Positions 1-51,282 of a stretch of 51,282 nucleotides of DNA are shown here, piece after piece. Source of the stretch: Alphaproteobacteria bacterium (GTDB lineage Bacteria > Pseudomonadota > Alphaproteobacteria > Rhizobiales > NORP267); the NCBI GenBank assembly GCA_028599125.1, contig JAQRMX010000056.1:1-51282 (forward strand), in the 5' to 3' direction. Position numbers and translations under genes: made by a program. Within the stretch, counting starts at the first letter, position 1. Every line of letters starts with the position of its first letter. The notes under the pieces were generated by a model. The model did no database searches and was not told where the DNA came from. It saw only the letters and a list, made by a program, of their open reading frames with translations.

Positions 1-2
1 GA

Positions 3-566
3 ACGATAAGCGGGCGTGAATATGCTCTCAAAAGTGAAGGAGACGCTCTCACTTTCCTTAATGATGAGAGGAGTGAGGTTTCTTCTGTTGATGGAACGGG
101 ACTTTTCACGTCAGGGACTACAGCGAATATTGAAAATAAGGGAACGATAAGCGGGCGTGAATATGCTCTCAAAAGTGAAGGAGACGCTCTCACTTTCCTT
201 AATGATGAGGGGAGTGAGATTTCTTCTGCCGATGGAACGGGATTTCTCACGTCAGGGGCTACAGCGAATATTGAAAATAAGGGAACGATAAGCGGGCGTG
301 AATATGCTCTCAAAAGTGAGGGAGCCGATCTTATTTTCAATAATCTTAAAGACAGTGAGGTTTCTTCTTTTGATGGAACGGGACTTCTCACGTCAGGGGA
401 CAAAGCGAGGATTGAGAACATCGGGACGATAAGCGGTCGTGAATATGGTATTATCAGCAGGGAAGCTGATTTCCATTTTAAGAATTCTGCTGATGGAGTG
501 CTCTCTTCATCCCATGGCTCCGCTCTTTTCCAAAAAAAGAGCGGAGCGGCGTATGTCGTTAATTAC
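3..566 (+). repeat. Tandem 141-bp in-frame repeats in the autotransporter passenger
   Basis: Four units begin at 3, 144, 285 and 426, each 141 bp (47 codons), marked by ACGATAAGCGG[G/T]CGTGAATATG. The first two are nearly identical, the third differs mainly after AAAAGTGAGGGAGC, and the fourth is more diverged and leads into unique sequence. The array continues upstream out of the window. Exact codon-multiple spacing keeps the frame open, so unit number can change by recombination or slippage without breaking the protein. Confidence 0.92.
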
Positions 567-2036
567 GGCAGAATAGAGGGAAAAGAGTCAGCTCTTGTAA
601 CAGAGAATCAAAAAACTTTAATTTTTAGGAATTTCGGTCTTCTTGAATCTGACGGAAGAACATTCGTTTCAAGAGGTGGCTCTCCTGTTTTATTGAATAA
701 AGGAAAGATTTCTACGTCTTCAAAGATTTCAGGTGATTATGCTGTAGGCGGGAAGGAAGGGGGAGTTTTTCATCTCATTAATTCCGGGATAATAAGAGGT
801 TCTGTTGAAAACAATATTCCAGCGATAAAATTATCTGGTGGGGGTACTGATACCCTGGAATTTAAGAAGGAGTTTTCTATTTCCGGAGATATCGTTCTGG
901 ATAACGCAACGAAGATCATTCTTGGTAAGGAGGTGGACTCGTCGTTCCGTCTTGATTTCGGAGGTTCCGGCGTTCTCAATTTTAATGAGAGGGATCTGAA
1001 CTCTTTGTCTGTCCCTGTTTTTTACAGTGCTTCTGAACGAAGGCTTGCCTCCTTTAATCCTACTGCTCTTGTGCTTGAAGGAGATATTCTTGCCTCTGTT
1101 TCTAGCGATGTTTCGTCTCTTATTGCGGCGCACAGTTCTGTACTTTCCTATAATACTGGCAGAAAAAATTTCTGGACGTCTAGTTTCGTTTCCTCAATGA
1201 AACTGGGAGGGGAGCGTAATATTCCCTTTTCCAATCAGGGGTTTGCAGTCGGTTATGAGACAATTTTGTTTCCAAGCCTGTCTTTAGGCATTCTGGCGGG
1301 TTATAATGAAGGACGTTATACAAGCACTTCTAGCTTTAGAAGACGGGAGCTTCCGGGTTATAAAAATGATCTGAGCGGCTTGTTTTTTGCCTTTCATATG
1401 GCACATGAGAAAAGCAGTACGAGCGGCCTTTTTGTGAAGGCGTCTTTTTCTGGTGGAACACTTTCACATGCCGACAAGCGTTTTATGAATTATCACAAGA
1501 TGAAAGAGGGCATGAGTTATGTTATGTCGACTTACAAAAGCCTTTGGATTGCACCTGAGGTGACGTCAGGAGCGCATTTTGATATGGGGTCTTTTGTTCT
1601 AACCCCGTCTATGCGTATCCGCTTTGCCTATCAGTCAGTTGATGGTTACACGGAAAAGGGCAAAGGGAAATCTTCTGCTGTTGTGACATTTTCTCGTCGC
1701 TCTTCCAAAGCCAGTGAGGGCCGTCTTCAGATGGCGCTTACACGAAAAATCATGAATATGTCATCAGTAGTGAGCGCTTATTCCGGGGTTCAGTATGGGA
1801 GCATCGGGACAAATGGGGCCGGTGTGAATTTGTCAATGTTTGACATGAGCAGAAACTTTAAAATACCGGATCAGAAGGATCGTTTTTCAATTTACACGGG
1901 TGCTCTTCTGAACCTTAATTTAGGACGAAATGTCAGCCTAAATGCAGGTTTAGAGTTTGTTTTTGGTGATGTAGAGGTTAAAGAGCTGCAATACAGAGCG
2001 AATTTTGGGCTGTCTATGTTTTTTAAGGAGAGATAA
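3..2036 (+). CDS. Autotransporter (type V secretion), 3' part only
   Basis: The reading frame is open from the first bases of the window, so the gene starts upstream and only its C-terminal part is seen. An internal ATG at 498 is not the real start. The passenger part is built from repeats with the cores TISGREYAL, IENKGTISG and VSSVDGTGL, typical of repeat-rich beta-solenoid passengers. From about nt 1160 to the stop lies a C-terminal beta-barrel of roughly 290 residues, with alternating strands such as FAVGYETILFPSLSLGILAGY and a final strand RANFGLSMFF. The barrel would insert in the outer membrane and expose the passenger at the surface; an adhesin role is an inference from the family. 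No terminator is evident after the stop. A decayed paralogue follows downstream. Confidence 0.88.
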   Translation, partial: TISGREYALKSEGDALTFLNDERSEVSSVDGTGLFTSGTTANIENKGTISGREYALKSEGDALTFLNDEGSEISSADGTGFLTSGATANIENKGTISGREYALKSEGADLIFNNLKDSEVSSFDGTGLLTSGDKARIENIGTISGREYGIISREADFHFKNSADGVLSSSHGSALFQKKSGAAYVVNYGRIEGKESALVTENQKTLIFRNFGLLESDGRTFVSRGGSPVLLNKGKISTSSKISGDYAVGGKEGGVFHLINSGIIRGSVENNIPAIKLSGGGTDTLEFKKEFSISGDIVLDNATKIILGKEVDSSFRLDFGGSGVLNFNERDLNSLSVPVFYSASERRLASFNPTALVLEGDILASVSSDVSSLIAAHSSVLSYNTGRKNFWTSSFVSSMKLGGERNIPFSNQGFAVGYETILFPSLSLGILAGYNEGRYTSTSSFRRRELPGYKNDLSGLFFAFHMAHEKSSTSGLFVKASFSGGTLSHADKRFMNYHKMKEGMSYVMSTYKSLWIAPEVTSGAHFDMGSFVLTPSMRIRFAYQSVDGYTEKGKGKSSAVVTFSRRSSKASEGRLQMALTRKIMNMSSVVSAYSGVQYGSIGTNGAGVNLSMFDMSRNFKIPDQKDRFSIYTGALLNLNLGRNVSLNAGLEFVFGDVEVKELQYRANFGLSMFFKER

Positions 2037-2919
2037 ATATACTATCTCCTTGCGGAAGACTATCTTCTTCAGTAAAGTATGAAAGTGATATTGTTACAGA
2101 TCATTCATTTTTATTATATAATAACGTTTCGTTCTTGTAATTTATAGTTTTATGTATTTTTCTGATTTCTTTTGTGTAAGATTAGATTTTTATTGTGGTG
2201 ATGTTGTCACGAATTTTTCGTTTTTTTTTAGTTACATCTGGTTCTTCTTCTATTGAGTATGGCATATTTTTATCCTTAATTTCTGTGCTCCTGTTCTTCT
2301 TTCTCAAGGATTATGCTACCGATATCAAGGATTATTTTTTGGCATTAGAGGAAATAATAGACTAATTTTATAAACGATCACTTATATAAAATATCGTACC
2401 GGCATGCTTTCACTAACGGTGTTTTGCAGGGACTGTGTTCTTTGCAGAAATATCTTTTTCATTTTTATTTGTGTACGCAAGCTGAAAGCTTTTCGGGGAA
2501 GAATTCTGATCTGAAATCGGGTGATGAAATTCTCCTTAAGGACAAGACAGGCCGACGTGTAACGTAGGCTTAAAATTTTTTCTAATCGGTGTTACCTTCT
2601 AGAATGTGAGGGAAAATACTCTATACATATGTGCCTCTATAAAATACATTGAGACAGATATTGCTCTTTTGTCCTTTTATTTTTGTTTCCGTAATTAAAG
2701 ATTTTTTAGTATTTCTGCTTCCTTTTTCCTTTTTTTCCAGCGAACCTGTGAACAGGACTCTTCGAAGGGTCCTGTTCACAGGTTCGCTGGATGAGGTCTT
2801 TATCCCGAAGCAAAAAAGCAGTCGTCCCGAGCTTGTTCGTTACATCCTTTTCCTTCCTAAAAAATCAATCATTTCCCCTCTTAGGGATGAACGATTATTC
2901 TAGGAGGGAATGATGTTTT
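2037..2919. other. AT-rich spacer between the intact and the decayed autotransporter
   Basis: No convincing gene is seen. Short open frames here are rich in F, S and L from T-rich sequence and lack a ribosome binding site. The only notable structure is a long perfect inverted repeat near 2737-2790, listed separately. The stretch probably includes leftover sequence of the decayed autotransporter copy that begins to be recognisable near 2920. Confidence 0.5.
2737..2790. repeat. Perfect 22-bp inverted repeat (hairpin)
   Basis: Arms at 2737-2758 and 2769-2790 are exact reverse complements, starting CCAGCGAACC and ending GGTTCGCTGG, with a 10-nt centre TCTTCGAAGG. No T-run follows on either strand in the direction of transcription: on the minus strand it is followed by A residues. 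It is therefore not a normal intrinsic terminator. Function is unknown. Confidence 0.85.
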
Positions 2920-3778
2920 GAAAAATACAGGAAGGCTCTTTTCTATTGCAACGGGGCCAGTCTTCGAAGGTAATGCTTTTTATGTTGTATTAATAGGAGA
3001 GAATGTGCTCCTCTTCTTCCACCGTGAGACCTCTATCTTTTCGGAGTTGTGGAAGCGGTAAAGATCTTTAATTCATGCGAAATCATTGGTTCTGTCAAAA
3101 ATGATATTTCCGCAATTAAGCTTTCAGGGAAAAAATATCCTTCCTGATCTTTGGTAAGAGATCATTTATTATAAGTGATATCATCATGAAGGCTTCGGCA
3201 AAAGTTCATTTTGAGGAGAGCCTGTCATTTTCCTGCCGAATGTCTTTCAAAAAGGAGGGAGAGCTTTTTGTTACAGGTGAGGAGCAGATTTTTCTTACTC
3301 CCCTCCTGTTTTTCATAACAAGGCAAAATGTCAGGTAGCGGGCATTGTTCCAGATCTTTTTTCCTGCTTCCTCCAGTGCAGGCGCGTTATGCATATCAAT
3401 CAATATCTCTCTATTCGGAAACAGAAGCGACAGAAAATGCCTGATTCAGTTCGCAGTCTGTCCGTAGCTAAGAGATCCATGCCGGAGAAGCGGTTACAGA
3501 GGGCTGCAGGCTGGTCTTTATATTCTTCATCTTATAGAAAAATGCCCTTCCTTTCACGGTTTATCGGTCAAGAAAAAGAAATCTTAGTTGATACCTGGAT
3601 AAACAGATTGTTTTTTACGTGGTCTAGGGGAGCGATATTGAGGCTTGGTGCTGAGATGGTTTTCGGCGAGAAAATGCCCTGGGACACACGCCGGTCCAGA
3701 ATTTTTCTTTTGATGTGTGCTGAAAAAAAGCAACAGGGAGAATGTGCGGATATGGGAAGAAAGGGGGAGAGTTTGTAA
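2920..3778 (+). pseudogene. Decayed autotransporter paralogue
   Basis: Fragments of the neighbouring autotransporter recur here in shifting frames with stops. At about 3070 the frame reads NS..IIGSVKNDISAIKLSG then stops; the intact gene has NSGIIRGSVENNIPAIKLSG near nt 782. Near 3170-3340 another frame gives SDIIMKASAKV...LTPLLFF, matching the following stretch of the intact gene (SGDIVLDNATKI...LSVPVFY). Near 3610-3690 a third frame gives AILRLGAEMVFGE, matching VSLNAGLEFVFGD in the last barrel strands. Most of the barrel is missing. This is a dead duplicate in the same orientation. The 5' limit is uncertain. Confidence 0.72.
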
Positions 3779-3805
3779 CAGAAAAATTGCTTGCGCACCG
3801 CTGCA

Positions 3806-4852
3806 TCAAAGGGCGCTGCTCTGCGCACTTGGCGTGCGGGCTGCAACGTCCAGAAGGATCCGTACGATTCCTATTCTGGAAAGCCCATCGCTTCTGCGGC
3901 TCATCTTCATGCCTTCATGCAATTGATTCTGTATTATCTCAAGTTCTTTCTGTTTCCAGCGGGCGCATTGCCGGATCAAAGCTTCCTTGCGCTTGAAAAA
4001 AACGGCAGGTTTCCGGTTTTCCACAACAGAAGTCGCGCTTTTGCCTTTTTCAACCTCACATCGTAATTCATGCAGAAGTTGAAAGTGAGAAATCGCACGC
4101 GTTATGAGATGGGTATGGGGTGTTCCACTTTCTAGGAGAGAGTGAAGCCTTGCGTCTGTGCCAGGAAAATCCCCTAAACCTAGACCATCAAGAAAGGGAT
4201 CCACGTCTCTGGCTGATACATCACTTGTAATGGCTATAATGTCTTCCAGACTGATGGGGGATAACTGTCCTTCTGCGTATAAACAGATTTTTTCAATCTC
4301 CATCCGTGAAACCATACGGTCGGCACCAAGATGACTGAGCAAGAAAAGACGGGCCTCTGACTGAATTTTGAGATTAGCTTTCATGATCGTCTTATCTAGC
4401 ATCTGTTCTAGATCCCGTTTATTATCAGCATAGCAGGCGATCGCAGCCCATTTTTGATGCCGCTCAAATAATGTACGCAAGGCGGCACCAGGAGTGAGAT
4501 TCCCCGTTTCCACAATCAGCAGTGTATCCGGCACCTCCTCTTTCGAGAACGTGCTTAACAGCTTTGTAATCTGGGGAGAGCCAGGGTGTATCCAGACACA
4601 ATTCCGGCCACCGGATAAAGGTCTCGCATAAAGCTCGTCCCTGAGTCGTGCTTCATTTGTGGCGAGGTCGTCGGCGGATAACCTGACCAAAGCGAATGGA
4701 TCATCTACTTTTTCATCGAGAAAGACAGAAATAACCTGTCGTGCGCGTTCGTGCGACAGACCTAAATTGGGGCCGTAAAAAAGGATAGCTCCCGTGTCTG
4801 GGGGAAGCTTTTTAATGAAACGATTGGCGTCATAGGGTTTGATGATGGTCAT
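3806..4852 (-). CDS. holA: DNA polymerase III subunit delta
   Basis: This is the clamp-loader subunit that opens the beta sliding clamp during DNA replication. The 348-residue length fits the family. The N-terminal half resembles a HolA AAA+-like domain, with GAILFYGPNLGLSHERARQV near residue 20 and LLIVETGNL...LRTLFE around 110-130. The C-terminal collar region contains the AISHFQLLHELR segment. The start ATG at 4852 is followed by MTIIKPYDANRF, a usual HolA opening. The gene lies downstream of leuS on the same strand, as in many alphaproteobacteria, with a 155-bp gap in place of the lptE gene normally found between them. Confidence 0.9.
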   Translation of the reverse strand: MTIIKPYDANRFIKKLPPDTGAILFYGPNLGLSHERARQVISVFLDEKVDDPFALVRLSADDLATNEARLRDELYARPLSGGRNCVWIHPGSPQITKLLSTFSKEEVPDTLLIVETGNLTPGAALRTLFERHQKWAAIACYADNKRDLEQMLDKTIMKANLKIQSEARLFLLSHLGADRMVSRMEIEKICLYAEGQLSPISLEDIIAITSDVSARDVDPFLDGLGLGDFPGTDARLHSLLESGTPHTHLITRAISHFQLLHELRCEVEKGKSATSVVENRKPAVFFKRKEALIRQCARWKQKELEIIQNQLHEGMKMSRRSDGLSRIGIVRILLDVAARTPSAQSSAL

Positions 4853-5007
4853 CAGATCATGCTGTCAGGATCAGGGATTCGTTTCTTTCGTATTTTTCTG
4901 TGCAGAAGGAAGGACTGGCGGCAGAGAGGGAAGTATAACAGGTGTGCTCATCCTGTGCAATGATCATAAAGGAGTCTGAAGAATAACGGAGGGGACACAC
5001 GGATACA
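4853..5007 (-). other. Short leuS-holA gap where lptE would be expected
   Basis: In many Hyphomicrobiales the LPS-assembly lipoprotein gene lptE (about 170-190 codons) separates leuS from holA. Here only 155 bp remain. A 60-codon open frame on the minus strand overlaps the leuS end, but it has no lipoprotein signal or lipobox and no clear LptE similarity. The gene seems deleted or moved. The expected gene order is from general knowledge; the absence of an lptE-sized gene is directly visible. Confidence 0.55.
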
Positions 5008-7665
5008 TCATTCATGAGATGATTCTGCTTGGAGAACAATATTGATAATTTTGTCGGGAATCACAATAATTTTGCGTATGGATCTATTTCCGATTGCACG
5101 TTTTACGCCATGCAGTTCTATGGCGGCCTGACCTGTTTCTTCTTCTGTCATATCGCCTGTGAGCACAAGTTCTCCTCGTCGCTTTCCGTTAACTTGTACC
5201 CCAATGGGGACGTGCTCTTCTTTCAGAACAGACGGATCAACCCGAGGCCACGGCCGTGCGGAGAGGAAAGGTTCATTTCCGAGTTGATGCCAGCATTCTT
5301 CAGCCAAATGAGGCATCATGGGTGCAAAACACTGGATCATCAGTTCTGCGGCTTCCCTTAGAGCGCTCGTGAGCTCTGGCGTGAGAGCTTCCTGATCAAC
5401 TATCTTCTGAAGGTCACTGCTGAAATGGTTTGCATATTCGTGAATATGTGCGACAGCCCGGTTGAAATGGAGGGCGTTGAGTTCCGTTTCAACTTTGAAG
5501 ACGAGCTTATGGGCCTCCTGCCGTAGGGTGTCTCCGGCACTGCAAAAGAGGGTGTTCCCGGGTGAGGAAGAAGGAGAGAGGGTGGCAACTTTTTTGATCA
5601 TACGCAAGAGGCGTTGAACAAAACGCCAAGCCCCTTCAATCCCTGCGACGCTCCATTCCACATCACGTTCTGGTGGTGAATCCGACAACATGAACCAGCG
5701 TGCCGTATCGGCCCCGTAAGTGTCTATAATCTCTGAAGGATCAACGGTGTTGTGTCGGGATTTTGACATTTTCTCTACCGGCCCAATGGTTACTATTTCG
5801 CCGGTCTTTGTTAATTTTGCAACTGTTTTTCCTGAATCCGTTGTCCGCGTAATAGCAGACGGGGCGACCCAGTTTCCTTTTGCATCGCGATATGTCTCAT
5901 GCGTTACCATGCCCTGTGTAAAAAGACCCTCAAAGGGTTCTTCTCTTTCCAGATGCTGTGTCAGTTTCATCGCACGGCTGAAAAAACGGGAATAAAGGAG
6001 ATGCAGGATGGCATGTTCGACACCGCCGATATACTGATCGACGGGGAGCCAGGAATCAGCTTTTTGCCGATTGGTCGGGGTATCAGCCTCTGGAGCGGGG
6101 AAACGCGCAAAATACCAGGATGAATCAACGAAGGTATCCATCGTATCAGTTTCCCGTTCCCCGGCTCCTCCGCAAAGGGGGCAGGCCACATGTTTCCATT
6201 CCGGGTGACGGGTAAGAGGATTTCCGACACCGTCAAATGTAACGTCTTCCGGGAGACGGACAGGAAGATCCTGTTTTGGGACAGGCACAATTCCACAATC
6301 CGGGCAGTGTATGAACGGAATCGGGCATCCCCAGTAGCGCTGCCGTGAAATTCCCCAGTCACGCAAACGATAATGAATCTGGCGGCGGGCTTGAGGTTGC
6401 CCGTTAAGAAAGCGAGAGTGGAGGAAATCTGAAACTGTCTTCCGGGCTTCACTGATGGAGAGGCCATCAAGAAAATCTGAATGGAACAAGGTCCCTTCTC
6501 CTTCATAAGCCTTTTCCCCGATGTAAAAGCAGGCGGAATCCTCTCCCGCAGGCAAAATAACGGGGAAAAAAGACAAATTATGAGCGTGAGCAAAATCAAG
6601 GTCTCGCTGATCGTGAGCTGGACACCCGAAAACAGCACCGGAGCCATGATCCATCAAAACAAAATTGGCAACAAAAACAGGAAGATTCTGTTCTTCTTTG
6701 AGGGGATGCTTCACGCGCAAGACTGTTTTGTAGCCTTGTTTTTCTGTTTTTGCTAGCGCGCTAAGGGCTGTTCCTATCCGCTGATGAGCGCTAATGAAGG
6801 CCGCAAGGCCTGTGTCTGTCTCTGTAAGCCTTGCCGCCAGGGGATGATCGGGTGCCAGAGCGACAAAACAGGCGCCGAACAATGTTTCTGCCCTTGTTGA
6901 ATAAACTGTGATGTCCTTGATATCTTCGCCCCCCGGAGGCGTGCTGGTGCTGTCGATTTCAAATCGCAGGGACAGTCCTTCTGATTTTCCGATCCAGTTT
7001 TTTTGCATCTGCCGGACCTTCAATGGCCACCGCAGAAGGCTATCTGTTGAGGACAAAAGATCTTCGGAAAACCGGCTGATTCGGAAAAACCATTGTTCTA
7101 ATTTCCGCTGTTCGACAGGGGCACCAGAGCGCCAGCCGCAGCCCTCGATCACCTGTTCATTGGCAAGAACTGTCTTGTCAACAGGATCCCAATTGACTTT
7201 TGAGGCCTGCCTGTAAACAAGGCCAGCTTTATGAAAATCAAGGAAGAGTTTCTGCTGCTGATGGTAATAAGCCTCATCGCATGTCGCAAATTCGCGTGTC
7301 CAGTCCAGTGAAAGGCCCATTGATTTCAATTGAGATCGCATGCATGCGATATTCTGGCGTGTCCATGTTCCGGGATGAATCTTGTTCTGGATCGCTGCAT
7401 TTTCCGCAGGCATACCGAAGGCATCCCATCCCATCGGGTGTAATACATCAAACCCTTGAGCGCGTTTGAAACGAGCGATAACATCACCCATACAGTAATT
7501 GCGCACATGTCCCATATGAATCCGGCCTGACGGATAGGGGAACATTTCAAGAACGTAATATTTTTGCTTCCGCCCATCTTCTTTTGTCTCAAAGAGCTTG
7601 GCATCTTTCCATGCTTTTTGCCATTTTTTTTCCACCTCACGGGCGGGGTATTTTTCCGTTGTCAT
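5008..7665 (-). CDS. leuS: Leucyl-tRNA synthetase
   Basis: Charges tRNA-Leu with leucine; cytoplasmic class I aminoacyl-tRNA synthetase. The 885 residues match the usual length. The HIGH signature is present as HMGH at residues 50-53 within [16 protein letters not shown], and KMSKS at 632-636. A large editing insert with the [15 protein letters not shown] motif lies between them, followed by a zinc-binding-like [10 protein letters not shown] segment and the C-terminal anticodon-binding domain. The ATG at 7665 begins [16 protein letters not shown], the expected N terminus. It is divergent from yggS across an intergenic region with repeated GAGTAA boxes. Confidence 0.98.
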
Positions 7666-7715
7666 GCATTTTAATCCGTTTTAATAAGTCTCGTTCATTT
7701 GTTTCTCTTGTTTTG

Positions 7716-7777
7716 TTTACTCCCTGTACTCTGTCGAGTAAAATTATACTGTGGAGTAAATTCTCATTTTGAGTAAT
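7716..7777. promoter_or_regulatory. Cluster of GAGTAA/TTACTC boxes between leuS and yggS
   Basis: In the divergent intergenic region, TTTACTC occurs at 7716-7722 and GAGTAAA at 7736-7742 and 7754-7760, with GAGTAAT at 7771-7777. The three direct boxes are spaced 18 and 17 bp apart, and the first forms an inverted pair with TTTACTC. This regular arrangement suggests a binding site for a regulator or overlapping promoter elements, but no protein is known to match it. Confidence 0.35.
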
Positions 7778-7847
7778 TTTTTCTCTTTCGGTGTCACATG
7801 AAGCCTGTCAATGTGTACAGGGAAAGGTAAAATGGAGGAAGAGTCCT

Positions 7848-8522
7848 TTGAATCTTTCGGTGAAACGGCTCACGGCGTTGCGTGCAGAGATTGGCTTATG
7901 CCGGGAGAGCCTCGATAAATCCTTTGGAGCACTCACTGTTCCTGCATTGATTGCCATTTCAAAGACGGTTTCTGCCGAGGATATTCGTCCTGTCTTAGAG
8001 GCCGGACAGAAAATTTTCGGTGAGAATAGGGTCCAAGAGGCTCAGGGCAAATGGCCCGCTCTCCGAGAGGAATATCCCGATAGTGAATTGCATCTCATTG
8101 GTCACTTGCAGTCCCGGAAAGTTCCTGAAGCCCTCCATCTTTTTGATGTGATACAGACCCTTGACAGAGAGTCTCTTGCCCGCGTCCTGGCAGAAGAGAT
8201 TGCGCGGAGTGCACGGAAGCCTAAATTGTTCGTGCAGGTCAATACTGGCGAGGAACCACAGAAATCAGGCATTTCCCCAAAGGATGTTGCCAATTTCATC
8301 CACTGCTGCCGAATACGTTATCATCTTGAAATTGAGGGTTTGATGTGCCTTCCTCCTCTTAATGAAGAGCCTGCGTTACATTTTGCTTTTTTGGCCAAAC
8401 TTGCAAAAGAAAACGGAATAAAGGGCCTATCTATGGGCATGAGCAGGGATTATCTAAAAGCAATGGCTTACGGGGCAACGCATCTGCGAATCGGCCGTAT
8501 GATTTTTGGAGAAAGGCATTGA
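7848..8522 (+). CDS. yggS: YggS/PLPBP family PLP homeostasis protein
   Basis: A pyridoxal-5'-phosphate-binding protein of the alanine-racemase-like barrel fold, involved in PLP homeostasis without known enzymatic turnover. The lysine in ALIAISKTVS is the expected PLP-linking residue. Family motifs IFGENRVQEAQGKW, LHLIGHLQSRK, QVNTGEEPQKSGI and LSMGMSRDYLKAM are all present, and the C terminus is the usual ATHLRIGRMIFG. I chose the TTG at 7848 because GGAGGAAGAG lies just upstream and the resulting 224 residues match the family. The in-frame ATG at 7791 would add 19 atypical residues without a ribosome binding site. Confidence 0.93.
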   Translation: MNLSVKRLTALRAEIGLCRESLDKSFGALTVPALIAISKTVSAEDIRPVLEAGQKIFGENRVQEAQGKWPALREEYPDSELHLIGHLQSRKVPEALHLFDVIQTLDRESLARVLAEEIARSARKPKLFVQVNTGEEPQKSGISPKDVANFIHCCRIRYHLEIEGLMCLPPLNEEPALHFAFLAKLAKENGIKGLSMGMSRDYLKAMAYGATHLRIGRMIFGERH

Positions 8523-8697
8523 TCTTTCTCATCAGCCACAGGTGAAAGAGCGGGCTGATGATAGAAGGGACCCCGAGGAAAGACGAATGGAAGAAAAAAG
8601 AAAAGTCTATTAATAAAATATTAGTAAAGGGAAAATAGAGTTTCTTTCCCTGTTACATTCTTCCGATTGTCAGGGAGGAAGGAGGGAGCTGCGTAAG

Positions 8698-9231
8698 ATG
8701 GCCTTCTATCCTATCGCCGAATTATCATTGTTTGAAAAGAGTGGAGTAAAGGCAGTGAGTGTTGAAAATGATATGCGGTTGCTGAGTAATTTTGATCTTT
8801 TGAAATGTCTTGTTCCAGACGAAATTAAGCTTCTTGCTTTTACGCTCCAGAAGCGTCACCTTTTGGCAGGAGATGTCCTTTTCAAGAAAGGTGACCCTGC
8901 TTCGGGACCGGTTATCCTTGTATCCGGTCGGCTCCGTGTTTTAAGCGGTAAGGGTGAAACGGACGAAAAAGAAATATCCGGAAGCACAATATTGGAGACC
9001 CCGGGGACGGTGTTAGGCGAGCGAGCGCTGTTTATGGGCGTCATGCGTCCTGCAACTGTCATCGCGTTAAGTGATGTTGAGAGTCTTGAACTCCCACGGC
9101 ATGTTTTTCTTCGCCTCCTTGAAGAATATCCCGAAAAGGTTGGCTGGCTCCGTAATATTTATGCCAACCGCCTTAGCACTCTTATTGAGGAAATCAGGAA
9201 ATCAATCTCTTCTTCTGTTGCCTTTTCATAA
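8698..9231 (+). CDS. Cyclic nucleotide-binding domain protein
   Basis: A 177-residue protein with one CAP/Crp-type ligand-binding domain (about residues 25-150): LLAGDVLFKKGDPASGPVIL, the glycine-rich LVSGRLRVL, and GTVLGERALF as the phosphate-binding cassette. No DNA-binding helix-turn-helix follows; the C terminus is a helix (RNIYANRLSTLIEEIRKS). A sensor or partner-binding role is inferred. The ribosome binding site GGAGGGAG precedes the ATG. It converges on xthA with a 6-bp overlap of the two 3' ends, an arrangement I recall for related bacteria. Confidence 0.8.
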   Translation: MAFYPIAELSLFEKSGVKAVSVENDMRLLSNFDLLKCLVPDEIKLLAFTLQKRHLLAGDVLFKKGDPASGPVILVSGRLRVLSGKGETDEKEISGSTILETPGTVLGERALFMGVMRPATVIALSDVESLELPRHVFLRLLEEYPEKVGWLRNIYANRLSTLIEEIRKSISSSVAFS

Positions 9232-10161
9232 GGAGCGAGGAGTTTGTCTGTCGCCACGGGTAAGGGTTGCAATAAGAGGGATGTGATCTGAGGGACTCTC
9301 CCATCCCCTTGCATGTTTAATAAGCTTTATTGCGGAAATTGAACCTGCGAGATGGGGGCTGGCCCAGATGTGGTCAAGTCTGCGGCCCCGGTCTGAAAGC
9401 TCCCAATTTTTGGCGCGGTAGCTCCACCAGGTATAAAGCTTTTGTTTCGGTGGGATATGAACGCGCGCTACATCGACCCACCCTTCGGCCATAATGTTAT
9501 TCAGATATGCGCATTCAATCGGCGTGTGGCTGACTACATTTATCAATTGCCTGTGAGACCAGACGTCAGTTTCAAGAGGAGCGACATTAAGGTCACCCAT
9601 GAGAAGGCTGAGCGTCTTGTCCTCCAGTATGGTAGCACCCTTTATCCGTTCCTGCATCTCCTTCAAAAAGGCAAGCTTATGAGCAAATTTCGGGTTTGAA
9701 ACGGGATCAGGGTCATCTCCTCCTGCAGGAACATAGACATTATGCAGGGTGATATCTGACAGTTTGCCTGCTTCGCAACCGAAAACGACTTGAAGATGAC
9801 GTGCGTCATCCTTATTACAAAAGCGCTGAGAGCCTATCTGAGTGAAGGGGAGCCGTGATACGATAGCTACGCCATGATAGCCTTTCTGTCCATTAACAGC
9901 GATGTAGGGATAGCCCATGCGACGCAAGGCTTCTTCGGGAAATTCCTTGTTTTCGCATTTAATTTCCTGTAGACAAAGAACATCAGGGGTCTCTTCTCTG
10001 ACAAAGCGGTTGACGAGGGCTAGGCGCTTGCGGATGGAATTTATATTCCAGGTTGCAATTTTTATGTCTTTCCCGTCTTTTTTTTCTGCAGGGCCCACTT
10101 CTTCCTTTTGCATAGCGCAGGTCCTGTGCCACGCTTTCATTGCAGACTCCGTCATGTGCAT
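9226..10161 (-). CDS. xthA: Exodeoxyribonuclease III (AP endonuclease)
   Basis: Exo/endonuclease/phosphatase-family enzyme that cuts DNA at abasic sites in base-excision repair and degrades 3' ends. The motifs are IATWNINSIRKRL, VLCLQEIKCE (metal-binding glutamate), LHNVYVPAGGDD, LLMGDLNVAP, and the C-terminal YTWWSYR, RLDHIWASP and SPSDHIPL with the catalytic Asp-His pair. The ATG at 10161 has a good AGAGGAAG site. It gives about 33 residues before the usual ...IKIATWN start, so the ATG at 10113 is an alternative. It lies downstream of lolA on the same strand. Confidence 0.95.
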   Translation of the reverse strand: MHMTESAMKAWHRTCAMQKEEVGPAEKKDGKDIKIATWNINSIRKRLALVNRFVREETPDVLCLQEIKCENKEFPEEALRRMGYPYIAVNGQKGYHGVAIVSRLPFTQIGSQRFCNKDDARHLQVVFGCEAGKLSDITLHNVYVPAGGDDPDPVSNPKFAHKLAFLKEMQERIKGATILEDKTLSLLMGDLNVAPLETDVWSHRQLINVVSHTPIECAYLNNIMAEGWVDVARVHIPPKQKLYTWWSYRAKNWELSDRGRRLDHIWASPHLAGSISAIKLIKHARGWESPSDHIPLIATLTRGDRQTPRSL

Positions 10162-10201
10162 GTCTTCCTCTTTCCTTTTGCTATTTTATAACAGGGAAAG
10201 A

Positions 10202-10933
10202 TCAGCGTTCATTACTGTGATCTACATCAAGGTGTTCCTCAATCCAGAACAGATTTTCTTCCAGAAATATGCCGCTTACCGTATCAAAAAGGCGAACATG
10301 GGTGACAAAATCTTGTGTATCTATCACTCTCCATTCCGATAGGGTGAGATCAGGTTTCCTGAAAACAAGGATCAGACGACCCAGTCTCTCTTCTCCCTTG
10401 AGCTCCAAAAAAATGGAGATTTGATCATCGTTTTCCTGCAAATCAATGATCAAGGTACTTTTCTTAAGATCCACATATTCATCCAGAAGAATATGGAAAG
10501 GGGTGCGTGAGAGAGGGTATTTTTCTGTTCGGTTTTCCTCCCGGTTTTCAATCCCGATCCATTTTCCGTCCGAAATTATGAGGTTGGGATTGGGCGGGGT
10601 ATATTCAAAACGTATCTTGCCGGGGCGCTGAAGGAAAAAAATGCCTCCGGTTTTGCTGCCGTCCGGATTGACTTGTGTAAATCGGCCCTTGAGTGTCGTC
10701 AGGGAATTGAGTTTTGTATTGAGCTTTTGCAAGGTTGCATATTGCGCTTCTGTCAGGGGCATTTGAGCAAGAACCTGTCCTGTTGGCAGGGCGTAACAAA
10801 ACAGAGAAATGATAAAGAGTACGGCCAGATTTGACAGAAAAAGATAGATTTCAGGGTTAAAAACTCCGTTCCTTCTTCGCACGAAGGAGAAAGATGGGGG
10901 CAGAAAAAGGCTCATCATTTTAAATAAAACCAC
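10202..10933 (-). CDS. lolA: Outer-membrane lipoprotein carrier protein LolA
   Basis: Periplasmic chaperone that ferries lipoproteins from the LolCDE transporter to the outer membrane. The N terminus has a basic start and a hydrophobic segment (about residues 30-50, LFLSNLAVLFIISLFCYAL), consistent with a long signal peptide cleaved near VLAQM. The mature part shows LolA features: LTTLKGRFTQVNPDGS, GIFFLQRPGKIRFEY, the IISDGKWI strand and SEWRVIDTQ. It follows ftsK by 6 bp on the same strand and probably shares its transcript. Confidence 0.88.
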   Translation of the reverse strand: MVLFKMMSLFLPPSFSFVRRRNGVFNPEIYLFLSNLAVLFIISLFCYALPTGQVLAQMPLTEAQYATLQKLNTKLNSLTTLKGRFTQVNPDGSKTGGIFFLQRPGKIRFEYTPPNPNLIISDGKWIGIENREENRTEKYPLSRTPFHILLDEYVDLKKSTLIIDLQENDDQISIFLELKGEERLGRLILVFRKPDLTLSEWRVIDTQDFVTHVRLFDTVSGIFLEENLFWIEEHLDVDHSNER

Positions 10934-10939
10934 CGATTA

Positions 10940-13546
10940 CTATTCCTCTCTCGTATCATCAATAAGAACCTCTCTTTTGCCTGCATGGTTAGCCGCGCTA
11001 ATGATCCCTTCCTCTTCCATGCGTTCAATGAGGGTTGCCGCACGGTTATAGCCGATTGAGAGACGCCGCTGTACATAACTGGTTGAAGCTTTCCTGTCTC
11101 GCGCAACGATCTGGACAGCGCGATCATAAAGTTCATTACTTTCTCCTTCGCCGGTCTCAGGTCCGTTGAAGAGACTCTCTTTCTGTTCATCTTCATTCAC
11201 AATCGCCTCAAGATATTCGGGTGTTCCCTGAGATTTGAGATGGTTAACGACTTTTTCGACATCCTCATCCGAGACAAAAGGACCATGAACGCGATGAAGG
11301 CGCCCCCCCCCTGACATGTAGAGCATATCCCCCTGACCAAGCAACTGCTCTGCTCCTTGTTCGCCTAAAATGGTACGACTGTCAATTTTTGATGTGACTT
11401 GAAAGGAGACGCGGGTTGGAAAATTCGCTTTGATGGTACCAGTGATAACATCAACAGAGGGACGCTGTGTTGCCGTAATCATGTGAATTCCTGCGGCACG
11501 TGCCATTTGTGCAAGGCGTTGGATGGCTCCTTCAATCTCTTTACCTGCAACCATCATCAGGTCTGCCATTTCGTCAACGATGACGACAAGATAGGGCATC
11601 GGGGTAAGGTTCATTTCCTCGCTTTCATAAATGGCCATGCCTGTTTCCTGATCAAAACCGGTCTGCACCGTCCGTGTCATGACCTCACCCTTTTCTATTG
11701 CTTTCCGGACGCGCTGATTGAACCCGTCAATATTACGTACGCCCAGTTTCGACATTTTCTTGTAGCGTTCCTCCATTTCATGCACTGTCCACTTCAGTGC
11801 GACGATTGCTTTTTTAGGGTCCGTTACCACGGGCGTGAGTAAGTGAGGGATGTTGTCATAGACTGATAATTCGAGCATTTTCGGATCTATCATGATAAGG
11901 CGGCATTGTTCCGGTGTGAGCCTGTAAATGAGTGACAGGATCATGGTATTGATCCCGACGGACTTTCCCGAACCTGTGGTTCCTGCGATGAGGAGATGTG
12001 GCATACGTGTAAGATCCGCGATCAAAGGCTCGCCGCCGATGACCTTACCAAGAGCCAGAGGCAGGCGTGCCTTCGAATGTGAAAACTCTTTTGAACCGAG
12101 AAGTTCCCTAAGATAAACAACTTCGCGGATTGTGTTCGGTAATTCAATGCCGATCGCGTTTCGGCCGGAAACGACCGCGACACGTGCGGCAACCGCGCTC
12201 ATGGAACGGGCGATATCATCTGCAAGGCCAATTACGCGAGAGGATTTTATGCCGGGGGCCGGTTCAAGCTCGTACAAGGTGACAACTGGCCCGGGTCGGA
12301 CATTGATAATTTCCCCCTTGACGCCAAATTCCTGCAATATCTTTTCAAGACTTTTAGCGTTTTTTCTTAAGGTATTCTGGCTCATATCCGCTCTGTTTCC
12401 GGTTGGAAGTTTAGGGGGCTCGAGAAAAGTCAAGAAAGGAAGCCGATAGGTTTTTTTCTTTCGTAAGAGTAAGGAGCCGGGCTCTTTCTTTTGCTCCTGG
12501 TCTTGCTTAAGTGTTTTGGTATGCGGCGTGATATTGATTGACGCCCCCTCTTGCTCCGGAAGGGGGAGGTGCTCCTCTTGCTCTTCCTCTGCCAGCTGAC
12601 GTTCCCTGCTTTTTTTAGACAGCAAAAAAGGCTCAATGCGCCCATCAGGGAGACGGTATGCGCTCCTTCCCGGGACAGAGCCGGTTGAAGGCTTTGTTTT
12701 CTGTTTTGCCGGAAAAATGTTTTTCAGGATGCGAAGGGGTTTTAGGACGTGGCGGGGAACGCTGATCAGTCTTTTCAGAAAAGAGATGACAGCACCAGGC
12801 CATCGGCGTTCCAGTTTTTCTCCTTCTTCTTCTTCATTTGAATACATCGGAAAGGACGTCTCCCCGTCACTTCCCTCTTTTTCGGCATCGTCATAAGACG
12901 GCTTCCGTCTGATAAAGACAGGCCATTGGGGGCGTTGTGGACGGAGGCCTAGTGAGAAAATGAAGAGGAGAAACGATCCCGTAAGGAATACCAGACCTGC
13001 CAGTATATTGCTCATGCTATCAGGGGGCGTTAAGATCAGAGAGAAGGTAATGCGCAAAAACAAGTCGCCTATGGCGCCTCCCAATCCCACCGTCAGTGGC
13101 CAGATGTCAGGAGTAAAGACCGTAGCAAAAAAACCGGCGGCTGCCGCTGTTGCTGCGAGACCTGCAAGAACACGGCGCTGCGGATAAACAGGGGGATGAT
13201 GGAGAATAGAGCACCAGCCCCACCACATGAGGGGTAAAATCAGAAGAAGGCTTGCCAGTCCAAATGTCTGGAAGCACATATCCGCTATGACAGCCCCATG
13301 AGAGCCAAGCATATTCTCAGGGGGCTTAAATGTTCCATGATTGAAACTGGGATCTTGTGGAGACCAGCTCAGTAGGCTGACGGTCAAAGCGGCTCCAGTT
13401 GCGAGGAGACCCAGACCGACCAGTTCTTTTAACCGGTTGCGTATGAGTTGCCGTAAACGGTCAGAAAGAATCAAATCGGCACCGAAAGCCCTGGTGTTTG
13501 CTCGCGGACGCTTTACAGCGCGCTGTTTATGTCTCGTTCGTCTCAT
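10940..13546 (-). CDS. ftsK: DNA translocase FtsK
   Basis: Septum-located DNA pump that clears chromosome ends and activates XerCD dimer resolution. The 868 residues fit a short-linker alphaproteobacterial FtsK. Four hydrophobic segments lie in the first 200 residues, then a charged linker (about 210-370) rich in E, K and R. The motor has Walker A IAGTTGSGKSVGIN near residue 525 and Walker B LVVIVDEMADLM; GAEQLLGQGDMLYM is also conserved. The last 65 residues form the gamma winged helix (RRLSIGYNRAATLIERME) that reads KOPS sites. It heads the ftsK-lolA-xthA run. Confidence 0.97.
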   Translation of the reverse strand: MRRTRHKQRAVKRPRANTRAFGADLILSDRLRQLIRNRLKELVGLGLLATGAALTVSLLSWSPQDPSFNHGTFKPPENMLGSHGAVIADMCFQTFGLASLLLILPLMWWGWCSILHHPPVYPQRRVLAGLAATAAAAGFFATVFTPDIWPLTVGLGGAIGDLFLRITFSLILTPPDSMSNILAGLVFLTGSFLLFIFSLGLRPQRPQWPVFIRRKPSYDDAEKEGSDGETSFPMYSNEEEEGEKLERRWPGAVISFLKRLISVPRHVLKPLRILKNIFPAKQKTKPSTGSVPGRSAYRLPDGRIEPFLLSKKSRERQLAEEEQEEHLPLPEQEGASINITPHTKTLKQDQEQKKEPGSLLLRKKKTYRLPFLTFLEPPKLPTGNRADMSQNTLRKNAKSLEKILQEFGVKGEIINVRPGPVVTLYELEPAPGIKSSRVIGLADDIARSMSAVAARVAVVSGRNAIGIELPNTIREVVYLRELLGSKEFSHSKARLPLALGKVIGGEPLIADLTRMPHLLIAGTTGSGKSVGINTMILSLIYRLTPEQCRLIMIDPKMLELSVYDNIPHLLTPVVTDPKKAIVALKWTVHEMEERYKKMSKLGVRNIDGFNQRVRKAIEKGEVMTRTVQTGFDQETGMAIYESEEMNLTPMPYLVVIVDEMADLMMVAGKEIEGAIQRLAQMARAAGIHMITATQRPSVDVITGTIKANFPTRVSFQVTSKIDSRTILGEQGAEQLLGQGDMLYMSGGGRLHRVHGPFVSDEDVEKVVNHLKSQGTPEYLEAIVNEDEQKESLFNGPETGEGESNELYDRAVQIVARDRKASTSYVQRRLSIGYNRAATLIERMEEEGIISAANHAGKREVLIDDTREE

Positions 13547-14226
13547 TTATGCAATCGTGTATCTCCAGAAGAACAAGGGCACATGTGATCAGGAAAAGGA
13601 CTCCCTTTTTCTGTAACTACGTAATGAAGTGGCCCCCTTTGCTTCATAATTTTTCCTTTTGAGCTTACATCATGATCCTGTCTAGCACAATTTACCGCAA
13701 GATAAGAAGGAACTGAGACCACGGGTCCTGACCTGATTTCTGACCATGAACGGCTCCCTGCCTGTTATAATTTTTCTCAGAATATGAGAGAATATGAGAG
13801 AATATGAGAGAATATGAGAGAATATCCGGGGCTTTGCTGTCCTTTTTTCCACAGCTTCCCTTTCCTGCTGCTCTTGCGGCGTGTTGCCTATTCTCCAGGT
13901 AATGGGGAGGGAACAGTGTTTATGGGGACAGATTTTTGGGATGTTGTGTCTTGCCGAGGGGACCCATAGAGGAGAAGGCTAGTAATTTCAGAGCATCATC
14001 AATGGGCATGTCATGCAATTTGCTTCCCATTTTATGTGCAAGGGGACAGGAAACAAAACCCACGAAAAAAGCGTATCCGGCCTTTTCCGAAAGGTAGGTC
14101 CGGAAAAAGGGATGATCTGTCTGATTTTCAGCCTCCTGACGTTCCTTTTATCTTCATACGGGGGTGTTTTTTCAGGACGGATAGTGTTTACTGGACAATA
14201 CGTCATGGTGGAAAAGGAAAAAGGCT
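13547..14226. other. Spacer between ftsK and the UbiH-like gene
   Basis: No supported gene in about 680 bp between two divergent genes. Short frames on both strands lack a ribosome binding site and family features. It contains a small 10-bp tandem repeat at 13781-13825 and an imperfect inverted repeat near 14070-14108 (CCTTTTCCG paired with CGGAAAAAGG). Promoters for ftsK and the hydroxylase must lie here, but none could be assigned clearly. Confidence 0.5.
13781..13825. repeat. Tandem 10-bp repeat, 4.5 copies
   Basis: The unit AATATGAGAG repeats at 13781, 13791, 13801 and 13811, followed by a half copy AATAT. It is perfect and non-coding, which makes it a candidate slippage-variable locus in the ftsK-hydroxylase intergenic region. 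Confidence 0.9.
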
Positions 14227-15486
14227 ATGCGTAGGATCGTCTGCGATGTTCTCATCTCCGGGCAGGGATTCACCGGTTCTGCTCTGGCCTGTGCACTGGC
14301 GGGAACTGCTGGAGAGGCCCGTGAAATGAGGGTTGTCACCGTTGAACAGGACAAGCAGATGCCTGCATCACCGGGAGCATCTGTTTCACAAGACGGGCGG
14401 GCCAGTGCTCTTAACACAACAAGTCTCCGCTTATTATCCCGTCTCGGTGTGGAAGACCACATCAGGGATGCCATACAACCTGTTACGTCCATGCAGGTTT
14501 GCGACGGAGAGCTTGATGAAGCGGTGTATCTGCCTTTTTTATCGTTTGATACTTCCGGAGATCACGACGGGAATAAAGCCATTGCTTTTATTGTTTCTAA
14601 CAGTGCTTTGCGGGAGGGATTTGCCCGGCAGCTTGCAAAGAAGACGTCTGTTACGCGTCTGTTTGGTCAACGCATTGAAGCGTTTAAGGTAACGAATACG
14701 CGGACATGGGTAAAACTTGATGATGGACAAGAGATTGAGGCGTCTTTGCTCGTTGCCGCCGACGGAGCGCGTTCAAGGCTGCGTGATCTGGCCCGTATTA
14801 AGGTTTTGCGGAGAAATACGGGACAATGGGGTCTTACGGCTTCTGTGGCGCTTGGCTATGAGCATGAGGGGCAGGCTATCCAGCATTTTTTCCCGGGGGG
14901 ACCCTTCGCTCTTCTTCCTCTACCCGGTGCTTTCGCTTCTCTCGTCTGGACTGAACCTGCACACCGGGCCCGTTGCCTCATGGAGCTGCCGCTAGACGCC
15001 TTGCATGAAGAATTGATACGGCGTTCCGGCTGCCGGTTCGGTGATATACGCCTTGTCAGCACCTTGCAAGGCTGGCCACTTTTTTTTCAGATCGCCAGAT
15101 CTTTTGTTTCAGAACGGATTGCCCTTACCGGTGATGCTGCTCATCTTATTCATCCCCTTGCCGGACAGGGGCTCAATCTTGCTCTGAGGGATATTGCTGC
15201 CCTGACAGATTGCATACAGGAGGCCGTTTGTCTTGGTCTTGATCCGGGAGATTGGCAGGTACTGGAACGATATCAGCGATGGCGGCGATTCGATACTGTG
15301 ATGATGGGTACCGCTATGGAGGGCCTGAATGGCATTTTTTCCAACGATATGGACCCGATACGGATGGTGCGTGATCTTGGAATGGGCCTTCTTGAGCGGG
15401 TTCCTCTCCTGAAGGGTTGGATGATGAGTGAGGCAGCCGGGGAAGTCGGAACCCTTCCCCGGCTTCTCCGTGATTTTGGGGACTAA
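14227..15486 (+). CDS. UbiH/UbiF-type FAD-dependent hydroxylase
   Basis: A 419-residue flavoprotein monooxygenase of the family that hydroxylates the ubiquinone ring. The N-terminal dinucleotide fold is seen in LISGQGFTGSALACALA (GxGxxG). The mid-protein DG-type motif is LLVAADGARSRLRDLA, and the second FAD motif is ALTGDAAHLIHPLAGQGLNLALRD near residue 300. The start at 14227 has a purine-rich AAGGAAAAAGG upstream. It converges on the trm112 gene, as I recall for related genomes, but the two are now separated by the mini-island. Which ring position it acts on cannot be told from sequence alone. Confidence 0.87.
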   Translation: MRRIVCDVLISGQGFTGSALACALAGTAGEAREMRVVTVEQDKQMPASPGASVSQDGRASALNTTSLRLLSRLGVEDHIRDAIQPVTSMQVCDGELDEAVYLPFLSFDTSGDHDGNKAIAFIVSNSALREGFARQLAKKTSVTRLFGQRIEAFKVTNTRTWVKLDDGQEIEASLLVAADGARSRLRDLARIKVLRRNTGQWGLTASVALGYEHEGQAIQHFFPGGPFALLPLPGAFASLVWTEPAHRARCLMELPLDALHEELIRRSGCRFGDIRLVSTLQGWPLFFQIARSFVSERIALTGDAAHLIHPLAGQGLNLALRDIAALTDCIQEAVCLGLDPGDWQVLERYQRWRRFDTVMMGTAMEGLNGIFSNDMDPIRMVRDLGMGLLERVPLLKGWMMSEAAGEVGTLPRLLRDFGD

Positions 15487-15519
15487 TGTACGCGCTTTTC
15501 CTGGGTTAGAGTTCGATTC

Positions 15520-15534
15520 CGTCCAGATGGCGGG
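15520..15534. repeat. Left attachment repeat of the mini-island
   Basis: 15-bp copy of CGTCCAGATGGCGGG, identical to 17640-17654. Read on the minus strand it completes a Trm112 C terminus (codons for RHLD then GIEL and a stop), so this is likely the original chromosomal 3' end of trm112 displaced by the insertion. Confidence 0.75.
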
Positions 15535-15677
15535 TTCAGGAACAGCCAGTTGCAACGTGTACCAAAGCATCTGATTTCATTGCATAAAACGGTGTTTATA
15601 GCGTTTGTCCTGTACTCGTGAATTGCAGTTGATTGCAGGCAAGACCGTGCAATTCCCGTACAAAAAGGACAATGAAA

Positions 15678-16124
15678 ATGGTTACTCAGCGATTGAAGAT
15701 AACGCAAGCAGCGTGCGAAAAGACACCACCCAACAGCAAGCCGTGGGACACCGAGATTAAGGGCTTCGGCTTGTTCACGGGCAAATCGACGAAGACATTT
15801 TACTATCAACGCGAAGTGCGCGGTAAGACGGTTCGCATCAAACTCGGGAACTTCCCACAGGTCTCCGCAGGCATCGCGCGTGGTGACGTGTTGCAGCTCG
15901 CCGCCGACCATGCGTCGGGCCTGTCCGCAAAGTGCCTCAATGCGTCGAAGATACCGACACCCGCGCAGGCTCTCGAAACGTATATCATGCGGCCCAAGCT
16001 GAGGTCCGAGAGAAACAAACGGCAAATCCACAATCAAATGCACCGACATTTGAAGAACTGTCGTGCTGCATTCATGCGCGCAGATGTACAAAGGCCTCGA
16101 ATGGATCGGTGGCTGTTTGCATAA
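15678..16124 (+). pseudogene. Tyrosine-recombinase integrase remnant, frameshifted and truncated
   Basis: The first part reads like the arm-binding N-terminal domain of P4-type integrases: DTEIKGFGLFTGKSTKTFYYQ followed by RIKLGNFPQVSAGIARGDVL. After about nt 15950 the recognisable linker appears in the other frame (AEVREKQTANPQ, SNAPTFEEL), so there is a frameshift. Similarity stops near 16060. The core-binding and catalytic domains with the R...HxxR...Y residues are absent. The likely start is the ATG at 15678, with AAGGA about 8 nt upstream. It sits directly beside the left attachment repeat, as integrase genes usually do. Confidence 0.72.
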
Positions 16125-16248
16125 ATACACGAACACCTCGAATGGGACCCCTGTTTGAGATGGCGGGACGCCGAACCGGGTCTTCACAGAATTCTCCAGA
16201 AACATACTGACCACCCACTTGGGTGCCATGCCCACGCCCGTCAATCAT
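16072..16248 (-). CDS. Small ORF coupled to mrr, unknown function
   Basis: A 58-codon frame starts with an ATG that overlaps the mrr stop codon (ATGA), a common sign of translational coupling. It begins MIDGRGHGTQVGG and ends with EAFVHLRA at a stop near the point where the integrase remnant breaks off. GHGTQVGG resembles a subtilase histidine motif, but nothing else supports a protease. It may be a real small partner of Mrr or the truncated start of a longer gene cut by the same deletion that removed the integrase. Not recognised. Confidence 0.4.
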   Translation of the reverse strand: MIDGRGHGTQVGGQYVSGEFCEDPVRRPAISNRGPIRGVRVFMQTATDPFEAFVHLRA

Positions 16249-17180
16249 CCACTCAAATCCGCAGCCTCGTCAAAATATGCCTCATCAATCTGCTTGATAT
16301 GCAGAATATCTTTATCGCGGCATCCAATGTTGTGCTTGATCATCAGCTTTGCCAATTGAGAACCGTCGATTAGAACAATCCGAGCTCCCAAGTTCTTAAC
16401 CGTTTGCGTCGCAGACATTGTGAAGTGAGAGGTTGTGACAAAAATTCCTTTGGTTGTCTTCATGATGCTTAGAGCACCGTAGAATTCCCGGATATCGCCC
16501 GGCCCAACGCTGTTGCCTGCCGCATAGCGTTTTGCCTGCAAGTAAATTTGATCGACGCCGAGAGGGTCCTGATCAATAACACCATCCACGCCGTTATCGC
16601 CTGACTGCCCTAACGCCCTGCCAGCGTCTTCAGACGGTCCGCCATAGCCCATAGCTCTCAAGAGATCGACGATAAGGTTCTCGAAAAAACGTGGGGATGC
16701 CGAGCGAACACAGTCGAGCAGGTTTGCCGCTAGCGCAGCCTCAAGTTTCTTGTGTGCGGCCTGAAGGTTTTCGTCGGGCGTGTTAGAAACACTTTCGGAT
16801 TCCGCTGAATTGAACGTACTTTCCTGCTCGTCACTTTCTTTGCTTCGGGCTTTAAATTCCTGAAACTCGTCAAATTTCGCAAGAAATTTGTTATTGAGAA
16901 CGACATCTACATTTTCTTGAACAGAGCGCCCTCTGTCCGTCAATTCATACCAGCCGCGTTTGACGTTTTTCACCAACCCAGCTTGCTTCAGGTAGGACCG
17001 GGCCCAATGCACTCTATTAGCAAATTTCGTCTGACCGCCGCTTGGAAGTAGCTGCTGTCTCTCCTCGTCGCTCAATTCGAGACGATTGGAAATTTCTTCG
17101 ACCACATCCGAAATCTTTCGTGGTTCATTTTTTGCGCAATCCAAAACCGGGCGCATCAAAGACTGGTATTCAGGAATCAT
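16245..17180 (-). CDS. mrr: Mrr-type restriction endonuclease
   Basis: A 311-residue Type IV-like restriction enzyme that would cut modified or foreign DNA. The N-terminal winged-helix region (about 1-90) has WARSYLKQAGLVKNVKRGWYEL, and a glutamate/serine-rich linker follows. The C-terminal PD-(D/E)XK domain shows FFENLIVDLLRAMGYGG, GDNGVDGVIDQDPLG and QAKRY: the aspartate of GVDGVI and the glutamine-alanine-lysine are the catalytic core. The ATG at 17180 (MIPEYQSLM) matches the usual Mrr start better than the upstream TTG at 17195. It lies in the mini-island and may be its retained cargo. Confidence 0.92.
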   Translation of the reverse strand: MIPEYQSLMRPVLDCAKNEPRKISDVVEEISNRLELSDEERQQLLPSGGQTKFANRVHWARSYLKQAGLVKNVKRGWYELTDRGRSVQENVDVVLNNKFLAKFDEFQEFKARSKESDEQESTFNSAESESVSNTPDENLQAAHKKLEAALAANLLDCVRSASPRFFENLIVDLLRAMGYGGPSEDAGRALGQSGDNGVDGVIDQDPLGVDQIYLQAKRYAAGNSVGPGDIREFYGALSIMKTTKGIFVTTSHFTMSATQTVKNLGARIVLIDGSQLAKLMIKHNIGCRDKDILHIKQIDEAYFDEAADLSG

Positions 17181-17379
17181 CGGCACTCTTTTCAAAATAT
17201 TTTGTTCAGTTTCACTATACTCTTCGGAGAGAGTTCATACACCCGCCAAAGCCCCGGACAACTCGTCAGCGCTTACGGTTCCACGCATCTCCCGACCGCA
17301 CACACCCAATCCAAACTGCACTCTATGATATGACGCGCGCTGCGATCAAATTATGCGCTCCTGAATGCAACAATAACGC

Positions 17380-17625
17380 TCACCGGCTAGGCAATTTTGG
17401 CAGCCTCAGAGCTCGTATATTACCTCTGATTGTTTCGGGACGAGAGAAATTTTCTTCCAGATGATTCAAAACGCGAAAGTTTAGGTCGACCGCCCATTCC
17501 ACGATCTGGCATTTGAATAGACGGTCTTCGTCAACGGGGACTTCGTTGAAGTTAATCTGGCCATGAATGTGTATCTTGTTTCGGTACTTACGTAATTCGT
17601 ATTGTTTTTGTGTTATAAATTCCCA
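17380..17625 (-). pseudogene. 3' remnant of a probable HEPN-domain protein
   Basis: Directly after the trm112 stop, the same minus-strand frame stays open for about 80 codons with no ATG, GTG or TTG in the first third. It contains ELRKYRNKIHIHG, an RNxxxH arrangement typical of HEPN ribonuclease or nucleotidyltransferase-partner domains. This is followed by a protein-like stretch (VDEDRLFKCQIVEWAVDLNF, LEENFSRPETIRGN) and a stop at 17380. The 5' part is missing, cut off exactly at the attachment site. It is therefore likely a gene fragment left by the island. HEPN assignment rests on one motif. Confidence 0.42.
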
Positions 17626-17835
17626 TTACAACGACAGTTCGTCCAGATGGCGGGCCTCTTCCGGAAGCATGACGGGGATACCATTGCGGATCGGGTAGGC
17701 GAGATTTGCAGCTTTACTGATCAGTTCTTGCTTCGTGCTGTCATAAATGAGAGGGGATCTGGTAACAGGACACACCAAAAGCTCCAGTAATTTCCTGTCA
17801 GGTCCTTCTGCTTTTTTTTCTTTCTCTTCCGTCAT
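17626..17835 (-). CDS. Trm112-family protein
   Basis: A 69-residue zinc-ribbon-like protein of the Trm112/YcaR family; in other organisms such proteins activate tRNA or protein methyltransferases. The core is [17 protein letters not shown], then [20 protein letters not shown]. Only one cysteine of the canonical metal-binding set is kept, as is usual in bacterial members. The ATG at 17835 is preceded by GGAAGAGAAA and gives the usual length; a longer frame from a TTG at 17892 is less likely. Its last codons are supplied by the inserted island and differ from the probable original ending at 15520. Confidence 0.85.
17640..17654. repeat. Right attachment repeat of the mini-island
   Basis: 15-bp copy of CGTCCAGATGGCGGG inside the 3' end of trm112 (codons for RHLD), identical to 15520-15534. 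The outer side is native trm112 coding sequence and the inner side is island sequence providing the new last codons. Confidence 0.75.
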
Positions 17836-17897
17836 TTTCTCTTCCTTTCTATCCGTCTCCCTGATTGGAATGATTGTCTCTTGTCCGCGCAAAAAAA

Positions 17898-18848
17898 TCA
17901 GGAAAACAAAAGGGTCGAAAGCTGTCGTCGTCCATTGATGCTATGAGGGTTCATTGGTCCCCAGATTTCAAAAAATGTGATCAATTGTTGACGCGCCTGC
18001 CCGTCTTTCCAGTCTCGATTCTTTTTTAGGATATAAATCAGTTGCTCAATAGCTCCTGCCCGTTCATTTTCAGCTTCAAGGGCAATGGAGAGGGCAAAGC
18101 GTGCCTCAAAATCTTCAGGGGAGTTCCTGATTTGCTCTTGTAACAGGGAAAGAGAGCCAGCTTCTTTTCTTTGCCCGGCCAGTTTAAGGAGGGCAACCAC
18201 ACCGGAAAGGGGAGGTTTTTTCAGAGCTGCCTCAGGCGCCATGGAAAGTGTTTGGTTTGCTCGTTCCTCATCGCCTAGACCAAAATAACAGCGCGCAAGG
18301 CCCGCGATAGCAGCTCCATTATTCTTGTCTTCTCCGAGAACGAAAGCAAACCCCTGTGCGGCCTCTGTTATATCATGAGCTTCAAGCGCCGCCTGAGCGT
18401 CAGAAAGGGCCTTCTGTAAAAGATTTTTCCGTGGAGGCCCACACAAATTGTTAATGAATGCCGTGAGGCGGGCCTCTGTCTGAAGTCCTGCGAATCCGTC
18501 CACAGGACGACCGTCCTTGAAAGCAAATACCGCAGGAACGGAGGAGATCCCAAACTGGGCTGCAAGGAGGGGATGAGCCTCAATGTTAAGCTGGGTTACT
18601 TTTAGATCAGATGGACGGGCTTTGGCAAGTTTTTCAAGTAACAGTGTGATTTTTTTGCACTCCGCGTTACGGGGAGACCAAAAATGCACTAAAACGGCCT
18701 GCTTCAGTGAGGAGTTCTTGACCTCGGTTTCGAAATTTTGTGGAGTGATGTTCATCATTACCGTTTTTTTCTCTTCGATAATTTTGTGTGTCCCGAATTT
18801 CATGTCTTTTAGAATTCCATCCTGTTTCCGGTCTTTCCTCATCACCAA
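17898..18848 (-). CDS. CnoX-like thioredoxin/TPR chaperone
   Basis: A 316-residue protein with an N-terminal thioredoxin fold (about 45-140) and C-terminal TPR-like helices. The active-site region reads [20 protein letters not shown], so the first cysteine of the usual WCGPC is lost and only the second remains. This resembles the E. coli holdase CnoX (YbbN), as do [24 protein letters not shown] and the following loop. A role in protecting proteins, rather than general disulfide reduction, is likely by family. The TTG at 18848 has AAGGAG 7 nt upstream; internal ATGs are alternatives. It lies upstream of trm112 in the same direction. Confidence 0.85.
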
Positions 18849-19216
18849 TCATCCGCTCCTTTCTTCCCTATGGAGGGCTCTTACTCCTGTAGAGGGCACC
18901 TCCATGGTGAAATACACCCCATGTCCAAGAACCAACAGATATACTATTTCTTTTCCGCTTCTCTTTTTCCTGTGTCAAGGGAGATAGAAATAAGAAGGTC
19001 GCAAGAAACAGGTGTATCCTGTTAATCTTTGTCTCCGGATTTATTCTGAATAAGTCCTCCAGAAGACGTATTTTCTCTTGTTTCTGACGGTCATATCTTT
19101 TCCGGTTTTTGTTTTTGTTTGCATTAAAGCGAAAAATGGGCAATAAAGCTTGTGCTGTTTTTCACTTTTTTTGTCGGAATTTCAATATATTATTACCTTC
19201 CTGCCATATTGGGACT
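18849..19216. other. Spacer upstream of tRNA-Gly
   Basis: About 370 bp without a supported gene. It must hold the promoter for the leftward thioredoxin gene and the one for tRNA-Gly. An AT-rich stretch just before the tRNA (around 19165-19200) is the likely tRNA promoter, but no clear -35/-10 pair could be fixed. Confidence 0.4.
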
Positions 19217-19291
19217 GCGGGCGTAGCTCAGGGGTAGAGCACAACCTTGCCAAGGTTGGGGTCGTGGGTTCGAATCCCATCGCCCGCTCCA
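19217..19291 (+). tRNA. tRNA-Gly (anticodon GCC)
   Basis: Complete cloverleaf: acceptor stem GCGGGCG pairs with CGCCCGC, D arm GCTCAGGGGTAGAGC, anticodon stem-loop AACCTTGCCAAGGTT with GCC at 19249-19251, T arm GTGGGTTCGAATCCCAT, discriminator T and an encoded CCA end at 19289-19291. Confidence 0.98.
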
Positions 19292-20140
19292 GTGGTAGCT
19301 TCCGGGGGAAGCGTTCTAAGCAATTTCTGTTGTTTTGATTTTCTCATTTCGGAGAAAAAATCTGTTCTGTGCGGAAATCGAAGAGCCCGGGGATTCGGGC
19401 GTGGAAAAGTGATTCGAAAGCGTGGGGTGGACGGCTGTATCCTGAACTGTTTTTGCCTTCCTTTCTTCCTGTTTTCTTTTTTCCCCTGATGCCGGAGAGA
19501 GTATTTTAACAGGTCAGAGTATTTTAACAGGTCATGCAAGTGGGCTGTAGGCCGATCTTGCCTGTTCGTTTGGTCTATTTTGTATTTTCAGCACATCCAT
19601 GAATGAGTGTAGCCTGTATGTCAGGGTCCGCGGGGACTTTGCTTGTGCCACGAAATCTGATCAGAAAGAGAAAGAGAAAGAGAGAGGGAAGGCCGGTCTG
19701 AAGCTTTTGCCTGTTGCCGGAGGCATTCAGGCTTTTCGCAGGGCGTCATCTCATTAGGCTAAGAGAAGGGGGGATGACGCAAAACATCCCCGTGGGGCAT
19801 AGGATGTATCAGAAGGCCTTTCCATCTTCTTTTTTGCATTACGATTTATCCAGAAATAAAACTCAAGATTATGTTTACTAATGGACGTTTTTTTGTAATG
19901 ACGCACCAATTAATTTACTTATAGAAACAATTTTGTCAATTAAAAAGTTTTAAATAGAAAGTTTATTTTTCATTATTTTTCCTGGATACAGAAAAGAGAA
20001 GCGAGGTGCGGATTCAGTTATTAAAGAGGGGCAGAGAAGAGGGCGGTGAGGCAGCCGAAAAGAGAGGGGGTGCGGGTTGTGAACGCAGGTAGCAGATTAG
20101 GTGCGTGGTTATAGGCTTTAATTATGGAAATTCAATGGAA
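19292..20140. other. Gene-poor stretch between tRNA-Gly and the phage block
   Basis: About 850 bp with no supported gene. It includes an 18-bp tandem duplication at 19499-19534, a purine-rich AGAAAG run near 19665 and a possible hairpin near 19770-19800 (GGGGGATG and CATCCCC). It may contain the left boundary of the phage block, but no copy of the tRNA-Gly 3' end was found near the right boundary. Confidence 0.45.
19499..19534. repeat. Tandem 18-bp duplication
   Basis: Two perfect adjacent copies of GAGTATTTTAACAGGTCA at 19499-19516 and 19517-19534, non-coding. Function unknown. Confidence 0.9.
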
Positions 20141-20752
20141 TTAAATTCTTTCGACGAGAGAATTCGGCCAGGCCAGGCGTACTGGAGCAGCCCATTTCAG
20201 CTTCACATCAAACATATTGTCAATAAATGGATTGACGCTGATAAGGTGAAATGTTTCCGGTTGACTTCCGGGTTTTATATGTTTTACCCAAGCATTCCCA
20301 TTTTCATCTTCACAGACACAGATTGATCCCAAAGCTTCTGTTGGAACACCAAATGTCTCTCGGGAATAAAACAGCACATCTCCATTCTTATAGACAGGAA
20401 ACATGCTGTCTCCTTCCACTTCTACGGCTACAATACTGCTTCTGTGAGGTAAATCGGCAGGACATGCAACGTGGTAAAGCCCATTTCCCCTTTCGAAATC
20501 ATCAATGAGGGGCACTTTCGCACCTGCACCGACCTTCCCGGCGACTGAAATCGGTTTTGCGTCGTCAAACAGATCTCCGACCCGAACATCAAGAACTTTT
20601 GCGATGGAAAGCAAGGTATCCGTTGAGGGTGATTTTTTTATATTCATGCTTTCAATCGCAGCAATGTAAGGGCGTGAGATACCAGCTGCATCAGCAAGTT
20701 GATATTGCTTCATACCCTTTTGTTTCCTGATTTTACGAATACGGCTATTCAT
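20141..20752 (-). CDS. Phage repressor, XRE HTH plus S24 peptidase (CI-like)
   Basis: A 203-residue regulator. An N-terminal helix-turn-helix (about 5-60: KQKGMKQYQLADAAGISRPYIAAIE) precedes an S24/LexA-type self-cleavage domain. The cleavage region is VAGKVGAGAKV (A71-G72 or A76-G77). The catalytic serine is S116 in VEGDSMFP and the lysine is K157 in AWVKHIK. It should hold the lytic genes off and be inactivated on DNA damage through RecA. It is transcribed away from the rest of the block, and candidate operator sequence lies just upstream at 20812-20849. Confidence 0.93.
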   Translation of the reverse strand: MNSRIRKIRKQKGMKQYQLADAAGISRPYIAAIESMNIKKSPSTDTLLSIAKVLDVRVGDLFDDAKPISVAGKVGAGAKVPLIDDFERGNGLYHVACPADLPHRSSIVAVEVEGDSMFPVYKNGDVLFYSRETFGVPTEALGSICVCEDENGNAWVKHIKPGSQPETFHLISVNPFIDNMFDVKLKWAAPVRLAWPNSLVERI

Positions 20753-20811
20753 GATGAGAATCTACTACAGAGAAAATAAGAACCCTATAATCAGAAAGAA
20801 AATATAATTCC

Positions 20812-20849
20812 ATTAGTAACTTTCAGCTTGACAACATATAGTTACCAAT
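20812..20849. promoter_or_regulatory. Candidate operator/promoter for repressor control
   Basis: ATTAGTAAC at 20812-20820 and GTTACCAAT at 20841-20849 form an inverted pair (8 of 9 matching). They flank TTGACA at 20828-20833, a good -35 element for rightward transcription. The -10 region 17 bp on (GAAAAT) is poor. It lies 60-100 bp upstream of the repressor start, where its operators would be expected. Confidence 0.35.
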
Positions 20850-21733
20850 AGAAAATATCAATCCATCGGATAATAAAATTATGCCGGGGAAGGGTGAAAG
20901 AGAAAAGATAAAATTCCTGCAAAAGGTGAAACATTGGAAAGACAGCTGTTTTTGTGGCTCTCCTGGAGCATTACGCTGATTCTGTTTGATTATTATAGGC
21001 AAATCAGATGCAGATTTCAGGAAAGGGATAACAGAACTTTGTTCCCGGTAAAAAAACTAAAGGCAGGAGCAAAAAGGTAAACGAAGGGGAAAGGCCTGTT
21101 TGAAGGAATTCCTGGCCAGTCAGGCGGATGGAATGGTGGTGAAGGTTCGGCAACCGGCGGGGAAGGATCCTCCCCGTACCATCTCAGATCACGGAAGAAG
21201 GAGATTATAAAGCTTTCACTTGTCAGAATTGTAAGAAAAATCATGAGAACTTTACAATATCTTTATCTATTGTTTGGAAAAAACGACCTCCTGTTCCTCC
21301 TTCTTTTCTCTTTCGTCAGGCGGGAAAGAGGGCTGAAAAATGGAAACAGAAGGGAGTGGTTACACCTCGGATTTGCTTTGCTCTTCTTTTCCGGAAAATC
21401 CCAGAAGGGACGTACAAGGATATCAAATTGAGGATAATTTGTGAAAACTCGGCAGGAAAATGTTTGAAATCATCTGGAGACAATTATTTTATTTACGCGA
21501 TTTATGTCATCCGGTTGTCACTTGTCCTGCGGTCAGCTCTCTTCCTCCTTTCCCCTTTAGTAAGGAAAATACAAAACCTGTGTCTTTTCCTTTCCCGGTA
21601 GAGAGGAGGGAAGGGAACGGTCAAGACCGGCGTGGCCTGAGAGTGGGAGGTCATGAGATATGAAGATACGGCGCCGGTTCAAAAAGGAATGTTGCGGACG
21701 TTCTTTCTGCCCTGTGGCTGCCTTCCTTTTTTT

Positions 21734-21760
21734 TCTGCAACGATCTGAGATCGTTGCAGA
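21734..21760. repeat. Perfect 27-bp palindrome upstream of the primase gene
   Basis: Arms TCTGCAACGATCT (21734-21746) and AGATCGTTGCAGA (21748-21760) are exact reverse complements around a single G. It lies about 240 bp before the primase-polymerase start and is not followed by a T-run, so a replication-initiation or regulator-binding site is more likely than a terminator. Confidence 0.8.
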
Positions 21761-21998
21761 GGACGTGGAGATTGTTGGCGGTTCCTGAAAAAAACAGGAA
21801 GTTAGGAGAACGCAGATCAACATGCCCCTCTTTTTCTATAAATCTCTTCAGGAAGCCGGGGGGCAGCGTTTGCTGGGGGCTTTTCATGCTTTAAAACAGG
21901 TTCCGTTTTTTCTCATTGCCGTACATAAGGGACTGTCGTCACAAATGTCTTACGCAGAGAATCAGAGCGGTACGGTCTGAAAAAGAGGTAGTACGGCC

Positions 21999-24503
21999 AT
22001 GAGCTCTCCTTTTTGCACTATCGCGGCCCTCTTGTGGGAAAATGGTTTTACACCACTGCCCGTTATGCCCGGCTCAAAAATACCGGGGCGGTATCAGGGG
22101 GGAGTGTGGCGACCTATGAGGGGATGGACAAGATTTTGTGACGAGGTGCTGCCTTTATACCAGATAAGTCAGTGGGAAAAATGGCCGGAAGCCGGCATAA
22201 GCATTGTGCATGGAACGGTGATCGGACTTGATGTGGATACAGATAGAAAAGATGTTGCAAAGGCAATCTTTAATGCAATTGAGCCCTCTCCAGTTAAACG
22301 ACGGGGGGAAAAGGGGTATGTCGCCTATTACCGAATCGGCGAGGGGTTGGAAAACAACAAAGCCCGTCTGTGCTGGAAAAATGGAAACGAGATACTTTGT
22401 GAACTCTTGCTCAGGGGCACACATTCTGTCATTCCTCCGACGCTTCACCCGAAAACGGGGAAACCCTATTTCTGGTTAACACCCGAAACTTTAGGAGATA
22501 TCGGATGTGACGAGTTGCCTGAATTGAAAGGTGAATCGCTTCAGCGTCTCGATGAGGAGCTTGGAAAACTGGGAGTGAAGCGGAACCAGTCTCCGGAGCA
22601 AATGCTCGTCAGGATCAGGCCTGACAAGTCTTCCTCTCCCTGGCGGAAACTCAACAATCGTGCTCTGGAACCGGCAGCTCTTGATCAATGGTGGCCGGCG
22701 TTAAAGATGCCCAAAAGTGCCTCACGGAGATCCGGAGCATGGGAAGCTGTTCCCTTCTGGCGCCCCTCGACGTCCGGAAGACGGACTGAAGAACGCAATC
22801 CAAATCTCAAAGCGGCTCCTGAGGGTATCGTTGATTTTGGCGTAGGCAGAACGCATACGCCTCTTGATGTCGTTATGTGTGCTAGGGGGTGTTCTCCTGT
22901 CATGGCAAAAAATTGGCTTGAGCAGTATGTACGGATGGAAGTGACGAAATTGGAAGCTGAGTTTATGCCGAACCGCAGGGGAGAGGATAACTTTGTTTCG
23001 GAGTGTCCGGACAGGAGTGATGTACCTGATCCCGTTCAGGCTGTAAGTTCCTCTTTCCCTTCTGGAACGCCTCATTCTTGTGAACAGTCTCGTCCCTCTG
23101 AAAAATCTTATCACTATGAAAAGAGCGGGGATAGTGATGAAAAAGACGCTGAACATACATCATGGTGCATGGCTCCTGTTTTCAGGAGAGCAAAGCCCCG
23201 GCCAAAGAACAGGGAGATACGGGGTCTTTCCAGCGCGGATTTTGAAACTCTGCTTCCACGGGATGCAGGTCCCTTTCCAATCACTAATTACCGCCATGAC
23301 TGCCCGGGACTCTTGGGGCAGATTGCAAGCTATCTTGAGAAGGCGGGATCCACGGAAACAGAAGCTGGCGGCCTTGCCGTAGCGCTTCCGATGCTCGGTG
23401 CTGTCATGGGACGGCTTTATGCAACATCCACAGGTCTCCGCACAAATATTTATGCTGTTGCCCTGGGAGCGTCAGGGACAGGAAAAACCTCTCTGGTCAA
23501 TCCCGCCAAGGAAATCATGCGTCTTTCAGAATTGGGTTCTCTCATTGGGCAGGATAGAATTGCCTCAGGGGCAGGTCTGATTAAAATGCTCGTTACCGAA
23601 CCGAGACGCATTTGTTTTCTTGATGAATTCGGACATATGCTTCAGCAGATCGGAATGCCGGGAGCTGGTGTTCATGCCCGGCAGATCATTTCTGAATTTA
23701 CGCAATTATTCTCTGCGGCCCGGTCTCTCTATACAGGTACGGCTTATGCCACGCGCGCGCCGGTGGAGATAGATTGCCCGCATTTATGCCTCTTTGGCAT
23801 GGCAACACCGGAACAGTTTTGGCGGGCGTTCAGTTCATTAGCACTGGAAGATGGGTCTATTGCCCGTTACCTTGTTTTTCCCATTGGGTATACAGGGTCA
23901 AGGGATCCGGATTGCCGTTCCCGGCCCGGAATTGTAAGCGCATTAGAACATCTGGCGGCTATCATTGGCTCCCGCTCAAAGGGCCATCAGGGCAATACTG
24001 GATTGTGCATTGCTCCTCTTTCTGAAAAAGTTGAAACAGCGAGGCAATCTCTCATCAAAACTATGGATGCATGTGCAGAGTATGCGGAGAGAAACAGCAT
24101 CAAGGGGGGCATGGCAATCCTGAGGAGAGTGGCTGAGAATGCAATAAAGATTGCCCTTATTTCAGCTGTGGGGCGCAATCCGGCCAAGCCGTTTATTGAA
24201 AAAATAGATTTTGACATCGGACATGCCATCGCACGTTGGTCTGCCACTCATATGTTGATCAATATTGCAAGCCATATCGCAGATAATCAGTTTGAACGCG
24301 ATGTTAATGATGTGGAACGGTTTGTCTCTCAGGCTGAGAAAAAGGGACGAATCTGGCGCGAAATACAGCGCAAATTCCGCCGTATTAGGAAGCGTGATCT
24401 TCAGGATATCATTGAGGGGCTTGAAAAAGAGGGGAGTGTGAGAGTCCAGACAGATCCCAATCCACAAGGGGGGCATCCTGTGAAACGGATATTTTGCACC
24501 TGA
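21999..24503 (+). CDS. Primase-polymerase / DUF3987-type ATPase replication protein
   Basis: An 834-residue two-part replication protein. Residues about 1-190 form a bifunctional primase/polymerase (AEP) domain: VIGLDVDTD with metal-binding D78 and D80, and HSVIPPTLHPKTGKPYFW with H142. A hydrophilic linker follows (about 190-410). The C-terminal half is a P-loop ATPase of the DUF3987 kind: Walker A GASGTGKTS at 490-498 and Walker B RICFLDEFG at 537-545. It likely primes and helps unwind phage DNA. It is the only replication gene in the block. The ATG at 21999 is preceded by AAAAGAGG. Confidence 0.85.
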   Translation: MSSPFCTIAALLWENGFTPLPVMPGSKIPGRYQGGVWRPMRGWTRFCDEVLPLYQISQWEKWPEAGISIVHGTVIGLDVDTDRKDVAKAIFNAIEPSPVKRRGEKGYVAYYRIGEGLENNKARLCWKNGNEILCELLLRGTHSVIPPTLHPKTGKPYFWLTPETLGDIGCDELPELKGESLQRLDEELGKLGVKRNQSPEQMLVRIRPDKSSSPWRKLNNRALEPAALDQWWPALKMPKSASRRSGAWEAVPFWRPSTSGRRTEERNPNLKAAPEGIVDFGVGRTHTPLDVVMCARGCSPVMAKNWLEQYVRMEVTKLEAEFMPNRRGEDNFVSECPDRSDVPDPVQAVSSSFPSGTPHSCEQSRPSEKSYHYEKSGDSDEKDAEHTSWCMAPVFRRAKPRPKNREIRGLSSADFETLLPRDAGPFPITNYRHDCPGLLGQIASYLEKAGSTETEAGGLAVALPMLGAVMGRLYATSTGLRTNIYAVALGASGTGKTSLVNPAKEIMRLSELGSLIGQDRIASGAGLIKMLVTEPRRICFLDEFGHMLQQIGMPGAGVHARQIISEFTQLFSAARSLYTGTAYATRAPVEIDCPHLCLFGMATPEQFWRAFSSLALEDGSIARYLVFPIGYTGSRDPDCRSRPGIVSALEHLAAIIGSRSKGHQGNTGLCIAPLSEKVETARQSLIKTMDACAEYAERNSIKGGMAILRRVAENAIKIALISAVGRNPAKPFIEKIDFDIGHAIARWSATHMLINIASHIADNQFERDVNDVERFVSQAEKKGRIWREIQRKFRRIRKRDLQDIIEGLEKEGSVRVQTDPNPQGGHPVKRIFCT

Positions 24504-25278
24504 TGTGAGGCGTTTGTTAATGGCTGGATAAAGACGGCATGGGGTTTAACTACAGTCCTGACTGTCCTTGCAAATAAGTATTGAATAAATAAAAGGAATA
24601 ATAGTCATGTATAAAAGTTGCATGGACGATTAGGACGATTGATTTTTTAAATAAAAATTGCCTCTTAAAAAGAAACAGGATAGAGTAAGTATGCCGGACT
24701 TTCATCACCTCAAAATAAGGGGGTGATTTATTATGTTTTGTTTTATCTATTACTGTGGATATGACGATTTTATATTTTTTTACAAGGCTGCTTTTTCCCG
24801 GGCGATAATTTGTCATCGCAGTTTTCTTATTATTTTATGCCGTAGATTTTTTTCTCTTCCAGACTCTTCTTTTTCCATTTCATTCCAGTATGTCCTGTTT
24901 CTTTTGCGGCAGCCCCCTTGCATTCCTTAAATATCATTCCTAACCGCTTCGAAACGCTGATGCCCCAGCTGTCTGTTCCTGACACGGGATATCGCTGATT
25001 CTTTACGGACGGGTGTTTTTTCCTTTTTGGCCTGAAGTGTGGCCGTTGAGGGAAGCACCATAATACAGGGGTGAATCACACATGTTTTTTCCTTTCTTAG
25101 TGATGTTTCCTTCACGGGAAGAGCGTTCTTTTCACTTACATTTTATCAGTTTTCAGCCTGAAAAGCTGTTTCCGGGGAGGGAATTTTTCTCTTCTGTTTC
25201 TCCGTCGTTTCTCTTTTCATGGTCTGAAAAACAACCTGTTTATCCCTACTGCAAGATCATCAAAAAAAGGAATCAGAC
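24504..25278. other. Spacer between the replication gene and the NusG-like gene
   Basis: About 775 bp, AT-rich, without a supported gene. A 65-codon frame at 24733-24930 has a GGGGG upstream but is almost entirely hydrophobic or cysteine/phenylalanine-rich without family features. A minus-strand frame at 24927-25115 has no ribosome binding site. The late promoter and any recognition site for the NusG-like protein may lie here. Confidence 0.4.
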
Positions 25279-25983
25279 ATGAGTGCTCGACGTGAATCTC
25301 TGGGGCAGGGTGCACAAAAAATTAATAAAACAGCCAGAACCCAGATGAAAAACCCCAATATTTTCTGGTATGCACTCCTTGTTAGGTCAGGTAAGGAATT
25401 TCTTGCTCAACGAATTTCGCAACAGGGAGGTGCTTATGTTTATCTTCCGCTTTGCTGGAAATGGCGCCGGCTCAATCGCTATAAACGTGAGAAGAGCAAA
25501 TTGGCCTACCCTGCTCTTCCGGGTTGTCTCTTTATCGGCTTTGAATCAGGGAAAGAGGAATGGCTCTGTTTGGTCAGGTCTGTTACAAGCCTGCGGGGAT
25601 TGCTGGGGTGTTTTGGTATGCCTCTTGCCCTAAGAGGGGAGCGTCTTTCCTTTTTTATTGAGAGTAATTTTATGCGCTTTGATGTGCCACAGGAAGAGCG
25701 ATATATGCGCACACATCATGAATTTCAGGCCGGTGATCAGGTGCAGATTACCAGTGGTCCTCTTGTGGGCTATATTGTTGATGTTCAGAAGATCAGTGGG
25801 AAATATGCTTTTATATTCAATGAGATTTGTCATGAGACGAAAATATCACTTGACAAATTAGAGAAGATAGACTATAATATAAAACATAATGATGTAACAA
25901 GGATCTGCGCGTGTCCTACAGACCCTGATGGGTTTGAGGGGGTTAAGAGCCGCTCCTGTGAGGGACGGGTATCTTCAAAGTGA
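25279..25983 (+). CDS. Phage NusG/RfaH-like antiterminator candidate
   Basis: A 234-residue protein with the NusG layout: an NGN domain at about 28-140 (FWYALLVRSGKEFLAQRISQ, AYPALPGCLFIGFE) and a KOW domain at about 150-190 (FQAGDQVQITSGPLVGYIVD). NusG paralogues bind RNA polymerase and can suppress termination on selected transcripts. Placed just before terminase and transcribed with the late genes, it could act as a processive antiterminator of the phage late operon. That role is inferred from position. A basic N-terminal extension of 28 residues precedes the NGN domain. The ATG has AAAGGA 7-8 nt upstream. Confidence 0.82.
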   Translation: MSARRESLGQGAQKINKTARTQMKNPNIFWYALLVRSGKEFLAQRISQQGGAYVYLPLCWKWRRLNRYKREKSKLAYPALPGCLFIGFESGKEEWLCLVRSVTSLRGLLGCFGMPLALRGERLSFFIESNFMRFDVPQEERYMRTHHEFQAGDQVQITSGPLVGYIVDVQKISGKYAFIFNEICHETKISLDKLEKIDYNIKHNDVTRICACPTDPDGFEGVKSRSCEGRVSSK

Positions 25984-26156
25984 AGCTTCAGAAGTGGAGC
26001 TCCTTTCGTGAGCGCAATTGTTACACCCCAGGTGCCCCTGAAGTATGGCGCTATTGGTTGAGAACGGTTGTAAGACTCGGTCTTGCAGGCTGGTGCGGAG
26101 CTTACGAAAATGGCCGTAGGGCTTTTCGGAGACTCGGGATTTATTCTCTACTTTGA
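25980..26156 (+). CDS. Small ORF coupled to the NusG-like gene
   Basis: A 58-codon frame starting with GTG that overlaps the NusG-like stop (GTGA). The protein is basic and tryptophan-rich (KLQKWSSFRERNCYTPG, PEVWRYWLRTVVRL, ENGRRAFRRLGIYSLL). No own ribosome binding site is seen, so translation would depend on coupling. Similar GTGA/ATGA overlaps elsewhere in the block support it. Function not recognised; possibly an RNA- or DNA-binding partner. Confidence 0.5.
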   Translation: MKLQKWSSFRERNCYTPGAPEVWRYWLRTVVRLGLAGWCGAYENGRRAFRRLGIYSLL

Positions 26157-26412
26157 TAATTAAAAAGCAATAAACCGCTGGAGGGAGCAGGGCTTGTCTT
26201 GTTTCTCTTTTGGACAGGAAAATTGCAGGAATTTCTCGAGGCTTTATCTTAAGGCATGTGTTTCCGTAATATAAGGTACGGGGGGCTCATGAGAAAAACC
26301 TCTTGAAAAATTCCGGATAACCTTCAGAGACGCTCTTTCCCTGAAGGCATATATCAATAAATCCACTCAGAGCCTGAACGTGCCACGCCCTAGAACAAAA
26401 AGGGGAACTCTG

Positions 26413-26874
26413 ATGGTCAAATCCCTGGTTATGGCAAAACAAATACGTAAGTCTTTCTTAGAAGCTCTTGCCGGAACAGGAAATGTTTCAGAAGCTGTTC
26501 GTGTTGCAAAAATTTCGCGTAGTACTGTCTATAAATACCGTAAAATTGAGGTTGATTTTGCTCGGGAATGGGATGAAGCAGAGCAAGAAGCTGCAGACAG
26601 GCTGGAGCGTGAAGCCTGGAGGCGGGCTGTGGAGGGCTTTGACAAGCCTGTCATTTATAGAGGAAAAGTCACAGATATATACAAGGATTATTCGGATAGG
26701 ATGCTCGAATTGCTTCTGAAAGCGAAACGTCCCGGAAAATTCAAAAAGCCTATTGACAGTGAAGAAACAGGAAAAGAACGGGGGCCGCAGACCGGACTTG
26801 AAAAAACAGCCGCCTCTGAGCGCCTGATTGCCATATTGGATAAGATGTCTTTAAGGCCTGATGACGGATCGTAA
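26413..26874 (+). CDS. Terminase small subunit
   Basis: A 153-residue DNA-recognition subunit of the packaging motor. It has an N-terminal helix-turn-helix (FLEALAGTGNVSEAVRVAKISRSTVYKYR), then a helical middle with EREAWRRAVEGFDKPVIYRGK and YSDRMLELLLKAKRPGKF, typical for phage small terminases. The ATG at 26413 has AGGGGA about 7 nt upstream; the longer GTG-started frame from 26380 lacks one. Its 3' end overlaps the large-subunit start by 14 bp. Confidence 0.85.
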   Translation: MVKSLVMAKQIRKSFLEALAGTGNVSEAVRVAKISRSTVYKYRKIEVDFAREWDEAEQEAADRLEREAWRRAVEGFDKPVIYRGKVTDIYKDYSDRMLELLLKAKRPGKFKKPIDSEETGKERGPQTGLEKTAASERLIAILDKMSLRPDDGS

Positions 26875-28204
26875 GACGCAAAGCCCCACGGAAAAGCTTG
26901 CGGCTTTATCCCGGGAAACGCGAAATGAGTTTCTGCAGAGCCTCTCTGAAGATGAATGTGAGGATTTGCTCTATAAGTGGCGGGGCTTTTTTGCTCGGCC
27001 TAATCAACTTCCTCCAGTAGGAGAGTGGGATATTTGGTTAATCCTTGCGGGGCGGGGCTTCGGAAAGACGCGGGCAGGAGCCGAATGGATTCGTGAGAAA
27101 GTCTACGGGGGGGCCAGACGGATTGCTTTGGTTGCCGAGACACAAAAAGATCTTGAAGAGGTCATGATTGAAGGAAATAGTGGTGTTCTATCGGTATTTC
27201 CTCCTGCCCGGCGCCCGCGCTATCAGAAAAAGCCAGTGAGGCTGATGTTTGACACAGGTGCCGTTGCCCTCGGATATAATGCGACCCAACCGGATCAACT
27301 TCGTGGTCCTCAATTTGATGTCGCATGGTGCGATGAGCTTGCAAAATGGCGTTATGCAAGGGAAACATGGGACCAGTTACAATTTGGAATGAGGCTGGGA
27401 GAGACACCTCAGCAGCTTGTGACGACAACGCCACGGCCGATCGAAGTGCTTAAGTCAATCCTGAACAGCCGGGAAGGACGTGTTCACGTGACAAGGGGCA
27501 GGACTGTTGATAACCGCTCTAATCTGGCTCCCTCTTTTCTAAGAAAGATCAAAGCCCGTTATGCGGGCACTGTTCTAGGACAACAGGAGCTTGAGGGGGA
27601 GGTTCTTGATACTCTTCCCGGTGGACTGTGGAAGCGTGAGCAAATTGATGCCACGAGGATAGACAGGGCCCCGGAAGATCTGGAACGTATCCTTATCTCC
27701 ATTGACCCGGCGATGACACATCATCGTGAAAGTAACGAACACGGCCTTATCGTCGTTGGAACGTGCCATCGGCATGGATATGTTCTTGAAGATGCATCTT
27801 TGAAGGGATCGCCCTTGTCCTGGGCCCGTCGCGCTGTTGAACTTTATGACATCTATGCTGCGGACGGGATTGTCGTTGAGGTGAACCAGGGGGGAGACAT
27901 GGTTGCTCAGACTATTCGCAGCGTTCGGGACGGTATGAATATTATTCAGGTTCGTGCCACGCGGGGCAAACATGTGCGTGCTGAACCGGTGGCGGCTCTT
28001 TATGAGCAAAAGCGTGTCCATCATGTCGGTAATTTTCCGGAACTTGAGAATCAGATGAGCTTGATGACCAGCGCTGGTTTTGAAGGAGACGGCTCTCCTG
28101 ACCGACTTGATGCGCTTGTTTGGGCTATAATCGAATTATTTCCTGCGATGCTTCTGGAGACGTCTGTCAAAATTCCTCATTTCAGTGTGAGGCATGTTGT
28201 GTGA
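26861..28204 (+). CDS. Terminase large subunit
   Basis: A 447-residue ATPase-nuclease that pumps DNA into the procapsid. Walker A GRGFGKT at about 64-70, Walker B VAWCDEL with D158 and E159, coupling motif VTTTPRP near 187-193, and a C-terminal RNase-H-like nuclease starting ISIDPAMTH with D282. The later DGIVVEVNQGG and PDRLDALVWAI fit the other nuclease acidic positions. The family resembles those used by phages and gene transfer agents of alphaproteobacteria. Packaging type (cos or headful) cannot be read reliably. Confidence 0.93.
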   Translation: MTDRKTQSPTEKLAALSRETRNEFLQSLSEDECEDLLYKWRGFFARPNQLPPVGEWDIWLILAGRGFGKTRAGAEWIREKVYGGARRIALVAETQKDLEEVMIEGNSGVLSVFPPARRPRYQKKPVRLMFDTGAVALGYNATQPDQLRGPQFDVAWCDELAKWRYARETWDQLQFGMRLGETPQQLVTTTPRPIEVLKSILNSREGRVHVTRGRTVDNRSNLAPSFLRKIKARYAGTVLGQQELEGEVLDTLPGGLWKREQIDATRIDRAPEDLERILISIDPAMTHHRESNEHGLIVVGTCHRHGYVLEDASLKGSPLSWARRAVELYDIYAADGIVVEVNQGGDMVAQTIRSVRDGMNIIQVRATRGKHVRAEPVAALYEQKRVHHVGNFPELENQMSLMTSAGFEGDGSPDRLDALVWAIIELFPAMLLETSVKIPHFSVRHVV

Positions 28205-28235
28205 ATGAGCTCCTAATCGTTGCGGAAAAGAGCTT

Positions 28236-28305
28236 GCAGGCAAGGCGGATGATAACCCCTTAACGATCATCACCTGATGAAAAAGATCATGATCGCCTTG
28301 CCTGC
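28236..28305. promoter_or_regulatory. Long hairpin between terminase and portal genes
   Basis: GCAGGCAAGGCG at 28236-28247 pairs perfectly with CGCCTTGCCTGC at 28294-28305, with further ATGAT/ATCAT pairing inside a loop of about 46 nt. No T-run follows. In the middle of the late operon it may be an attenuator, processing site or antiterminator target. Confidence 0.4.
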
Positions 28306-28366
28306 TTGTTAATAAAGAGGCTGTGAGAGTGTTTCATCTGTCGGATATCCGGGAACTACGCCTACC

Positions 28367-30538
28367 ATGGCAGAGGGGAAAATGAACAAACAAATAAAAA
28401 ACGACGCGATAGAAGATCATGACAAACTTGCTTGTTATGTTGCTGATCTGATCGAAAAATGTGAAATTTATTCAGATGAACAAAAACATGATCGTACGCG
28501 CGCGCTCGAATATTACGATGGAAAGATGAATGATTTGCGAGCTGAAGACGGACGCTCTCAGTCTGTCTCCAGAGATGTGCGCTCTGTTATCAGGAAGCTT
28601 ATGCCTTCAGTTTTGCGGACATTGCTGTCAAATGAAAAGATCGTTGAATATCATCCATTAAGTCCAGAAGATGAACTGAGTTCACAGCAGGCAACCGATT
28701 ATATAAATCACGTTATTCTTCATGAAAGTGGAGCCAGGAGAGCCATTTATGATTCTATTTTTGATGCCCTGACTGTGAAGACAGGCATCATAAAATGGGT
28801 TGCTTATAAACGGAGAAAATCAAGGATTCATGAATACACCAACCAGCCATCTCTAGCCTTGCTGGGACTGGAAGGTGAGGAGGGCGTGGAAATCTTTGAT
28901 CGTAAGGATTGGTTGGAAACGGATCCTTTTATTCTTGCTATTAACCCCGAAGCAGAAAGGCATGACTTCAAACTGCGCCGCACGGAAGAGCGTATTGACA
29001 TTCGCCTGGAAGCGATCCCGCGAGGGTCTTTTCTCATTTATCCGAACGCGGTCAATATCGGTGAAAGCCCCATTATTGGGGAACGACAAATTGTTACAAG
29101 ATCTGAATTAGTCAGCCGAGGATATAATAAAGACCAAGTTGCAGCTCTCAATGTGTGCAGAGGAGAAAAAGACGATCTTGAAGATAGGCAGGCCCGGCAG
29201 GGTGATGACTGGACTGACATAAGGGCTGAAATGTCTGCCGCAATGGAAGAGGTCCTCTTGTATGAGGTCTATGTGAAGCTTGATCAGGATCATGACGGTA
29301 TTGCTGAACTTTACAAAATCTGCCTTGCGAGAAGCAGAGGAGACGGAGGGGGACCACAGATCATCCTTGAGATGGAAGCGGTAGACGAAGCGCCTTATAC
29401 TCAGATCGTTGCTGAACAGGAAGCGCACCAGTTTGAAGGTCATTCCGTAGCGGAAGATGTGATGGACATCCAGCGCATCAAAACGGCTCTCCTACGGGAA
29501 ACACTAGATAATATTTATTGGCAGAACAAAAAGCAGCCTGCTATTGATCCTTCCCGGCTGACGGAGAGCGGGATGGAGGCTATCTATAACCCTGCATTCG
29601 GAAAGCCTATTCTCCTCAAAAGTGGAGCCAATGTCCATGAAGCCATTCAGTGGGGTAACGTCCCTTTCGTAGCGGACAAATCCTTTGCCATGATGTCTTA
29701 CCTCGATAATGAGGCGCAAAATCGGACCGGGATTACCGAAAGCGCCGGGGGCGTTAATCCTGAACTCCTGAAGGATATGACAAAATTTGCAGCCATTTTG
29801 ATTTCTGAGAGTGGGATTGCAAGGGCGGCCATGATCATTGACACTCTCTCCGGGAACGGTGCTGCAGACGGGAGCGGGATTGCAAGGGCGTTTAAGGGCT
29901 TACTCAAACTTGTGATTGCCCATACTGATCAACCCCGCACTGTCTGTCAGGGAGGAAAATGGGTTGAATATGATCCGCGTCAATGGAACGTAGAGATGAA
30001 TTGCATTGTCAATGTCGGGTTGGGGGCAGGCTCAAAGGAGCGTGATCTGGCTGTCTTGCAAATGATCCTTGGGCTCCAGAAGGAATTGATTGCAATCATG
30101 GGAGCCAATAACCCCTTTGTGACGCCGGTGCAGATTTATAATGTCCTTGAAAAGATCACAGAGACAGCTGGATTTTCCAGCGCAAATCCCTATTTCACAA
30201 AGCCGGATGAGGAGGCGATCCGGAGACATTTCCAAACAGAATTGAAGCCATCCGAAAATGACGAAAAATTCCATATGCAAATGGAGCTGGAAAAACTGAA
30301 AGCGACGCTGAAAATTCAGATTGAGAAAGAACAAATGGAGGCTGACCTTTGCGTTCAGCAGGCTGAATTAGAGAAAAACAAGTCTATCCAATTGTTAAAA
30401 ACCGAGCAAGAGCGCGAAATCGCCATGATGAAAAGTCAGTTTGATTGGTTGAAATATCAAGAAAAAATGAACTTGGAGCGACAAAAAGCCGGATTGGAGA
30501 GACCAGGGAAACAGGTTGCGGATCAGGAAAAAAGCTAG
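28367..30538 (+). CDS. Phage portal protein
   Basis: A 723-residue portal, of the large size found in podovirus-like phages. The early region has ALEYYDGKMNDLRAEDGRSQ and SVSRDVRSVIRKLMPSVLRTL, and the middle has NIYWQNKKQPAIDPSRL, characteristic of this portal family. The last 110 residues form a charged helix (about 620-715, MELEKLKATLKIQIEKEQME) resembling the long C-terminal barrel helix of P22-type portals. The portal forms the dodecameric ring at the capsid vertex through which DNA enters. The ATG at 28382 (after GAGGGG) is an alternative start. Confidence 0.88.
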   Translation: MAEGKMNKQIKNDAIEDHDKLACYVADLIEKCEIYSDEQKHDRTRALEYYDGKMNDLRAEDGRSQSVSRDVRSVIRKLMPSVLRTLLSNEKIVEYHPLSPEDELSSQQATDYINHVILHESGARRAIYDSIFDALTVKTGIIKWVAYKRRKSRIHEYTNQPSLALLGLEGEEGVEIFDRKDWLETDPFILAINPEAERHDFKLRRTEERIDIRLEAIPRGSFLIYPNAVNIGESPIIGERQIVTRSELVSRGYNKDQVAALNVCRGEKDDLEDRQARQGDDWTDIRAEMSAAMEEVLLYEVYVKLDQDHDGIAELYKICLARSRGDGGGPQIILEMEAVDEAPYTQIVAEQEAHQFEGHSVAEDVMDIQRIKTALLRETLDNIYWQNKKQPAIDPSRLTESGMEAIYNPAFGKPILLKSGANVHEAIQWGNVPFVADKSFAMMSYLDNEAQNRTGITESAGGVNPELLKDMTKFAAILISESGIARAAMIIDTLSGNGAADGSGIARAFKGLLKLVIAHTDQPRTVCQGGKWVEYDPRQWNVEMNCIVNVGLGAGSKERDLAVLQMILGLQKELIAIMGANNPFVTPVQIYNVLEKITETAGFSSANPYFTKPDEEAIRRHFQTELKPSENDEKFHMQMELEKLKATLKIQIEKEQMEADLCVQQAELEKNKSIQLLKTEQEREIAMMKSQFDWLKYQEKMNLERQKAGLERPGKQVADQEKS

Positions 30539-30663
30539 TGCCAGGGGCCAGTGAGTTAAAAAAAAGCGAAAGCGCAGAATGATGATTGGTCAAGAAATCG
30601 AAAAACACAAAAATTCCAGAATTGAAAAAATTCACGCAAATCTTACGAACAGAAGGGGATGTA

Positions 30664-30933
30664 ATGCAGGAGAAACGGATGCAGGAAGAACTGATCAATG
30701 GTGAAGCAGAACGTCTTTCTGGACATCCTGTTATTAGGCATATCTTTGATGAAATGGAACAGGATGCTATGGAACGGGCCATTTATGCCAGACCATCTGA
30801 TGATGAAGCGCGTCGGAGTGCTATGAATGAGGTCCGTGCGATCAGGGCCTTGCGGCAGAAGTTGAAAATTCTTGCATCCGGACTGGAAAGCCCCGCGAAA
30901 AAAATGCCAGAGGTAGGTAGCTTTGTTGCATAA
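30664..30933 (+). CDS. Small phage head-region protein, unknown
   Basis: An 89-residue protein between portal and scaffold. It is mostly helical by composition (EKRMQEELINGEAERL, DEMEQDAMERAIYA, MNEVRAIRALRQKL). The ATG at 30664 follows AAGGGGATGTA, a better start than the TTG at 30586. Position suggests an accessory head or scaffold function. I do not recognise the family. Confidence 0.7.
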   Translation: MQEKRMQEELINGEAERLSGHPVIRHIFDEMEQDAMERAIYARPSDDEARRSAMNEVRAIRALRQKLKILASGLESPAKKMPEVGSFVA

Positions 30934-30983
30934 GCAGAAGCGTACAGCAGAGACAGCGCATAGCAATGAAAGGATATTGAAAG

Positions 30984-31973
30984 ATGCCGAGGGAAGATCG
31001 TGAGGAAAACATTTTTGATGAGAGCGGGTTTGGGAATGAAACAGGCGAAGGGGAGCCCGAAACCGCTCAAAATGACTATTCTTTCAGTGAAATCTTCAAC
31101 CCCGGGATGAAGATCGATGATGTGCTGAAAGGACAGAGTGGCCTGAAGAGTGATGATGTGGATGATTTTGATCTGGATATACAGGATGAAGGTCTGTGCC
31201 GTGACGAGAAAAACGGTGAGAATACAGACGGGGAAAAAGAAATTTGGGTGAATTTGCTTGAAGGAGACAATAGCAAGAAGGTGCTGCTGGATGATCTCAG
31301 AAAGAGCTACATCTGTGAAAAGGACTATGCTGATAAAATTGAAAATGTTGATCTGGACAAACAGGAGCTTGAAAGAACAAAGGAAACTTTCTGGAAGAAT
31401 GCCTCGGATATTCAGGGTGTGTATCAGACATTGACAAAATTCCTGGAGGGACTGATCCCCCCTTCCCCTGATCTGGTACTCGCAAAAAATGATCCGGGGG
31501 AATATCAGTACAAGCTTGCCTTGCGTCAGAGGGCCATTGATGAATTGCAGCAGCTTTTTAATGTTGCGGATGAAGCTGAAACCATCATTCAGACAGCAGA
31601 TAAAGAAGGAATGGAAAGCTACAGAATTGCACAGGAAAAAAAGCTGTTTGAACGATTTCCTGCGCTGAAGGCCCCAGAGAAAAAGAAAATATTTGAAGCG
31701 GAAAATAAAAAAACGGCCCTTGAGTTCGGTTTTGGTGAAGAGGAAATTAACCAGACCTTTGATCACAGGATTCTTGAGCTGGTTCATTATGCACGGGTAG
31801 GAAAAATAGCGGAACAGAATCGTAAAAACGCAGCGCGTCGGCTTAGTGAGACGCCTAGGAATGGTCGGCGGTCAACTCCGGCAAAAGGCCAGCCGGAAAG
31901 AAATGGTAAGGCTATGAGACGCTTACACGAAACCGGGACAATTGAAGCTGCTATGGCGATTGATTTTGACTGA
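30984..31973 (+). CDS. Scaffolding-like capsid assembly protein
   Basis: A 329-residue, highly acidic and then basic protein placed directly before the major capsid gene, the classic position for a scaffold. The N-terminal 90 residues are rich in D, E and G; a helical middle follows (NVDLDKQELERTKETFW, YQTLTKFLEG). The C terminus is basic and ends RRLHETGTIEAAMAI, resembling the capsid-binding tails of podophage scaffolds. It would shape the procapsid and leave before or during packaging. Identification rests on position and composition. Confidence 0.72.
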   Translation: MPREDREENIFDESGFGNETGEGEPETAQNDYSFSEIFNPGMKIDDVLKGQSGLKSDDVDDFDLDIQDEGLCRDEKNGENTDGEKEIWVNLLEGDNSKKVLLDDLRKSYICEKDYADKIENVDLDKQELERTKETFWKNASDIQGVYQTLTKFLEGLIPPSPDLVLAKNDPGEYQYKLALRQRAIDELQQLFNVADEAETIIQTADKEGMESYRIAQEKKLFERFPALKAPEKKKIFEAENKKTALEFGFGEEEINQTFDHRILELVHYARVGKIAEQNRKNAARRLSETPRNGRRSTPAKGQPERNGKAMRRLHETGTIEAAMAIDFD

Positions 31974-31997
31974 AGACTTTCAAAAAAGGTGAATGAA

Positions 31998-32987
31998 ATG
32001 GCAAAAATTGCACATACTCTAATATCATCTGATACGGTTGGGAACCGGGAGGATCTCTCTGATGTTGTGAGCAGAATCACGCCGGAAGACACTCCCATTT
32101 ATTCCATGATGAAAAAGGAGACAACGACATCCACTCACCCTGAATGGGAAATTGATGAGCTTTCCGCTCCTGGTGAAAATATCAACAGTGAAGGGGATGA
32201 ATTTGATTTCGATGAAGTCAAGACGCCTGATCGTGTAGGAAATTATACACAGATTTTCCGAAAAACATGGTCTGTTTCGGAGACGCAAGAGGCAGTAGGA
32301 CATGCCGGAAATGTTGAAAAAATCAAATATCAGAAGCTGAAAAAGGGGATTGAGGTCCGTAAGGACATAGAATTTGCTATTCTTTCAAATAGGGCGTCCT
32401 CGGCTACTGACCCACGTAAAATGGGATCTCTGGCCTGCTGGTACGAAACAAATGCGACCCGGGGAAGGGGAGGAACGAATGGAGGCTTTGAAAAGAGAAC
32501 GGGTCTGACCAGTGCAGCTGGTCAAGGAGAGAAGCGCGCGTTTACAAAGGCGCTTCTGGATGCAACCATGCAGCAAGTCTACACTTCAGGTGGAAATGTC
32601 AGGTTTGCCGTTTGTTCCCCTTACGTCAAATCCGTCTTCACGACCTTCATGTCAGATGCCAATGTAGCCCATTTTCGCTATGCCGCCTCCGGTGGAAAAA
32701 ATACGATTATTGCCACGGCAGATGTTTATGAGGGAGATTTCGGAAAGGTGATGATCGTTCCCAATCGTGTTCAGTCTGCGAATGATACACTGGCTTCCAA
32801 CGTTCATCTTCTGGACTCTGATATGCTTTCCTTTAAAAATCTCCGCAAGATTCAGGATGTCAGGAACCTTGCCAAAACGGGTGATGCCCAAAAAGGCGTG
32901 ATTATTGGTGAAGGAACGCTTTGTGTAAAAAATGAAAAGGGGATTGGAGTTGTTGCCGATATCTTTGGAATGAATGCGCTTGCTTGA
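31998..32987 (+). CDS. Major capsid protein, SU10-like (DUF5309 type)
   Basis: A 329-residue capsid protein. Features: MAKIAHTLISSDTVGNREDL, SRITPEDTPIYSMMKKET near residue 30, FRKTWSVSETQEAVGHAG near 90, EVRKDIEFAIL, and the C-terminal FGKVMIVPNRVQS with KNLRKIQDVRNLAKTGDAQK. These match my memory of the SU10/DUF5309 capsid group found in podoviruses and some siphoviruses. The ATG at 31998 has AAGGTG upstream; the GTG at 31989 is less likely. It follows the scaffold gene by 24 bp. Confidence 0.82.
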   Translation: MAKIAHTLISSDTVGNREDLSDVVSRITPEDTPIYSMMKKETTTSTHPEWEIDELSAPGENINSEGDEFDFDEVKTPDRVGNYTQIFRKTWSVSETQEAVGHAGNVEKIKYQKLKKGIEVRKDIEFAILSNRASSATDPRKMGSLACWYETNATRGRGGTNGGFEKRTGLTSAAGQGEKRAFTKALLDATMQQVYTSGGNVRFAVCSPYVKSVFTTFMSDANVAHFRYAASGGKNTIIATADVYEGDFGKVMIVPNRVQSANDTLASNVHLLDSDMLSFKNLRKIQDVRNLAKTGDAQKGVIIGEGTLCVKNEKGIGVVADIFGMNALA

Positions 32988-33125
32988 TGAAGAACAGCTT
33001 TGCAGGGGCCGTCTTTTTTACCTGAACAGAGAGGTCCCTGAGGGGAGGCTGAAGGGAGGTGCGCCCCACCCTTCCTGCCGGCTGTGTATAAAGGCTGCAG
33101 GCCTGATAGTTATGGAGGGATCAGT

Positions 33126-33383
33126 ATGACTCATCAAAAACAGACCCTTTCTGCGGAAAAGACCCTTTCTGTAGGGAAAAAACTGGCCTTTCGTTCCGCT
33201 TCTGCGGGGAAAGAGCGGACTTCTCATTCCGTTCCTCTCCTGTTGCGCAGCGATTATTGGGATAACAAAGGCAGGCGATATGCAAAAGGCGTCATTGTTA
33301 GCGTCAGTATCGATACGGCGAGATTGTTGCTCTTGCAAAAGAAGGCTGAACGCGTTGATCCCTTGCCGGGGGAGGAGGAATGA
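33126..33383 (+). CDS. Small phage protein after the capsid gene
   Basis: An 85-residue protein with a strong ribosome binding site (GGAGGGATCAGT before ATG). The C-terminal half (LRSDYWDNKGRRYAKGVIVS, DTARLLLLQKKAERVD) resembles small proteins near head-tail junction genes that carry a short beta motif. A head decoration or connector role is possible but unproven. A frame extending upstream to a GTG at 33084 is unlikely. Confidence 0.62.
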   Translation: MTHQKQTLSAEKTLSVGKKLAFRSASAGKERTSHSVPLLLRSDYWDNKGRRYAKGVIVSVSIDTARLLLLQKKAERVDPLPGEEE

Positions 33384-33435
33384 GACCGCCTTTCGCTGCT
33401 GATTTCGGAAAAAGACGGCTATCAGGGATGCTGGA

Positions 33436-33771
33436 ATGACAATGAAAAAGGAGCAATTAAAGGATGGACAGTGGGAATTAATGGCGCATGACCCACAAAC
33501 GGGGCGGACCGTCTGGTGCTGTTGTGACGGCAGCGCAACACATTTTCGGACTGATTACCCTGTGGAGACGCTCATTGAGGAGAATACGGTTTCCTTCAAT
33601 GACAGCCAGGGCCATCGCTTCCGGGACGGACAACGAATTGCCTCCATCCCGTTGAACCTTTTCTATGAGCAATTGCATGAAGCGCAGATCCAAGGAGATC
33701 AGCACTTTATCAGCCGGTGGCTCAATGATGCCGAGCATCGCAAATTCAGAACCTTCAGGGGGCATGTCTGA
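33436..33771 (+). CDS. Phage protein of unknown function
   Basis: A 111-residue protein in the head-tail joining region, unrelated to any family I recognise. It includes WELMAHDPQTGRTVWCCCDG with three adjacent cysteines, and HRFRDGQRIASIPLNLFYEQ. It overlaps the next gene by one base (TGATG), so it is translationally linked to it. A second ATG two codons later is an equally good start. Confidence 0.6.
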   Translation: MTMKKEQLKDGQWELMAHDPQTGRTVWCCCDGSATHFRTDYPVETLIEENTVSFNDSQGHRFRDGQRIASIPLNLFYEQLHEAQIQGDQHFISRWLNDAEHRKFRTFRGHV

Positions 33772-34343
33772 TGATAAGGGATTATCCGGAACTCATCTCT
33801 GAAGTGTCCGCAAGATCCGGTATGCCGGATCTTATCCATCGCGCGGGTATGTTTGTAAGCATGGCAGAGACCATGCTCTCAAAATGTTTACACTTCTCTT
33901 CCTTAGAAAAAAGAGTGACACTTGTAACTGATCAGGATGGGTTCGCTCTCTTGCCGACAGATTGCAAGGCCCCCCACTCTGTTCTTGTTGAGGGAAAAAA
34001 TCTTGAATATACATCGCCGGACCTGATTAAGAAGGGGCAGACCTGTGTTTATGCTATTCAGGGTGCGCTGTTGTTTTCCTCACAGCGTGGAGTTTCACAT
34101 TTGTGTCTTTATGAGAGCTGTATCCCCTCTCTGGAGACGGCCAATAAAAATTGGCTTCTTGAGCGTGAACCGGAGATTTATCTTCATGCGGTCTTGTTTC
34201 AGGTTTACACTGCCGCGCATGAGATAGAAAAAGCAAAAGAAACGGCAGCCTATCTCACTCATTTAATAGAGCTCTCCAATCAGGTTGATGCCTTAAGGTG
34301 CTATGCCTTTCGCCGGGTCCGTTTCGGAACAGTTGCCCCATGA
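33771..34343 (+). CDS. Head-tail adaptor-like protein
   Basis: A 190-residue protein of the kind often annotated phage adaptor or connector, located after the capsid gene. It starts MIRDYPELISEVSARSG and has MAETMLSKCLHFSSLEKRV, then DGFALLPTDCKAPHSVLVEG, and ends in a helix that could dock to the portal. The start codon overlaps the previous stop and its own stop overlaps the next start (ATGA). Assignment is by position and overall resemblance. Confidence 0.62.
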   Translation: MIRDYPELISEVSARSGMPDLIHRAGMFVSMAETMLSKCLHFSSLEKRVTLVTDQDGFALLPTDCKAPHSVLVEGKNLEYTSPDLIKKGQTCVYAIQGALLFSSQRGVSHLCLYESCIPSLETANKNWLLEREPEIYLHAVLFQVYTAAHEIEKAKETAAYLTHLIELSNQVDALRCYAFRRVRFGTVAP

Positions 34344-34948
34344 CGGTAGATCAGGTACTTGCAAATGTCCTTCTTCACATTGGACTCGATGAGAAAAATG
34401 TGCATGTGGAGAAGCCCTCATATGAAATCCGCAGGCTTCTGGCTCTCATGAATATGTCAGGAAATGAGATTATGCGGCGTGCTGAATGGTCACGCCTTTT
34501 AAGACTGATGCAAGTTGAGGGTTGTCTCTCTGAATTTCCTTTGCCGGAGGATTTCCAGAGGATGTCAGGGGAAGGGGGTGTCTCTCTCAACAAGCCTGGA
34601 TTTCATCCTGTCCGCCCTGTTGTTGCGACAGAACAATGGGATTTTCTTCTGCAACGTCCCTCATTGCAGGCTTATTACCGTCTTTTCTCCGGTTTCTTGG
34701 AATTTTCACCGGCTCTTGAAGAGGGCGGGGCAAGGGTCTGCTATATCTCAAAATATTGGTTAAATGGGAAAGAGGCCATCACTAAAGGTGATGATTTTTT
34801 GCTTATTCCCGGAAATTTGCTGGAAAAGGCAACAGTCTGGAGATGGAACAGGCAAAAAGGATTTCCTTATGAAGATCATCTTGCGGAATTTGAAGCCTGT
34901 CTTTTTTCAGAGATCAGAGCAGACCGGGGAGAAAAGACAGGGATATGA
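34340..34948 (+). CDS. Tail/connector protein, possibly tubular-A-like
   Basis: A 202-residue protein whose ATG overlaps the preceding stop (ATGA), so the frame beginning at 34298 is too long. It opens MTVDQVLANVLLHIGLDEKN and contains MNMSGNEIMRRAEWSRLLRL, a conserved stretch in podophage tail proteins, and SKYWLNGKEAITKGDDFLLIP, also typical of this group. It likely forms part of the short tail between portal and nozzle. Confidence 0.66.
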   Translation: MTVDQVLANVLLHIGLDEKNVHVEKPSYEIRRLLALMNMSGNEIMRRAEWSRLLRLMQVEGCLSEFPLPEDFQRMSGEGGVSLNKPGFHPVRPVVATEQWDFLLQRPSLQAYYRLFSGFLEFSPALEEGGARVCYISKYWLNGKEAITKGDDFLLIPGNLLEKATVWRWNRQKGFPYEDHLAEFEACLFSEIRADRGEKTGI

Positions 34949-35059
34949 AAGCGTAGTCCGAATGACGAAAACAGCTCTTCATTAAGGAAGAGAAAGACCG
35001 CGTGTAAATGAGGGAAGAAGAGAGAGGAATGTGGTCTTTGAGACCGGAAGAGAGCGATC

Positions 35060-36685
35060 ATGTTAAAAATTGAAAAGGCGCGCCTCCGTCCAAGGAATCG
35101 CGGAGTGATGGGAAAAGGCCCTCGAATTTTTACGAAAACAAAGACTTATATGGCGCCTTCAGGCGGCTGGGTCACGAATGTAAATCTTGCAAATCAGCCT
35201 TCCGGTTCGGCTCTGGTTCTGGAGAATTTTTTTCCCACGGAAAGGGGAATCCTGCCACGAGGGGGCGCACGCCGCCATGCCGTTGTGCCGGGCAAGGTCG
35301 AAAGTTTGTTCGAATTCAGGGCATCGAAGGAAAGGCAGTTTTTTGCCGCAACGAAAAAAAATATCTATCTCTTTGGCCCACAGACAAAGGCAACAGACAA
35401 ATTGCCAACCGTTGTGACCGGTCAGACGGGAGGAATTTACAGTGTTCTTGAAATGCAAACAGATGAGGCCAGTTTTCTTTCAATTATTAACGGGCATGAT
35501 CCCCTACAACTTTATGACGGCGTAAAATGGCAACAGGTTACAGCCCATTCATCACCTTATGCCATCAGTAACATCGATACGTCCCTGTTGAGTTTCAACT
35601 GGGTTTACAGAAATCGACAGTTTTTTATACAAAAGGGGACGATGAATGTCTGGTATCTCGGTATCAATAGTGTTGCAGGCTATGCAACGAAACTTCCTCT
35701 TGCAGGAATTTTCGTCCGGGGAGGTCAGCTTTTATTTGGTACGACATGGTCTTCAGACAGCGGTGCAGGGATGGATGACCGCTGCGTTTTTGCAACTGAC
35801 AGGGGTGAATTTGCTGTTTTCAGCGGAGATCCCATAGATCAGTGGTTGTTAATCGGCATTTATGATGTTGGTATTCCTCTAGGCAACAAGGGATTCATGT
35901 CGGTGGGAGGTGATGTTATCATCGCGACAAAGGGTGGCATGTTTCCTATTTCCAGTGTGGTTCAGAAGGGATTAAACCAGTTGAAATTGTCTTCCTTGTC
36001 AGAATGTATTGATACTGACTGGAGAAAGGAAAGTTGTGCCTCTGTTTCTTCTGTTGGTTGGCGCCTTGTGAAATGGGAAAAGCAGAATATGGCGTTTGCA
36101 ACCTCCCTGGGAGTAAATGACAATCATACAAGTTGTTTTGTCGTCAATCTCAGTACAGGCGGTTGGTCCAGATTAACGGGATGGAAAATCTCTGATCTAA
36201 ATGTTCTTGATGACAAGCTCTATTATGCTGATATGTCCGGCGTTATTTTTCGGGCTGATTGTGGGGGGACGGATGATGAGCAACCTATTTTCTGCAAGGC
36301 CTGTTTTTCTTTTGATCTTCTGGAAGAACCCCTGGCGTTTAAACAGGCCCAGCTTGTGCGAGGGGTTTTCTCTCATTCCTTACCCTTTGAGGCGAGGCTG
36401 GGGGTTGCAGCGGATTATTGTCTGTCTTTCGGAGTGGAAAAGGAGCTATGGGACAGCGGGGACTACGGGGTCAATCCTGCTTCATGGGACCGAAATGCGT
36501 GGGACCAGGGCTTATGGTTCCTTCATGACAATAATGAGAAAATCAGTCAACGCTGGAAAAGTGTAAGTACGCAGGGGCAGGCGCTTGCGATACAGTTGGA
36601 GATTATGTCCTTTGAGCCCTACAAGCTTGATTGCGAACTGATTTCTGTTGATCTTGTCTATTCCACAGGTACGGCAATCGCGTGA
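35060..36685 (+). CDS. Tail nozzle / DNA-stabilization-like protein
   Basis: A 541-residue, beta-rich protein. It starts with a basic region, then APSGGWVTNVNLANQPSGSA and LENFFPTERGILPRGGARRH, a motif common at the N terminus of podophage tail nozzle proteins; WNVxxxWDQGLW-like tryptophan motifs near the C terminus (SWDRNAWDQGLWFLHDN) support this. It would close the portal channel and form the lower tail. The next gene overlaps its stop (GTGA). Confidence 0.72.
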   Translation: MLKIEKARLRPRNRGVMGKGPRIFTKTKTYMAPSGGWVTNVNLANQPSGSALVLENFFPTERGILPRGGARRHAVVPGKVESLFEFRASKERQFFAATKKNIYLFGPQTKATDKLPTVVTGQTGGIYSVLEMQTDEASFLSIINGHDPLQLYDGVKWQQVTAHSSPYAISNIDTSLLSFNWVYRNRQFFIQKGTMNVWYLGINSVAGYATKLPLAGIFVRGGQLLFGTTWSSDSGAGMDDRCVFATDRGEFAVFSGDPIDQWLLIGIYDVGIPLGNKGFMSVGGDVIIATKGGMFPISSVVQKGLNQLKLSSLSECIDTDWRKESCASVSSVGWRLVKWEKQNMAFATSLGVNDNHTSCFVVNLSTGGWSRLTGWKISDLNVLDDKLYYADMSGVIFRADCGGTDDEQPIFCKACFSFDLLEEPLAFKQAQLVRGVFSHSLPFEARLGVAADYCLSFGVEKELWDSGDYGVNPASWDRNAWDQGLWFLHDNNEKISQRWKSVSTQGQALAIQLEIMSFEPYKLDCELISVDLVYSTGTAIA

Positions 36686-37131
36686 CCCCTTTCTGGCCGG
36701 GGCAGAATACACCTCTGTCCCGTTTTATTGCGGATTTTGTTTCAAGGGAAATTTACTGCGTTCCCGGAAAATTTCGTGACTATACGGCTCTAGGTGTTTT
36801 TGATTCCTGTGTTCTTGTCGCCGGTGTTCTTTACTATGATTACGATAGGGATGCTGGAGTTCTGCAAATATCAGCCGCCGCTACGACCCCGCGTTGGCTG
36901 ACCCGCTCTATTCTTTGGGACATCTTCGATTTTCCCTTCAATCAACTGAAGTGTCAAGCCATTGTTATGCGCGTTGATCCGGCCAATCGAAGGCTTGAAC
37001 GTATCCTGAAGGCTTATGGTTTTTCTGCCTATAAAATCCCCCGGCTCAGGGGCCGTGAGAAAGCTGAAATGCTTTACCTGCTTGGCGATGATGTATGGCG
37101 TCAGAATAATTTTCACAAGAGGAGGCTGTGA
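36682..37131 (+). CDS. GNAT-fold acetyltransferase-like phage protein
   Basis: A 149-residue protein starting at a GTG that overlaps the preceding stop. The central and C-terminal parts resemble GNAT acyltransferases: VAGVLYYDYD, ILWDIFDFPFNQLKCQAIVM and DPANRRLERILKAYGFSAY, where the NxxxxRxLxxxGF pattern is the acetyl-CoA-side helix and strand. Similar small GNATs occur among tail genes of alphaproteobacterial podophages. The substrate is unknown; it may modify a virion or host protein. Confidence 0.65.
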   Translation: MTPFWPGQNTPLSRFIADFVSREIYCVPGKFRDYTALGVFDSCVLVAGVLYYDYDRDAGVLQISAAATTPRWLTRSILWDIFDFPFNQLKCQAIVMRVDPANRRLERILKAYGFSAYKIPRLRGREKAEMLYLLGDDVWRQNNFHKRRL

Positions 37132-38384
37132 TGGGAAAAAAATCTGCTGACCCGACCCCCCCCAGACAAGTTGCTTCGGCACAAACGGGAGCAAATATGA
37201 ATGCGGCAATCGCCAACTCGTATCTGAACAATATCACAAGGCATACACCGGATGGCACGACCAGGATTGAGGAGACAGGCAGAAAGAGTATCTACGATCC
37301 TTATACCTATAAAAAGTATGATGTGCCGACTTTCACACAATATACGGAATTATCTCCTGAACAGATGGCCATAAAAAAACAGCAGGATAAGGCAAAGCTC
37401 GGTCTTGCGACATTAGGTGCCGAACAAACGGAACGGATTAGTGGTCTTTTGCAAAAAGTTCCTGTTTTTGACGATATTCCAGCATGGAAAGACTTTTCTC
37501 CTTTTCAAAAGGTAACCTTTCAACGTTCAGGTGCCGCCCCTGCGTTAAAAACGTCTTATGAAACAGATTTTTCCAAGGAGGGAAATCGGGTTGAAGAGGC
37601 GTTTCTGGAGCGGATGAAGCCACAGCAGCAACGCGATATGGAAAGGCTGGAAAGCCGACTGGCCTCTCAGGGCATCCGGCTGGGATCGGAATCTTATCGT
37701 GAGGCGATGGAAACTCATGCACGGACGCTCAATGATGCTCGTCTAGGGGCTATTCTTGCCGGAGGGAAGGAAGAGGAGAGGCGTTTCGGAATTCAGCACC
37801 AAAAGGCCCAATTTGCTAATAAGGCGAAACAGGCCATGTTTGAAAACACGATGCAAAGTGCGCTTTTTAACAGAAATGCCGAAATTCTTGAAAAAAATCA
37901 TGAACAGGGGCGAATAAGGGCACAAAATGATCTCCGAAATCAAGTGTTGCAGGAAAAAATAGCGATAACAAATGATCCCATCAACAAGATTACCGCTCTT
38001 CTAAGTGGGTCCCAGGTTACCTATCCGCGGTTTCAGACGTCAAGAATGGCAACAATCCCCTCTACTAATATGGTCAATATCTTTGCCAACAGGGATCAGC
38101 AAAAGATGTATGAGGCCAAAAGGAAAAATGACCTCGTAAAGACAGCTTTAAGAGGTTTCATCGCGTCTGACCGTCGCGTGAAAAAAGATATCAGATCCGT
38201 GGGAATAACCCATGATGGCCAGTCTGTCTATCGATTCAGGTACAAATCCGGTGGTCCTGTCCGGATGGGGCTCATGGCAAATGAGGTATTGAAGAAATAT
38301 CCGGAGGCGGTCTCAGATGTCGGCGGCATCAGGATGGTAGATTATGCAAAAGCACTTAAACAGGCTTCACGAAAGCCTGTCTGA
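37131..38384 (+). CDS. Virion protein with C-terminal S74-type chaperone domain
   Basis: A 417-residue protein. The N-terminal 330 residues are helix-rich and unrecognised (ERLESRLASQGIRLGSESYR is typical of phage internal/ejection proteins). The last 65 residues look like the intramolecular chaperone and autoprotease of tail spikes: SDRRVKKDIRSVG with the Ser-Lys pair, VYRFRYKSGG, MGLMANEVLKKYPEAV and MVDYAKAL. The domain normally trimerises and self-cleaves before its serine. The ATG at 37131 has GGAGG 5 nt upstream. Confidence 0.72.
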   Translation: MGKKSADPTPPRQVASAQTGANMNAAIANSYLNNITRHTPDGTTRIEETGRKSIYDPYTYKKYDVPTFTQYTELSPEQMAIKKQQDKAKLGLATLGAEQTERISGLLQKVPVFDDIPAWKDFSPFQKVTFQRSGAAPALKTSYETDFSKEGNRVEEAFLERMKPQQQRDMERLESRLASQGIRLGSESYREAMETHARTLNDARLGAILAGGKEEERRFGIQHQKAQFANKAKQAMFENTMQSALFNRNAEILEKNHEQGRIRAQNDLRNQVLQEKIAITNDPINKITALLSGSQVTYPRFQTSRMATIPSTNMVNIFANRDQQKMYEAKRKNDLVKTALRGFIASDRRVKKDIRSVGITHDGQSVYRFRYKSGGPVRMGLMANEVLKKYPEAVSDVGGIRMVDYAKALKQASRKPV

Positions 38385-38480
38385 TTCTTCTTTGTGGCGT
38401 GAGTGAATAAGGCCCGCAAGAGAGAGCGCAAGTGGCAAAAGAACATAGAATCTGCTGGTCATGAAAGAAGGGAGATTATC

Positions 38481-39746
38481 ATGGTTTTTTTCAGATCTTC
38501 GAAAAAGAAGGGTTCTGAAATGCGTCATATCCAGGGTGCACCAGACCCTGAGGGAACAATGCGGGCTTCAATTTTAGCCTTTTTAAGACGACAGAGGCTG
38601 ATCGATGGACATACCGGTCATTTAGTCGTCCCGCAGGCAAAACAGAAAGACGATCCGATGGACAGGGATAATAGCCTTGATAGTGGGGAGAGTGTTTATA
38701 GGGAGGGGTTGCTTCTCCCGCCTTCTTTTTTTGAGAAGCAGGGAAATGAGGATATGGGAATCTCTCCACAGAAAAGAGAGGGGATCTCAAGGATATGGCT
38801 TGAAAAATTGCAACGGGAGCCTTTGGATTTGAAAAGGAAGGAGCGGGAGCCGGAACAGAAATCTGCTGAAGGCAGGGATGCGGATATTTTGGCCTTCCCC
38901 CGTCTTTTTTTACAAAAGAGGGAGTGTGATGATCGGTTCGTTTCCGATAGCCATATCCCTGATAATCACATAAGCGATTATCAGGGTACCGGCAATCTTC
39001 TCCCCGGCCTTGCTTCTGAAACAGACGTGTCTGCCCATCTTGCTCCTTTATTTCCTCCTTCTTTTTCCTCTCCTGATCCTGCGTCTGGATTCACGGAACG
39101 ACAAGACGGAATGGGAGCCCAGACGCAAGGGAATGCTTTTGAAGCCGTAACGGACAAAGCATCCCTTATCTCACCGCCGCATTTATCCTCCCTGTTTGCT
39201 CTGCGGTTAAAGGCAGGAGATCTAGACCCCGGAGAAATGATAAGCAGTCAAGACAGGTCTGCTCAGGGCGGGTCTCCCCATGTCCTGAACGAGCTATTGC
39301 AGGTCCAGAAGGCTGACAGAGGAGATGAAAGGGAAAAACAACAGGTAGCGGTAGCAGATAAGGCTGACAGAATTCCTCCTACGGAACTGTCTTCCCATGG
39401 AGGAGAGCCAAAGGGGCAATCAGGTGAGTTAAAAGCTCTTTCCGGGGAGCCCAAAGTTCCTGCAAAGATGGAAGAGAAAGAGGAAAGCCTGATACAGGCC
39501 ATCCACATGGAAAAGATGCGCGCTGAGGCCGTAAAGGTGATCGCGGCGTGGATCCTGGATGAAGTCAAGAAAATCAATGAAAGAGCGATAGGGGATGAGA
39601 AAAGGGCTGAAACCGGCAAGGAACCCGTGTCGTCGGGGGAGGAAGAAGAAGATCAGTACACAGCGGAAGACCGAGTGAACGGGAGACAGCTTTCCTCTTC
39701 CTCTTACCAGCGCATGAAGGCATGGAACCCATGGTCTATGAAGTAA
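38481..39746 (+). CDS. Large low-complexity phage protein, unknown
   Basis: A 421-residue hydrophilic protein rich in S, E, K, P and D with few hydrophobic stretches. Short internal repeats occur near the C terminus (GGEPKGQSGELKALSGEPK), followed by a helix MEKMRAEAVKVIAAWILDEV. The ATG at 38481 follows AAGGGAG; the GTG at 38403 lacks a site. Between the S74-domain protein and tail fibre, it may be an ejected internal virion protein or assembly factor. Not recognised. Confidence 0.55.
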   Translation: MVFFRSSKKKGSEMRHIQGAPDPEGTMRASILAFLRRQRLIDGHTGHLVVPQAKQKDDPMDRDNSLDSGESVYREGLLLPPSFFEKQGNEDMGISPQKREGISRIWLEKLQREPLDLKRKEREPEQKSAEGRDADILAFPRLFLQKRECDDRFVSDSHIPDNHISDYQGTGNLLPGLASETDVSAHLAPLFPPSFSSPDPASGFTERQDGMGAQTQGNAFEAVTDKASLISPPHLSSLFALRLKAGDLDPGEMISSQDRSAQGGSPHVLNELLQVQKADRGDEREKQQVAVADKADRIPPTELSSHGGEPKGQSGELKALSGEPKVPAKMEEKEESLIQAIHMEKMRAEAVKVIAAWILDEVKKINERAIGDEKRAETGKEPVSSGEEEEDQYTAEDRVNGRQLSSSSYQRMKAWNPWSMK

Positions 39747-39888
39747 AGAGGGCCGCATATGCCATCTGCTTCATGATCTTCCGGTGAAACAGGTGAAATT
39801 CATTATGTTTTTCCGAGAGATCACCAGAGATGTGCCTCTCCCTCCGGCAAAGGGAGATAAGAGGAAATAAAAGAAAAAGGGTAGATAA

Positions 39889-40809
39889 ATGGAACGCGGG
39901 CAACAGAACCGGGAATCATCTTCTCATGAGGAAGAGGGCAAGGAGAAGCAGGATACGCAGGAAAAAAACAGGCCCTTATTGTCAACCGGAGAAGATGAAA
40001 ACAAGTTCAGGAGACGTTTTAGTTGGAAGCAGGACCGAGAAAATGGAATTCTTATTTCTGCTGATCGCATGGATCTGGAAATGGATAATATTTTTCAAGC
40101 TTTTAATTCTATTTTGCAGGGAAAAATTTCCTTTGATGCGCCCCTGAGAACTGTTCACGGAACAGAAAGCGCGCCTGCTTTTAGCTTCATCGAGTCACCA
40201 CGGACCGGATTTTACAGCAAAGTGAACGGAGAAATAGGAGTTACCCTTGAGGGGACCGAAATTGGAACTCTTTCTCCTGACCTTTTGAGTCATTACAAGG
40301 AAAAGGATAATCCTCATTCCGTAACGGTTGAGCAAATTGGTGCGGTTCCTGCGTCCAGTTATACTCTGGAAGAGCTTTGCAAGACATTATCGTCAGGGGG
40401 GGGCGAGGGGTCCGGGATCAATGCTGATCTGCTTGATGGCATACATAAATCTGATTTCGTTCTTAAAACGCAGAGCGTTTTCACCAGTGGAGGGCTTACA
40501 GGTGGAGGGGCATTAAATGGTGATCTTATGCTTGATCTCTCCTATGCTTCGGAACAAGACCTCCAAGAGTCAACAGATAATCAAAAGGTTATGACCCCCT
40601 TGCGAACGAAGCAGTTTTTCTCTTCTTTTTCTAGTGTTCCAGTCAAAATTTATTTTTATGGGATGAAATTCGAGAATGATAATCTCATTATTTATGAATA
40701 TACAGGGGATGAGGAGTATCAACAGGCTGGCTACCTCTGGACAGATATTACGTCGTTAAAAATGAATCCTGTCATTGACGATAATGGTCATTTTGTCCTG
40801 GAAATATAG
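39889..40809 (+). CDS. Tail fibre protein
   Basis: A 306-residue fibre subunit. The first 45 residues are charged. It then has SAPAFSFIESPRTGFYSKVN and EIGVTLEGTEIGTL, the repeat-like sequence found where fibres attach to the virion. INADLLDGIHKSDF is the ADLLDGxxxxxF motif common in phage tail fibres, and SGGLTGGGALNGDLMLDL follows. The C-terminal 90 residues form a short beta domain. It likely attaches the RCC1 receptor protein encoded next. Confidence 0.75.
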   Translation: MERGQQNRESSSHEEEGKEKQDTQEKNRPLLSTGEDENKFRRRFSWKQDRENGILISADRMDLEMDNIFQAFNSILQGKISFDAPLRTVHGTESAPAFSFIESPRTGFYSKVNGEIGVTLEGTEIGTLSPDLLSHYKEKDNPHSVTVEQIGAVPASSYTLEELCKTLSSGGGEGSGINADLLDGIHKSDFVLKTQSVFTSGGLTGGGALNGDLMLDLSYASEQDLQESTDNQKVMTPLRTKQFFSSFSSVPVKIYFYGMKFENDNLIIYEYTGDEEYQQAGYLWTDITSLKMNPVIDDNGHFVLEI

Positions 40810-40821
40810 GAGACTGAAGCT

Positions 40822-42504
40822 ATGCGGATTGACCTTGGAAAACTGAAATTCAACTGGAAAGGGCAATATAAGGATGATGTGACTTACGAGAAAGATGATG
40901 TTGTCTTTTATGACGGCTCCTCCTATATTTTTGTTTCCCTCAATCCTCGTTCCAAAATTCCACCATCTCGCCTTATTCCTCCATTTCAAGTGAATCTCTC
41001 CGGGGACGTCTGGGATCTTATGACTTTTGGCATTCCATTGGTAAAATCTTCCGGGGTGCTTGTCTTTTCTGATGAATCCGGTCTTTCTGTCCTCCCTCCA
41101 GGAAAGGAAGGGATGGTTTTAACCTCCCATGGGCTTTCATCTCCGGAATGGGAGATGGCGAACAAAAAGTTTGTTCTGCGTTTGCCTAATACGGACTATC
41201 TCTACGGGGCCTTCTGTAGCGGGAGCGTGATATTGTCTGATGGGACGCCCCGTTCCTGGGGTGATGGATCTTACGGCCAACTCGGTCAGGGGGCCTCGGT
41301 AGGCAAAAATAGATTTAAACCTGTTATGCCCGTATTCCCCAATAAAGATATCTTTGTTGAAGAATGGCATCGATCGGGATGCGAAAATTTTTGTCGGATG
41401 TCAGATAGATCAATCTACAGCTGGGGTCGTAACAGCAGTGGATGTCTGGGACATGGACATACGTCCCCCGTATTTCTTCCTACGAAAGTGGAAGCGCTTG
41501 AAGGAAAGAGCATTTCTAATATTTACTTTGGGCAAGGAAATAGTTCTCTCCGACAGCATGTCCTGTTTTTGTCAGAAGATGGCTTAGTTTATGCAACGGG
41601 TAACAATGAATCCGGTCAATTGGGTGTGGGATATGATGTTTTAATCAAAACACCTTTATGTCTTTCGAAGAAGAATTGGTTTTGTATTTTTTCTATCGGA
41701 ACTCAAGGAAAGAGCCGGAGTTTCGGTATTGACTTTGAGGGGGCGTTATGGGGCTGGGGAGACAATAGTGACTATGCTCTGGGTACAGGAAGGGGAAGGA
41801 AGAAGTATTATCTTCCTACAAAAATTGATCTTCCGTTAAGCTGTTTTTCTGTTTCCAGTGGAATAGATTATGATAGAGGGATCTTGGTAGGACATACGCT
41901 GGCTTTGCTTTCAGATGGAAGCGTTTTCGGCTGGGGACGGAATCAATCCGGGGAATTGGGGTTTAAAAGTTCAATCTATGAAAGGATCCCGAAACTTATT
42001 TCATCGTTGGGGGACGATAATTTCCTTGTTTTTGCTTGGGGCAGTCTGTCTGCTTCATCCTTGGTGCTCAAAAAAGATCGGACTCTCCGCGTTTTCGGCT
42101 CAAACCAATCTGGACATCTTGGCATAGGGTCTATGACTTCGACGTTCTCCCCGATGAAGCCAAATATCAATGAAACGTCCCCCATTAAGCAGATTTTGCC
42201 GATTGGAACTTCTTTGCATCGATCGCTTTTTCTGCTTTTTGAAAATGGGAAGCTTTTTGCGTCAGGTTACAATAAAAGCGGTACTCTTGGTCTAGGGGAT
42301 TTTGAAAACAGATCCTTTTTTGAAGAGGTTCCCCTGATGAATGAAAAGATTATTTCTATGTGTGCTGTAGGACAGGGAGCTTCTGTAAGCATCGGAATTC
42401 TGACCGAAAAAGGCAATTATTATCAAAGTGGTTCGGGCACGAACGGACAATTGCCGTGGGAAGAAATAGAAAAGTCGAGTGTTTTTTGCCCGATCTCTTT
42501 CTGA
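40822..42504 (+). CDS. RCC1-repeat beta-propeller tail protein
   Basis: A 560-residue protein 12 bp after the tail fibre. Residues about 8-40 (FNWKGQYKDDVTYEKDDVV, YDGSSY) form a short domain common in phage tail and carbohydrate-binding proteins. From residue 145 on, eight RCC1-type motifs repeat about every 55 residues, at 146, 201, 259, 312, 371, 426, 482 and 536: WGDGSYGQLGQG, WGRNSSGCLGHG, TGNNESGQLGVG, WGDNSDYALGTG, WGRNQSGELG, FGSNQSGHLGIG, SGYNKSGTLGLG and SGSGTNGQL. They would make a seven-bladed propeller. As the last tail gene it is probably the receptor-binding tip. Confidence 0.88.
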   Translation: MRIDLGKLKFNWKGQYKDDVTYEKDDVVFYDGSSYIFVSLNPRSKIPPSRLIPPFQVNLSGDVWDLMTFGIPLVKSSGVLVFSDESGLSVLPPGKEGMVLTSHGLSSPEWEMANKKFVLRLPNTDYLYGAFCSGSVILSDGTPRSWGDGSYGQLGQGASVGKNRFKPVMPVFPNKDIFVEEWHRSGCENFCRMSDRSIYSWGRNSSGCLGHGHTSPVFLPTKVEALEGKSISNIYFGQGNSSLRQHVLFLSEDGLVYATGNNESGQLGVGYDVLIKTPLCLSKKNWFCIFSIGTQGKSRSFGIDFEGALWGWGDNSDYALGTGRGRKKYYLPTKIDLPLSCFSVSSGIDYDRGILVGHTLALLSDGSVFGWGRNQSGELGFKSSIYERIPKLISSLGDDNFLVFAWGSLSASSLVLKKDRTLRVFGSNQSGHLGIGSMTSTFSPMKPNINETSPIKQILPIGTSLHRSLFLLFENGKLFASGYNKSGTLGLGDFENRSFFEEVPLMNEKIISMCAVGQGASVSIGILTEKGNYYQSGSGTNGQLPWEEIEKSSVFCPISF

Positions 42505-42506
42505 AA

Positions 42507-42782
42507 ATGAAGGAATTACCTCTCTTGTGCGCTGTTGGACAAGACCCTTTTGCAAGCATCAGGATTTTGATCAAAGAAGGTAACTTTTATCAAAGCGATC
42601 TCAGCCTGAACGAACAATTTCCGTGGAAGAACACAACGCAGAAGGAGTGTTCTTCACCTGAGCTTTTTTCTGAGAAGGAAGAAAGGAAGAAAAATGCAAT
42701 TATTCGAAATCAGATCAGAAGCAAAGCCGAAGTGCCTTGTAGGTCTGGAAGAGAAACACTCACCTGTTTACATAGGGTATAA
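42507..42782 (+). pseudogene. Duplicated, out-of-frame RCC1 C-terminal segment
   Basis: Immediately after the RCC1 stop, another frame encodes LLCAVGQDPFASIRILIKEG and NFYQSDLSLNEQFPWKN, a diverged copy of the last 50 residues of the RCC1 protein (MCAVGQGASVSIGILTEKG, NYYQSGSGTNGQLPWEE). A +1/+2 shift separates them from the main gene. An ATG at 42507 could start a 91-codon product, but its downstream half overlaps the next gene and loses similarity. It is best read as a tandem duplication of the 3' end that became out of frame. Confidence 0.68.
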
Positions 42783-42999
42783 TTATCTGGCTCTTTTGGA
42801 AGAAGGAACAGGCACCGCTGACGGTGATGAGCCTAGGAAATTTGAAGAAAATGAGGACTTCAAGGAAATTGATTGGAAAAAAGATCCCCAACTCCGGAAA
42901 AAGATCATTTCCGAATTTCTCTCTTATACGGAAGAAAAAATAATGAGCGATGAGGAAATGTCTGTTTATCAGTCCTTAACGACCTTCGTTTCTTCTTAA
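42694..42999 (+). CDS. Small tail-region protein, unknown
   Basis: A 101-residue acidic protein. It starts MQLFEIRSEAKPKCLVGLEE and has HSPVYIGYNYLALLEEGTG, then a charged helical end (PQLRKKIISEFLSYTEEKIM). The ATG has AAAGGAAGAAAA upstream. It follows the receptor-like gene, where fibre-assembly chaperones are often encoded, but I see no specific match. It overlaps the frame with the RCC1 duplicate. Confidence 0.6.
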   Translation: MQLFEIRSEAKPKCLVGLEEKHSPVYIGYNYLALLEEGTGTADGDEPRKFEENEDFKEIDWKKDPQLRKKIISEFLSYTEEKIMSDEEMSVYQSLTTFVSS

Positions 43000-43721
43000 A
43001 AGAGAGAGGTGCGCCTGATAAGGCAAGATGTTCAAAAACGAACCGACGCTTCTGTACGTTCGGATGTAAAATGAATCCGAGAGCATCTGTAGCGATCACT
43101 TTCACCGATAAGTAGGATTATTCCTCCTCTCGAAAGTATAGTGATCTGATGGCAGTGATGAGGAATAAAGGAAAGAATGTCCTGTCATCCGGGCAATCAT
43201 GATGTCTATCAGGACAGGACATAATTCCTCTTTCCTCAAGAGCCACGCGGCTTCATTGTTACGCTTGTAAGTATGTTTAGCTCTTTTTTTGCAAAGGGCA
43301 TCAGGAGCTTGTCCAAGCCTGAAGCCTGGGTCTTTCCTTTTGCAAAAATGGTCACAAAAAGAGCCCGGTTGAAGAGTTATACGTCCTTCGGGCACAATCC
43401 TAATATCTTTCTCCATGCTGTTTCTGAGTGAAGCGTGTCTTTTCATGACGGAAATATTTTTTCGGTGCCTGCCTTTGTATAATGAAATTTCAGGAAGATA
43501 TTCTTCTGTTTCCTTCCCAGATGCAGACATTTTCTGTGTGCCCCGTTTGTGAGCGGCGTGAAGGCGTGGTGCAGACGTCTTTGCGATCTCAACAAATCTC
43601 GAAAAGCAGGCATTATGCCTCGGGGAAAGGGGAGGAATTTTGTATAGAGGAGAGGAGTTTTTCTTTTTTAAAACAGAGGCGTTTCTATTAAAAATCCAAT
43701 GAAGACGGGAGGAACGTTATT
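43000..43721. other. Gap before the endolysin
   Basis: About 720 bp between the tail and lysis genes with no supported rightward gene. A 142-codon minus-strand frame at 43102-43530 has no ribosome binding site and no recognisable family; a small rightward frame at 43482-43691 is cysteine-rich without similarity. This is a likely remnant of a lost or decayed gene. Confidence 0.4.
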
Positions 43722-45011
43722 TTGAAAATAAGCGAAAAAGGTATTTTAGAAATTATTACCCATGAGGGGATCGTCCTATCCCCCTACAAGGACTGTGTCG
43801 GGATCTGGACTGTAGGAATCGGCCACACGAAAAGCCTAAGGAAAGGGCCTCAGTTTTTTGTCAGAAAGGCCTTGTCTTCCCGAGAGGTTATGGCACTTTT
43901 TCTGAAAGATATTGCTCCTTGCTTGGAGCGCGTGCGCACGATTTTCAATCGGGATATCACACAAGAACAATTTGATGCAGCGGTATCTTTTGATTTTAAC
44001 ACCGGTGCCCTTCTTCGTGCTTCATGGGTGAGGCATTTCAACAATGGTCATGATGATAAAGCTAAAAAAGCATTTATGGCATGGTGTAAACCGTCCCAAA
44101 TCATTGAACGGAGGCGAAAAGAAAAAAAGCTCTTTTTTGAGCAGAAATATTCAAGTTCTGGATATGTGGTTCTTTATCCTGCTTCATGCACGGGTGATGT
44201 GCTGTGGGGGCAGGGACAGAGGGTGTCTTATTCCGATTTTTTCGTTAAGCCCGGAGGGAGGGACGCTAATTCAGGACTTTCTTCCGGGCGCTTTACGTCC
44301 CGAAAAGAAACAGACAGAAAAGAGACGACCAGAAAAACGGCGCCAATGGGAATAAAAGAGGAGGTGTTTGATGAGCAGCTTTCTCCTGACCCTGCTATGG
44401 TTCCCTCATTTCGACCACAGCAAGATCAGGAGATTACACGCGCTGTGCTTGAAAAATTTTCTTATCTCACTCCGGTAGATTATCAGAACGATTTGATTAA
44501 GGTCCTGATGGTGCGAGGATATTATATGAATATTATGGGAAATAAGGGACAGAATGAACGCGCTGTTTATGATGATGCGCTCTTTGTCGTTTCCCCGGAA
44601 GGGACGCAATCTTTCAATGGAAATGCAGATCCTTCCATATTTCGCAGGGGGATTGCAACGATTAAGGATCCACAGGCTATCCAGTATAGTCCCGGATTGC
44701 ACGGATATAACCGGAGAGCGGGCCCTTATCCGGCTTTTTGTCAGGAGGCCCCCTGTACGGTTATGCGTGATGGCAGAGGAGAAGATACTGGCTTGTTTTT
44801 TGTCAATCTCCATCGTGGGGGAGTTGAAGATACTTCATCGAAGGGTTGTTTGACGGTTCCCCCGAACCAGTGGAAGGAATTTTACGCGCTTTTATGTGGC
44901 CTGCTTGAAAAATATGGGCAGTCCACTTTTTTCCTGACATTACTGTCCTATCCTGAAGATGAGCCTCCTGTGATCCTTTCCAGTGGCGGGGCCGCGTACA
45001 GGGAGAGTTAA
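43722..45011 (+). CDS. Endolysin: GH24 lysozyme fused to an L,D-transpeptidase-like domain
   Basis: A 429-residue lysis protein. The N-terminal domain (about 1-140) is a T4-type muramidase: E15 in HEG, D24 in YKDC and T30 in WTVGIGHT match the E11-D20-T26 spacing of T4 lysozyme, and FDAAVSFDFNTGAL matches its second motif. A low-complexity linker follows (about 175-235). The C-terminal domain has VNLHRGG (H364) and SSKGC (C376), the HxxG...SxGC pattern of YkuD transpeptidases and related phage lysins. The start is TTG at 43722 with GGGAGG upstream. No signal peptide is seen, so it depends on the holin. Confidence 0.85.
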   Translation: MKISEKGILEIITHEGIVLSPYKDCVGIWTVGIGHTKSLRKGPQFFVRKALSSREVMALFLKDIAPCLERVRTIFNRDITQEQFDAAVSFDFNTGALLRASWVRHFNNGHDDKAKKAFMAWCKPSQIIERRRKEKKLFFEQKYSSSGYVVLYPASCTGDVLWGQGQRVSYSDFFVKPGGRDANSGLSSGRFTSRKETDRKETTRKTAPMGIKEEVFDEQLSPDPAMVPSFRPQQDQEITRAVLEKFSYLTPVDYQNDLIKVLMVRGYYMNIMGNKGQNERAVYDDALFVVSPEGTQSFNGNADPSIFRRGIATIKDPQAIQYSPGLHGYNRRAGPYPAFCQEAPCTVMRDGRGEDTGLFFVNLHRGGVEDTSSKGCLTVPPNQWKEFYALLCGLLEKYGQSTFFLTLLSYPEDEPPVILSSGGAAYRES

Positions 45012-45150
45012 AGCGAGTCTCCTATTTTACAGTTTTATTCTTTTTACATGTATCTTCCGGTGCATTTTTTCACCGGTCCTCTCTGTAATGCCTGTAACAA
45101 ATTGCCTTTTTCTGTCCTGCTTTTGGGGATGTAATGACAAGAGGGGAATG

Positions 45151-45360
45151 ATGCACTTTATGATAATGGTAATGGAAGGGTTGAAGGGCTGGCGTACCGT
45201 TCTTGTGAACTTGTTGATGGGGATCGTGCCTTTGATGGAGATGTCCGAAATTATCCCGATCTTGCCGGATGAATGGGAGCCTTTCTACATTTTTGGCATC
45301 GCTCTTATAAATATGTGGTTGCGTGCAATGACAGACACAAAGATTGGACAAAAGAGATGA
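45151..45360 (+). CDS. Small membrane protein of the lysis cassette
   Basis: About 69 residues with two hydrophobic stretches (VLVNLLMGIVPLMEM and FYIFGIALINMWLRAMT). EGLKGWRTVLVNLLMGIVPL resembles small phage membrane proteins found next to 3TM holins in alphaproteobacterial phages. The ATG at 45151 has AGAGGGGA upstream. The reading frame extends left to 44983 but that part is unlikely to be translated. Its stop overlaps the holin start (ATGA). Possibly a second holin or antiholin. Confidence 0.68.
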   Translation: MHFMIMVMEGLKGWRTVLVNLLMGIVPLMEMSEIIPILPDEWEPFYIFGIALINMWLRAMTDTKIGQKR

Positions 45361-45728
45361 TAGGAAACATTCTTTCTTGGTTTTTCGGAGGAAGCTCGGG
45401 GCCTTTAGAGAGGCTTGCTGCGGAGCTTAACAAGGCGTATGAGGTCAAGCTGAAGGCAAATAATAATTATGAACGCATTGAAGCGGAGAGACAGATTGTT
45501 ATCCTTCAGGCACGCCAGGCTGTTTTAACAATTGAACAAAAGAAGGGGCTGACTTGCTGGATCAGACCTGCTTTTGCCCTTCCTTTTGTATTCTACAACT
45601 TTAAGATTATCCTTTGGGACAAGATTCTAGGTCTAGGGATTACGGATGATCTGCCTCCTTCTTTCTGGAGGTTGCAAATGATTGTTTTTGGGGCCTATTT
45701 CCTTACCCGCCCACTGGAGCGTCGCTGA
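45357..45728 (+). CDS. 3TM-type holin (GTA-holin family)
   Basis: A 123-residue holin-like protein. After a short N-terminal helix (GNILSWFFGGSSGPLERLAAELNKAYE) and a charged helix (ERIEAERQIVILQARQ), two hydrophobic segments follow: WIRPAFALPFVFYNFKIIL and LQMIVFGAYFLTRPLE. This layout matches the 3TM holin family seen in gene transfer agents and phages of alphaproteobacteria. It should permeabilise the inner membrane so the endolysin reaches the wall. The start is in an ATGA overlap. Confidence 0.75.
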   Translation: MIGNILSWFFGGSSGPLERLAAELNKAYEVKLKANNNYERIEAERQIVILQARQAVLTIEQKKGLTCWIRPAFALPFVFYNFKIILWDKILGLGITDDLPPSFWRLQMIVFGAYFLTRPLERR

Positions 45729-45943
45729 TGATTGAAGTAATGCTGAGAGATGGGGTTTACTTCCTTACATTAGCTGTAGGGATTGCAGGATCACACTTTA
45801 TGTTAAGAGCAAAGGTTATGGTTTTGGAAGAACGTATCGCAGGCTATTATGCCATATTGAAGGGGATCTTCTCTTCTTTACAGAGAATTGAGAGCAAACT
45901 TGATAAGAAAGTTGATAAAAGCTTCAAAGGGGAGGAGGTTTGA
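45728..45943 (+). CDS. Small membrane-anchored coiled-coil protein of the lysis cassette
   Basis: A 71-residue protein with one N-terminal transmembrane segment (GVYFLTLAVGIAGSHFMLRA) and a helical, heptad-like rest (LEERIAGYYAILKGIFSSLQRIES, KLDKKVDKSF). Its topology resembles an i-spanin or a small lysis accessory protein, but an accompanying o-spanin lipoprotein is not seen. Its start overlaps the holin stop (TGATG). Confidence 0.6.
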   Translation: MIEVMLRDGVYFLTLAVGIAGSHFMLRAKVMVLEERIAGYYAILKGIFSSLQRIESKLDKKVDKSFKGEEV

Positions 45944-45968
45944 GTGGGGATATCCTCGTTGACCCGGA

Positions 45969-46238
45969 TCAAGGATGGTATTCATCATGATTAGGGCTTA
46001 AGACTTCTTCCAGGACGATGTCAAACAGGCGCCTGGGTTCAAAATCCAAGGCTTTGGATAAGAGAATAAACTCTGCAAGGTCCAGACGCCGTTCACATCT
46101 TTCTGTTTTCGCTACATAAGATTGCGGTTTCCCGAGTCTTTCTGCAACTTTTTGTTGTGTCAAGCCTTGCTTTCGACGTACAGATACCAATGTGGTGATA
46201 AATTTCCGGTATTTTTCGCTGTGTAAAGAGCTTGTCAT
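45969..46238 (-). CDS. XRE-family helix-turn-helix regulator
   Basis: An 89-residue regulator. The HTH spans about 15-70 (VRRKQGLTQQKVAERLGKPQ, SYVAKTERCERRLDLAEF). A short acidic tail follows. It converges on the last lysis gene and lies at the right edge of the phage block. It may belong to the host chromosome, where small XRE proteins with KPQS-type recognition helices are common, or be a lost phage regulator. Confidence 0.85.
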   Translation of the reverse strand: MTSSLHSEKYRKFITTLVSVRRKQGLTQQKVAERLGKPQSYVAKTERCERRLDLAEFILLSKALDFEPRRLFDIVLEEVLSPNHDEYHP

Positions 46239-46497
46239 TTCCCCCCGTAAGGACGCTCACTAGCCTGCTTTCATCTTTGCATAGCGCGAGGAGCCATTAA
46301 TATTTTATAGCGCGCTTCAGAAAGAACGGATAATAAACTGTTTGAAAGTTGATCTCAATCCAGGGGTATTTTTCTCAAGCTTTCAAAGCTATTCCGTTCT
46401 TTTCCGGAATATGCAATGCTTCAGCTGTTTTTCCTTTCTTGCGTCCCGTGTGGGGCGTTGCGTTCCGGATTTCTTTTTTACTGTTAGGAGATGAGAG

Positions 46498-47010
46498 ATG
46501 TTTTCGGAATTTCTGGCTTATTTGAAAGCATCTTTATTTCGTTCTCCAGAGGAAAAGACATTTGAAGTGATCGGCGCACAAGAGGCAACTGTTGCTCTTC
46601 TTGTGCACGCGATCACTGCTGATAGCGTTGTTATGCCGGGAGAAGGTGATCGTCTGCGCCATTTAGTGCAACAGGAGTATGAACTGAACGATTCACAGAC
46701 AGATCAGTTAATTAACCATGCTTATGAACTTGAGGCTGAGGCCGTTGATTTTTATACTTTCACAAAAGTTCTGACCAAGGCTCTTAATCAGGAAGAGCGC
46801 CAGCACGTTGTCGGTATGCTTTGGGAATTGGTTTACGCAGATGGCGAAATTCATGAATTTGAAGATAATTTTGTCTGGCGAATTGCAGAGCTATTGTCTG
46901 TGTCCTCACGAGACCGCCTCCGTCTCAAGAGAGGTGTGATTCAGGGGGCGGAGACAAAGGCAACTGAGAACGAGGAAGATTCTGTAACAAAAACTGAAAA
47001 GGAAGCATAA
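46498..47010 (+). CDS. TerB-like (tellurite resistance family) protein
   Basis: A 170-residue all-helical TerB-domain protein. AQEATVALLVHAITADSVVM starts the domain at residue 25; GMLWELVYADGEIHEFEDNFV is the hallmark acidic metal-binding segment. The C terminus is hydrophilic (ATENEEDSVTKTEKEA). Many alphaproteobacteria carry a lone TerB protein unlinked to tellurite genes; function is not established. An AGGAGATGAGAG site precedes the ATG. A tRNA-Ala gene follows on the other strand. Confidence 0.88.
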   Translation: MFSEFLAYLKASLFRSPEEKTFEVIGAQEATVALLVHAITADSVVMPGEGDRLRHLVQQEYELNDSQTDQLINHAYELEAEAVDFYTFTKVLTKALNQEERQHVVGMLWELVYADGEIHEFEDNFVWRIAELLSVSSRDRLRLKRGVIQGAETKATENEEDSVTKTEKEA

Positions 47011-47027
47011 GGGTTTGTGCGGGAAAA

Positions 47028-47103
<76 letters not shown>

Positions 47104-47268
47104 AAAAGTGGCATCTGTCAGGAAAAATTTCTCCCCTGCGCGCCGGCTCGTATTTAGAAGTTCTCTCTTCTCTCTGTCAAGAGACATTGCCCATTCATTC
47201 AAATGTCTTTACCCTTCTCTTTGTTTGCTTTAAGAGACTATTTTGTAAAACAGGGTGAGGTAGAGGAC

Positions 47269-47559
47269 ATGCGGGCTATATTAGATGTTGTAATCCTTGT
47301 GATGGAGTTCTACTGGTGGGTTATCATTGCGAGTTCCTTATTTAGCTGGCTTGTCGCGTTTGACCTTGTGAATGTTCACAACAACGTTATTCGCTCTATT
47401 GATAATACGCTTAACCAATTGACGGCCCCTTTTTTGCGTCCTCTCCGTCGTATCCTGCCTGGAGCGCAGGGGATTGATTTTTCTCCCCTTGTCTTTTTGC
47501 TTATTCTCTTTTTTATACAGCGTTTTATTTTTTATTACGCCTATCCTTTCATTCATTAG
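47269..47559 (+). CDS. YggT family membrane protein
   Basis: A 96-residue integral membrane protein with two hydrophobic halves. The first half has VVILVMEFYWWVIIASSLFSWLV, quoted here only as its key WWVIIASSLFSW core; then LTAPFLRPLRRILPGAQGID, the family signature (PxLRPxRRxxP), and a second segment LVFLLILFFIQRFIFY. YggT proteins are linked to osmotic stress and cell-division or channel functions. The ATG at 47269 follows GAGG and gives the usual length; the frame upstream to 47203 is unlikely. Confidence 0.92.
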   Translation: MRAILDVVILVMEFYWWVIIASSLFSWLVAFDLVNVHNNVIRSIDNTLNQLTAPFLRPLRRILPGAQGIDFSPLVFLLILFFIQRFIFYYAYPFIH

Positions 47560-47715
47560 GTACCGGTCGTTCCCGGAGATATTTTTCTGCGGTGCGGGGA
47601 TCTTCGGGATAGCCGTTTGGCTATCTGTTTCCGGATTTGTCTCTGCGCGGTTTTTTCCGTGAGGCTCTTTCCTCTCTTTTTCTCTCTGTTTCTCTTCGCC
47701 TTTTGAGGCTTTCTT

Positions 47716-48264
47716 TTACCCTTTTTGTTTTGCCCGCTCATATGCCTCTCGGATGAGGAGGCGTGCATCCTCCGCATCACCCCAGGCCTGGATCTTGATC
47801 CATTTGTTTTTTTCCAGATCTTTGTAATGCGTGAAAAAGTGAGTGATCTGTTCAATCAGGATATTGGGCAAATCAAGATAGGAGGTGACGTTTTCATAAA
47901 AGGGTGTCAAGGATTTGAAGGGGACCATGAGTAATTTTTCATCCAGGCCGGCTTCATCCTCCATTCTGAGCACGCCAACGGGAGAGGAGCGCACGATGGC
48001 TCCGGGAGTGATCGGGTACATACCCACGACCAGAGCGTCAATTGGATCACCATCATTAGAAAGTGTTTGAGGAATGAAGCCATAATTACAAGGATAGTGC
48101 ATAGAGGTATGGAGGAAGCGGTCAACGAAGAGAGCACCAGAAACCTTGTCCATTTCATATTTTATGGGTTCGCCCCCAAGCGGGATTTCAATAATGACAT
48201 TGACGTCTTCGGGAGGATTTTTTCCTATCGGAATGGCCTCAAGGTTCACGGTATTTCCTTTCAT
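47716..48264 (-). CDS. ppa: Inorganic pyrophosphatase
   Basis: Family I soluble pyrophosphatase, hydrolysing PPi to two phosphates and so driving biosynthesis. The N terminus NLEAIPIGKNPPEDVNVIIE and IKYEMDKVSGALFVDRFL are typical. The metal-binding signature is DGDPIDALV near residue 70, and MEDEAGLDEKLLMVP and HFFTHYKDLEKNKW give the remaining active-site acids and lysines. The length of 182 residues is usual. The ATG at 48264 gives three to four extra residues before the standard start. Confidence 0.96.
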   Translation of the reverse strand: MKGNTVNLEAIPIGKNPPEDVNVIIEIPLGGEPIKYEMDKVSGALFVDRFLHTSMHYPCNYGFIPQTLSNDGDPIDALVVGMYPITPGAIVRSSPVGVLRMEDEAGLDEKLLMVPFKSLTPFYENVTSYLDLPNILIEQITHFFTHYKDLEKNKWIKIQAWGDAEDARLLIREAYERAKQKG

Positions 48265-48347
48265 AAGTAACGCCGCTTACGGCGTAGGTAGGATTCGGTT
48301 TCTGGAGGTAGTCTTGTTTCTGAAATGTTTCTGAAATGTCTCTGATG

Positions 48348-49589
48348 TCAAGGGTGTTGGGAAGAATTTTGCTTTCCGTAGAGGCTTGTTCCGGGGTTCA
48401 TTTTTCTGTTTCTGTATGATAGGTGTTCCTCTTTTTCCCGGAAGGACTTTTTTTTATGAGAGGGAGGGGAGGTTTTGGCGATTCTTCCGCCGATCATTGG
48501 TCGTGGGACCCCCGTTGTTGTAGGAAAACTGATCGGTAAGTTAAGCAATCTGCGTGCCGCAAGGAAAGCAAAACACTCTGCTTCAAGTGCATCACTATGC
48601 CATCCTTTTTTCTCTGCCGGTTCAATGTTTATCCTGGCATATTTAGCTATGTTTTCCATGAGGACAGGATTTTTTCGTCCACCCCCGCAAACAATCAGGT
48701 GTTCGGGACGTTTCGGTAGTAAATCAAGGGCTTTTCCGATAGCTGAGGCTGCAAAGGCCACGAGGAGTGCCGCTCCGTCAGCCGGTGATAACCCTTTTGC
48801 CATATCCATTGTAAAAGAAAAACGATCAAGTGATTTTGGTGCGGGGGCCTCTAAATAGGGATGTGACAGCAAAGCAGCAAGCTGTGTGTGATCCACATTT
48901 CCGGCAGCGGCGAGTTTTCCATCTGTGTCCATTTTGCCCTGACCATGAACGGCAACCCAGTCATTGAGAGGACCATTCGCAGGACCGGTATCAAAGGCAA
49001 TGAGCTCTTCCTCTGGACCGACCCATGTGAGATTACCGACCCCTCCCAGATTGAGTATGGCGGTATCTGTTGAGCATCCGGCATTTTCAAGCAGGAGCTT
49101 ATGATAAATGGCAGCCAGAGGTGCACCCTGTCCTCCGGCTTGGACATCGGCGCTGCGAAAATCGAAGACGACATCAATGCCAAGCAGTCTTGCCATCAAG
49201 TCTCCATCTCCTAGTTGCCGTGTTGCTCCCGGTGATCTCCCCGGAGAAGAGGGGTTGTGCAAGACTGTTTGTCCATGAAATCCAACGACAGTGATTTCTT
49301 TTTTAGTGAGGCCATTTTCTTTGAGAAAGTGTAATACAATAGCGGCTTGCTGCTGTGTGAGTTTTTTTTCTGCCTGCGCAAAGAGCGCGGGTTCCTGTCC
49401 GTTGAAGTTCCAGTTCCGTGCCGCTGTGATGGTTTCCTCCAGAATATTGATGACATCCTCCGGATAAGGATATTGGCCCCATGGACCAAATTTTGTTATT
49501 TTTGTTCCATTGGTCTGAAGCAGGGCGATGTCTACATCGCCATCCAGTGATGTGCCGGTCATGAGGCCCACGGTCCAGAAGGGTTTCAA
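48348..49589 (-). CDS. anmK: Anhydro-N-acetylmuramic acid kinase
   Basis: Converts 1,6-anhydro-MurNAc from wall turnover to MurNAc-6-phosphate, with water as second substrate, in the cytoplasm. The sugar-kinase fold is marked by GLMTGTSLDGDVDIALL (phosphate 1 loop), VGFHGQTVLHNP, LNLGGVGNLTWVG, AFDTGPANGPLNDWV (phosphate 2) and LIVCGGGRKNPVLM (adenosine motif). FPTTTGVPRPMIGGRI is the normal C terminus, but an unusual 34-residue basic tail follows (SPPSHKKKSFREKEEHL), perhaps from loss of the original stop. Confidence 0.95.
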   Translation of the reverse strand: MKPFWTVGLMTGTSLDGDVDIALLQTNGTKITKFGPWGQYPYPEDVINILEETITAARNWNFNGQEPALFAQAEKKLTQQQAAIVLHFLKENGLTKKEITVVGFHGQTVLHNPSSPGRSPGATRQLGDGDLMARLLGIDVVFDFRSADVQAGGQGAPLAAIYHKLLLENAGCSTDTAILNLGGVGNLTWVGPEEELIAFDTGPANGPLNDWVAVHGQGKMDTDGKLAAAGNVDHTQLAALLSHPYLEAPAPKSLDRFSFTMDMAKGLSPADGAALLVAFAASAIGKALDLLPKRPEHLIVCGGGRKNPVLMENIAKYARINIEPAEKKGWHSDALEAECFAFLAARRLLNLPISFPTTTGVPRPMIGGRIAKTSPPSHKKKSFREKEEHLSYRNRKMNPGTSLYGKQNSSQHP

Positions 49590-50034
49590 AATGCGTTATC
49601 CTTTTTGTTTTTCAGTTCTTCTTATTTTTTCGCGTTTTTGTGAGAGAAGACGTCACTACTGGTCGTGTTTTTATTTTGTCTTTGTCCCCCCTTTCCATCT
49701 TCAGGGTTTTCACAATTCAGGGGCGGAAGTATTTATATTTTTGCTGCACCACGAAAGCTAAATCTCATTATAAACTGCGGGCATTTTTTTTCAAAGGCGA
49801 TGATCTTGCCTTGCCTATTGCAGGTGAGGTTTGTCTTATTATTCAGAGAAGAGGAAGGTGTGAGGTTTGTATTTTTCTGTGTCATGTTTTCGTATTCTGT
49901 ATGATGCCTTATGCATGCCGCTGCCTCTTCCTATCTGAAAGGACCAGCGACAGCCTGCTGTCTTCACAGCATCATATCTGGATTCCCGGTTGCATATACA
50001 AAAAGGCTATGCATAGCGGGCGCGTGGCTGTCGT
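49590..50034. other. Spacer between anmK and the methyltransferase
   Basis: About 445 bp with T-rich short frames and no supported gene. In related genomes a tyrS gene is often next to anmK; it is not seen here. The stretch may mark one edge of an insertion that brought in the methyltransferase. Confidence 0.4.
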
Positions 50035-50940
50035 TCAGGCTCCCCCCTTACCAAAGCGCTTTTGTGCATTTTCATGGTAGATTTTATTAATCTCATAGCC
50101 AAGATATTTGCGTTGCAGATGGCGTGCAGCAATGAGTGTGGTACCACTGCCTGCAAAGGGGTCAAGGACGATCTGCTCCTCACGGGTCGTCAGCTCTATA
50201 AGAATCTGCATAAGCTTTTCAGGTTTCTGTGTAGGGTGCAGTCCCCCTTCTCCTGTTGCATATCCACATCTGATGATATTGTCCGGGCGCCCGACCAGCC
50301 GCTCAAAAGCGTCCTGATTATATGCCCCCACGCCATAGTGGAGGGCATTGTCAGCAATCGTACCTCCCCTTTTATAGGGCTTTGCAAACCACAGAATTGG
50401 TTCAAATGCAGGGCGTAAATTACCGATTCTCCAACCAGACCACTCTGTTGCAGCTTTTTGATCTCTTCTTTTCTTATAAACAAGACTGAGGCGTTGGGCT
50501 CTGTGCGGCGCTTTCTCACGGATCCAGGCAAGAGTGTCCTTATAGCTGAAACCCGCGTCCTCAAGGGCACAGATACAGCGGTGGGCAAGTTGTCTCCCTG
50601 CAAAGACGAAGGCAAATCCGCCTGGTTTAAGCACACGGTACCATTTGTGCGCCCATGTTGAACACCATTCTTCATATTCTTTTGGCCTTTTCCGGTCGGC
50701 TTCTGACCAGCCATTAATAGGTTTTCCTCTTTTTTTGAAAATGGCTCCCGCTTTTTTCTGAGCTGGACTTGATCCAAGCAACGCAGAATTTTTATTCTGG
50801 TGGAGGACATCCCACTCTTCTATGCAGATGCCATACGGGATGTCACTCAGTATGAGATGAACGTGATTGTCAGGTAGATCATTGAGGCCTTCAATACCGT
50901 CTTCCTGTAGAAACTGGTTCTCGAGGTTCGGTTTATTCAT
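50035..50940 (-). CDS. Solitary DNA methyltransferase (N4/N6 type)
   Basis: A 301-residue SAM-dependent DNA methyltransferase of the beta order. Catalytic motif IV is SDIPYG (a variant of DPPY) at about 33-38, within ILSDIPYGICIEEWD. Then come VLKPGGFAFVFAGRQLAHRC, HRAQRLSLVYKKR and NLRPAFEPILWFAKPY, and motif I LDPFAGSGTTLIAARHL near 265. HPTQKPEKLM is the conserved stretch before motif I. It modifies A or C in a recognition sequence that cannot be predicted. No restriction partner is seen next to it in the window. Confidence 0.88.
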   Translation of the reverse strand: MNKPNLENQFLQEDGIEGLNDLPDNHVHLILSDIPYGICIEEWDVLHQNKNSALLGSSPAQKKAGAIFKKRGKPINGWSEADRKRPKEYEEWCSTWAHKWYRVLKPGGFAFVFAGRQLAHRCICALEDAGFSYKDTLAWIREKAPHRAQRLSLVYKKRRDQKAATEWSGWRIGNLRPAFEPILWFAKPYKRGGTIADNALHYGVGAYNQDAFERLVGRPDNIIRCGYATGEGGLHPTQKPEKLMQILIELTTREEQIVLDPFAGSGTTLIAARHLQRKYLGYEINKIYHENAQKRFGKGGA

Positions 50941-51282
50941 ATTCCAGCGGGCCTTGTTTGTGCATTTATGCTCTCACTATTCAAGAATATTTTCTCTTCG
51001 GCTGTGATTTTTTCACGCGGTCTTTCCGCATTAATTTTCTGTATCCGGATTTAAAGTGTTTCTCGGCCTGAGGCAATTGTGGTCGCTTGTGTGCGGAATA
51101 GAATTTTTATATTCATTCATTTCGTTTATTGCTTCACGTGATATCTCAATATCATTGACAGATCATTCTGCCTTTATCTTTGCGAATGATCAAAACCATT
51201 CCTTATTTCCATCAATATCGACTCTGAAGATTGCCATTGCGATAAAAGCCTCCGGTGCATCGTTCTGCAATTTTTCTGCATG
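50941..51282. other. Right-end stretch without a visible gene
   Basis: About 340 bp. No frame with a ribosome binding site or recognisable product is seen; it should contain the promoter of the leftward methyltransferase gene and may hold the edge of the next gene beyond the window. Confidence 0.4.

Follow-up and report, generated by a model that had tools for sequence, protein, structure and literature searches.

The window (the whole stretch of 51,282 nucleotides that was analysed) contains a phage element with a head and portal of the SU10 type, in which a gene with RCC1 repeats follows a fibre-like gene. The relevant features, all on the forward (+) strand, are the following:

28367-30538, +, SU10-type portal protein (PF23899, 2.7e-161)
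31989-32987, +, SU10-type major capsid protein (PF17236, 2.2e-86)
35060-36685, +, phrog_5107 structural protein, standing where a tail tube or nozzle is expected and putatively acting as such
37128-38384, +, phrog_6121 virion structural protein with an S74-like end (domain and PHROG matches)
39889-40809, +, gene of a 306-aa fibre-like protein, ending 12 nt before the RCC1 gene (weak PHROG matches, position)
40822-42504, +, gene of the predicted RCC1-propeller tail protein, 560 aa, ATG start (Pfam and PHROG matches, predicted fold)
40822-41169, +, N-terminal domain of tail-fibre type, residues 1-116, ending with the linker motif LPPGKEGMVLTSHGLSSPEW
41218-42492, +, predicted RCC1 beta-propeller, residues 133-557, with eight motifs and about 30 predicted strands
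42526-42626, +, decayed tandem copy of 42359-42459 (3' end of the RCC1 gene), 73% identity, a probable relic
42694-42999, +, ORF of 101 aa, unknown function, coding-like codon use
43722-45011, +, phage lysozyme (endolysin; PF00959, 2.7e-21), extended by a further domain at the C-terminus

The genes of the portal, the capsid protein, the phrog_5107 protein, a small protein and the phrog_6121 protein occur in the same order in Rhizobium phage RHph_N2 and Sulfitobacter phage pCB2047-C, which agrees with the description of the element as podovirus-like in the initial annotation. Downstream of the phrog_6121 gene we find an ORF of 447 aa, the fibre-like gene, the RCC1 gene and then the lysozyme. 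The 447-aa ORF (38403-39746), whose codon use is coding-like, encodes a charged, probably disordered protein for which no relatives were found, and it occupies the place of two large proteins of the related phages; its sequence gives no match to the internal protein of RHph_N2. Judging by the host-type genes that we read from the sequence on both of its sides, the phage element is integrated; no clear attachment-site repeats were found around it. Among other genes of the window are a fragment that includes an integrase arm-binding domain (PF13356), adjoining an Mrr restriction endonuclease (PF04471) at 15633-17195, a NusG-like gene (PF02357) in the prophage early region (25279-25983), possibly a phage antiterminator, and an N6/N4 DNA methyltransferase (PF01555) close to the right end of the contig (50035-50940).

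The RCC1 gene is preceded just 5' by AGGAG, a ribosome-binding site. Its product matches the Pfam families WD40_RLD (4.8e-55) and RCC1 (1.1e-45, seven significant stretches), with 188 bits for PF25390 (curated cut-off 150) and 154 bits for PF00415 (curated cut-off 21.7), i.e. with RCC1 repeats above threshold. The eight RCC1 motifs about 55 residues apart that had been reported for this protein were recovered: motifs of the G-x-N-x-x-G-x-L-G type are located at residues 146, 201, 259, 312, 371, 425, 481 and 536, with a spacing of 53-59 residues. A loose RCC1 pattern gives nine matches (one of them overlapping) in the protein, whereas 2000 shuffled versions gave 1.8 on average and never more than 7. 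The PHROG families of the RCC1 matches are assigned to the category "DNA, RNA and nucleotide metabolism". Since the gene sits in a tail module, a role of the 560-aa protein as a guanine-nucleotide exchange (Ran-type) or chromatin factor is unlikely.

An AlphaFold model of the 560-aa protein, calculated from 12 aligned sequences (pLDDT 76.4, pTM 0.72), predicts an RCC1-type propeller; structure prediction had been proposed as a check. The top PDB matches in Foldseek are the propellers of UVR8 (the best one, 9e-30), HERC2, RPGR and RCC1; the TM-score by target for the best match is about 0.75, and the best viral match extends over 478 aligned columns at 3.0 Å. The initial annotation had expected a closed propeller of seven blades; the propeller itself is predicted, while seven as the number of blades is doubtful. 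The predicted strands form seven four-strand sets between residues 163 and 538, and the strands at residues 133-148 and 551-557 are candidates to close an eighth blade, split between the termini of the propeller. The same motif columns are present in the aligned homologues. Because of the eight motifs, these shared columns and the strand counts, eight blades appear likelier than seven in the model.

The N-terminal domain was likewise described correctly as that of a tail protein: it matches tail-fibre PHROGs (phrog_9851, 9.6e-6; phrog_5073, 9.8e-5), and in a sequence search residues 3-110 resemble the N-termini of proteins from Pelagibacter podoviruses, HTVC024P gp43 and Gjalp gp33. The genes of these proteins are located directly 3' of a tail fibre gene, as the RCC1 gene is of its fibre-like neighbour, but the proteins are shorter (about 265-270 aa), have C-termini unlike that of the RCC1 protein and show no match to the RCC1 propeller. 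Since they share the N-terminal domain and differ in the C-terminus, this domain looks like an adaptor for swappable distal domains.

The RCC1 gene had been placed directly after a tail fibre gene and before lysis genes. The first position is correct, whereas the identity of the fibre is based on its location and on weak matches (2.8e-17 to phrog_14100, whose function is unknown, and 5e-4 to tail-fibre phrog_8147); a direct search in phages found no relative of this gene, nor could it be aligned with its fibre counterparts in RHph_N2 and pCB2047-C. Its product is a candidate anchor for the RCC1 protein. The lysozyme is indeed encoded downstream, but it is separated from the RCC1 gene by the 101-aa orphan ORF, for which no phage relatives were found, and by about 720 nt of apparently non-coding sequence. 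The C-terminal half of the lysozyme matches phrog_3000 of unknown function (8.8e-9).

A scan of IMG/VR with the single 560-aa protein yielded no matches, and the alignment-based scan detected more than 500 RCC1-encoding stretches, the best seven of which (L013-L019) are collinear with the full window protein. Together with 12 contigs from bacterial genomes, these seven contigs carry full-length collinear homologues with 25-27% identity, for the most part as tandem pairs. In L013 to L017 the RCC1 gene is surrounded by tail genes of long-tailed phages: upstream, if the contig extends that far, there is a tape-measure-like gene, and downstream lie genes of a minor tail protein (phrog_396, a match tested in L013) and of NlpC-like or tip-like proteins; the names tape measure, NlpC and tip were read from the sequence. 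In L018 the neighbours are a podovirus-like portal and a relative of phrog_5107. Thus, homologues occur mostly in tail loci, and not mainly in the non-phage contexts that had been named as an argument against a tail role. The bacterial contigs are mostly from Burkholderiales, including Cupriavidus pauculus and Achromobacter pulmonis, and probably represent one prophage lineage, as the loci are very alike; all 12 possess a second RCC1 gene directly upstream of the homologue. For instance, the protein from C. pauculus CCUG 12507 is collinear with residues 3 to 558 and shares the N-terminal domain, the motif columns and the tail locus, but it has only about 26% identity, is found in a long-tailed-phage setting with a tape measure, and belongs to a tandem pair of RCC1 genes. 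L112-L123 share a near-identical prophage tail region, yet their MAG labels differ widely and include a Bacteroidetes one, which may reflect binning error or contamination.

These homologues bear on the possibility that the RCC1 protein is a structural or decorative part of the tail (a collar, a whisker or a connector of fibres), with a propeller that keeps other components in place and binds no receptor. Tail position by itself does not prove receptor binding, and such a role is possible: propellers do serve structural functions in tails, e.g. the nozzle protein of SU10 has a propeller to which short fibres are docked (PMC9509320), and the conserved tandem RCC1 pairs could form a hetero-assembly. 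Identity as low as that given above despite full collinearity is more in keeping with a module that sets the host range than with an invariable scaffold, and so is the different fibre-like gene in the corresponding region of L149, the prophage whose capsid protein is closest (74% identity). We regard a structural or decorative role as unlikely.

RCC1 domains are also found in tail proteins of named phages. In the Pseudomonas podoviruses Ppr_SeaP2 and PollyC they are joined to an N-terminal fibre domain of T7 type; in these phrog_4219 fibres the RCC1 propeller is distal, as we propose for the window protein, and in Ppr_SeaP2 the gene precedes the lysis genes, but the N-terminal domain is of the T7 gp17 type, whereas that of the window protein is short. 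An RCC1 gene is located 3' of the tail fibre gene in C. difficile phage LIBA6276 and cyanophage S-SRM01, and RCC1 proteins are encoded in Helicobacter prophages as well. Aphanizomenon phage Yong-DA was dropped as a tail-locus relative, as polysaccharide genes surround its RCC1 match.

The genomic neighbourhood was analysed for 80 RCC1-bearing IMG/VR loci, picked by similarity to the window protein and including near-duplicates. When 72 upstream neighbours were scanned, tail families (tail fibre, tail fibre assembly and others) made up 17 of the 25 PHROGs that occurred most often, compared with one tail family and no fibre family among 25 in the control (71 genes more than 5 kb away in the same loci); as the families overlap, these counts are an indication of enrichment rather than a census. 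The PHROG families 4219, 7220 and 16766 are filed under DNA metabolism, and their members have fibre N-termini or adjoin tail genes; for these three the category is probably misleading.

That category is one of two grounds for considering the protein a virion component that organizes or condenses phage DNA. The other is published: a DNA-ordering role was suggested for the eleven RCC1 proteins of phAPEC6 by analogy with eukaryotic RCC1 (PMC7247149), and a DNA role for those of E. coli phage W70 on the same analogy (PMC11370258). The tail-fibre domain at the N-terminus of the window protein, the T7-type fibre N-termini fused to RCC1 in other phages, the tail-tip gene order of the homologues and the comparison of their neighbours with distant genes all speak against this role, which we consider very unlikely. 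In W70 three RCC1 proteins, assigned to phrog_4219, were detected in the virion by mass spectrometry (PMC11370258), and the RCC1 protein gp001 of Cronobacter phage GAP32 was found in the virion by the same method (PMC5259590). These phages resemble the element of the window in possessing RCC1 proteins, theirs seen in particles; they differ in being large contractile-tailed phages, in the several copies of W70 and in the proposed DNA condensation, and their RCC1 proteins are distant relatives. No direct report linking a phage RCC1 protein with receptor binding was found in the literature searched.

To trace the origin of the RCC1 module, we considered 298 sampled genomes of the order. SU10-type capsid genes were detected in 10 of them (the genome of the window included), and no RCC1 match was found in the region taken from L149. 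RCC1 matches occur in 9 of the 298 genomes, and the N-terminal domain is covered in that of the window alone; in the five genomes sampled from the same family no RCC1 relatives were found. The absence of RCC1 from the L149 region and the unique coverage of the N-terminal domain suggest that the module was probably acquired or exchanged within the phage lineage. The initial annotation had also raised the idea of a host-directed adhesin of a domesticated element, i.e. an adhesin or effector directed at eukaryotes and carried on phage particles. The small genome of the bacterium (1.43 Mb, 99.8% complete) hints that it lives in association with a host, eukaryotes commonly have RCC1 domains, and some expected phage genes are missing from the element. 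This idea finds no support, given the collinear homologues in prophages of ordinary bacteria such as C. pauculus and A. pulmonis, and the lack of RCC1 relatives in the same family gives no sign of long-kept domestication; we find it highly improbable.

In our reading, which we consider probable, 40822-42504 encodes a virion tail protein of the prophage, whose first ~110 residues would dock onto the fibre encoded directly upstream, and whose RCC1 propeller would be the distal module making contact with the next bacterium at its surface, probably via loops on the propeller face. The propeller would be swapped among phages like other receptor-binding modules. The domain architecture, the predicted fold and the conservation of the tail locus come from the sequences themselves, and from them we infer the docking partner, the binding of a ligand and the presence in particles. 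That the RCC1-propeller protein is a tail protein is well supported, and receptor binding would be its most likely job. Propellers have precedents in both receptor-binding and structural roles, given the SU10 nozzle and the receptor-binding protein Gp45 of S. aureus phage phi11, a five-bladed propeller (PMC4901313). The likeness to Gp45 is one of principle, in that a receptor-binding protein of the tail bears a propeller; Gp45 is not of the RCC1 type, its structure is solved and its glycan receptor is known.

Several features would also fit a decaying prophage whose RCC1 gene is now without any function. No integrase was found among the window ORFs examined, and no prophage genes match the two proteins of about 640-745 aa that follow phrog_6121 in RHph_N2 and pCB2047-C, for which reason the prophage may be defective and produce no infectious particles. 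Searching the whole host genome for the large internal protein of L149, with no positive control, gave no match. Just past the stop codon of the RCC1 gene lies the decayed 101-nt duplicate of its 3' end (42526-42626), whose frame is open; since about half of its residues are kept, it is probably a non-functional relic, and it may be a remnant of tandem RCC1 genes like those of the relatives or of allele exchange. Against loss of function, the reading frames of the checked structural genes, the fibre, the RCC1 protein and the lysozyme are open, with coding-like codon use. A functionless remnant seems to us rather unlikely, and it would be compatible with a receptor-binding tail protein as the origin of the gene.

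The initial annotation had envisaged a new type of receptor-binding protein, a view at odds with the recurrence of RCC1 in many phage tail genes and, according to the data of others, in virions. Instead, the window protein adds a new member to a class of phage tail proteins that recurs under ill-chosen names and probably has a receptor-binding role, and a large share of the phage proteins annotated as "regulator of chromosome condensation" probably belong to the tail. Both the domain fusions and the neighbouring genes point to the tail for phage RCC1, against the DNA-metabolism annotation and the proposals of DNA condensation, and make a concrete test possible in laboratory phages. More tentatively, and with somewhat less than even confidence, we suggest that RCC1 propellers, perhaps eight-bladed, are widespread unrecognised receptor-binding modules of podoviruses, siphoviruses and myoviruses that are now filed as DNA-condensing regulators; if this is true, they join the known receptor-binding folds. 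Two IMG/VR contigs (L031 and L032) contain eight RCC1 ORFs apiece, RCC1 tail genes having been expanded there in tandem, and the marine virus AG-345-E08 (L012) has at least three RCC1 ORFs amid fibre-like, oxygenase-like and transferase-like genes.
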